From Rikenellaceae bacterium (GTDB taxonomy: Bacteria > Bacteroidota > Bacteroidia > Bacteroidales > UBA932), in assembly GCA_022771245.1 (NCBI GenBank), contig JALFCH010000091.1:1-40209 (forward strand): 40,209 bases of DNA. The letters are read 5' to 3'. Both the position numbers and the translations under genes were made by a program. Position 1 is the first letter of the stretch, and every line of letters starts with the position of its first letter. The notes beneath the pieces are model-generated. The model had not been told where the DNA came from. It was given only the letters and a program-made list of their open reading frames with translations, and made no database searches. Positions 1 through 40,209 of this stretch are shown piece by piece.

Positions 1-348
1 ATTTTCGTGGACGTAACAGGACACGGATGTGTAAACTGCAGGGAAATGGAAGCGAGGGTATGGAGCGATCCTGAGGTGCTCAGTCTGCTTTCTGACAGAT
101 TCGAAATTGTGGCCCTGTATGTGGATGACAAGACCAAACTCAGGGAGGAGGATTGGGTGTATGCTTCCAATGGAGACGTTTACAAAGAGGTAGGCAGGGC
201 AAACGCCTATATTGCAAGGGAGAGATTTGGGGTGAACTCGCAACCGAATTACATCCTGCTTGATTCTGAAGGCAGGCAAATCGGAAAACCGAGGGGATAC
301 AACCTCGATATCGATGGATTCATAGAATTCCTCAAGCAGGCGCTATAG
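1..348 (+). CDS. Thioredoxin-fold C-terminal part of a DsbD-like thiol:disulfide interchange protein (5' truncated by window edge)
   Basis: Frame open from base 1: IFVDVTGHGCVNCREMEARVW, the CVNC active-site context typical of DsbD C-terminal domains; ends TAG 346-348. Confidence 0.85.
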   Translation: MFVDVTGHGCVNCREMEARVWSDPEVLSLLSDRFEIVALYVDDKTKLREEDWVYASNGDVYKEVGRANAYIARERFGVNSQPNYILLDSEGRQIGKPRGYNLDIDGFIEFLKQAL

Positions 349-483
349 TTCCTTGGCACCTGCTTCGAGGCTTTTCCGGTATTCTTCAAGTCTTTTCCTG
401 AACTTTTCACGTCTGGTCTTCTCTGCCTTTTCTTTGCGGCGGAGATAGTCTTCGTAGCGGGATTCAAGATAATTGTCGGCCAT
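343..483 (-). CDS. Small highly charged 46-aa protein (MADNYLESRYEDYLRRKEKAEKTRREKFRKRLEEYRKSLEAGAKEL), resembling small Bacteroidota MADNYLE-type ORFs
   Basis: ATG at 483-481, stop TAG 345-343; 9 bp upstream of it is the stop of the DUF3276 gene on the same strand; too short for the supplied ORF track. Confidence 0.6.
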   Translation of the reverse strand: MADNYLESRYEDYLRRKEKAEKTRREKFRKRLEEYRKSLEAGAKEL

Positions 484-492
484 TGGCAGAAT

Positions 493-852
493 TTACAGCT
501 CTTCAAAATCCACATCGGTGAAACGTCCTGTTCGGGATTCACTGCGGGAGGCTTTTTCATCATTGTCAGGGATTTGTGTGCGTGCGGCAATGTAGCTTAT
601 CACTTCTTCAAGTCCTTCCCTGAATTTGTCAAAATCTTCTTTATAAAGGAAAATCTTGTGTTTGTCATATGAGAATGAACCATCCCCCTCTGCTTTCCTC
701 TTGCTTTCCGTGATTGTGAGGTACAAGTCATTCCCCTTTGTGGCCTTCACGTCAAAAAAGTAAGTCCTTTTTCCCGCTTTAACCGGTTTGGAATATACGT
801 CATCACCGTTTCTATGCGGAGCGTTGGCCGCATCATAGTCATCTCTGTACAT
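493..852 (-). CDS. PUR family (DUF3276-type) DNA/RNA-binding protein
   Basis: MYRDDYDAANAPHRNGDDVYSKPVKAGKRTYFFDVKATKGNDLYLTITESKR...KHKIFLYKEDFDKF; start chosen at internal ATG 852-850 by family length (ORF track starts at 906). Confidence 0.85.
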   Translation of the reverse strand: MYRDDYDAANAPHRNGDDVYSKPVKAGKRTYFFDVKATKGNDLYLTITESKRKAEGDGSFSYDKHKIFLYKEDFDKFREGLEEVISYIAARTQIPDNDEKASRSESRTGRFTDVDFEEL

Positions 853-914
853 TGTTGATGAATGTTTATTGGTAAAACTTATCACAAATTTAGTTTTTTT
901 TGTCAAATCGTGTG

Positions 915-922
915 TATCTTTG
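915..922 (+). promoter_or_regulatory. Bacteroidota-type -7 element (TATCTTTG) upstream of nusB
   Basis: TAnnTTTG match 24 bp before the ATG at 946. Confidence 0.5.
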
Positions 923-945
923 CAGGAAATATTGCCAAAAAATTT

Positions 946-1911
946 ATGCTTAACAGAAGTATTTTGCGAATTAAAGCCTTCGAAACGGTCTATTCATCGG
1001 TTTTGTCAGGAGACAAGAGCATACCTTCAGCGCTTCAGCGCCTGGATGAATCCTGTGAAGCCACCCGTGAACTGTTCGTGTTCCTGTGCGGAATGGTTGT
1101 GCCGCTGACTGCGGTGGCATTCGAAAGGATAGAGGTCCTCAGGGCCAAGTTCAATCCCACAGAAGAGGAGAGGAATCCGAATATGAAGTTCTGTCAGAAC
1201 AGACTCGCGGCATTGCTCGATGAAGATCCTGATTTGAATAAATTGCTCAAGAAGTATTCGCTGTCTTGGGAACAGTACGACATATTCCTGAAGAAACTCC
1301 TCGATTCGGTGACTGCCAAGCAGTATTATATTGATTATATGTCTTCCCCAGAGGCTTCTCTCGCCGAAGACTGCAGGCTTTTCACACGCATTTTCGATGA
1401 GGAACTTTCCGACAATCGTGACCTTGAAGCCATTTTGGAGGATATGTCGCTTTATTGGAATGATGATTTGTCCTATGCAGTCCATTGTTGCTGCAGGAGT
1501 TTTGCCGATATTGCCAAAGGCAAAATGTGGACTTTGCCTCCTCTGTACGCAAGCCAGATGAAGGTCGGAAGGCCGGGGCTTGGGGATGACAGGGCTTTCG
1601 TGAGGAAGTTGGTCGAATCCTCCCTCGCCAATTACGAAAAATATTCCGAGATGGTATGTGCCAATGCCAGAGGCTGGGATGCGGACCGTCTTTTTCTTGT
1701 GGATGTTGTGCTTGTGAGTGTGGCTTTGGCCGAGATTCTGCATTTCCCATCCATACCGGTGAATGTGTCAATGAACGAATATGTCGAGATTTCCAAGTAT
1801 TACGGCACGCCCAAAAGCCGTGCTTTCGTGAATGGAGTTCTGGACCGTATCGTCAAGCAGCTGGATGCTGAGGGAGCGATAAACAAGACTGTACAAAATC
1901 TGAATGTATAG
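946..1911 (+). CDS. nusB: Transcription antitermination factor NusB
   Basis: MLNRSILRIKAFETVYSSVLSG... and C-terminal DRLFLVDVVLVSVALAEILHFPSIPVNVSMNEYVEISKYYGTPKSRAFVNGVLDRI (NusB family); start at ATG 946 rather than 862. Confidence 0.9.
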   Translation: MLNRSILRIKAFETVYSSVLSGDKSIPSALQRLDESCEATRELFVFLCGMVVPLTAVAFERIEVLRAKFNPTEEERNPNMKFCQNRLAALLDEDPDLNKLLKKYSLSWEQYDIFLKKLLDSVTAKQYYIDYMSSPEASLAEDCRLFTRIFDEELSDNRDLEAILEDMSLYWNDDLSYAVHCCCRSFADIAKGKMWTLPPLYASQMKVGRPGLGDDRAFVRKLVESSLANYEKYSEMVCANARGWDADRLFLVDVVLVSVALAEILHFPSIPVNVSMNEYVEISKYYGTPKSRAFVNGVLDRIVKQLDAEGAINKTVQNLNV

Positions 1912-1914
1912 CCA

Positions 1915-1938
1915 GGTTTCGCAAAAGCGGAACACCTG
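1915..1938 (+). other. Imperfect hairpin immediately after nusB (CAGGTTTCGC AAAA GCGGAACACCTG)
   Basis: Arms pair with small bulges and are followed by CCTTTT; possible weak terminator. Confidence 0.4.
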
Positions 1939-1984
1939 CCTTTTAGGGGAGGGGCTAATGTGGATAAAAGTGCGTTGGAAAAGG

Positions 1985-2033
1985 TTCGCAAGTCTTTCCA
2001 ATGAACTTTAAATAAATGATTAAGACTTGCGAA
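1985..2033 (+). promoter_or_regulatory. Perfect 12-bp inverted repeat TTCGCAAGTCTT / AAGACTTGCGAA in the yajC leader
   Basis: Arms 1985-1996 and 2022-2033; ends 9 nt before the yajC ATG at 2043. Confidence 0.6.
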
Positions 2034-2042
2034 ACATAAGTT

Positions 2043-2366
2043 ATGAATATGATTTCTTTATTGCAAACCGCACCGGCAAACGGACAGGCCGGTGGCTGGA
2101 CAATGTGGGTGATGCTTCTGCTCATCTTCGTAATTATGTGGTTCTTTATGATACGCCCCCAGCGCAAGCAGCAGAAAGAACTTCAGAAGTTCCGTGATGC
2201 CCTCAAGAAGGGTGATAAGGTGGTTACCATAGGAGGAATATATGGCACCGTGGTTGAACTGAAGGACAAGAGCGTGCTCATAGAAGTGGACAAGGACGTG
2301 AAGATCCGGGTGGACAGGAATGCCCTTCAGGGCGATTTCTCAGAATCCGAGGCTGCATCCAAATAG
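2043..2366 (+). CDS. yajC: Preprotein translocase subunit YajC
   Basis: Single TM followed by MIRPQRKQQKELQKFRDALKKGDKVVTIGGIYGTVVEL, classic YajC. Confidence 0.95.
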   Translation: MNMISLLQTAPANGQAGGWTMWVMLLLIFVIMWFFMIRPQRKQQKELQKFRDALKKGDKVVTIGGIYGTVVELKDKSVLIEVDKDVKIRVDRNALQGDFSESEAASK

Positions 2367-2383
2367 CCGTTTGACGGAGGGAA

Positions 2384-3361
2384 TTGAACTTGAAGGAATT
2401 TCTCAGGCGCATATTCGAGTATTTCAAAGCCCACAGGAAGGATTTGGCTGTTTTCATCCCATCCTTTCTGCTGGCTTTCAGTATATGGTTCATCCATAAC
2501 GTCTCCTTGCGCTACAGCGAAATTCTGAGTGCCAATGTCGTGGCGAAATCCAATCTGGATGGCTGCAGGGACATATCTTCCAATTTCTGCACAGTTACTG
2601 CAAGATGCCGTGCTACGGGTTATGCCATTCTGCGCAACAAGGCTTTCGGAAGCCATCGGAAACTGATTGTGGAGATTCCTGAATCCTCCCTCAGACACAA
2701 ACAGGGGGACCTGTATGCATTTGTGCCGGAATCAATGCCTGAACTCGGAAATATCGTTTTCGGTTCCAGTGTCTCATCTGTGGAGCATTACCTTTCCGAC
2801 ACCCTTTTTTTCCATTTTCCGGCTGAGGAATTCCGCAAATTGCCCGTAAAGTTCCAGGGAAGTTGCGAATTCGCTCCGCAGTATATGAGTGTAAAGGGGG
2901 TGCAACTCGAGCCTGATTCGGTGCTGGTCTATGGTGAGCCTTCAGCTCTGGAGTCTTTGACGGACATTGCCACTGAACCGCTGTTTCTGACTGACCTGAA
3001 TGCCAACGAGCACGGTTCTGTGCAATTGGAACATACTTCAGGCCTGCGGTTGTCCTGTCGTGAAGTGGAGTATCGCGTCAATGTGAGCAGATATGTCACT
3101 TCGGTTGTAGATATGGAGGTGGGTGTCAAGGGACTTCCGGAGGGTAAAAGCATTTCCGTTTTTCCTTCATCAGTCCATGCCACCGTCAATTTCATATTTC
3201 CGTTAAGAATCGGCAAAGATACCGTCAGCCTTGCGTATGTGGATTATGCCGATTTTGAAAAATCCAGAAGCGGAAAATGCATATTGCGCACAGCTTCCCT
3301 TCCAGAAGGCGTGCTGAGCGTTGAATTTGATACTGATATCGTGGACTGTGTGGCGGAATAG
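2384..3361 (+). CDS. YbbR-like domain-containing membrane-anchored protein
   Basis: N-terminal KDLAVFIPSFLLAFSIWFIHN TM and repeated YbbR-like beta segments, next to nusB-yajC; TTG start with upstream GGAGG. Confidence 0.7.
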   Translation: MNLKEFLRRIFEYFKAHRKDLAVFIPSFLLAFSIWFIHNVSLRYSEILSANVVAKSNLDGCRDISSNFCTVTARCRATGYAILRNKAFGSHRKLIVEIPESSLRHKQGDLYAFVPESMPELGNIVFGSSVSSVEHYLSDTLFFHFPAEEFRKLPVKFQGSCEFAPQYMSVKGVQLEPDSVLVYGEPSALESLTDIATEPLFLTDLNANEHGSVQLEHTSGLRLSCREVEYRVNVSRYVTSVVDMEVGVKGLPEGKSISVFPSSVHATVNFIFPLRIGKDTVSLAYVDYADFEKSRSGKCILRTASLPEGVLSVEFDTDIVDCVAE

Positions 3362-3386
3362 CCCGGGTCCCAAAATTTAATGAATT

Positions 3387-3806
3387 ATGAAAACAGATCT
3401 TTCCAAGATACTTTCCATTACAGGACAGAGCGGACTTTACCGCTATATTGCACACTCCCGTGGAGGAGTGATTGCTGAAAACTTGACCACAGGTAAGAGA
3501 ACTTGTTTCAGCCTTTCTTCCCGAATCACAACTCTCGCCGACATTTCCATCTATACCCGGGAAGGAGAACTCCGTTTGAGCGAGGTGTTCAAGAAAATCG
3601 AGACTGCCCTTGAAGGTGCCCAGGCCCCTTCATCCAAGGCTGATGCGGAGCAGGTTAAGGCCGTGTTCGAAAAGGCTGTTCCGGATTATGATGGAGAGCG
3701 TTTCTATCTTTCCCATATGAAGAAAGTTGTGGACTGGTACAATCTCCTTTTGAAATATGCATCCCTTGACTTCGTTACCGAGGAGGATGCAGAATCGGCA
3801 GAATAA
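3387..3806 (+). CDS. DUF5606 family protein
   Basis: MKTDLSKILSITGQSGLYRYIAHSRGGVIAENL...RITTLADISIYT...LSEVFKKI matches the Bacteroidota DUF5606 pattern. Confidence 0.75.
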   Translation: MKTDLSKILSITGQSGLYRYIAHSRGGVIAENLTTGKRTCFSLSSRITTLADISIYTREGELRLSEVFKKIETALEGAQAPSSKADAEQVKAVFEKAVPDYDGERFYLSHMKKVVDWYNLLLKYASLDFVTEEDAESAE

Positions 3807-5152
3807 TGTCCTCTTCAAAGCCAAAACTCCAGATTCTGACCCGGGGATGCTCCAAAAACCGGGTCGATACTGAACATCTGCTTGCCCAGATATCAGACAG
3901 TTATGATATTTATCCTGAAGGTGAACTTCAAGACACTTATGTGGATACCGTGCTGGTGAACACCTGTGGATTCATAGGCGATGCAAAGGAAGAGTCCATC
4001 AACACAATACTGGAAGTTGTCAAACGCAAGAACGAGGGCCTGGTGGGAAAGATTATGGTCTTCGGATGCCTTTCCCAGCGTTATTCCTCAGAACTTCCGG
4101 ATCTGATCCCGGAGGTTGACCGCTGGCTGGGAGCAAGGGATAATGATGAGGTGGTGAAGGCGCTTGGAGTGGCTCCGGATGTGAGCAGACATCAATCCAG
4201 GTATATGCCCGGAAACAGCAGTTATGCCTATTTGAAAATAAGCGAGGGGTGTGACAGACGATGCTCTTATTGCGCCATTCCTTTCATAAGGGGTGCCCAT
4301 AAGTCTGTGCCGATGGAAAAACTTGTGGAGGAGGCGGAGCAACTTGCTTCCCGGGGAGTGCGTGAACTGGTCATCATAGCCCAGGACACCACCTATTATG
4401 GCCTAGACCTCTACAAAAAACGCTGTTTGGGTGAGCTTCTTGAGAGGCTTGCTCAGGTGAGGGGAATCGAATGGTTGCGTCTCCATTATTCGTATCCCGC
4501 TGATTTCCCGGAAGATGTGCTTGATATTATGGCCCGGAATCCGAAGGTTTGCCGCTATTTGGACATTCCTCTGCAACATATTTCTGACAAGGTGCTGGAC
4601 AATATGCACCGCCACGTAACGGGGAAATGGACGCGCGAACTTATCGGCAAGATGAGGGAAAAGGTGCCGGGTGTGGTACTCAGGACCACTATGATAGTGG
4701 GGCATCCGGGAGAGACCTATAAGGAGTTCAACGAATTGTTGGATTTTGTCAGGGCAGCGAGATTCGAAAGGTTGGGAGCGTTTACATATTCCGAAGAGGA
4801 GGGAACCTGGGGCGCCCGGAATCTCAAGGACAGTGTGCGTCCTTCCACCAAACGCAGGAGGCTGGACCGCCTGATGGAAGTTCAGAGGGGCATTTCTGCC
4901 GATTTCAACCTCTCGCGAATAGGGAAGACTGAAAAAGTACTTGTGGACAGTTGGTATGCAGATCAGGGGGTGCTGGTTTGCCGCAGCGAGTTCGAATCTC
5001 CTGAAGTGGATGGCGAGATTCTTGTAAAGTATGATGTCGAGAAGTTTGGAGAAACTGCCCCTGATACACTTGTGGGCAAGTTTGTCTATGTGAAACTGGC
5101 CGCGGCGGACGATTATGACATCGCGGCGGACTATGTTTCACTTGCTGAATGA
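3806..5152 (+). CDS. rimO: Ribosomal protein S12 methylthiotransferase RimO
   Basis: Radical SAM CDRRCSYCAIP, N-terminal MTTase CSKNRVDTE and NTCGFIGDAKEES, C-terminal TRAM; start overlaps previous stop (TAATG). Confidence 0.95.
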   Translation: MSSSKPKLQILTRGCSKNRVDTEHLLAQISDSYDIYPEGELQDTYVDTVLVNTCGFIGDAKEESINTILEVVKRKNEGLVGKIMVFGCLSQRYSSELPDLIPEVDRWLGARDNDEVVKALGVAPDVSRHQSRYMPGNSSYAYLKISEGCDRRCSYCAIPFIRGAHKSVPMEKLVEEAEQLASRGVRELVIIAQDTTYYGLDLYKKRCLGELLERLAQVRGIEWLRLHYSYPADFPEDVLDIMARNPKVCRYLDIPLQHISDKVLDNMHRHVTGKWTRELIGKMREKVPGVVLRTTMIVGHPGETYKEFNELLDFVRAARFERLGAFTYSEEEGTWGARNLKDSVRPSTKRRRLDRLMEVQRGISADFNLSRIGKTEKVLVDSWYADQGVLVCRSEFESPEVDGEILVKYDVEKFGETAPDTLVGKFVYVKLAAADDYDIAADYVSLAE

Positions 5153-5165
5153 CGATATCGCAGAT

Positions 5166-6014
5166 ATGGATATGAAAACACAGGTCAAGATCTTTATGGC
5201 TGCCTTTGCACTGGTTATGGCAGCCTGTTCACCCACAATTTATGGAATTCAGGTGGATACTCGCCAGCCTTCCGCATCAGGATTGGACCTCACCGGGAAA
5301 TCGGTGGCGATTGTCTATCCTGGCGGTCTGGGCGAGAAGGAAGATGCTTTGATTCGGTCGTTTGCGGAATCCCTTTCCAAACAATTGGATGCTTCTTACC
5401 CCGAGAGTGATTCCGTCGAGGTCTACACTTTGCCTTACACCACTGATTATCTGAAGATTACCCAGCCTGATTCTCTGGTCAACCTGGTGATGGACAGTAA
5501 TTGTGACGTACTCTTCCTGTTCGGCAGGGCACCTGCCTTTGCTGTGGACGGCTATAGGGAAACGGATTTCAGGATGCCTGTCACCATTTACGATGCCATG
5601 GCGGGCGGGAATGACGCTATGAGGACTTTCAACATCGTGGGAAATGCCGGTCCGGAGCCTGAAAAATCCGGGGACTACATAGGCCGCAAGGTGTCCGAAT
5701 CATTTGTCCCTCAATGGAAAACGGAAATGGTGGACATTTACGCCCTGGACAACGAAGATTGGATTGGGGCCCTGTACGATGCCGCTGATTGCCGTTGGGC
5801 CACCGCAGTTGAGAAATGGACATCCATACTCTCTTCTGAAAACGATTTGCTCAAAAGAGCCTGTCTGGAATACAATCTCGCGGTGGGCTGTATGCTTCTG
5901 GGAAGGCCGGACCTCGCACAGGACTGGGTGGAACTTTCCCTGCGTGAAAATCCTACAGATGAAGCCAAGGCTCTGTCGGCAAAGTTGAAAACCATCCTGA
6001 AATCCAAGGAATGA
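5166..6014 (+). CDS. DUF6340-like lipoprotein with C-terminal TPR-like segment
   Basis: Lipobox-like ALVMAACSP; GKSVAIVYPGG and later helical repeats; start likely 5166 or 5172 (track start 5115 overlaps rimO). Confidence 0.65.
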   Translation: MDMKTQVKIFMAAFALVMAACSPTIYGIQVDTRQPSASGLDLTGKSVAIVYPGGLGEKEDALIRSFAESLSKQLDASYPESDSVEVYTLPYTTDYLKITQPDSLVNLVMDSNCDVLFLFGRAPAFAVDGYRETDFRMPVTIYDAMAGGNDAMRTFNIVGNAGPEPEKSGDYIGRKVSESFVPQWKTEMVDIYALDNEDWIGALYDAADCRWATAVEKWTSILSSENDLLKRACLEYNLAVGCMLLGRPDLAQDWVELSLRENPTDEAKALSAKLKTILKSKE

Positions 6015-7306
6015 AGTCAAGAGAGGCACTGCTTGAAGCATATATGGCTGCGGCTGCTTTTGCCGATGAACATTCCGAAGACAATCCGGACCGTCTCTTG
6101 CTGAATGCTGCAGGACGGTCCGGTATTGATATGAAAATCGTGGCGTCAACTCTTGAGAGCCGGCGTCGCCTTCTCGCCAAGGCGCCAATGTGGGCAAGGA
6201 CTCCGGGGCTGGTTTTTCCCCGAACGATTTCTGCCCAGCAATGCAGCGGAGAATTGTCCGCTGCTTACAAAGCCGGGCTCTCAGCCTTGTTCCAACCTTC
6301 CATAGTGGCTGATTTAACAGGAGGAATAGGGGTGGATACCTTGGCTCTTTCCCGTATATGCACCTCCTGCCACTACAACGAGATGGATGATAACCTTTGT
6401 GCGGCTGCTGAACTTAATTTCCAACAAATCAATAAATGTAACAAAGATGTTTACAAGGGTAACATTTTTGTTTCCAGTTATTCCGCATCGAAGGACGATC
6501 CCGAATTCGTGGATTGGCTGCGGAAAATCTCTCCGGACTTGATTTATCTGGACCCAGCCAGGAGGGATGGGAGCGGCAATAAGGTATTTCTTATGGAAGA
6601 CTGTTCTCCGGATGTGGTTTCATTGCAGGAACTCCTTCTGTCCGTTGCGCCGACAGTTATGATAAAACTCTCCACTATGGCAGACCTGAGTATGGTTATC
6701 TCCAGACTCAGGCATTGCAGTATGTTGAGAATTCTGGAATATGGGGGAGAATGTCGCGAACTCGTAGCTCTGCTGCAAAGGGATTATGAAGGAGAGTGCA
6801 GTATAGCTGCCGTCAATTTGGATCTCGGAAACGACCTGCTGCTGGAATGTCATACTTCTGACTTCGCTACAACGGCAACCATAGCCCCCTCTGAAGATAT
6901 TGCCTGTGGAAATTATATTTTTGAACCTTCAAAATCTCTGATGAAGACAGGCTGTTTCGGCCTTATTTCCCGTGTTCTCGGTGCCGGATGCGTGGGGCGT
7001 GATTCTCATTTCTATATACTTACTCCGCAGAGGATCGCAGAACTTGGAGAACTGCCTCTGCTTCGTAGCGGAAGGATTTCGCGTATTTTGGAAGCCGCCT
7101 CCCTGTCCAAGCGCAGCCTCAGGGATTTTGCCGGCAGATATCCTTGCGCAGAGACAATAGCCCGCAACGTCCGCTTTTCTTCTGAGGAGCTGCGTGCACG
7201 TCTTGGGTGTCGTCCCTCCGACAGCATACGCATCTTTGCTCTCGGAACTGATTCCTCGGGAGAGAAAATTTTGATAGCGGCCGAAAGAGTGCAAAACTTG
7301 AGCTGA
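6011..7306 (+). CDS. Class I SAM-dependent methyltransferase, THUMP-like domain protein
   Basis: VADLTGGIGVDTLALSR (SAM motif), DLIYLDPARRDGSGNKV; 4-bp overlap with preceding gene. Confidence 0.8.
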   Translation: MKSREALLEAYMAAAAFADEHSEDNPDRLLLNAAGRSGIDMKIVASTLESRRRLLAKAPMWARTPGLVFPRTISAQQCSGELSAAYKAGLSALFQPSIVADLTGGIGVDTLALSRICTSCHYNEMDDNLCAAAELNFQQINKCNKDVYKGNIFVSSYSASKDDPEFVDWLRKISPDLIYLDPARRDGSGNKVFLMEDCSPDVVSLQELLLSVAPTVMIKLSTMADLSMVISRLRHCSMLRILEYGGECRELVALLQRDYEGECSIAAVNLDLGNDLLLECHTSDFATTATIAPSEDIACGNYIFEPSKSLMKTGCFGLISRVLGAGCVGRDSHFYILTPQRIAELGELPLLRSGRISRILEAASLSKRSLRDFAGRYPCAETIARNVRFSSEELRARLGCRPSDSIRIFALGTDSSGEKILIAAERVQNLS

Positions 7307-7335
7307 AAAATCTTGCCGCAATCTAAACTGTTTCC

Positions 7336-7343
7336 TATATTTG
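7336..7343 (+). promoter_or_regulatory. Bacteroidota-type promoter: TTG at 7313-7315, 20-bp spacer, TATATTTG
   Basis: TTG-N20-TAnnTTTG upstream of the phospho-sugar mutase. Confidence 0.6.
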
Positions 7344-7347
7344 CTCA

Positions 7348-7367
7348 AGTTTCGCAAATGCGCAACT
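7348..7367 (+). promoter_or_regulatory. Leader hairpin AGTTTCGC-AAAT-GCGCAACT
   Basis: 7 of 8 pairs; begins where transcription would be expected to start from the 7336 element. Confidence 0.4.
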
Positions 7368-7431
7368 CGTGGACTGAAATCAATCCGATTCTGAAAAATT
7401 ACATAATTAATAACTTTATAAAAAAATTGAT

Positions 7432-9024
7432 ATGGATTATTTGGAAAATGCAAAGTCCTGGCTTCTCGGGGACTACGACGAGCAGACAAAGGCTGAGATT
7501 CACGCACTGATCGATTCCGGCAACACTACTGCACTGGAGGATGCCTTCTATCGTAGGCTTGAATTCGGTACTGGTGGTCTCCGCGGTATAATGGGTGTGG
7601 GTACCAACCGTATGAACCGCTACACCGTAGGTATGGCGACCCAGGGACTTGCCAACTATATTCTCAAGAATGTGCCCGGTGACAACCATTCCGTCTGCAT
7701 TTCTTTCGACAGCCGCAACAACAGCGCAGAGTTTGCCAAAATCACCGCCAACGTGCTTGCCAATAACGGTATTTCCGTTTGGCTCTATGACGAACTCCGT
7801 CCGATTCCGCTCCTGAGCTTCGCCGTGCGCCAGAAGAAGGCCACTGCCGGTGTTATGATTACCGCCTCCCACAATCCGAAGGAATACAATGGCTACAAGG
7901 TATTCTGGAGTGACGGTGCCCAGATCATCTCTCCTGTGGACAAAGACATTGTGGCTGAGGTGAATGCAATTACAGACCCGTCTATGGTCAAGTTCGAGCC
8001 GGGTGACAAGTGCGCAGAAATCACTCTTATGGGCAAGGAGATGGACAAGCAGTATATGGATGCTGTGACCACTCTGATGCTTTCTCCTGATTCCGTGAAG
8101 AATCACGAGGATATGAAGATAGTCTATACTCCTCTCCACGGTTCGGGTGTGCGGATTGTGCCGGCCCTCTTGGACAGAATCGGCTTCAAGAGCATCTATC
8201 ACGTGCCTGAGCAGGACATCAGCGACGGAAATTTCCCTACCGTCAAGTCTCCAAACCCGGAGAACGGTGAAGCCCTTACTATGGCTATTGCCTTGGCTGA
8301 CAAGGAGAATGCAGACCTTGTCCTTGCCACCGACCCTGATGCTGACCGCGTGGGTATAGCAGTACGTGACAACGAGGGTAAGATGGTGCTGCTGAACGGC
8401 AACCAGACCGGAGCAATACTTACATACTACATTCTCCGTCGTCGTAGCGAACTTGGCACTCTTGGGCCTAAGTGCTTCTGCGTCAAGACAATCGTCACAA
8501 CTGAACTCATCAGGGCAATATGTGAGAAATATGGAGTGAAGATTTACAACGTGCTCACAGGCTTCAAATTCATCGCCGACATCGTCAGGCGCAACGAACC
8601 GGACGGAGGTGAATTCGTCTGCGGAGGAGAGGAAAGCTACGGCTTCAATGTGGGTCAGTTCGTCAGGGACAAGGATGCTCCGATTTCCTGCGCTATGGTG
8701 GCTGAGTGTGCTGCCTGGGCTGCGGATCAGGGCAAAACCCTCTACCAGCTTCTCCAGGATATTTACGCCGAGTTCGGGTATTACAAGGAGGGGCTCGTGA
8801 GTCTTGTGCGCGAAGGAAAGGCTGGAGCCGAGGAAATAGCGGCCATTATGGTGGATATGAGGAACAATCCTCCGAAGGAACTCGCCGGCACTCCGGTTGT
8901 GAAAGTTGTGGACTATCTCAAGCCGGAGGAGACAGGTCTGCCTTCTTCCAATGTTCTCCAGTTCTATTCATCCGAGGGAGATGTCGTATCTGTCCGTCCT
9001 TCAGGAACTGAACCTAAGATATAG
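7432..9024 (+). CDS. Phosphoglucomutase/phosphomannomutase family phospho-sugar mutase, terminated by an in-frame TAG just after the RPSGTEPKI motif
   Basis: RRLEFGTGGLRGIMGVGTNRMN, GVMITASHNPKEYNGYKV, DPDADRVGIAV, GGEESYGF, VSVRPSGTEPKI. After TAG 9022-9024 the frame continues FYFGAHGNDADAKIAKMKEQFGL to TAA 9094-9096. Confidence 0.9.
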   Translation: MDYLENAKSWLLGDYDEQTKAEIHALIDSGNTTALEDAFYRRLEFGTGGLRGIMGVGTNRMNRYTVGMATQGLANYILKNVPGDNHSVCISFDSRNNSAEFAKITANVLANNGISVWLYDELRPIPLLSFAVRQKKATAGVMITASHNPKEYNGYKVFWSDGAQIISPVDKDIVAEVNAITDPSMVKFEPGDKCAEITLMGKEMDKQYMDAVTTLMLSPDSVKNHEDMKIVYTPLHGSGVRIVPALLDRIGFKSIYHVPEQDISDGNFPTVKSPNPENGEALTMAIALADKENADLVLATDPDADRVGIAVRDNEGKMVLLNGNQTGAILTYYILRRRSELGTLGPKCFCVKTIVTTELIRAICEKYGVKIYNVLTGFKFIADIVRRNEPDGGEFVCGGEESYGFNVGQFVRDKDAPISCAMVAECAAWAADQGKTLYQLLQDIYAEFGYYKEGLVSLVREGKAGAEEIAAIMVDMRNNPPKELAGTPVVKVVDYLKPEETGLPSSNVLQFYSSEGDVVSVRPSGTEPKI

Positions 9025-9108
9025 TTCTATTTCGGAGCACACGGCAACGATGCCGATGCGAAGATTGCTAAGATGAAGGAGCAGTTCGGTTTGTAAGTAC
9101 GCGAGTTT

Positions 9109-9864
9109 ATGACGAATCTGGTGCTTCCCGATGCAGAATCCTCAAGGCGGCTGGTATTCTTCCTTTCAATGGAGGAATACGCCGCCGACCATATCCGTGA
9201 AATTGCTCCGGAAGGAGCTTTCTTTATCTGGCAGGTTGATCCCACGGTCATTTTCGGGCGCAACCAGGATATGCAGGCAGAGGTGGATGTGGAGTTCTGC
9301 AAGTCAAGGAACATAGCTATGTACCGTCGCAAAAGCGGTGGAGGATGCGTGTTCGCTGACAGGGGAAACATTATGATTTCATACATCAGGCCTTGCACCG
9401 ACGTTTCGGTGCTGTTTTCGGAATTTCTGGACCGTCTTTCGGCATTTTTGCGCCATCTCGGAATACCTGCTGAGGTGTCCGGGCGCAATGATGTACTGGT
9501 GGACGGCCGGAAAGTATCCGGAAATGCCTTCTCCCTCCGTCCTTCCGGCACCGGCATAGTTCACGGCACTTTCCTCTACAATCTGGATTTCGGGACTATG
9601 TCCAAGGCCATCACACCCTCCCGTGCCAAACTGGAAAGCAAGGGTGTGAAGTCTGTGAGTCAGAGAGTTATGAATCTCAAGCCACTGCTGGATGCTAAGG
9701 GGTTGGGTCTGGACGGACTGAAGAGGGAACTGGTGGATTGGTTCTGTGACTCATCCCTGGAACTCGATGCGGCCCAAGTGGAGGCCATAGGCGAGATTGA
9801 AAAAGAATATCTGAATCCGTCATTCATAGCCGGACGCGCCGGTGTTTCGGATGACAGCCTTTAG
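9109..9864 (+). CDS. Lipoate--protein ligase family protein
   Basis: VIFGRNQDMQAEVD, MYRRKSGGGCVFADRGNIMIS, RNDVLVDGRKVSGNAF, HGTFLYNLDF; adjacent to gcv genes. Confidence 0.85.
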   Translation: MTNLVLPDAESSRRLVFFLSMEEYAADHIREIAPEGAFFIWQVDPTVIFGRNQDMQAEVDVEFCKSRNIAMYRRKSGGGCVFADRGNIMISYIRPCTDVSVLFSEFLDRLSAFLRHLGIPAEVSGRNDVLVDGRKVSGNAFSLRPSGTGIVHGTFLYNLDFGTMSKAITPSRAKLESKGVKSVSQRVMNLKPLLDAKGLGLDGLKRELVDWFCDSSLELDAAQVEAIGEIEKEYLNPSFIAGRAGVSDDSL

Positions 9865-10980
9865 ATGCAGAATATTATGGAAGAAAAAAAGACCTGTCTT
9901 TACGATAGCCATATTGCTCTCGGAGCAAATATGAGTCCTTTCGGCGGTTTCATTATGCCGATACAGTACAGTTCCATCGAAGACGAACACCGTGCGGTGA
10001 GAAATGCGGCCGGTATGTTCGATGTCTCCCATATGGGGGAAATACTGGTGTCAGGCAAGGATTCCGAACGTTTTGTCAATCACATATTCACGAATGATAT
10101 TTCCGTTTTGCCCCACGGGGGAGTAATGTACGGTATGATGTTGCGTGAAGACGGCGGTACGGTGGATGATCTGATGGTTTACCGTCAGTTTCCGGGTGAC
10201 AGCAGTGAATATCTTCTCGTCGTGAATGCGGCCAATATCGGGAAAGATTTCGCCTGGCTGCTGGAAAATGCCTCCGACTATCAAGTGAAGCTGGAAAATG
10301 TTTCCGATAACTGGGGAGAAATTGCCATTCAAGGGCCGGATTCTCAAAGTATTGTCACTTCTTTTCCGGAATTTGCGGAGGCTGCTTCCGAGAAATTCTA
10401 CACTTTCAGGAACTTCACTTATGATTCTGAACCGGTTATTGTCAGCCGCACAGGCTATACCGGGGAGGACGGATTTGAAATATACGCTTCTCCAAGGCTC
10501 ACGCTTCTGTTCTGGAATAAACTTCTGGAAATGGGAGTCAAGCCTTGTGGCCTGGGATGCCGTGACACCCTCCGATTTGAAGCCGCCCTACCTCTTTACG
10601 GTCACGAACTCGGGGATGATATATGCCCGATAGAAGCCGGTTTGGGAATTTTCGTCAAGACTGACAAGACGGAATTTATCGGCAGGGAAGCCGCGTTGAA
10701 GATGAGGACGGAAGGTCCTAAACGCAAACTGGTGGGTGTGGAACTGTTGGACAGGGCAATACCGAGATCCGGCTATGCAGTTCTGGATACTGAAGGCAGG
10801 CAGGTCGGAGAAGTCACCACCGGCTACCGTTCCATCACTTTGGACCGAAGCCTGTGTATGGCCTATGTGGATGCTTCGTTCTCCGCATTGGACACACCGC
10901 TACAGATTGCGGTCAGAAAGAAAGTCTTTCCTGCAAAAGTAGTCAAGAAAAGATTCTATACACCTAAATACAAGAAATAG
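9865..10980 (+). CDS. gcvT: Glycine cleavage system aminomethyltransferase (T-protein)
   Basis: MFDVSHMGEILVSG, ISRTGYTGEDGFEIY-like segment, RDTLRFEAALPLYGHEL, EVTTGYRSITL. Start could also be ATG 9877. Confidence 0.95.
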   Translation: MQNIMEEKKTCLYDSHIALGANMSPFGGFIMPIQYSSIEDEHRAVRNAAGMFDVSHMGEILVSGKDSERFVNHIFTNDISVLPHGGVMYGMMLREDGGTVDDLMVYRQFPGDSSEYLLVVNAANIGKDFAWLLENASDYQVKLENVSDNWGEIAIQGPDSQSIVTSFPEFAEAASEKFYTFRNFTYDSEPVIVSRTGYTGEDGFEIYASPRLTLLFWNKLLEMGVKPCGLGCRDTLRFEAALPLYGHELGDDICPIEAGLGIFVKTDKTEFIGREAALKMRTEGPKRKLVGVELLDRAIPRSGYAVLDTEGRQVGEVTTGYRSITLDRSLCMAYVDASFSALDTPLQIAVRKKVFPAKVVKKRFYTPKYKK

Positions 10981-10982
10981 TT

Positions 10983-11360
10983 ATGGCAAAATTAGTTGAA
11001 GGACTCAAATATTCCGAGTCCCACGAATGGGTGAAAGTTGAAGGGGACCTTGCCCTGATTGGCATCACAGACTATGCTCAGCACGCTTTGGGCAATATTA
11101 CCTACGTCGATATGCCATCCGAGGGTGACGAGGTGAATGCAGGCGAAGAATTCGGAGCCGTTGAGAGTACCAAGATAGCAAGCGACCTCTTTTCTCCTGT
11201 GTCAGGAGTGGTTGCTGAAATCAATTCCGCTTTGGAAGATGCTCCGGAACTCATTAACGGGGATGCCTATGCCAACTGGATTATCAAAGTGAAAATGTCT
11301 GACCCTGCTGAACTGGATAAGCTTCTGGATGCGGCAGGTTATGAAGCTGTATGCAAGTAA
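10983..11360 (+). CDS. gcvH: Glycine cleavage system H protein
   Basis: YSESHEWVKVEGDLALIGITDYAQHALGNITYVDMPSEGDEV...FGAVESTKIASDLFSPVSG (lipoyl lysine). Confidence 0.97.
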   Translation: MAKLVEGLKYSESHEWVKVEGDLALIGITDYAQHALGNITYVDMPSEGDEVNAGEEFGAVESTKIASDLFSPVSGVVAEINSALEDAPELINGDAYANWIIKVKMSDPAELDKLLDAAGYEAVCK

Positions 11361-12715
11361 TGACTCATCCATATTTTCCGCATACGCAGGAGGACATACG
11401 GCAGATGATGGAAAAATGCGGAGTGTCTTCCCTCAGGGAAGTCTATTCCGATGTACCGTCAGACTGCTTTTTCGAAGGGGAGTATGATCTCCCCTCAGCT
11501 ATGTCTGAACTGGAGGTAAGGAGACATTTCTCCGCTCTTGCGTCAATGAACGTGCCGTTGAAAATATTCGGCGGTGCAGGTGCCTACGACCACTATGCCC
11601 CGGCGGTGGTGTCATATATTCTGAACCGTTCGGAATTTTCCACTGCCTACACACCATATCAGGCCGAAATATCCCAGGGTACGTTGAGAGCCGTGTTTGA
11701 GTGGCAATCGATGATCTGCAGGATAACCGGCCTGGATGTGGCGAATGCTTCGATGTACGATGGAGCCACTGCTGCGGCAGAAGCTATGATGATGTCTGTG
11801 GCCTCATCCAAGAAAAAAAACCGTTTCCTCATTTCAGAGACTCTTCTTCCTCAGATTCAGGATGTCGTTTCGACCTACTCCCGTTTTCACGGTATTGATT
11901 TGGGAGTTGTTCCGGCTGAGGATGGAGTCACTTCCCTTGCCGAACTGAAGGATGAACTTTCTGCAGGAGATGTTGCCGGAGTGCTGTTGCCCGGAATCAA
12001 CCGCTACGGAGTCATAGAAGACCTGTCGGCTGCGGTGGAGGCAGCTCACGCTTCAGGGGCTGTTTTTGTGGAATATTGCGATCCTTCGGCTATGACAGTT
12101 CTGAAGACAGCAGGGGAGTATGGTGCCGACATAGCCTGCGGAGATGCCCAGTCCCTCGGAATGCCCCTCGCTTTCGGAGGGCCGTATTGCGGTTTCCTCG
12201 CCTGCCGTACGGATTATATGCGCAAATTGCCCGGAAGGCTCGTGGGGGAAACTGTGGATGCTGACGGAAAGCGGGCTTTCGTGCTGACTCTTCAAGCTCG
12301 TGAACAACACATACGCCGCGAGAAAGCCACTTCCAACATCTGTTCGAATCAATCCCTGATGGCTCTCTATGCCACTGTCTATCTGTCTCTTATGGGTCCT
12401 GAAGGGATGAAGAAGGTGAATGACCTGTCCTATGCAGGTGCTCATTTCCTGAAATCCGAATTGCTCAAGACGGGTCTCTTTGAAGAACCTTTCACTGTGG
12501 ACAGGCCTTTCCTCAAGGAATTTGTGCTGAAACCCGTCAGAAACACGGAAAATCTCATGAACCTGCTTGCGGAAAGGGGATTCCTTGCCGCGCTTCCGGC
12601 TGGGGATTCGCTTGTAAGTTTTTGTGTAACTGAGAAGCACGACCGTATTGAATGTGAAGAACTTGTAGCGGCGGTAAAGTCCGCTTTCGATGCTATGGGA
12701 GGGGCTCAAAGATGA
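11360..12715 (+). CDS. gcvPA: Glycine dehydrogenase (aminomethyl-transferring) subunit 1
   Basis: HPYFPHTQEDIRQMMEKCG, FGGAGAYDHYAPAVV, AYTPYQAEISQGTLRAVFEWQSMICRITGLDVANASMYDGATA; TAATG overlap with gcvH (track start 11351). Confidence 0.95.
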   Translation: MTHPYFPHTQEDIRQMMEKCGVSSLREVYSDVPSDCFFEGEYDLPSAMSELEVRRHFSALASMNVPLKIFGGAGAYDHYAPAVVSYILNRSEFSTAYTPYQAEISQGTLRAVFEWQSMICRITGLDVANASMYDGATAAAEAMMMSVASSKKKNRFLISETLLPQIQDVVSTYSRFHGIDLGVVPAEDGVTSLAELKDELSAGDVAGVLLPGINRYGVIEDLSAAVEAAHASGAVFVEYCDPSAMTVLKTAGEYGADIACGDAQSLGMPLAFGGPYCGFLACRTDYMRKLPGRLVGETVDADGKRAFVLTLQAREQHIRREKATSNICSNQSLMALYATVYLSLMGPEGMKKVNDLSYAGAHFLKSELLKTGLFEEPFTVDRPFLKEFVLKPVRNTENLMNLLAERGFLAALPAGDSLVSFCVTEKHDRIECEELVAAVKSAFDAMGGAQR

Positions 12716-14136
12716 AGTATTACGACAAACTCATATTTGAATTGTCACAACCGGGGCGTTCCGGTTTCACTTTGCCTGACAACGGATACGGTGAGGCTGA
12801 CTGTTCCGGATTGCCGGCGGCTTTGCTGCGTGGAGAGGCTCCGCAACTTCCTCAGGTGAGCGAAGCTGAAGTGGTGCGTCATTACACCAATCTGTCTTCT
12901 ATGAATTTCGGAGTGGATACCGGTTTCTATCCCCTGGGCAGCTGTACTATGAAGTACAATCCCAAAATCAACGAGGAAGTCGCTTCACTGCCGGGATTTG
13001 CCGACATCCATCCCCTTCAGCCTCTCAATACGGTAAAAGGATGCGTACAGGTCTATCGGGAACTTTCCGAATATCTCTGTGCCATTACCGGAATGTCCGC
13101 ATTCACTCTCAATCCATTTGCAGGAGCGCACGGAGAACTGACCGGTCTCATGCTTATGAAGCATTATCATCTCCTTCGTGGGGATGTCTCCCGCAGAAAG
13201 GTGATTGTGCCCGATTCTGCACACGGAACCAACCCGGCTTCTGCTTCCGTCTGCGGCTTCGATGTGGTGCAGGTCAAATCCCGACCTGACGGAAGGGTCG
13301 ATGTGGATGACTTGAAGCCCCTTCTGGATGATACGGTTGCCGGAATGATGATGACCAATCCGAACACCTTGGGACTGTTCGAAACCAATATCAGAGAAAT
13401 AGCGGATTTGGTGCACTCTTGCGGAGGGCTGCTCTATTATGACGGGGCCAATCTTAATCCTCTCATCGGGGTGGTGCGTCCGGGGGATATGGGCTTTGAT
13501 ATCATGCACCTGAATCTTCACAAATCCTTCTCCACTCCGCACGGAGGAGGAGGTCCGGGCTCCGGTCCTGTGGGCATTTCGGAGAAACTCAAAGGCAGTT
13601 TGCCGCAACCGGATTTCTACTGTGGGGAACAGGAATTCAGTATGGGCCGCATAAGCGGCTTCCAGGGTAATTTCGGAATATTGCTGCGTGCTCTTTCCTA
13701 TATCCTAATGCTCGGCAAAGAGAATGTTAAACTGCTTGGTCCTTATGCGACCTTGTCCGCCAACTATATAAAGGAGTGCCTGAAGGATTGTTATGAATTG
13801 CCTATCGATTCAGTATGCAAACACGAATTCGTATTTGACGGACTCAAGGACAAATCCACTGAGGTTACGACTCTGGATGTGGCAAAAAGGTTACTGGACT
13901 ATGGTTTCCACGCCCCGACCATCTATTTCCCTCTGCTGTTCCACCAGTCTCTGATGATTGAGCCTACGGAAACGGAATCAAAGCAGACTCTGGACGAATT
14001 CATAGGGGTGATGAGGAAAATTGCTGAAGAGGCAAGGCTGTCGCCGGATATGGTGAAGTCGGCCCCTCACAACACTCCTATACGTCGTCCGGACGAGACT
14101 CAGGCTGCAAGGCATCCTGTACTCAGAGCTTTGTGA
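12712..14136 (+). CDS. gcvPB: Glycine dehydrogenase (aminomethyl-transferring) subunit 2
   Basis: PLGSCTMKYNPK, DSAHGTNPASASVCGF, HLNLHKSFSTPHGGGGPGSGPVG (PLP lysine); ATGA overlap with gcvPA. Confidence 0.97.
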   Translation: MKYYDKLIFELSQPGRSGFTLPDNGYGEADCSGLPAALLRGEAPQLPQVSEAEVVRHYTNLSSMNFGVDTGFYPLGSCTMKYNPKINEEVASLPGFADIHPLQPLNTVKGCVQVYRELSEYLCAITGMSAFTLNPFAGAHGELTGLMLMKHYHLLRGDVSRRKVIVPDSAHGTNPASASVCGFDVVQVKSRPDGRVDVDDLKPLLDDTVAGMMMTNPNTLGLFETNIREIADLVHSCGGLLYYDGANLNPLIGVVRPGDMGFDIMHLNLHKSFSTPHGGGGPGSGPVGISEKLKGSLPQPDFYCGEQEFSMGRISGFQGNFGILLRALSYILMLGKENVKLLGPYATLSANYIKECLKDCYELPIDSVCKHEFVFDGLKDKSTEVTTLDVAKRLLDYGFHAPTIYFPLLFHQSLMIEPTETESKQTLDEFIGVMRKIAEEARLSPDMVKSAPHNTPIRRPDETQAARHPVLRAL

Positions 14137-14144
14137 AACACAGG

Positions 14145-14170
14145 TTCGCAAGTTGTTCCTAACTCGCGAA
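14145..14170 (+). promoter_or_regulatory. Inverted repeat TTCGCAAGTT-GTTCCT-AACTCGCGAA before lpd
   Basis: 10-bp arms with one mismatch, between the gcvPB stop and the lpd ATG. Confidence 0.5.
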
Positions 14171-14194
14171 GATTCAAAATTATTTGTATCAAGT

Positions 14195-15559
14195 ATGAGA
14201 TTAGTCATAATCGGGGCAGGCCCGGGCGGTTATGAGACCGCTGTAGAAGCCAGGCGCAGGGGTTTTGAGGTAATTCTGGTCACTGCCGGAAAGCTGGGAG
14301 GTACCTGTCTGAATCAGGGGTGCATCCCCACCAAGTGTTTCTGTCGGGACTCCCGTTCCGGGGCTTCTCTTGCCGAAATGGTAACACGCAAGAGCGAGGT
14401 CGTGGCAAAGCTTTCCCGGGGCGTGCAGCAGATGCTGAGTGGAGTGGAAATCATATACGGTATCGCAAGGGTGAAAGATGCCCACAAGGTACTTGTATGG
14501 CCGACCGAGGCCCAGGCTATGCAGGAAGCGCCCGGAGTTTCCAATGAACCGGTAAGGTGCATTGATGCAGACAGGATTATCATAGCTACCGGCTCCCATA
14601 CTGCCTGGTTGCGGGTTCCTGGCGCCGACACCGTACCCGGCGTGCTGTCTTCCTCCGATATGCTCGAACTGCAAGACTTGCCCCATCGTCTGACCGTGAT
14701 TGGAGGTGGTGTGATAGGTCTGGAGTTCGCTTCAGTTTTCTGCAATTTGGGAGTGGAAGTCACCGTCATTGAATACTGCCGGAACATTCTGCCGAATCTT
14801 GATTCGGATCTGGCGAAGAGGTTGAAGCAGTCCCTGTCCAAAAGGGGAGTCAGATTCATACTCGGGGCTGCGGTAACAGCTATCGAAGCAGATGGAGAGG
14901 GGCAGAAAGTTGTCTTCAGGTCCGCTGACAAGGAAGAATCTGTCATTTCCGACAAGGTGCTTATGGCTTGCGGAAGGGTACCGGATACCAGAGTTGCTCA
15001 GGGATGTGTGGGGCTGGCCGTGGGACGCAAGGGCATAGAGGTCGATGAGAATATGGAAACCAGTCTCAAGGGTGTCTATGCCGTAGGGGATGTAAACGGG
15101 ACGGTGATGCTTGCCCACGCAGCCGTGTTCCAGGGAAAAATAGCCCTTAATCATATATGCACGACATCCGGGCTTAAGGTCAGCTCACGTATAAGGCAGG
15201 AGATAATGCCTTCGGCTGTCTTCACGGATCCTCCTTTGGCTTCCGTGGGTTTGTCCGAAGATGCCTGCCGGGAAAAGGGCATTGCCTACAGCTGCCATAA
15301 GTCTATGTATGGGGCGTCGGGAATGGCCCTGGCATCCGATTGTCCTGAAGGTATATGTAAAATATTGGCTGCAAAGCCCGGACAGGAAGGTTTCAGGGCA
15401 GGTCAGATACTCGGTTGTCATATAATGGGCGCATCTGCTCCTGAGCTGATTTCTGAAGTTTCGTCACTTATGAATTTCAATGCCACAATCGAAGAACTTG
15501 CAGACATCATCCATCCCCATCCTTCCTTTTCCGAACTTATTCTCAATGCCGTAAGATGA
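14195..15559 (+). CDS. lpdA: Dihydrolipoyl dehydrogenase
   Basis: MRLVIIGAGPGGYETAVEARRRG, GGTCLNQGCIPTKC redox disulfide, VYAVGDVNG; start at ATG 14195. Confidence 0.9.
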   Translation: MRLVIIGAGPGGYETAVEARRRGFEVILVTAGKLGGTCLNQGCIPTKCFCRDSRSGASLAEMVTRKSEVVAKLSRGVQQMLSGVEIIYGIARVKDAHKVLVWPTEAQAMQEAPGVSNEPVRCIDADRIIIATGSHTAWLRVPGADTVPGVLSSSDMLELQDLPHRLTVIGGGVIGLEFASVFCNLGVEVTVIEYCRNILPNLDSDLAKRLKQSLSKRGVRFILGAAVTAIEADGEGQKVVFRSADKEESVISDKVLMACGRVPDTRVAQGCVGLAVGRKGIEVDENMETSLKGVYAVGDVNGTVMLAHAAVFQGKIALNHICTTSGLKVSSRIRQEIMPSAVFTDPPLASVGLSEDACREKGIAYSCHKSMYGASGMALASDCPEGICKILAAKPGQEGFRAGQILGCHIMGASAPELISEVSSLMNFNATIEELADIIHPHPSFSELILNAVR

Positions 15560-17034
15560 AATCCGACAGTACACCGACCCGAAACTTGCCTTCTGCCTGG
15601 GTGTCCCTGATACCCTTCGTGTTCTTGGCAGCTGTTCTCTTCGCCGTAATCCGAATCTTCGGAAGCAATGCCCTTGATGGTGCAAGTCAGGTTTCACTGC
15701 TTATGGCTTCAGGGCTGGTAGTTGCCATTTCAATGATTTTCTACAAGGTGAGCTGGGAGAAACTGGAGGAGGGAATATTGGACAATGTCCGTTCCGTCGG
15801 CTCTTCAATCATCATACTCTTTCTGATTGGGGCAGTGGCCGGAAGCTGGATGGTCAGCGGAATAGTCCCTATGATGATATATTATGGTATGAATATCATC
15901 ACTCCGCGCATCTTCCTCTTCGCCTGTTGTCTCATCTGTGCCCTGATTTCGGTAATGACGGGCAGTTCCTGGACTACAATTGCTACCATAGGAGTGGCCC
16001 TCATAGGCATAGGTACCGCGCAGGGATTTTCTGCCGGTTGGACTGCGGGCGCCATAATTTCGGGGGCCTATTTCGGTGACAAGATTTCCCCTCTGTCCGA
16101 CACCACGACCCTGGCCTCCTCTTCCACCGGAACACCTCTGTTCACCCATATACGCTATATGATGAAAACTACCATACCGTCATTCATCATTGCGGCTGCA
16201 GTTTTCCTGGTCGTCAGTCTCTGCCACGACAGCGGCACGCAGGTTACGGCAGCAGAATTTGCGGCTGACCTTTCCGGGAGTTTCCGCATCACACCCTGGC
16301 TTATGGTCACTCCCTTGGTCACGGCTTTTATGATTTCCAAAAAGATTCCGGCCATACTTACCCTTTTTGTGGCAACGCTGATGGGTGTGGTGACCGCCCT
16401 TGTGTTTCAGCCTCAGATAATCTGGCACATAGTCACCGGGCTTCCTGTAACGGGGTACAGCAGTTTGTCCTTTGCACAAGCCTTCAAGGGATGTATGTTG
16501 TCTGTCTATGGTCCGACTTCCATTTCAGTCGGAAATCCGGAACTGGACTCGCTCATTGCCACCAACGGAATCACAGGTATGTTGCCGACCGTATTTCTCG
16601 TGATGGCGGCTTCGGCTTTCGGAGGGACCCTCGTGGGGAGCGGTATGCTGGTAAGTCTCACCCGTCTGCTTCAGAAGGGAGTGCGCACCACGGTCGGGCT
16701 CGTCAGTTCCACTGTCGGTACCGGCATCTTCTGCGATATGGTGACCGGCGACCAGTATCTCTCCATTATACTTGCCGGCAGCCTCTACAAGGAACTGTAC
16801 AGGGAAAAAGGCTATGAAAGCAGGCTGCTGAGCCGTACCATAGAAGATTCTGCTACGGTCTGTTCAGTGCTCATTCCGTGGAACTCCTGCGGAATGACCC
16901 AGGCAACCATCCTCAAGGTTGCGACTGTGGAGTATATGCCTTTCTGTCTATTCAATATCATTTCTCCGCTTATGTCCATAATAGTTGCGATGATTGGCTG
17001 GGGCATCAGGAAAAGAAGTGTTACAGAACGGTGA
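15556..17034 (+). CDS. Na+/H+ antiporter NhaC family protein
   Basis: SSWTTIATIGVALIGIG, ISGAYFGDKISPLSDTTTLASSSTGTPLFTHIRYM; 4-bp overlap with lpd. Confidence 0.9.
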   Translation: MKSDSTPTRNLPSAWVSLIPFVFLAAVLFAVIRIFGSNALDGASQVSLLMASGLVVAISMIFYKVSWEKLEEGILDNVRSVGSSIIILFLIGAVAGSWMVSGIVPMMIYYGMNIITPRIFLFACCLICALISVMTGSSWTTIATIGVALIGIGTAQGFSAGWTAGAIISGAYFGDKISPLSDTTTLASSSTGTPLFTHIRYMMKTTIPSFIIAAAVFLVVSLCHDSGTQVTAAEFAADLSGSFRITPWLMVTPLVTAFMISKKIPAILTLFVATLMGVVTALVFQPQIIWHIVTGLPVTGYSSLSFAQAFKGCMLSVYGPTSISVGNPELDSLIATNGITGMLPTVFLVMAASAFGGTLVGSGMLVSLTRLLQKGVRTTVGLVSSTVGTGIFCDMVTGDQYLSIILAGSLYKELYREKGYESRLLSRTIEDSATVCSVLIPWNSCGMTQATILKVATVEYMPFCLFNIISPLMSIIVAMIGWGIRKRSVTER

Positions 17035-17072
17035 ACATTACGGACATTATTGTGTATCTGCCAAATAATTAA

Positions 17073-17080
17073 TATCTTTG
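17073..17080 (+). promoter_or_regulatory. Bacteroidota-type promoter: TTG at 17050-17052, 20-bp spacer, TATCTTTG
   Basis: TTG-N20-TAnnTTTG upstream of the Wza-like gene. Confidence 0.6.
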
Positions 17081-17167
17081 CAGGCGTTTTTGAGCGGAAA
17101 CTCGCGGACAGTCCGTGAGAATTGCCTGATTTTGATTATTAACCAACGATATATTAAAGTTTCATTT

Positions 17168-17992
17168 ATGTTAATTTCGAGAAGAAAAGTCGCCATAAGC
17201 CTGATTACTGCTGCCGTGGCTATTTTGTCTGTAACGTCCTGTGGTTCAACCAAAGACATAACCTACCTTCAGGACAAGGTTTTGAACAATCCTGTGGAAC
17301 TTGAGAAGAATGCAGGTATCATAATTGAACCTAAGGATATGTTGTCCATAGTCGTCAATTCAAGAACACCTGAACTTGCTCCTATGTTCAACCTTCCTCT
17401 CGTAAATATCAATGCCGGTTCTGACACATCTTCAGGATCTCAGAGAATCTCCTGCTACGCCGTCGATGAAGAAGGCTGCATCAATTTTCCTGTGCTCGGC
17501 AAACTCAAGATTTCCGGTATGACCAGGTGGGAGTGTGCGGAATTCATCAAAAAGGAATTGATCAAGAACAAATACCTTGATGACCCGATCATCACGATTG
17601 AGTTTACCAATTTCAAGATTTCCGTTCTCGGGGAAGTGAAGAACCCCGGAACCTTCAGCATCAACGGTGACAGGTTGACGATTCTCCAGGCCATAAGCCT
17701 TGCAGGTGACCTGACCCTTTTCGGCCAGAGAAAGAATGTGTCCGTAATCCGTGAGAACAGCGGAGAAAGGACAATCTACCAGCTGGATCTGACCAGCACC
17801 AGTCTTTTCCAGAGTCCGGCATATTACCTCAAGCAGAACGACATCATCTATGTGGAACCTTCCGACATCAAGAAGCGTCAATCGACTGTGGATGACAAGG
17901 CATTGAGAATCACAAGTATAGCACTTTCTTCAAGTTCAGTGGTCGTGTCTATAGCCACTCTGATTTCAACTTTGGTCATGAGAGCCAAATAG
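17168..17992 (+). CDS. Polysaccharide biosynthesis/export family protein (Wza-like outer membrane lipoprotein)
   Basis: Lipobox ILSVTSCGSTKDITYLQD; IIIEPKDMLSIVVNSRTPEL; SLBB-like ISVLGEVKNPGTFSINGDRLTILQAISLAGDLT; start at ATG 17168. Confidence 0.9.
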   Translation: MLISRRKVAISLITAAVAILSVTSCGSTKDITYLQDKVLNNPVELEKNAGIIIEPKDMLSIVVNSRTPELAPMFNLPLVNINAGSDTSSGSQRISCYAVDEEGCINFPVLGKLKISGMTRWECAEFIKKELIKNKYLDDPIITIEFTNFKISVLGEVKNPGTFSINGDRLTILQAISLAGDLTLFGQRKNVSVIRENSGERTIYQLDLTSTSLFQSPAYYLKQNDIIYVEPSDIKKRQSTVDDKALRITSIALSSSSVVVSIATLISTLVMRAK

Positions 17993-18028
17993 TCCAGTTC
18001 ATAAACGAAACCAATCCAAATCAAGATT

Positions 18029-20482
18029 ATGGAAGAACTCAACAAGAATACACAGAACTTCACCTCAAGCCAGGAGAACGATGAGGTTCAGTTCTCGATT
18101 TCAGATATTCTGTCAATTTTTGTACAGCACAAATGGTGGATGGTTGCCGGAGTGGCAATCTGCCTTGCGGCTGCCTGCTTCTACCTTTACAAGACTCCGT
18201 CAACCTATGTACGCAGTGCGAAACTCATAGTCGATGAGAGTCAGCAGGATGCGGCAGTGAGAAACCTTTCCTCCTTTTCCGGTGGCGGAATGCGTCTGAG
18301 GAACACCGTAGCCGTGGAGAACGAAATGGAGGCTTTCACCTCTCCGGACCTTATGAAAATGGTGGTGGAAAGGAACAATCTCCAGACTTCTTACACGGAA
18401 CACCAGTTCCTCAGGTCAGTTGAACTCTATGCCAACTGTCCATTCGAGATGGTACTTGCCGGTGACAATCCTACAGGTTCCTTCTCTTTCCTTGTGAAGA
18501 AAGTATCAGACAACAGTTTCGAACTGAGCAAGTTCAGGGTCGGGCAGGACAAACTTGACGGTTCTGTCACCGGTCGTCTCAACGACACCATCTCCACCCC
18601 TGCAGGAAGGCTTGTACTCGTTCCGACGCTGGGGCTTGACAACTGGAAGAACGATATCACCATCTCTTGGGTGAATTCTATGGCTAAGGCCAAGGCTCTG
18701 ACATCCAGACTTTCCGCAGACATCTCCAGCAAGGAATCCACAGTGGTGGTGCTCAGCTACAACGATAAATTTCCTTCACGTGCCGAAAACATACTCTCAT
18801 CACTCATCGATGTTTACAATGAGGTCTGGCTCTATGAGAAAAACCGTGCGGCCAGAAACACCAGCACATTCATCACGGAGCGTCTTGCAATCATCGAGAA
18901 TGAACTCGGCGGCATAGAAGGACAGCTCAAGAATTTCAAATCCGCCAACAATTTCACCGATATCAGGGCTGTGGCACAGCAGTATCTGGAAGAGTCATCC
19001 ACCTATGCCGGTAAACTTTTCGAGGTCAACAATCAGCTTTCAATTGCAGGATTCATAAAGGACTATCTCAACGACCCCGCACATCAAACCGACCTCATAC
19101 CTTCCAATCTCGGACTGATGGGCAACAGTGTGGACGGTCAGATTACCGAATACAACAAACTCATTCTTCAGAGAGACCGCTACAAGAACGTCGGAAGTTC
19201 CAACCCTCTCGTAGCTGACGTGAATGCCGCCATAGTTTCTCTGCGCAGCGCAATCCTCCGTTCAATTGACAATCTGATTGCGACTCTTTCCCTCGAAGCC
19301 TCCAGCCTCAAGCAGCAGGAAGACCAGATTCTCCGCCGCATTTCTTCAAGTTCCGGTCAGGAGTATGAACTGCTCTCTATGCAGCGTCAGCAGAAAGTGA
19401 AGGAGAGTCTCTACATCTTCCTTCTTCAGAAGAGGGAGGAGAACGAAATTACGGCACTCGTCAATGTCGGCAACACAAGAGTCATTATGCGTCCGAACGG
19501 TTCCCCTTCCCCAGTGTCGCCTAAGAGGTCTATGATTCTTCTGATTGCTATCGTGCTCGGTATCGGAATACCGTTCGCCTGGTTCTTCCTCCGTATCTTC
19601 CTTGATATGACAGTGAAGACAAGGGCTGACCTTTCCCGGCTCAGGGTGCCATTCCTCGCCGAGGTTCCGTTCTCCAAGATTGTCAAGAAAAAGTTCGGGT
19701 TCGTTTCCAAGAAGAAGAATGAGACAGAATCCTGCAAGATTCTCGTCAAACCTGGCAAGAGGGATATGATGAACGAGGCCTACAGGGTGCTCAGAACCAA
19801 CCTCGACCTTATGATGGGCAAAAAGGGAAGCAAGGTTGTGATGCTTACTTCTTTCAATCCGAGTGCAGGTAAGACCTTCACTTGTATCAATGTTGCCGCT
19901 TCGATGGCAATCAAGCCTTCCAAAGTGATAATGATTGACCTCGACCTGAGGAAGGGTTCTCTCGGGAAGAGCCTCAATATTGATGCTCAAGTCGGCATTT
20001 CATCCTATCTCAACGGGGACATTGACAGCATAGATTCAGTCATCACCGAGGTATCCAAAAATCTCTACTGTATACCTGTAGGGGTTCTTCCTCCTAACCC
20101 GACCGAACTCCTGCTTTCTGATCGCCTTCCTCAGTTGCTTGATTCACTCAAGAATACATACGACTATATCTTCATTGACTGTCCTCCTATCGAGATTGTG
20201 GCAGACTCTTCTATTGTCACTCAGTATACAGATGTAACTATCTTCGTGACAAGGGCAGGTCTGCTTGACAAGAGGGTACTTCCAAAAATCAACGAACTTT
20301 ACGATCAAAATCGTTTCAACCATATGTGCTTCATACTCAATGGCGTAGAAATGGCATACAAGCCTTACGCAAAGTCCGGTAACGGTTATGGCTATGGTTA
20401 TGGCTATGGTTACGGTTACGGGTACGGCTATGGTTACGGATACGGCAATTCTGATGAAGATTCAGGAAAACAAAAGAAATAG
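18029..20482 (+). CDS. Polysaccharide biosynthesis tyrosine autokinase (Wzc-like) with C-terminal (GY)10 tail
   Basis: Wzz-like N-terminus, KVVMLTSFNPSAGKTFTCINVAASMA (Walker A), VIMIDLDLRKG, YDYIFIDCPPIEIVAD; Tyr-rich C-terminus. Confidence 0.92.
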   Translation: MEELNKNTQNFTSSQENDEVQFSISDILSIFVQHKWWMVAGVAICLAAACFYLYKTPSTYVRSAKLIVDESQQDAAVRNLSSFSGGGMRLRNTVAVENEMEAFTSPDLMKMVVERNNLQTSYTEHQFLRSVELYANCPFEMVLAGDNPTGSFSFLVKKVSDNSFELSKFRVGQDKLDGSVTGRLNDTISTPAGRLVLVPTLGLDNWKNDITISWVNSMAKAKALTSRLSADISSKESTVVVLSYNDKFPSRAENILSSLIDVYNEVWLYEKNRAARNTSTFITERLAIIENELGGIEGQLKNFKSANNFTDIRAVAQQYLEESSTYAGKLFEVNNQLSIAGFIKDYLNDPAHQTDLIPSNLGLMGNSVDGQITEYNKLILQRDRYKNVGSSNPLVADVNAAIVSLRSAILRSIDNLIATLSLEASSLKQQEDQILRRISSSSGQEYELLSMQRQQKVKESLYIFLLQKREENEITALVNVGNTRVIMRPNGSPSPVSPKRSMILLIAIVLGIGIPFAWFFLRIFLDMTVKTRADLSRLRVPFLAEVPFSKIVKKKFGFVSKKKNETESCKILVKPGKRDMMNEAYRVLRTNLDLMMGKKGSKVVMLTSFNPSAGKTFTCINVAASMAIKPSKVIMIDLDLRKGSLGKSLNIDAQVGISSYLNGDIDSIDSVITEVSKNLYCIPVGVLPPNPTELLLSDRLPQLLDSLKNTYDYIFIDCPPIEIVADSSIVTQYTDVTIFVTRAGLLDKRVLPKINELYDQNRFNHMCFILNGVEMAYKPYAKSGNGYGYGYGYGYGYGYGYGYGYGNSDEDSGKQKK
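20384..20443 (+). repeat. 6-bp tandem coding repeat encoding (Gly-Tyr)10
   Basis: GGN TAY x10 in frame within the kinase C-terminus. Confidence 0.95.
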
Positions 20483-20485
20483 CAA

Positions 20486-21199
20486 ATGTTTGATTTTCTG
20501 AAAAAGCGTTATTCATTGGCGGAGTCTGGTGTTTTGTCAGGCTCCGTCGATGCTCATTCCCATATCCTCTTCGGAGTGGATGACGGAGCAAGTCACAGGG
20601 AGGATGCCCTTGCTATGCTTGAATACGAAGAAACTCTCGGAGTGAGGGAAGTGTGGTGCACACCTCATATTATGGAGGACGTACCTAATACGACTGAAGA
20701 ATTGCAGAAGCGTTTTGAATTGCTTAAGTCTCTCTATAAGGGAAATATCCAGTTGCATCTGGCTGCTGAGTATATGTTGGATACACTTTTTCTGGACCGG
20801 CTCAAGAAGAGGGATCTTCTGTTGCACAGGGATGGTTGGCTGCTGATAGAGACCTCCGCCAATAATCCCCCCTTGAACCTTTTTTCATCCCTCTCGCTGT
20901 TGAGAATGACCGGAATCACCCCCATATTGGCACACCCTGAACGCTACCGCTATCTCCAGAAAACTGATTATCAGAAACTGATTGCAGACGGAGTGAAACT
21001 TCAGCTGAATCTTTCGTCCCTGACCGGTTATTATGGCCTGACAGCCAAGGACAAGGCAGAATGGCTGCTTGAAAATGATATGTACGCCACTTTCGGATCT
21101 GACTGCCACAGGGTCAAGGGAATCAAAGAACAATATGGGAGAAAGGCCCTGACAAGTGCAACGATAGAAAAGTTATCGCTACTTGCAAGGTGTCAATAG
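20486..21199 (+). CDS. CpsB/CapC-type PHP tyrosine-protein phosphatase
   Basis: DAHSHILFGVDDGASHREDALAML, VWCTPHIMEDVPNT, ILAHPERYRYL, FGSDCHRVKG. Confidence 0.88.
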   Translation: MFDFLKKRYSLAESGVLSGSVDAHSHILFGVDDGASHREDALAMLEYEETLGVREVWCTPHIMEDVPNTTEELQKRFELLKSLYKGNIQLHLAAEYMLDTLFLDRLKKRDLLLHRDGWLLIETSANNPPLNLFSSLSLLRMTGITPILAHPERYRYLQKTDYQKLIADGVKLQLNLSSLTGYYGLTAKDKAEWLLENDMYATFGSDCHRVKGIKEQYGRKALTSATIEKLSLLARCQ

Positions 21200-21245
21200 T
21201 CTCTCATTATAAGGTAATAAAACATTTTAGTTTTGGAATTGATAC

Positions 21246-21265
21246 AATTTCGCATAGGCGGAATT
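21246..21265 (+). promoter_or_regulatory. Leader hairpin AATTTCGC-ATAG-GCGGAATT adjacent to the ribosome-binding site
   Basis: 8-bp stem (one G-U in RNA), tetraloop, followed by TGAGGAGG and ATG 21279. Confidence 0.45.
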
Positions 21266-21278
21266 TGAGGAGGTTACA

Positions 21279-22478
21279 ATGCCGAATATTTCACAGAGGG
21301 CTTGCGATATGCCTTCATCACCAATCAGGAAACTTTTTCCTCTTGCCGAAAAGGCAATGCAGAGGGGAATCAAAATCTACAGGCTCAATATTGGACAGCC
21401 GGACATCGAAACACCCCGGGAGGGTCTTGATGCCTTGCGCAATATAGACAGGAAAGTTCTTGAATACAGTCCCAGCGACGGATTCCGTTCCTTAAGGGAG
21501 AAACTTGTCGCATATTACGACCAGTATCAAATCAAAGTCACGGCGGATGAGATTATCATCACCACAGGAGGCAGCGAGGCAGTGCTCTTTGCCTTTATGG
21601 CCTGTCTGAATCCCGGTGATGAAATCATTGTGCCTGAGCCAGCCTATGCCAACTATATGGCTTTTGCAGTGTCCGCAGGTGCAGTTATCAAGCCGGTGGT
21701 ATCGACAATTGAAGAGGGATTCGCGCTTCCTCATATTGAAGACATTGAAAAACTCATTACGCCCAAGACCAAGGGCATACTTATCTGCAATCCGAACAAT
21801 CCGAGCGGTTATCTTTACACCCGCAAAGAGATGAATCAGATTCGGGACCTTGTGCTCAAACACGACCTGTTCCTTTTCTCGGACGAAGTTTACAGGGAAT
21901 TCATCTACACCGGTTCCCCATACATTTCAGCCTTCCATCTGCAGGGAATAGAAGACCACGTGGTTCTGATTGATTCCGTATCAAAGAGATATAGTGAATG
22001 CGGCATAAGGATAGGAGCACTCTTGACAAAGAACCGGGAGGTGCACGATTCCGTGATGAAGTTCTGTCAGGCGCGTCTTTCACCCCCTCTCATAGGTCAG
22101 ATAGTGGCAGAAGCATCTTTGGATGCGTCCAGGGAATATTCTATGCGTACTTATGAAGAGTATATTGAGAGACGCAACTGTCTCGTGGATATGCTCAATA
22201 AGATTGACGGCGTGTATTCCCCAATTCCTATGGGGGCATTCTACACGGTTGCCCGTCTGCCGATTGACGATTCCGACCGTTTCTGTGCCTGGCTGCTTGA
22301 GGAGTTCAGCTATGAAGGGCAGACTGTGATGCTGGCTCCTGCCTCAGGTTTCTATACGGACGGCAACAGGGGCAGGAATGAGGTCCGCATCTCTTATACT
22401 CTATGTAAGGATGAATTGAAAAAGGCTTTGAAAGTGCTTGAAGAAGCATTGAAAGTATATCCGGGGAGGGTAATCTGA
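21279..22478 (+). CDS. PLP-dependent aminotransferase (aspartate aminotransferase-like, class I/II)
   Basis: MPNISQRACDMPSSPIRKLFPLAEKA, LNIGQPDIETP, ICNPNNPSGYLYTRKEM, DSVSKRYSECGIRIGALL. Confidence 0.92.
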   Translation: MPNISQRACDMPSSPIRKLFPLAEKAMQRGIKIYRLNIGQPDIETPREGLDALRNIDRKVLEYSPSDGFRSLREKLVAYYDQYQIKVTADEIIITTGGSEAVLFAFMACLNPGDEIIVPEPAYANYMAFAVSAGAVIKPVVSTIEEGFALPHIEDIEKLITPKTKGILICNPNNPSGYLYTRKEMNQIRDLVLKHDLFLFSDEVYREFIYTGSPYISAFHLQGIEDHVVLIDSVSKRYSECGIRIGALLTKNREVHDSVMKFCQARLSPPLIGQIVAEASLDASREYSMRTYEEYIERRNCLVDMLNKIDGVYSPIPMGAFYTVARLPIDDSDRFCAWLLEEFSYEGQTVMLAPASGFYTDGNRGRNEVRISYTLCKDELKKALKVLEEALKVYPGRVI

Positions 22479-22490
22479 TTTGTCAATCTG

Positions 22491-24137
22491 ATGAAAAAGT
22501 ATCTGAAATGGTTTATTGGTGAGGTGGCAGGATTCAGGTGGACCTATATTGCAGTCCTTCTGTTTCAGCTTGTCGCGGTGGCCATTTCGCTTGTCTATGT
22601 GTGGCTGAGCAAGGAACTGGTGGACACTGCCGTGGACCATTTCAACGGGGCTTTTTCAGAAAAACGGCTTGTTGTTCTGGCTGTCTTGTTTGCTGTAGTC
22701 ACGTTTTCCCGCCCTCTGATTGCATCCCTCAAATCCTATCTGCAGTCCAAGATGAGCGTGGCTATGACCAATTCGCTCAGACAGAGATTGTTCGATGATA
22801 TGCTTTCGGTCAGCGGGGATGTGGGCAGAAAATATCATTCCGGTGATATGATCAACAGGATGGAGTCCGATGTGTCCTCAGTCACGACGGCGTTTTGCTC
22901 TGCAGTTCCCAATCTGTTCTGGGCAGGCTGTCAGTTCGCGGCAGCATTTGCCTGTGTCCTGTATGTCAATGTGAGTCTGGCTTTGATTCTCGTATTCGTG
23001 TTGCCTTTTGCGGTACCTGCCGGAAAATTCATTATGAAGAGAGTGAGGAATCTTACCCTGCACATCAAGAGTAGCGATTCCAAGATTCAGTCCCATATTC
23101 AGGAGTCCATCCAGCATCTGACGCTGATACGTACCTTGGAATACACAGCCGGCAGTTCAGAAATGCTGGGCGAGTTGCAGGACGAGAATTATTCACGCAA
23201 TCTCAAGCGTATCAGTTTCAGCATTCTTGCCCGGATTCTTATGTCTTTGGCATTTAATGCCGGATATATGATTGCCTTTCTGTGGGGTGTGAAAGGGATT
23301 GCGACGGGAGCCGTAACTTATGGTCTTATGACTGCCATTCTGCAATTGGTTGGACAGCTTCAAAGACCTCTGCTGCAGGCAAGTGACAACCTGCCGAGCC
23401 TGCTTCACAGCACAGCATCCATCGACAGGCTGGTGGAAATGGAAGAGCTGCCTAAGGAAGACATAGGGAATTCTCTTCAGCTCCGAAGTCCTGCTGGAGT
23501 AAGGGTGAAGGATTTGTCTTTCCGCTATCCGGATGGAGAAGACCAGGTCATTGAGCACCTGTCATTCGATTTCAAGCCGGGAAGCCGCGTGGCGATAACC
23601 GGAAGGACGGGAATTGGCAAGACCACCCTCTTGAAACTGATGCTGGCATTGTCCAAACCTTGTTCTGGAAGCATTGAGTTGTATTCGGAAGGAGAATCCT
23701 TTCCCGCCACTCCTGAGACCCGTTGCAATTTTGCATACGTGCCTCAGGGCAACACCCTCTTCAGCGGTACGGTCCGGGACAATCTGCTGATGGGGGACAG
23801 AAATGCAGACGAAAGGAGGATGCGTGAGGCTTTGCACATTGCTGCCGCCGATTTCGTTTTTGACCTGCCTGATGGCCTGGACACCATCTGTTCGGAGGCC
23901 GGGGGAGGACTCTCTGAGGGACAGGCTCAGCGTATAGCCGTGGCCAGAGGTCTGCTTCGTTCCGGAAGCATATTGCTGCTGGATGAATTCAGTTCCGCCC
24001 TTGATCCGGGTACAGAGGAGCAGATGCTTGAACGACTCACTGCAAAAGAGGGGCTATGTGGTGGCAAGACAATGATTTTCATTACACATCGGGAGTCCAT
24101 ACTGAACTTTTGTGATTCAGAACTGAATCTGGGTTGA
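22491..24137 (+). CDS. ABC exporter, fused permease and ATPase
   Basis: TM domain, GRTGIGKTTLLKLML Walker A, AGGGLSEGQAQRIAVARGLLRSGSILLLDEFSSALD. Confidence 0.92.
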   Translation: MKKYLKWFIGEVAGFRWTYIAVLLFQLVAVAISLVYVWLSKELVDTAVDHFNGAFSEKRLVVLAVLFAVVTFSRPLIASLKSYLQSKMSVAMTNSLRQRLFDDMLSVSGDVGRKYHSGDMINRMESDVSSVTTAFCSAVPNLFWAGCQFAAAFACVLYVNVSLALILVFVLPFAVPAGKFIMKRVRNLTLHIKSSDSKIQSHIQESIQHLTLIRTLEYTAGSSEMLGELQDENYSRNLKRISFSILARILMSLAFNAGYMIAFLWGVKGIATGAVTYGLMTAILQLVGQLQRPLLQASDNLPSLLHSTASIDRLVEMEELPKEDIGNSLQLRSPAGVRVKDLSFRYPDGEDQVIEHLSFDFKPGSRVAITGRTGIGKTTLLKLMLALSKPCSGSIELYSEGESFPATPETRCNFAYVPQGNTLFSGTVRDNLLMGDRNADERRMREALHIAAADFVFDLPDGLDTICSEAGGGLSEGQAQRIAVARGLLRSGSILLLDEFSSALDPGTEEQMLERLTAKEGLCGGKTMIFITHRESILNFCDSELNLG

Positions 24138-24154
24138 GTCCCGACTGCATCCCC

Positions 24155-27097
24155 TCAATTCAGTTTCATTACTGCCTTTCCGACTTTTCCATCCACAACC
24201 ACAACCAGGTCCGATTCAACTCTTACGTGGCGCAGGAAATGGCTTTCATAAATTGCCGGCATTGAGTCAAAACTTTCAGTATCACATATTTCGCCCGCTC
24301 TGGCAAATTCATTGACATTGACGTAGCCTGCATTGGCAGAAGTCATATTCTGGAAAAAATGCGTGCCCTGGCTCGGCTCCACCCTGAAATCATCGAGGGA
24401 ACATTCCACAATCACCTTTGCTTCCGAGATGTCGCTCCATTTGACGGGCACTCCCAGACTATCTACGCTCGAACCCCAACGGCCATAGCCTATCAGTATG
24501 TAATTGCACCGTTCCTTTCTCATTTTCGCATTCAGGGCTGTGAGTTCAGCAGCCATCTCCCTTGTGCGCATCTTGTCGAAATGCTCCTTGCGGAGATATA
24601 TGATATCCCTGATTCCCGGTATGGTACCCGGACCGATTGCACATTCCGACCTGAGGAATGCTCCTTCTTCCTCCACACGGCTCCAATCCACTTCACTGTA
24701 CATCCCGTCAATGGATATAGGCCTGATTTGCAAGATATTGAATGTGGCAGGATTATCCGCAGGTTCAGCTGCAAATTCCATTTCTATGTCGCAGTTCACC
24801 TCGGATTTCAGTATCTCCAGCAGGTTGTCTATGATATCTGCAAGAGGAAAACTGCGGTATTTGAGGATTCTGGCAAAAGTCACATATTTCGGACCGGCAG
24901 GCGCAGTTGAATCCACCATCCTCATATTTTCCATATCGTAGGTCGAAGCGACATATTTCAGAGAGGAAAATTTGCCGCAGTCTCCGATGGGAATCCGTTC
25001 AAGATTCACGGCATCATCCACGCTGGTTTTGAATGTCTCAGGCTTGAGGTTCAATGCAAGCATAGATGACTGAGTCTGTGTGATTGCAAGTTCAGGTGTT
25101 GAAGTCTGGAGTATATTGCGGGGATATTTAGGGGAAAATCTCAGCACCATATCCCCGTCCACAACGGCTTTACCCAGTCCGTATGCAAGTTTAACTATTC
25201 CGTCCTCAGGCTTTTCGTTGCCCACAGGATAGAAATTGACGGATCTGGCCACTCCTGATGCAGTCGGGAACCAATATCCCTGTTCCTCCTTTCCGCAAAT
25301 CTCCTGAATGACCACCGCCATTTTCTCCTCAGAAATCACATTTGCCGTAGAAAGAACGTAACCTCTTGAAGATGAGAAATATATGGATGCATATACGGAT
25401 TTTATAGCCTTGCTCAACAAGCGCAATTGCTGGTCTTCATTTTCCGTGTGGGGAATCATATAGGTGGAATACACTCCTGCAAAAGGCTGGTAATAGGAGT
25501 CTTCCAACTTGGACGAGGACCTGATTGCAAGAGGCTTGTGCACGGTGCGGATGAAAACTCTCAGAGATTCCGTCAATTCTGCTGGCAAGGTGGATGCCAC
25601 AAATTCGGAGAGTATTTCAGAATCGCTTATGTCAGAGCTGATTACATACTGAAGCCCGTTCTCCACAATGAAGCGGTCGAACCAGTCTGTGGTTATGACA
25701 ATGGTGCGTGGCACTGTGATGCGCACGTCCTCCCATTTGTCATAGAGGTCGTATTTGTGAAGTATATGGTTCAAAAAGGCCAATCCCCGTGCCTTTCCTC
25801 CCAAAGATCCGTCTCCGAGCCGGGCAAAACGTATGGTGTCGTTGTAGTTCTCATTGTCGAACTTTGCAATCACTCCCGTTCCCTGGTTTTCGCGGTAGTC
25901 GTGAATCATCCTGTAATTGTTCACCCTTATACTTTCCACATCGTTGAATTCATCTGTGGAGAGTTGGCGGAAATGGTCTGCAAGGGAGAAGAAACCTCGT
26001 GCATAGAGCCATCTGGAGATGTAGTTCCTTTCGCAAAGGTCAATCAGGGCCTTGTCGGGGATGGTTTTCATTATCTCCTCGAAATCCTTGAGGTCGCGTC
26101 CCCGAGCTATGATTGCTCCCGTTTCAGGGTCAGGCACTACGAAATCGCCGAATCCGAAACGTTCCCCTATATATTCGCTCAGTTCGTGAGTCAGCGTTTT
26201 GGAGGTCTTGAGTATGAATCCGGCTCCCAGTTCTTCTGCTCTTTCCCTCATACTTTCCTGCGAGGACTGCATCAGGAAGGGCAGGGTGGGGTCTTCTGAA
26301 TGGACCAGTTGGCAGAGTTTGAGGCCGGCATCGTATTTTTCCTTGTCTGGCCTTTCTCCGTGGTGGATGACGAAACCTATGTCTGAAATCACTCCCAACA
26401 GATGGTCCGAATAACGGCGGTAGAGTTCAAGGGCATCGTCGTAGCAGGTTGCAAGCAGGATTTTGGGCCTGGATCTCTTGCGTTGGATCTGCTGCTCTTC
26501 GTTGAGCGTGTCCCTGATGGCAGCATTGTTCTGCTGTAGTACAAGTTTGTAGAGTATAGGGAGATAAGTGGAATAGTATCTCACCGAGTCTTCGATCAGA
26601 AGTATGGCCCGGGCCCCCATCTCAAGTATGTCGTGGTCGGCATTAAGGCTGTCTTCCAGGAGCTTGATGATGGCGATTATGACATCCGTATTGTTGTCCC
26701 AGCAGAAGACATAATCTATGAGTGAGGCCTCCCTCTGACCGATTCTGCGGTAGATTTCTTTCGAAAACGAACAGAGCAGGACAATGGGCGTGGACGGTGA
26801 AATGGCCTTGGTCTGGGCGGCAAAGTCGAATACATCCACCTTGCCCAGGTTGTACATCGTGATGATGAGGTCGTAATTCTGCCCGGCTGAAAGTTTGACC
26901 AGCGCTTCCATCGGAGTCCCGGCCCTTTCTATGGAAGGAGGGTTACTGAGGTTAAGTTCGGAATATTCCTTAGTGATTTTGAATTCGATATGTCCGTCCT
27001 CTTCCAGTGAAAAACTGTCGTAACTGTTGCAGACCAGGAGAATTTTCCTGATTCGCCTCGACATCAGCCCCTCTGAGCCAGTCCTGTCTGTTGTCAT
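24155..27097 (-). CDS. PEP/pyruvate-binding (PPDK N-terminal ATP-grasp) protein with two N-terminal receiver-like domains
   Basis: LGGKARGLAFLN, PLAIRSSSKLEDSYYQPFAGVYSTYM, LAYGLGKAVVDGDMVLRFSP, FNILQIRPI; REC-like segments KILLVCNSYDSF... and PKILLATCYDDALELYRRYSDHLLGVISDIGF. Alternative start ATG at 27064. Confidence 0.8.
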   Translation of the reverse strand: MTTDRTGSEGLMSRRIRKILLVCNSYDSFSLEEDGHIEFKITKEYSELNLSNPPSIERAGTPMEALVKLSAGQNYDLIITMYNLGKVDVFDFAAQTKAISPSTPIVLLCSFSKEIYRRIGQREASLIDYVFCWDNNTDVIIAIIKLLEDSLNADHDILEMGARAILLIEDSVRYYSTYLPILYKLVLQQNNAAIRDTLNEEQQIQRKRSRPKILLATCYDDALELYRRYSDHLLGVISDIGFVIHHGERPDKEKYDAGLKLCQLVHSEDPTLPFLMQSSQESMRERAEELGAGFILKTSKTLTHELSEYIGERFGFGDFVVPDPETGAIIARGRDLKDFEEIMKTIPDKALIDLCERNYISRWLYARGFFSLADHFRQLSTDEFNDVESIRVNNYRMIHDYRENQGTGVIAKFDNENYNDTIRFARLGDGSLGGKARGLAFLNHILHKYDLYDKWEDVRITVPRTIVITTDWFDRFIVENGLQYVISSDISDSEILSEFVASTLPAELTESLRVFIRTVHKPLAIRSSSKLEDSYYQPFAGVYSTYMIPHTENEDQQLRLLSKAIKSVYASIYFSSSRGYVLSTANVISEEKMAVVIQEICGKEEQGYWFPTASGVARSVNFYPVGNEKPEDGIVKLAYGLGKAVVDGDMVLRFSPKYPRNILQTSTPELAITQTQSSMLALNLKPETFKTSVDDAVNLERIPIGDCGKFSSLKYVASTYDMENMRMVDSTAPAGPKYVTFARILKYRSFPLADIIDNLLEILKSEVNCDIEMEFAAEPADNPATFNILQIRPISIDGMYSEVDWSRVEEEGAFLRSECAIGPGTIPGIRDIIYLRKEHFDKMRTREMAAELTALNAKMRKERCNYILIGYGRWGSSVDSLGVPVKWSDISEAKVIVECSLDDFRVEPSQGTHFFQNMTSANAGYVNVNEFARAGEICDTESFDSMPAIYESHFLRHVRVESDLVVVVDGKVGKAVMKLN

Positions 27098-27107
27098 AAA
27101 TGTTCAA

Positions 27108-28475
27108 TTATACCAAACCCTGTTCCACCATTGCGTTGGCAACTTTGATGAAACCAGCCAGGTTTGCGCCTTTGACATAATCTGTGTAACCATCCTCACA
27201 TTTGCCGTATTCGGTGCAGGAGCGGTGAATGTCCGACATAATCCTGTGCAGTTCTGAGTCCACCTTCTCTGCAGTCCATTTGTAGCGTATCGAGTTCTGG
27301 GTCATTTCCAGACCTGAAGTGGCCACTCCGCCGGCATTTGAAGCCTTGCCCGGAGAATAGAGTATGCGGTTCTTCTTGAACACTGCTATTGCATCAGGAG
27401 TGGAAGGCATATTCGCACCTTCTGCCACACAGAAGCATCCGCCTTTGATAAGATTCTCGGCATCAGCAAGTTCAATTTCGTTCTGAGTCGCACAAGGAAG
27501 GGCAATGTCGCAGGCAATCTTCCAAGGCCTTTCGCCAGGATAGTAAACTGCTGAAGGATATTTCTCCGCATATTCCCTGATTCGGCCTCTCTTCACGTTC
27601 TTGAGCTGGAATACATATTTGAGCTTTTCCTCGTCAAGTCCTTCCTTGTCATATATGAAACCATCAGAGTCTGAAAGGGTTACTACTTTTGCTCCAAGTT
27701 TCATCGCTTTTTCTGCTGCATACTGGGCCACATTTCCGGAACCGGACACCAGAACGGTCTTCCCTTCAAAAGATTCTCCTCTTGTGCCGAGCATTTCCTG
27801 TGCGAAGTAGCAGAGTCCGTAGCCGGTGGCCTGTGGTCTGAGAAGACTGCCTCCCCAGTTCTGCCCTTTGCCAGTGAGCGTGCCTGTGAACTCGTCGCGG
27901 AGCCTCTTGTACTGACCGAAGAGGTAGCCCACTTCACGTCCGCCCACTCCTATGTCTCCAGCAGGAACATCGGTGTCTGGTCCGATATGTCTCTGAAGCT
28001 CAGTCATAAAACTCTGGCAGAAGCGCATAACTTCCGCATCTGACTTGCCCCTCGGGCTGAAATCTGAACCACCCTTGGCACCACCCATAGGCAGGGTCGT
28101 GAGGGCATTCTTGAAAGTCTGCTCGAAAGCAAGGAATTTCATTATGCTCAGGTTTACGCTCGAATGGAAGCGGATTCCTCCCTTGTAGGGACCTATGGCG
28201 CTGTTCATCTGCACCCTGAAGCCTCTGTTGATGTGGATTTCACCCCTGTCGTCCATCCACGGGACACGGAACATAATCACCCTTTCAGGCTCGGTCATTC
28301 TCTCAAGTATTTTTTCGTCCATAAGGTGGGGGTAGTCGCAGATGTATTCCGCAACGGAATCAACAACTTCCTTGACTGCCTGATGAAACTCAGCTTCGCC
28401 CGGATTTCTGGCGATGAGGCCTGCCATAAATCTGTCGGCATAGTCTTTAGCAAATTTTTCCATAGTACTAACCAC
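27108..28475 (-). CDS. gdhA: NADP-specific glutamate dehydrogenase
   Basis: RVPWMDDRGEIHINRGFRVQMNSAIGPYKGGIRFH, LPMGGAKGGSDFSPRGKSDAEVMRFCQSFM, PCATQNEIELADA, AEGANMPSTPDA. Start 28475 or 28463. Confidence 0.97.
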   Translation of the reverse strand: MVSTMEKFAKDYADRFMAGLIARNPGEAEFHQAVKEVVDSVAEYICDYPHLMDEKILERMTEPERVIMFRVPWMDDRGEIHINRGFRVQMNSAIGPYKGGIRFHSSVNLSIMKFLAFEQTFKNALTTLPMGGAKGGSDFSPRGKSDAEVMRFCQSFMTELQRHIGPDTDVPAGDIGVGGREVGYLFGQYKRLRDEFTGTLTGKGQNWGGSLLRPQATGYGLCYFAQEMLGTRGESFEGKTVLVSGSGNVAQYAAEKAMKLGAKVVTLSDSDGFIYDKEGLDEEKLKYVFQLKNVKRGRIREYAEKYPSAVYYPGERPWKIACDIALPCATQNEIELADAENLIKGGCFCVAEGANMPSTPDAIAVFKKNRILYSPGKASNAGGVATSGLEMTQNSIRYKWTAEKVDSELHRIMSDIHRSCTEYGKCEDGYTDYVKGANLAGFIKVANAMVEQGLV

Positions 28476-28510
28476 TTTATAATAGTATTTTTATCAATAT
28501 GCCCTTGAAA

Positions 28511-28534
28511 ATGTGTGTTTTCTGAAAGACACAT
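28511..28534 (-). promoter_or_regulatory. Hairpin at the likely 5' end of the gdhA transcript (ATGTGTGTTTTCTGAAAGACACAT on +)
   Basis: 6 bp + G/G mismatch + 3 bp stem, just downstream of a minus-strand TAAATTTG (28547-28540). Confidence 0.4.
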
Positions 28535-28539
28535 CCTTG

Positions 28540-28547
28540 CAAATTTA
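28540..28547 (-). promoter_or_regulatory. Bacteroidota-type -7 element TAAATTTG upstream of gdhA
   Basis: CAAATTTA on + strand; no clear -33 element at canonical spacing. Confidence 0.4.
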
Positions 28548-28609
28548 TGAAAAATATTTTTTATTATTGCGAAGCAATTTGACGCAGGTTATTTTTTGAG
28601 GATTACAAA

Positions 28610-29233
28610 ATGAAATACAGAGTCTTGATTGTTGTTGCAACAGCATACCTTATGGCCGCCTGTGCCTGCGGAACAGGGTTGAAGAACGGGGACCTGGTCT
28701 TTGTCGGAGAAAACGGATCGGCATTCTCTTCTGCCATTGCTGAATCCACCTCGGATTCCGAAGGTATCAGCTGGGTGCACGTGGGGATAATCGAGGTTCA
28801 GGAAGACAGTATTTTTGTCATTGAAGCGGAACCTCGGAATGGGGTCAGGCGTCTGCCTCTGGCCGGGTTTGTGGCAGAACAGGACGGTGCCGTTCTCAAA
28901 TATATGCGTCTGAAAACGGATTTTGCTGCAGATGAAGCCATTGCCCGTGCAAAATCCAGAATAGGGGAGCCTTACGACTGGTATTACCTTCCAGACAATG
29001 GGCGTTGCTATTGCTCGGAATTGGTGTATGATTCCTATCTTGATGAGGCCGGTGCCCATATTTTCCCCGCTGAGTCTATGTCATTCCGGGATGCTGACGG
29101 ACAAATGCCCCAATTCTGGATCAGCCTGTTCGCTGCTTTGGGCTGTGAAGTGCCGGAAGGGGAGAAGGGCACAAACCCGGACTCAATGGCTGAATCCGGG
29201 TTGCTGTATGAAGTTTTTCTTGATCAGTTCTGA
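28610..29233 (+). CDS. YiiX/YebB-like NlpC/P60-family cysteine hydrolase, lipoprotein
   Basis: LMAACACGTG lipobox; LKNGDLVFVGENGSAFSSAIAEST, WVHVGIIEVQ, GEPYDWYYLPDNGRCYCSELVYDSY. Confidence 0.8.
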   Translation: MKYRVLIVVATAYLMAACACGTGLKNGDLVFVGENGSAFSSAIAESTSDSEGISWVHVGIIEVQEDSIFVIEAEPRNGVRRLPLAGFVAEQDGAVLKYMRLKTDFAADEAIARAKSRIGEPYDWYYLPDNGRCYCSELVYDSYLDEAGAHIFPAESMSFRDADGQMPQFWISLFAALGCEVPEGEKGTNPDSMAESGLLYEVFLDQF

Positions 29234-29253
29234 AAGGAACTCAGGTCGAGGGG

Positions 29254-30555
29254 CTATTTTTCTGCGAGACAGAAGTCCAAATCTTTGGTAAGTTGCTCCT
29301 TGTCAAGTTTCTGCCCGATGAAGACCAATTTCTGCATCCTGTCTCCATAGACCGGGTCCCAGTCCTTCCTGAAATCAGGGTCCTGGCGGGCAATTTCCTC
29401 AAGGTCTTCTTCAGGAGCTGTGGCGTACCACTTTCCTGCTGCCTTGAGCTGGAACTGGCGGCCTGCCTGTTCGAATAGCCAGGACATATCCGTGTCGTCT
29501 GTGAAATAGCACAAGCCTTTGGCCCTGATGATGTTGTGAGGCCATTTCTTGGCTACGAAACTGTCGAAGCGGTTCATGTCGAAGGGCTGGCGGCGGCAAT
29601 ATACGAAGGTGCCAATGCCATATTCTTCCACTTCTCCGCCTTCGTGGTCGTGGTGGTGATGATGATGGTGGTGCCCTTCTTCGTGTTCCTCGTGCTCGTG
29701 ATGCCCGTGCTCGTGCCCGTGTTCGTGCTCCTCGTGTTCGTGCTCCTCGTGTTCGTGTTCCTCGTGTTCGTGTCCGTGGTGGTGTGCGTCCTCATCCTCC
29801 TCTTCATCGGGATGTTCGTCGTAAGGACTCTCGATACCCTTCATCCATCCGGCTGAGAGGCAGGTGGCATCATAGTCAAACAGGCCTGTATTCAGAAGTT
29901 TATCAAGATCCACATCTGCATAATTGCACTCGATAATTTCTGCCTTTGGCTGCAATTCCCTGATTATCTGCTTGATGCGGGCCAACTCTTTAGGCGAAAC
30001 ATCAGCTGCCTTATTCAGCAGTACAATATTGCAGAACTCGATTTGCTGGATTATGAGGTTTTCAATGTCCTCTTCATCTATGTTCTTCATAACCAGAGTG
30101 TCTCCGCAGTCGAATTCGCTCTGCATCCTCATCGCGTCCACCACCGTGGCAATGCAGTCCAGACGGCAGGTACCGTATTTGGTATAGAGTCCTCCGAGGG
30201 AAGGAATGGAACAGATGGTCCTGGCTATAGGTTCCGGTTCGCAGATTCCGCTCGCCTCAATTACCACATAGTCGAATTTTCCGGTCCTCGTGAGTTCGTA
30301 GAGCTGTTCTATCAGGTCTGTCTTTAGCGTACAGCAGATGCATCCGTTCTGCAATGCCACCAAGCTCTCGTCCTTCTTGCCCACAACTCCTCCTTTCTGA
30401 ATCAGGTCCGCATCTATGTTAACCTCTCCTATATCATTAACTATCACTGCGAAACGTATGCCTTTGCGATTGTTCAGAATCCTGTTCAGCAGGGTGGTCT
30501 TGCCGCTTCCGAGGTAACCTGTGAGCAGCAGTACTCGAATTTCTTTGTTTTCCAT
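29254..30555 (-). CDS. COG0523 (CobW/ZNG1-type) GTPase, putative metallochaperone with long His-rich linker
   Basis: LLTGYLGSGKTTLLNRIL, GCICCTLKTDL (CxCC), VIEASGICEPEPIARTI, His/Glu-rich insert, C-terminal CobW_C-like segment. Confidence 0.92.
   Translation of the reverse strand: MENKEIRVLLLTGYLGSGKTTLLNRILNNRKGIRFAVIVNDIGEVNIDADLIQKGGVVGKKDESLVALQNGCICCTLKTDLIEQLYELTRTGKFDYVVIEASGICEPEPIARTICSIPSLGGLYTKYGTCRLDCIATVVDAMRMQSEFDCGDTLVMKNIDEEDIENLIIQQIEFCNIVLLNKAADVSPKELARIKQIIRELQPKAEIIECNYADVDLDKLLNTGLFDYDATCLSAGWMKGIESPYDEHPDEEEDEDAHHHGHEHEEHEHEEHEHEEHEHGHEHGHHEHEEHEEGHHHHHHHHDHEGGEVEEYGIGTFVYCRRQPFDMNRFDSFVAKKWPHNIIRAKGLCYFTDDTDMSWLFEQAGRQFQLKAAGKWYATAPEEDLEEIARQDPDFRKDWDPVYGDRMQKLVFIGQKLDKEQLTKDLDFCLAEK
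29719..29772 (-). repeat. 15-bp tandem repeat (GTGTTCGTGCTCCTC on +, ~3.6 copies) encoding EEHEH units
   Basis: Copies at 29719-29733, 29734-29748, 29749-29763 (1 mismatch), partial 29764-29772. Confidence 0.9.
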
Positions 30556-30655
30556 AATATATTTCTGTTTTACTTATTACCCCATAATCATTAAAAATGC
30601 CTAATTTTGCGGTCCCTGTCAAATTGGCAGAAAAATTTTACAAAAATACAAAAAT

Positions 30656-31354
30656 ATGCCCAAGAAAGAAGCAGTGGAACAGATGTTCGACAACATAGCC
30701 CCGGAATATGATGCACTTAACCATATCCTGTCCCTTGATATTGACAGGCTGTGGAGACGGAGGGCAGTGCGCAAAGCCATTGACAAAGACCAGGATGTAT
30801 CAGTTCTGGATGTGGCTTGCGGAACGGGAGATTTTTCCATAGCACTCGCCCGCTACAGTTCCCGTGCGAAGGTGACAGGAGTGGACATATCCGAGGGAAT
30901 GCTCGCCGAGGGGAGGGAAAAGGTCTCAAAGGCAGGCCTGGATGAAAGAATCGGGATGCTGACGGGGGATTGCGAAAGCCTGCCATTCGGGGACGGGGTT
31001 TTCGATGCTGTATGTGTCGGATTCGGAGTGCGCAATTTTGAGCATCGTGACGCCTGCCTCAAAGAGATGCGCAGGGTTCTGAAACCCGGCGGAAAACTTG
31101 TCGTTCTCGAACTTTCAGTTCCCCGCACACCTGTAATAAGGTCGTTTTACAAATTCTATTTCACCCATATACTTCCATATCTGGGAGGCAAGGTTTCGGG
31201 CAACAGGGCAGCATACAAATATCTGCCGGCTTCGGTACTTAATTTCCCGATGCCGGCAGAATTCAAGACTGAACTGTCTTCAGCTGGCTTCCGCAGAATT
31301 GTACATCATTCCCTCACATTCGGAATATGCCGGATGTACACTGCAGTTAATTGA
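30656..31354 (+). CDS. ubiE: Demethylmenaquinone methyltransferase UbiE/MenG
   Basis: MFDNIAPEYDALNHILSLDIDRLWRRRAV, VLDVACGTGDFSIAL, VCVGFGVRNFEHRDACLKEMRRVLKPGGKLVVLELSVP. Confidence 0.96.
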   Translation: MPKKEAVEQMFDNIAPEYDALNHILSLDIDRLWRRRAVRKAIDKDQDVSVLDVACGTGDFSIALARYSSRAKVTGVDISEGMLAEGREKVSKAGLDERIGMLTGDCESLPFGDGVFDAVCVGFGVRNFEHRDACLKEMRRVLKPGGKLVVLELSVPRTPVIRSFYKFYFTHILPYLGGKVSGNRAAYKYLPASVLNFPMPAEFKTELSSAGFRRIVHHSLTFGICRMYTAVN

Positions 31355-32263
31355 TCAGAACCATCTGTAGGCGTTGAAGCCCACTGCAATCAGAATAGAC
31401 ATAATGAAGGTCGCCATCACGAGTATCGGCAGATATTTGTCCAGCTCTCCGTCACTTTTTTTCCACGCCCCGTTCAGATGTATGACATAGAGTGGGAGAG
31501 TAAGCAGGAAGAGGCAGTGCCACCAGTCGAAGATTCTTAGTCCGAATACATAGACCACCATCATTACCCAAGCTCCGCATATCAGCAGGGTCTGATAGAT
31601 TCTGGCTTTTCTTTCTCCAAGTTTGATTGCTACGGTCACCCTTGTGGCAGCATCCGTTTTCATGTCCCTTATGTTATTGACATTCAGTACCCCCACGCTG
31701 AAAAGCCCTATGGATGAAGCCGGCAGCAGCAAAAACCAGGACGGAATCTCGTGAGCCACAATGAAATAGGAGCCGAGCACCGTTGCAAGTCCGAAGAATA
31801 TGAACACCGCTATGTCTCCGTGTCCGCGATAACCGTAGGGATGGCTGCCGAGGGTATATCTCATCGCTGCGGTAATGGCGAATACTCCGAGAATGAGTAA
31901 CATAACCGGCTCCAGTTTCATCAGAGTGCCGAAGGAATGCCATATCATTGCAAGACCGCTGATACAGCTGGCCGCAACCCAGAATACCACCATCCTCCGG
32001 TAATCCTTGTCTGCAAGGGAACCGTAGGAATATTGCGGACCCTGGCGGTCTTCCCGGTCGGTTCCGTGAATGAAGTCTCCGTATTCATTCGATACATTGG
32101 TGAGGATTTGCAGACAGATGGCGGTCAGGGCCACAAGCAGGGCAGTGACAGGATTGATGTGATAGTCTGCTGCAGCAAGTCCCACTCCGGTAATTATGCC
32201 TGCCAGAGACAGGGGCAGGGTTCTGAAACGGCAGGATGTGAGGTAGCATTGGAATTTTCCCAT
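31355..32263 (-). CDS. menA: 1,4-dihydroxy-2-naphthoate polyprenyltransferase
   Basis: UbiA-family: NVSNEYGDFIHGTDREDRQGP, VLNVNNIRDMKTDAATRVTVAIKLGERKAR; adjacent to ubiE. Confidence 0.92.
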   Translation of the reverse strand: MGKFQCYLTSCRFRTLPLSLAGIITGVGLAAADYHINPVTALLVALTAICLQILTNVSNEYGDFIHGTDREDRQGPQYSYGSLADKDYRRMVVFWVAASCISGLAMIWHSFGTLMKLEPVMLLILGVFAITAAMRYTLGSHPYGYRGHGDIAVFIFFGLATVLGSYFIVAHEIPSWFLLLPASSIGLFSVGVLNVNNIRDMKTDAATRVTVAIKLGERKARIYQTLLICGAWVMMVVYVFGLRIFDWWHCLFLLTLPLYVIHLNGAWKKSDGELDKYLPILVMATFIMSILIAVGFNAYRWF

Positions 32264-32294
32264 AATTTCTTCTTTTTAATATTGTGCGGTCACG

Positions 32295-32329
32295 GTGAAA
32301 TTGCGGTCCGCATTTCGTTTCCATTTCAC
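32295..32329. promoter_or_regulatory. Nested palindromes (GTGAAAT [TGCGGTCCGCA] ... ATTTCAC) in the menA/yhhQ divergent region
   Basis: 7-bp perfect outer arms around a near-perfect 11-bp palindrome. Confidence 0.45.
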
Positions 32330-32388
32330 GAAGATAGGCATAAACGGGTGTTCCGTCAAATAAATTTGATGAAAACAGGAATTATGTC

Positions 32389-32396
32389 TATCTTTG
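32389..32396 (+). promoter_or_regulatory. Bacteroidota-type promoter: TTTG 32365-32368, 20-bp spacer, TATCTTTG
   Basis: Consensus match upstream of yhhQ-queF. Confidence 0.6.
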
Positions 32397-32482
32397 CAGC
32401 CGTTTCGGACTGATTGGTGCCGGACAGAGTGCTTGATTAAGGAATCATATACGGATTCTGAACCTCTTAAAAAACAAGAAAA

Positions 32483-33166
32483 ATGAAAGGAAAAAATGTA
32501 TCGGTTTCCTTTATGCTATTGGGAATCGTGTTCTGTGTCTGCCTGATTTTAGGCAATCTTCTCGCTGTAAAACAGATTGAATTCGGTAAGATCAACCTTA
32601 CCTGCGGTATTCTGATTTTCCCTGTGTCTTACATCATAAATGACTGTATAGCAGAGGTTTGGGGATTCAAGAAGGCGCGTCTGGTCATATGGACGGGATT
32701 CGTGATGAATTTCTTTTTCGTGGCTATGTGCGCCCTTGCCGACTGGATTCCTGGAGCCCCTTACTGGACAATGGACGAGGGCTTCCACCAGATTTTCGGA
32801 CTTGCACCACGTGTGGCTGCGGCTTCCTTTGTGGCCTTTCTCGTGGGCTCCTTCTCCAACGCATACATAATGTCCAGGATGAAGGTGGCAAGCGCGGGAA
32901 GGCATTTCACCTTGAGGGCTGTGGTTTCCACTCTGGTGGGGGAGAGCCTGGATTCGATGATTTTCTTCCCCGTGGCTTTGGGCGGAATTGTACCGGCAGG
33001 CAATCTTGCCCTTCTGGTGTTGTCCCAGGCTGTATTCAAGACTCTCTACGAGTTCCTGGTGCTGCCTCTGACCACCTGGGTCGTAGCTCGGGTAAAAGAG
33101 CGCGAAGGAGAGGACGTTTTCGACAGGAATATTTCGTATAATATATTCAAGGTATCTGATTTATAA
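32483..33166 (+). CDS. Queuosine precursor transporter (YhhQ/VUT family)
   Basis: TM protein with [47 protein letters not shown]; directly upstream of queF. Confidence 0.92.
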
Positions 33167-33167
33167 T

Positions 33168-33632
33168 ATGGCAGAAGGAAGAGAAATGGAGGGCCTTCAG
33201 GCTCTCGGCGCAAAGACAAAATACAGTCAGGACTATGACCCGTCGGTCTTGGAGACATTCATAAACAGGCATCAGGACAATGACTATTGGGTGCAGTTCA
33301 ATTGCCCGGAATTCACCAGTCTGTGTCCGATTACAGGGCAGCCGGATTTTGCCGAAATACGCATTTCCTATATCCCTGACGTGAAGATGGTGGAGTCCAA
33401 AAGCCTGAAACTCTATCTTTTCAGTTTCCGCAACCACGGAGATTTTCACGAGGACTGCGTGAACAAGATAATGAAGGACCTCATCCGTCTGATGGATCCC
33501 AAGTATATCGAGGTTACGGGTATATTTACCCCGAGAGGCGGCATTTCCATCTATCCTTATGCAAACTACGGCCGTCCGGGTACCAAGTACGAAGAAATGG
33601 CCACTCAGCGTCTTGTGAACAGGGTTATGTAA
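33168..33632 (+). CDS. queF: PreQ1 synthase (NADPH-dependent 7-cyano-7-deazaguanine reductase)
   Basis: [68 protein letters not shown]. Confidence 0.96.
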
Positions 33633-33671
33633 CAGTGAACAGGCAGAATTGGCTCTAGGCCTGACAAGTTT

Positions 33672-33717
33672 TTGGGGGATGTGTCGGATATATTGTTCAA
33701 CATATCTCCCAATTTTT
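33672..33717 (+). terminator. Putative intrinsic terminator of yhhQ-queF
   Basis: TTGGGGGAT (33672-33680) / ATCTCCCAA (33704-33712) plus TTTTT, with an inner quasi-palindrome; the loop is long. Confidence 0.45.
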
Positions 33718-33718
33718 A

Positions 33719-33726
33719 TATCTTTG
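33719..33726 (+). promoter_or_regulatory. Bacteroidota-type -7 element TATCTTTG upstream of antiporter
   Basis: TAnnTTTG with TTG at 33693-33695 (23-bp spacer). Confidence 0.5.
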
Positions 33727-33766
33727 CAAATCATTCACCGGGCTATGCCCTTTTTGGACTACACTG

Positions 33767-34954
33767 ATGAAAAAAGTTCTATCCTTTTCAGTCTTTCTCC
33801 TGCTTGGACTCATTGTGTCCCAGTTCCTTCCTTCATTTGCAGGAGAACATTTCCATACCGTGAAGACGGTCACCGATTCGCTCCTGTATGTCTGCCTTGC
33901 CTTCATTATGATCAATGTCGGTAGGGACTTTGAAGTGGACAAGAAACGCTGGAAATCCTATGCCAAAGACTATCTCGTGGCTATGATTGCCGCAGCAATG
34001 CCGTGGTTGCTCATAGCTCTCTACTACATTTTCGTGCTCTTCCCAAGTACTCAGTGGGGAAACGGAGAATTGTGGAAGGAGACCCTGTTGCTCAGCCGTT
34101 TTGCCGCACCGACCTCAGCCGGAATCCTTTTCACTATGCTGGCCGCACTCAAACTCAAGTCCAGCTGGATGTACAAGAAAATCCAGGTACTTGCCATATT
34201 TGACGACCTGGACACCATCCTGCTTATGATTCCGTTGCAGATTGCGATGATAGGGATGAAGTGGCAGATGGCTGCGATACTGATTGTGGTAATCGCCCTG
34301 ATTGTTTTCGGATGGAAAAAGATGGACCACTACAAGATGAAACAGGACTGGAAAGCCATTCTCATCTATTCCGTACTTGTGATAGTCTTCACCCAGGGTG
34401 TTTATCAGATTACCGAATACTATCTCGGTGAGCACGAAGGAATTCACATCGAGGTGCTGCTGCCTGCCTTCATACTTGGAGTTGTGATGAAGACCAGACA
34501 TATCGACAGCAAGGTGGAGGAAAATGTGGCAACAGGCATTTCCTATATCTTCATGTTCCTGGTTGGAGTGAGTATGCCTCAGTTCATAGGCGTGGATATG
34601 TCAGCAATGGCCGGCGGTGAGCATAACCTTGTGGGTTCCCTGCCGATGATGTCCTGGGGAACCATTGCCTTCCACGTGGTTATGGTCTCCCTGTTGTCCA
34701 ATATAGGAAAACTGATGCCTTTGGCCTTCTACCGCGACCGTAAATTCAGCGAGAGACTGGCTCTTTCAGTGGGAATGTTCACAAGGGGAGAGGTCGGAGC
34801 CGGTGTGATTTTCATCGCACTCAGCTATGGCCTTGGAGGACCTTTGCTGCTGATTTCGGTGCTCACAATTGTGCTCAACCTCATTCTGACCGGAGGCTTC
34901 GTGTTGATAGTCAAGAAATTGGCTTTGAAGACCTATAAGCAGGACGAAGACTAA
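33767..34954 (+). CDS. Cation:proton antiporter (CPA-type), multi-spanning membrane protein
   Basis: FAAPTSAGILFTMLAALKLKSSWMYKKIQVLAIFDDLDTILLMIPLQ, repeated TM segments. Confidence 0.82.
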   Translation: MKKVLSFSVFLLLGLIVSQFLPSFAGEHFHTVKTVTDSLLYVCLAFIMINVGRDFEVDKKRWKSYAKDYLVAMIAAAMPWLLIALYYIFVLFPSTQWGNGELWKETLLLSRFAAPTSAGILFTMLAALKLKSSWMYKKIQVLAIFDDLDTILLMIPLQIAMIGMKWQMAAILIVVIALIVFGWKKMDHYKMKQDWKAILIYSVLVIVFTQGVYQITEYYLGEHEGIHIEVLLPAFILGVVMKTRHIDSKVEENVATGISYIFMFLVGVSMPQFIGVDMSAMAGGEHNLVGSLPMMSWGTIAFHVVMVSLLSNIGKLMPLAFYRDRKFSERLALSVGMFTRGEVGAGVIFIALSYGLGGPLLLISVLTIVLNLILTGGFVLIVKKLALKTYKQDED

Positions 34955-36096
34955 TTGACATATCTGATTGAGCAGTCGATGGCGATATAGGGATTGAAAT
35001 CTTCGCCCAGGTGCGCCTCGAGGACCTTGATGCTGCGCTCTTTTGTGGCCTTGTTGAGTTGCTTGATATTCTTGATTTCCTCAATGAATCCCGGAATCTG
35101 GTCCGCCCGCACCATCGTGAGGGCCGGTTTCAGCACGCAGGACACAGGCATATAGACTCCATTCCCCCTGTCCCGGGCTTCGCAGCGTATCACTTCGCCT
35201 TCCTTTGAGAACAACTGGGCTTTGAGTATGCCCCAGTCGTCTTCAACTATATGAACTTCCGCACGCACTCTGGAATCCTGCCATTGGATCACGTCCACCA
35301 GCTTGTCCCCATATTCGTAGGTGCCCGCGTGGGTGAACTTGTGCTTGTTGGAGAAATTTTCTCCCCAGGACGTGGCTGTGCTGTAGAGAATGTCGAAGAG
35401 GTCTATGAGACTGAAAACATCCAGGATATTTTTCTGGACCTTGGGAGGGAGGTCGTGACCGGACAGCAGTTTCTTGTTGTAGTCTGTGGTTTTTCCTCGG
35501 CGTACAACCCTGTCCAGGCGTGCTGAGGCCGAGAATTCATCTTCTTCGAGGCAGTAGCGCACCAGGGGACCGAAGCCTTTCATTGTGGCCACGAACTTCA
35601 CCATACCGGTCATTATTCCGGGCATCACTCCCGCCACCATAGGGATTTCGTGGGTGGCCAGATTGTAGCTGATTTCGCATTGGTAGTCGGACTTCTTCTC
35701 CTTGTTTTCCCGGCTCTGCCGCCACAGTCTTGAAAGTATGTATTCGGACGAGGTCATACCCTCCGGTGTCACAAAGGCTGATGTGAGCATAAGTACCTGC
35801 GGGTCAAGGATTATGTCTCCGAGGTCTATGTCGTATCTGGTGTCCACGTCCAGGAAGAGAGTTGTGTATCCTATCCTGGAAATTTCGAGTTTTACGGTTC
35901 CGTAAACATTTATTTCTATGCTGAAATACCCGTTTTCGTCGCTCTGGGTGCCCAAACCCTCATCTTTGCTGTACACCATCACATAATCTCCGGGCACAAC
36001 AGTCGTGTCTCGGAGGAATACTCTTCCGGTCACATTGCCCGCAACCGAAACGATGCAGATCAGCATCAGAGTCCAAAACAGTGCAAATCTTTTCAT
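34951..36096 (-). CDS. Secreted carboxypeptidase-regulatory-like domain protein
   Basis: Signal peptide; NVTGRVFLRDTTVVPGDYVMVYSKDEGLGTQSDENGYFSIEI (CarboxypepD_reg-like), remainder unknown. Confidence 0.7.
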   Translation of the reverse strand: MKRFALFWTLMLICIVSVAGNVTGRVFLRDTTVVPGDYVMVYSKDEGLGTQSDENGYFSIEINVYGTVKLEISRIGYTTLFLDVDTRYDIDLGDIILDPQVLMLTSAFVTPEGMTSSEYILSRLWRQSRENKEKKSDYQCEISYNLATHEIPMVAGVMPGIMTGMVKFVATMKGFGPLVRYCLEEDEFSASARLDRVVRRGKTTDYNKKLLSGHDLPPKVQKNILDVFSLIDLFDILYSTATSWGENFSNKHKFTHAGTYEYGDKLVDVIQWQDSRVRAEVHIVEDDWGILKAQLFSKEGEVIRCEARDRGNGVYMPVSCVLKPALTMVRADQIPGFIEEIKNIKQLNKATKERSIKVLEAHLGEDFNPYIAIDCSIRYVN

Positions 36097-36158
36097 AACA
36101 AGAGAATCCCTTTCAGCAAATATTGTGCAAATATGATTGCGTATTCAGAAATTATTGC

Positions 36159-36166
36159 TATATTTG
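36159..36166 (+). promoter_or_regulatory. Bacteroidota-type promoter: TTG 36137-36139, 19-bp spacer, TATATTTG
   Basis: Consensus match upstream of rpmE2. Confidence 0.6.
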
Positions 36167-36218
36167 CAGTCCTTTTGGAAAAAGGGAAATATTAATACGA
36201 AATTAAATTTTTTAAGCA

Positions 36219-36470
36219 ATGAAAAAAGGAATTCATCCCGAAACCTACCGTCTTGTAGCTTTCAAGGATATGTCAAATGATCAGGTCTTCATTACAAGAT
36301 CTTGCGCAAACACTCGCGAAACAATCGAAATCGAGGGAGTTGAGTACCCAGTGGTAAAGGTCGAAATCTCCAACACCTCACATCCGTTCTACACTGGCAA
36401 GATGAAGCTCGTCGATACTGCAGGACGCGTCGACAAATTCTACCAGAGGTACGCCAACAAGAAGAAATAG
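36219..36470 (+). CDS. rpmE2: 50S ribosomal protein L31 type B
   Basis: [78 protein letters not shown]; no CxxC (zinc-free form). Confidence 0.96.
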
Positions 36471-36496
36471 TCCATACACTATATCAAGTCGAGTAT

Positions 36497-36535
36497 GGTC
36501 GGGATTTTTGCGTGAGCTGTCCCGACCTTTTTTTT
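36497..36535 (+). terminator. Rho-independent terminator after rpmE2
   Basis: GGTCGGGA ... TCCCGACC followed by TTTTTTTT. Confidence 0.9.
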
Positions 36536-36570
36536 AATCCTCAAACAATAACCTGCAATACTTATACCCT

Positions 36571-38235
36571 ATGTGCGGATTTACAGCAATTTACGGAATG
36601 AAGGATTCTTCAGTTGACTGGAGGACCAAGGCTTTGAAAATGTCAGCGAAAATCAGGCACCGAGGACCGGATTGGAGCGGTGTATTTGCAGATGAGAATT
36701 GTATTCTTGCGCACGAGAGGCTCGCTATTGTGGACCCTCTGTCAGGAGGCCAGCCTCTATATTCTCCGGATCGCAGGAAAGTATTGGCTGTAAACGGGGA
36801 GATTTACAATCATAAATCCATCAGGAAGGCCCTTGCAGGGGAGTATGAGTTCCAGACCGACTCGGATTGCGAGGTGATTCTGGCCCTCTATGAGAAGAAG
36901 GGGCGTGATTTTCTGGAGGATTTGAACGGTATCTATGCCTTCGCGCTCTACGATATGGACAAGAACGAGTTGTTCGTGGCCAGAGACAGCATAGGGGTTA
37001 TTCCTCTCTATATAGGGCACGATGCAGACGGAACAGTTTACCTGGGCAGTGAACTGAAAGCCCTGGAAGGCTTCTGCGATGAGTATGAACCATTCCTTCC
37101 CGGACACAGCTGGTGGAGCGGGGACAGACAGATGAAACGCTGGTACATCCGCGACTGGTTTGAATACGATGCAGTGAAGGACAATGGGGCGAGTGCCGCT
37201 GATGTGCGGGAGGCTTTGGAGGCGGCTGTCAAGAGGCAACTGATGTCTGACGTGCCTTACGGCGTGCTTCTGAGCGGGGGACTTGATTCTTCCATCATAT
37301 CTGCTGTTGTGGCCCGCTGTGCCCAGAAAAGGGTGGAGGACGACAGCAGGACCCAGGCCTGGTGGCCGCGTCTGCACAGTTTTGCCGTGGGCCTGAAGGG
37401 TGCTCCGGACCTTGTCAAGGCTCAGGAGATGGCAGATTTTCTCGGTACTGTCCACCACGAGGTTCACTATACGGTGCAGGAAGGTCTGGATGCCATAAGA
37501 GATGTTATCTATTACATTGAGACTTACGATGTTACGACTGTACGCGCATCCACTCCCATGTATCTGCTCGCCAGAGTCATCAAATCTATGGGAATCAAGA
37601 TGGTGCTGAGCGGAGAGGGCTCCGACGAGATTTTCGGCGGTTATCTCTATTTCCACAAGGCGCCCACTGCCAAGGATTTCCACGAAGAGACAGTGCGCAA
37701 AATCGGCAAACTTTATCTCTATGACTGTCTGCGTGCCAACAAATCGCTTGCAGCCTGGGGCGTGGAGGGCAGGGTGCCTTTCCTGGACAAGGAATTTATG
37801 GACGTGGCTATGAGGCTTAATCCTGCAGCCAAGATGTGCCCTGGAAACACTATGGAAAAGAAGATTCTGCGCGAGGCTTTCGAGGATCTGCTGCCGGCAT
37901 CGGTGGCCTGGAGGCAGAAGGAGCAGTTCTCCGACGGTGTGGGCTACAATTGGATTGACTCCCTGAAGGCCGTTGCGGAGGCTTCGGTAACTGACGGGCA
38001 GATGGCTGCAGCTGCTGAGAGGTTCCCGATCAACACTCCTATGAACAAGGAGGAATATTGCTATCGCAGCATATTTGAAGAGCATTTCCCGAGTGAGTCA
38101 GCGGCACGCAGTGTGCCGAGTGTGCCGAGTGTGGCCTGCTCCACTGCGGTGGCTCTGGAATGGGATGCGGCTTTCAAGAATCTCAATGACCCAAGCGGAC
38201 GGGCCGTGGCAGGGGTTCATAACGAGGCTTATTGA
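36571..38235 (+). CDS. asnB: Asparagine synthase B (glutamine-hydrolysing)
   Basis: MCGFTAIYG (Cys nucleophile), VLLSGGLDSSIISAVVAR, SGEGSDEIFGGYLYFHKAP, LEWDAAFKNLNDPSGRAVAGVH. Confidence 0.97.
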   Translation: MCGFTAIYGMKDSSVDWRTKALKMSAKIRHRGPDWSGVFADENCILAHERLAIVDPLSGGQPLYSPDRRKVLAVNGEIYNHKSIRKALAGEYEFQTDSDCEVILALYEKKGRDFLEDLNGIYAFALYDMDKNELFVARDSIGVIPLYIGHDADGTVYLGSELKALEGFCDEYEPFLPGHSWWSGDRQMKRWYIRDWFEYDAVKDNGASAADVREALEAAVKRQLMSDVPYGVLLSGGLDSSIISAVVARCAQKRVEDDSRTQAWWPRLHSFAVGLKGAPDLVKAQEMADFLGTVHHEVHYTVQEGLDAIRDVIYYIETYDVTTVRASTPMYLLARVIKSMGIKMVLSGEGSDEIFGGYLYFHKAPTAKDFHEETVRKIGKLYLYDCLRANKSLAAWGVEGRVPFLDKEFMDVAMRLNPAAKMCPGNTMEKKILREAFEDLLPASVAWRQKEQFSDGVGYNWIDSLKAVAEASVTDGQMAAAAERFPINTPMNKEEYCYRSIFEEHFPSESAARSVPSVPSVACSTAVALEWDAAFKNLNDPSGRAVAGVHNEAY

Positions 38236-38873
38236 TTTTCGGATGCCTGGTTGTAGCTTGCACAAAAATCAGTGATGGGACATTCCGCACATTTGGGATT
38301 GCGTGCGGTGCAGATATAGCGCCCGTGGAGGAGAAGCCAGTGATGGGCATCAGCCCTCTTTTCCGCCGGAATATGTCCTGTAAGGTCTCTGCAGACAGCT
38401 TCGACTGTTGTTCCACGGGAAAGTCCTATGCGTCGGGAGACCCTGAATACGTGAGTGTCCACGGCAATTACAGGTTTGCCGTAAATTATGGCTGCAACAA
38501 CGTTGGCAGTTTTGCGTCCCACTCCGGGCAGTTTTACAAGTTCATCCGGGTCGGAAGGCACCTCACTATTGAAATCACTCACCAGCATTGCTGCCATAGC
38601 GATTATGTGACGGCTTTTGCTGTTGGGGTAAGAAACGGACTTCACCAATTCATATACGTCTTCAAAACCGGCTTTTGCGAGCGAAGCGGCATCAGGATAT
38701 TTCCTGAAAAGGGCAGGGGTGACCGCATTTACCCTCTTGTCCGTACATTGAGCCGAAAGCATCACTGCCACAAGCAGTTGGAAAGGTGAACCGAAATTCA
38801 GCTCGCTTCCCACTTTCCCCATTTTTGCCTCCAGGGTACTCAGAACTGCATTATATCTTTCTCTGATTTTCAT
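38229..38873 (-). CDS. nth: Endonuclease III
   Basis: LLVAVMLSAQCTDKRVN, LPGVGRKTANVV, VDTHVFRVSRRIG, C-terminal CTARNPKCAECPITDFC [4Fe-4S]; start ATG 38873 (ATGA overlap with upstream gene). Confidence 0.96.
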   Translation of the reverse strand: MKIRERYNAVLSTLEAKMGKVGSELNFGSPFQLLVAVMLSAQCTDKRVNAVTPALFRKYPDAASLAKAGFEDVYELVKSVSYPNSKSRHIIAMAAMLVSDFNSEVPSDPDELVKLPGVGRKTANVVAAIIYGKPVIAVDTHVFRVSRRIGLSRGTTVEAVCRDLTGHIPAEKRADAHHWLLLHGRYICTARNPKCAECPITDFCASYNQASENQ

Positions 38874-39562
38874 AGACTTTCCCCGCAGTTTAGGCTTTCT
38901 CTGCAACTTTCATTTTCGCAAACGAGTACTCTTCCGGGATAGGCACTGCAAAGGTTCAGATTATGTGTAACCATCACCACGGCTGTACCCTTTTCCTTGT
39001 TAAGCCAGCTTAAAAGCTGCATAATTCCGTCGGCAGTCTCTGCATCCAGGTTTCCGGTAGGTTCATCGGCAAGGATAAGTTCGGGGCTGTTGAGCAGGGC
39101 TCTGGCTATGGCTATTCTCTGCTGTTCTCCGCCGGACAACTGGTGAGGCATTTTGTGGGCCTTTCGGGACATGCCCACGGAAGAAAGCACCTCCTCTATC
39201 CGTATGCTCCTGCCGGATTCCTCCTTCCAGCCTGTAGCCTCCAGCACGAAATTCAGGTTATCCTTTACGCTTCTGTCCATAAGCAACTGGAAATCCTGGA
39301 ACACCACCCCGATTTTCCGCCTCAGATAGGGGATCTCTTTCTCTTTGATTCCCCGCAGTTTGAAGCCGCATACATAACCTTCTCCTTTAAGCAGGCGATT
39401 CTCGGCTATGAGGGTCTTTATGATGGATGTTTTGCCTGTACCCACCTTGCCTGTCAAATACACGAATTCTCCGGTCTTGACTTCGAGGTCCAGATTGTAG
39501 ATGACCGTGGCTTCCCCGTTCATTATGTCGGCATTTTCAAGTCTTATAAGCGTATTTTCCAT
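38870..39562 (-). CDS. FtsE-like ABC transporter ATP-binding protein
   Basis: LTGKVGTGKTSIIKTLI, VVFQDFQLLMDRSVKDNLNFVL, LSGGEQQRIAIARALLNSPELILADEPTGNLD; start at MENTLI (39562). Confidence 0.88.
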   Translation of the reverse strand: MENTLIRLENADIMNGEATVIYNLDLEVKTGEFVYLTGKVGTGKTSIIKTLIAENRLLKGEGYVCGFKLRGIKEKEIPYLRRKIGVVFQDFQLLMDRSVKDNLNFVLEATGWKEESGRSIRIEEVLSSVGMSRKAHKMPHQLSGGEQQRIAIARALLNSPELILADEPTGNLDAETADGIMQLLSWLNKEKGTAVVMVTHNLNLCSAYPGRVLVCENESCRESLNCGESL

Positions 39563-39603
39563 ATTCGATAACCAGAAAAAGTCCATAAACGACCATAAAC
39601 ATA

Positions 39604-39634
39604 CAAAGATAGTGAGAAAAATTAAGTAAATTTG
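39604..39634. promoter_or_regulatory. Divergent Bacteroidota-type -7 elements: TATCTTTG on minus (39611-39604) and TAAATTTG on plus (39627-39634)
   Basis: TAnnTTTG matches pointing to the FtsE-like gene and to the 39651 gene respectively. Confidence 0.45.
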
Positions 39635-39650
39635 TAAAATTTTCGGAACT

Positions 39651-40209
39651 ATGATGAAAAATAGATATATGACTACCCTGCTGCTCCTGCTTGCCCTGGG
39701 AGGAAGGGCGGAGGGTTATCCTACAGGGGCAATGGCCCAGACCGTATCAGTACAGGTTGCAGACAGGGATTTTGAAAAGGCTCTGGAGGCTTTTGAAAGG
39801 GGAATGTACGAAAGGGCAATGACCCTGTTCGACGATGTGGTGCTGCGTACCGGTTCTGTAAAAGCAGAGGGCTATTCGGTGTTGTGTTCGGTGAAAACCG
39901 GTTCCAGGGGGTGGGAAAACCGTATGGAGTCTTTCATTTCCGCCCACCCATCGTCGGAACTCGTGCCACAGTTGAGATTTGCTCTGGCCTGCAGGCTGTT
40001 TGATGAGGGTGAATATCAAAAAACTGCCGACATTCTCGGGGAGCTCGGTATGAAGCAGCTGAGGAGGTCTCAATACGCCCAATATCTCTTCAATTACGGC
40101 TTTTCCCTGTTCAGTCTCGGGGAATACGGAAAGGCCGGGGAAAATTTCCGGCAAATAATCCGGGCGCGCAAATCGGACTATACAGCTCCGGCTTGCTACA
40201 CTCTTGGGT
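39651..40209 (+). CDS. Secreted TPR-type protein (3' truncated by window edge)
   Basis: Manual translation MMKNRYMTTLLLLLALGGRAEGYPTGAMAQTVSVQVADRDFEKALEAFERGMYERAMTLFDDVVLRTGS...YAQYLFNYGFSLFSLGEYGKAGENFRQIIRARKSDYTAPACYTLG; open to window end, absent from the ORF track. Confidence 0.8.
   Translation, partial: MMKNRYMTTLLLLLALGGRAEGYPTGAMAQTVSVQVADRDFEKALEAFERGMYERAMTLFDDVVLRTGSVKAEGYSVLCSVKTGSRGWENRMESFISAHPSSELVPQLRFALACRLFDEGEYQKTADILGELGMKQLRRSQYAQYLFNYGFSLFSLGEYGKAGENFRQIIRARKSDYTAPACYTLG

Follow-up and report, generated by a model that had tools for sequence, protein, structure and literature searches.

The gene and its in-frame amber codon

When a reading frame is interrupted by a stop codon and the codons behind it still look conserved, the stop may be an assembly error, a recent mutation, a site of programmed readthrough or a codon with an altered meaning, and the question raised by the present locus is which of these applies to a single TAG in a bacterial phosphoglucomutase/phosphomannomutase-family gene. 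The gene lies in a stretch of 40,209 nucleotides (the window, meaning the whole stretch of DNA that was analysed), which is contig 15 of a 2.07-Mb metagenome-assembled genome in 176 contigs, 89% complete, whose nearest named relatives are Bacteroidales metagenome-assembled genomes, including several Candidatus Cryptobacteroides. From position 7432 the frame runs to ...RPSGTEPKI, meets TAG at 9022-9024 and then stays intact for 23 codons before TAA at 9094-9096, so that the residues across the amber site are PKI-X-FYFGAHGNDADAK, X being the TAG codon, and the window DNA over 9004-9096 reads GGAACTGAACCTAAGATA TAG TTCTATTTC...GGTTTG TAA. As written, the ORF encodes 530 amino acids, and 554 when the TAG is read as Lys, whose codon AAG differs from it by a single base. 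The features of the locus are as follows.

7432..9024, plus strand: phosphoglucomutase/phosphomannomutase-family ORF that closes with the private TAG after 530 aa (ORF list; PF02878, PF02879, PF02880)
9022..9024, plus strand: in-frame TAG, codon 531, Lys (AAG/AAA) in relatives (sequence and comparison with relatives)
9025..9096, plus strand: remainder of domain IV, 23 codons and the ancestral TAA, encoding the C-terminal helix and the greater part of the final beta-strand
9109..9864, plus strand: lipoate-protein-ligase-like gene (annotation of the preliminary description), 12 nt past the ancestral TAA, itself ending in TAG

The TAG is the sole lesion in the gene. The preliminary description had reported the amber codon with its intact downstream frame and a natural TAA 12 nt ahead of the lipoate-protein ligase ATG (9109); both are found exactly so, the 12-nt gap also being present in the nearest relative (L032, contig CAMCFO010000012.1, 97% protein identity), and its account of the locus proved accurate in every particular tested.

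Domains I-III are recognized in the ORF above the Pfam cut-off (PF02878, PF02879, and PF02880), and the catalytic and metal-binding motifs TASHNP and DPDADR are present. The PGM_PMM_IV domain (PF00408) matches the 554-aa form at 30.9 bits, above its cut-off, and this match is lost in the 530-aa form; as written, domain IV is thus incomplete, keeping the RPSGTEP phosphate-binding loop and needing the TAG to be read through for the match. The likeness to the alpha-D-phosphohexomutase superfamily is nevertheless close, with all four domains recognized in the read-through frame and 69-97% identity to 41 aligned relatives, and the difference is confined to the end of domain IV, where the frame as written lacks 24 residues. 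Judged from its sequence, the gene is a member by descent of the PGM/PMM (alpha-D-phosphohexomutase) family that carries a truncation. Against solved structures the full-length protein has many homologues, the best of which align mostly outside domain IV, and the C-terminal 85 residues searched alone gave no match. A search of this genome for a second intact copy of the gene found none, the superfamily members in it being only distant ones with 25-40% identity over parts (contigs C83 and C133).

Codon 531 in related genomes

A Lys codon had been expected in place of the TAG, and comparison with close relatives bears this out. All 137 relatives' loci that span the site encode Lys (112 AAG and 25 AAA), and TAG occurs among spanning loci only in three copies of this very window locus. 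The nearest relatives carrying AAG are 97% identical in protein and about 85-86% identical in DNA, and L032 is one of them. AAG is also found in G106, the nearest genome compared, where the phosphoglucomutase gene is split between L197 (contig 36, right end) and L297 (contig 42); as the two parts lie at two contig ends, that assembly broke within the gene. Lys 531 is invariant across 42 aligned proteins, the row for the window itself having been read with Lys. A wider scan of 399 family genomes, using a degenerate pattern of the flanking residues with TAR or AAR at the codon, recovered AAR in 329 genomes from 24 of 26 genera and TAR in one, the present genome, so the conserved stop that programmed readthrough would call for is not seen. 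On these sequence comparisons the stop is private to one metagenome-assembled genome.

Constraint on the tail and age of the stop

The codons behind the TAG had been described as conserved, and they are in fact constrained much like the remainder of the gene. Relative to L032, dN/dS is 0.015 before the TAG and 0.027 over the 23 codons after it, the latter value being rough given so few codons yet sufficient to exclude long drift. About 1.1 synonymous changes per site separate the two genes, while nonsynonymous differences are few and scattered along the gene, only one post-TAG codon having an amino-acid change. The tail has therefore been under selection on this branch until very recently, or still is, and the low dN/dS with few, scattered nonsynonymous changes gives no sign of long pseudogene drift, indicating that the stop is not old. 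The assignment of 9025-9096 to the tail of domain IV is based on this constraint together with the PF00408 match, found in the read-through form only, and the strand and helix predicted there.

Decoding of UAG and programmed readthrough

Two readings would give the TAG a coding role, and both are very unlikely. Under suppression or reassignment, UAG would be read as an amino acid in this genome, wholly or partly, and the only pointer to this is the apparently useful tail behind the TAG. The release factors argue otherwise. L176 carries VQRVPQTE, a PxT motif (here PQT), and GGQ, L175 carries SPF and GGQ, and both are intact; from these motifs we take L176 to be RF1 and L175 to be RF2, PxT being the UAG-reading motif. 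The loss or alteration of RF1 that a reassignment of UAG would entail is thus not observed. All 34 tRNA genes could be typed and none has a CUA anticodon, a search suggested by the preliminary description; the assembly being 89% complete, this count is not absolute and a suppressor tRNA gene could be absent from it. TAG also serves as an ordinary stop, as had been stated for the dsbD fragment, nusB, yajC, gcvT, and the wza-like gene, and as is likewise the case for ybbR, lplA, wzc, ywqE, and rpmE2. Where TAG-ended genes could be compared with their G106 orthologues, all 20 stop at the same end (TAG in 11, TAA in 7, and TGA in 2 of the G106 genes). A gene-by-gene comparison of 60 stretches of this genome with 60 of G106, covering about one third of the genome, revealed no other in-frame stop in 127 genes and 47,371 aligned residues, where reassignment would predict many in-frame TAG codons; the genome is therefore neither broadly recoded nor broadly damaged. 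In the reverse direction there were five candidate stops in G106, none at the phosphoglucomutase gene, which seem to reflect the choice of start codon, antisense or alternative ORFs, or local divergence. The earlier judgement that genome-wide reassignment is unlikely is hence upheld on all four counts (RF1, tRNAs, shared gene ends, and no other in-frame stops), codon reassignment is rejected, and its probability is close to negligible. It is hardly more credible that UAG is efficiently read by an unrecognized near-cognate or missing suppressor tRNA, which would restore full-length phosphoglucomutase from a recently mutated gene.

Programmed amber readthrough would yield two isoforms, the 530-aa and the 554-aa enzyme, and would also need post-TAG codons that are conserved and constrained, as they are here. 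A constrained tail, however, fits readthrough and a very recent event alike, so that conservation of the stop itself is what discriminates, and no relative shares the TAG; the constraint can therefore be explained without readthrough. The local context does not favour it either. The base right after the TAG is T, and RNA folding downstream is weaker than that of shuffled sequences (z = +1.46), for which reason a downstream RNA element was rejected. At 37 C, the TAG reporters of an E. coli library gave on average about 0.03% of the wild-type signal, and a T following the stop lowers readthrough (PMC11126739); since the reporter host is E. coli and not a Bacteroidales species, these context data are supporting evidence only. 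Moreover, with a fold element partly missing, the truncated form is unlikely as a useful isoform. Of the three options that the preliminary description had left, error and recent nonsense allele survive, whereas programmed readthrough, with Lys in the sister genomes and the TAG unconserved, does not, although it remains a shade less improbable than the readings above.

Effect on the enzyme

In the read-through protein as modelled by AlphaFold (mean pLDDT 78, pTM 0.79, with about 85-91 near the C-terminus), residue 531 is the third residue of a predicted strand, 529-537, which is followed by a helix, 541-551. The stop would remove most of this strand and the whole helix from domain IV and leave the RPSGTEP loop in place. 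In the PMM/PGM of P. aeruginosa, the interface between domain 4 and the remaining enzyme includes positions 430 and 432, and R432A alone lowers kcat/Km to about 10% (PMC3369874). By count from the conserved loop, these positions would correspond to the lost strand, just past the cut. With the cut falling within a beta-strand and the final helix lost, the short product is probably impaired, and the 530-residue enzyme is probably weak or unstable.

This bears on a further reading, in which the 530-aa protein is a selected functional variant, the product of an adaptive truncation or of altered coupling to the lipoate ligase gene. Retention of the phosphate-binding loop and the lack of any lesion other than the TAG would suit such a variant, but every relative read has the full tail, the cut falls inside a confidently predicted strand with loss of the helix behind it, and the single R432A substitution is already costly in P. 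aeruginosa; we consider a selected truncation extremely improbable.

Origin of the stop

The TAG is almost certainly a nonsense difference confined to one genome and without any programmed role, most likely a consensus error or minority variant, or else a recent nonsense allele. Several observations stand behind this: the stop is confined to this genome, the C-terminal residues are conserved and under constraint, the genome has RF1, the tRNAs found include none with CUA, and TAG ordinarily ends genes here. Since the stop was seen in none of several hundred related genomes, it points to a fault of the assembly or to a chance mutation of recent date, not to a new decoding trick. In the former version, a wrong consensus base would have entered the fragmented assembly, or a minority strain variant would have been taken up by the assembler, and we infer that about half of the weight belongs here; most of the remainder, about an equal share, goes to a real and recent nonsense allele. 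That the compared third of the genome holds no further internal stop is a mild argument against a high error rate, and the gene's strong constraint is a mild one against a real loss that is tolerated. Should the allele be real, RF1 would terminate at codon 531 and the cell would make a 530-residue enzyme, probably weak or unstable, that retains the RPSGTEP loop but has lost the closing helix of domain IV and the greater part of its last strand.

The phenomenon is an ordinary one. Like other private nonsense alleles or consensus errors in metagenome-assembled genomes, it is a single-genome stop, one base off the usual codon, with an intact and constrained downstream frame, and we saw no feature that distinguishes it from them; no paper on premature stops in assembled genomes emerged from a literature search. 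Its biological weight is small, and its value is that of a worked example. A conserved tail behind a stop in one assembled genome is by itself no pointer to readthrough, since the trace is identical when the base is wrong or the mutation very recent; the deciding test is conservation of the stop itself, and here the stop is not conserved. A real allele would amount to a phosphohexomutase truncated naturally at its C-terminus, meriting a routine assay at most.

Other features of the window

Repeats were noted at three other places. At 20377-20446, the gene for a Wzc-like tyrosine kinase terminates in repeated Gly-Tyr codons (GYGYGY...), which register as a tandem repeat with a unit of 6, 12 or 18 bases; kinases of this family usually have tails rich in tyrosine. 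On the minus strand, at 29648-29793, tandem repeats of 15, 30, and 42 bases lie in a His/Glu-rich stretch of a CobW/G3E-type GTPase, which we take to be metal-binding. Finally, an imperfect 21-base tandem repeat of 2.5 copies occupies 363-414, in the gap separating the first partial gene from the one after it.
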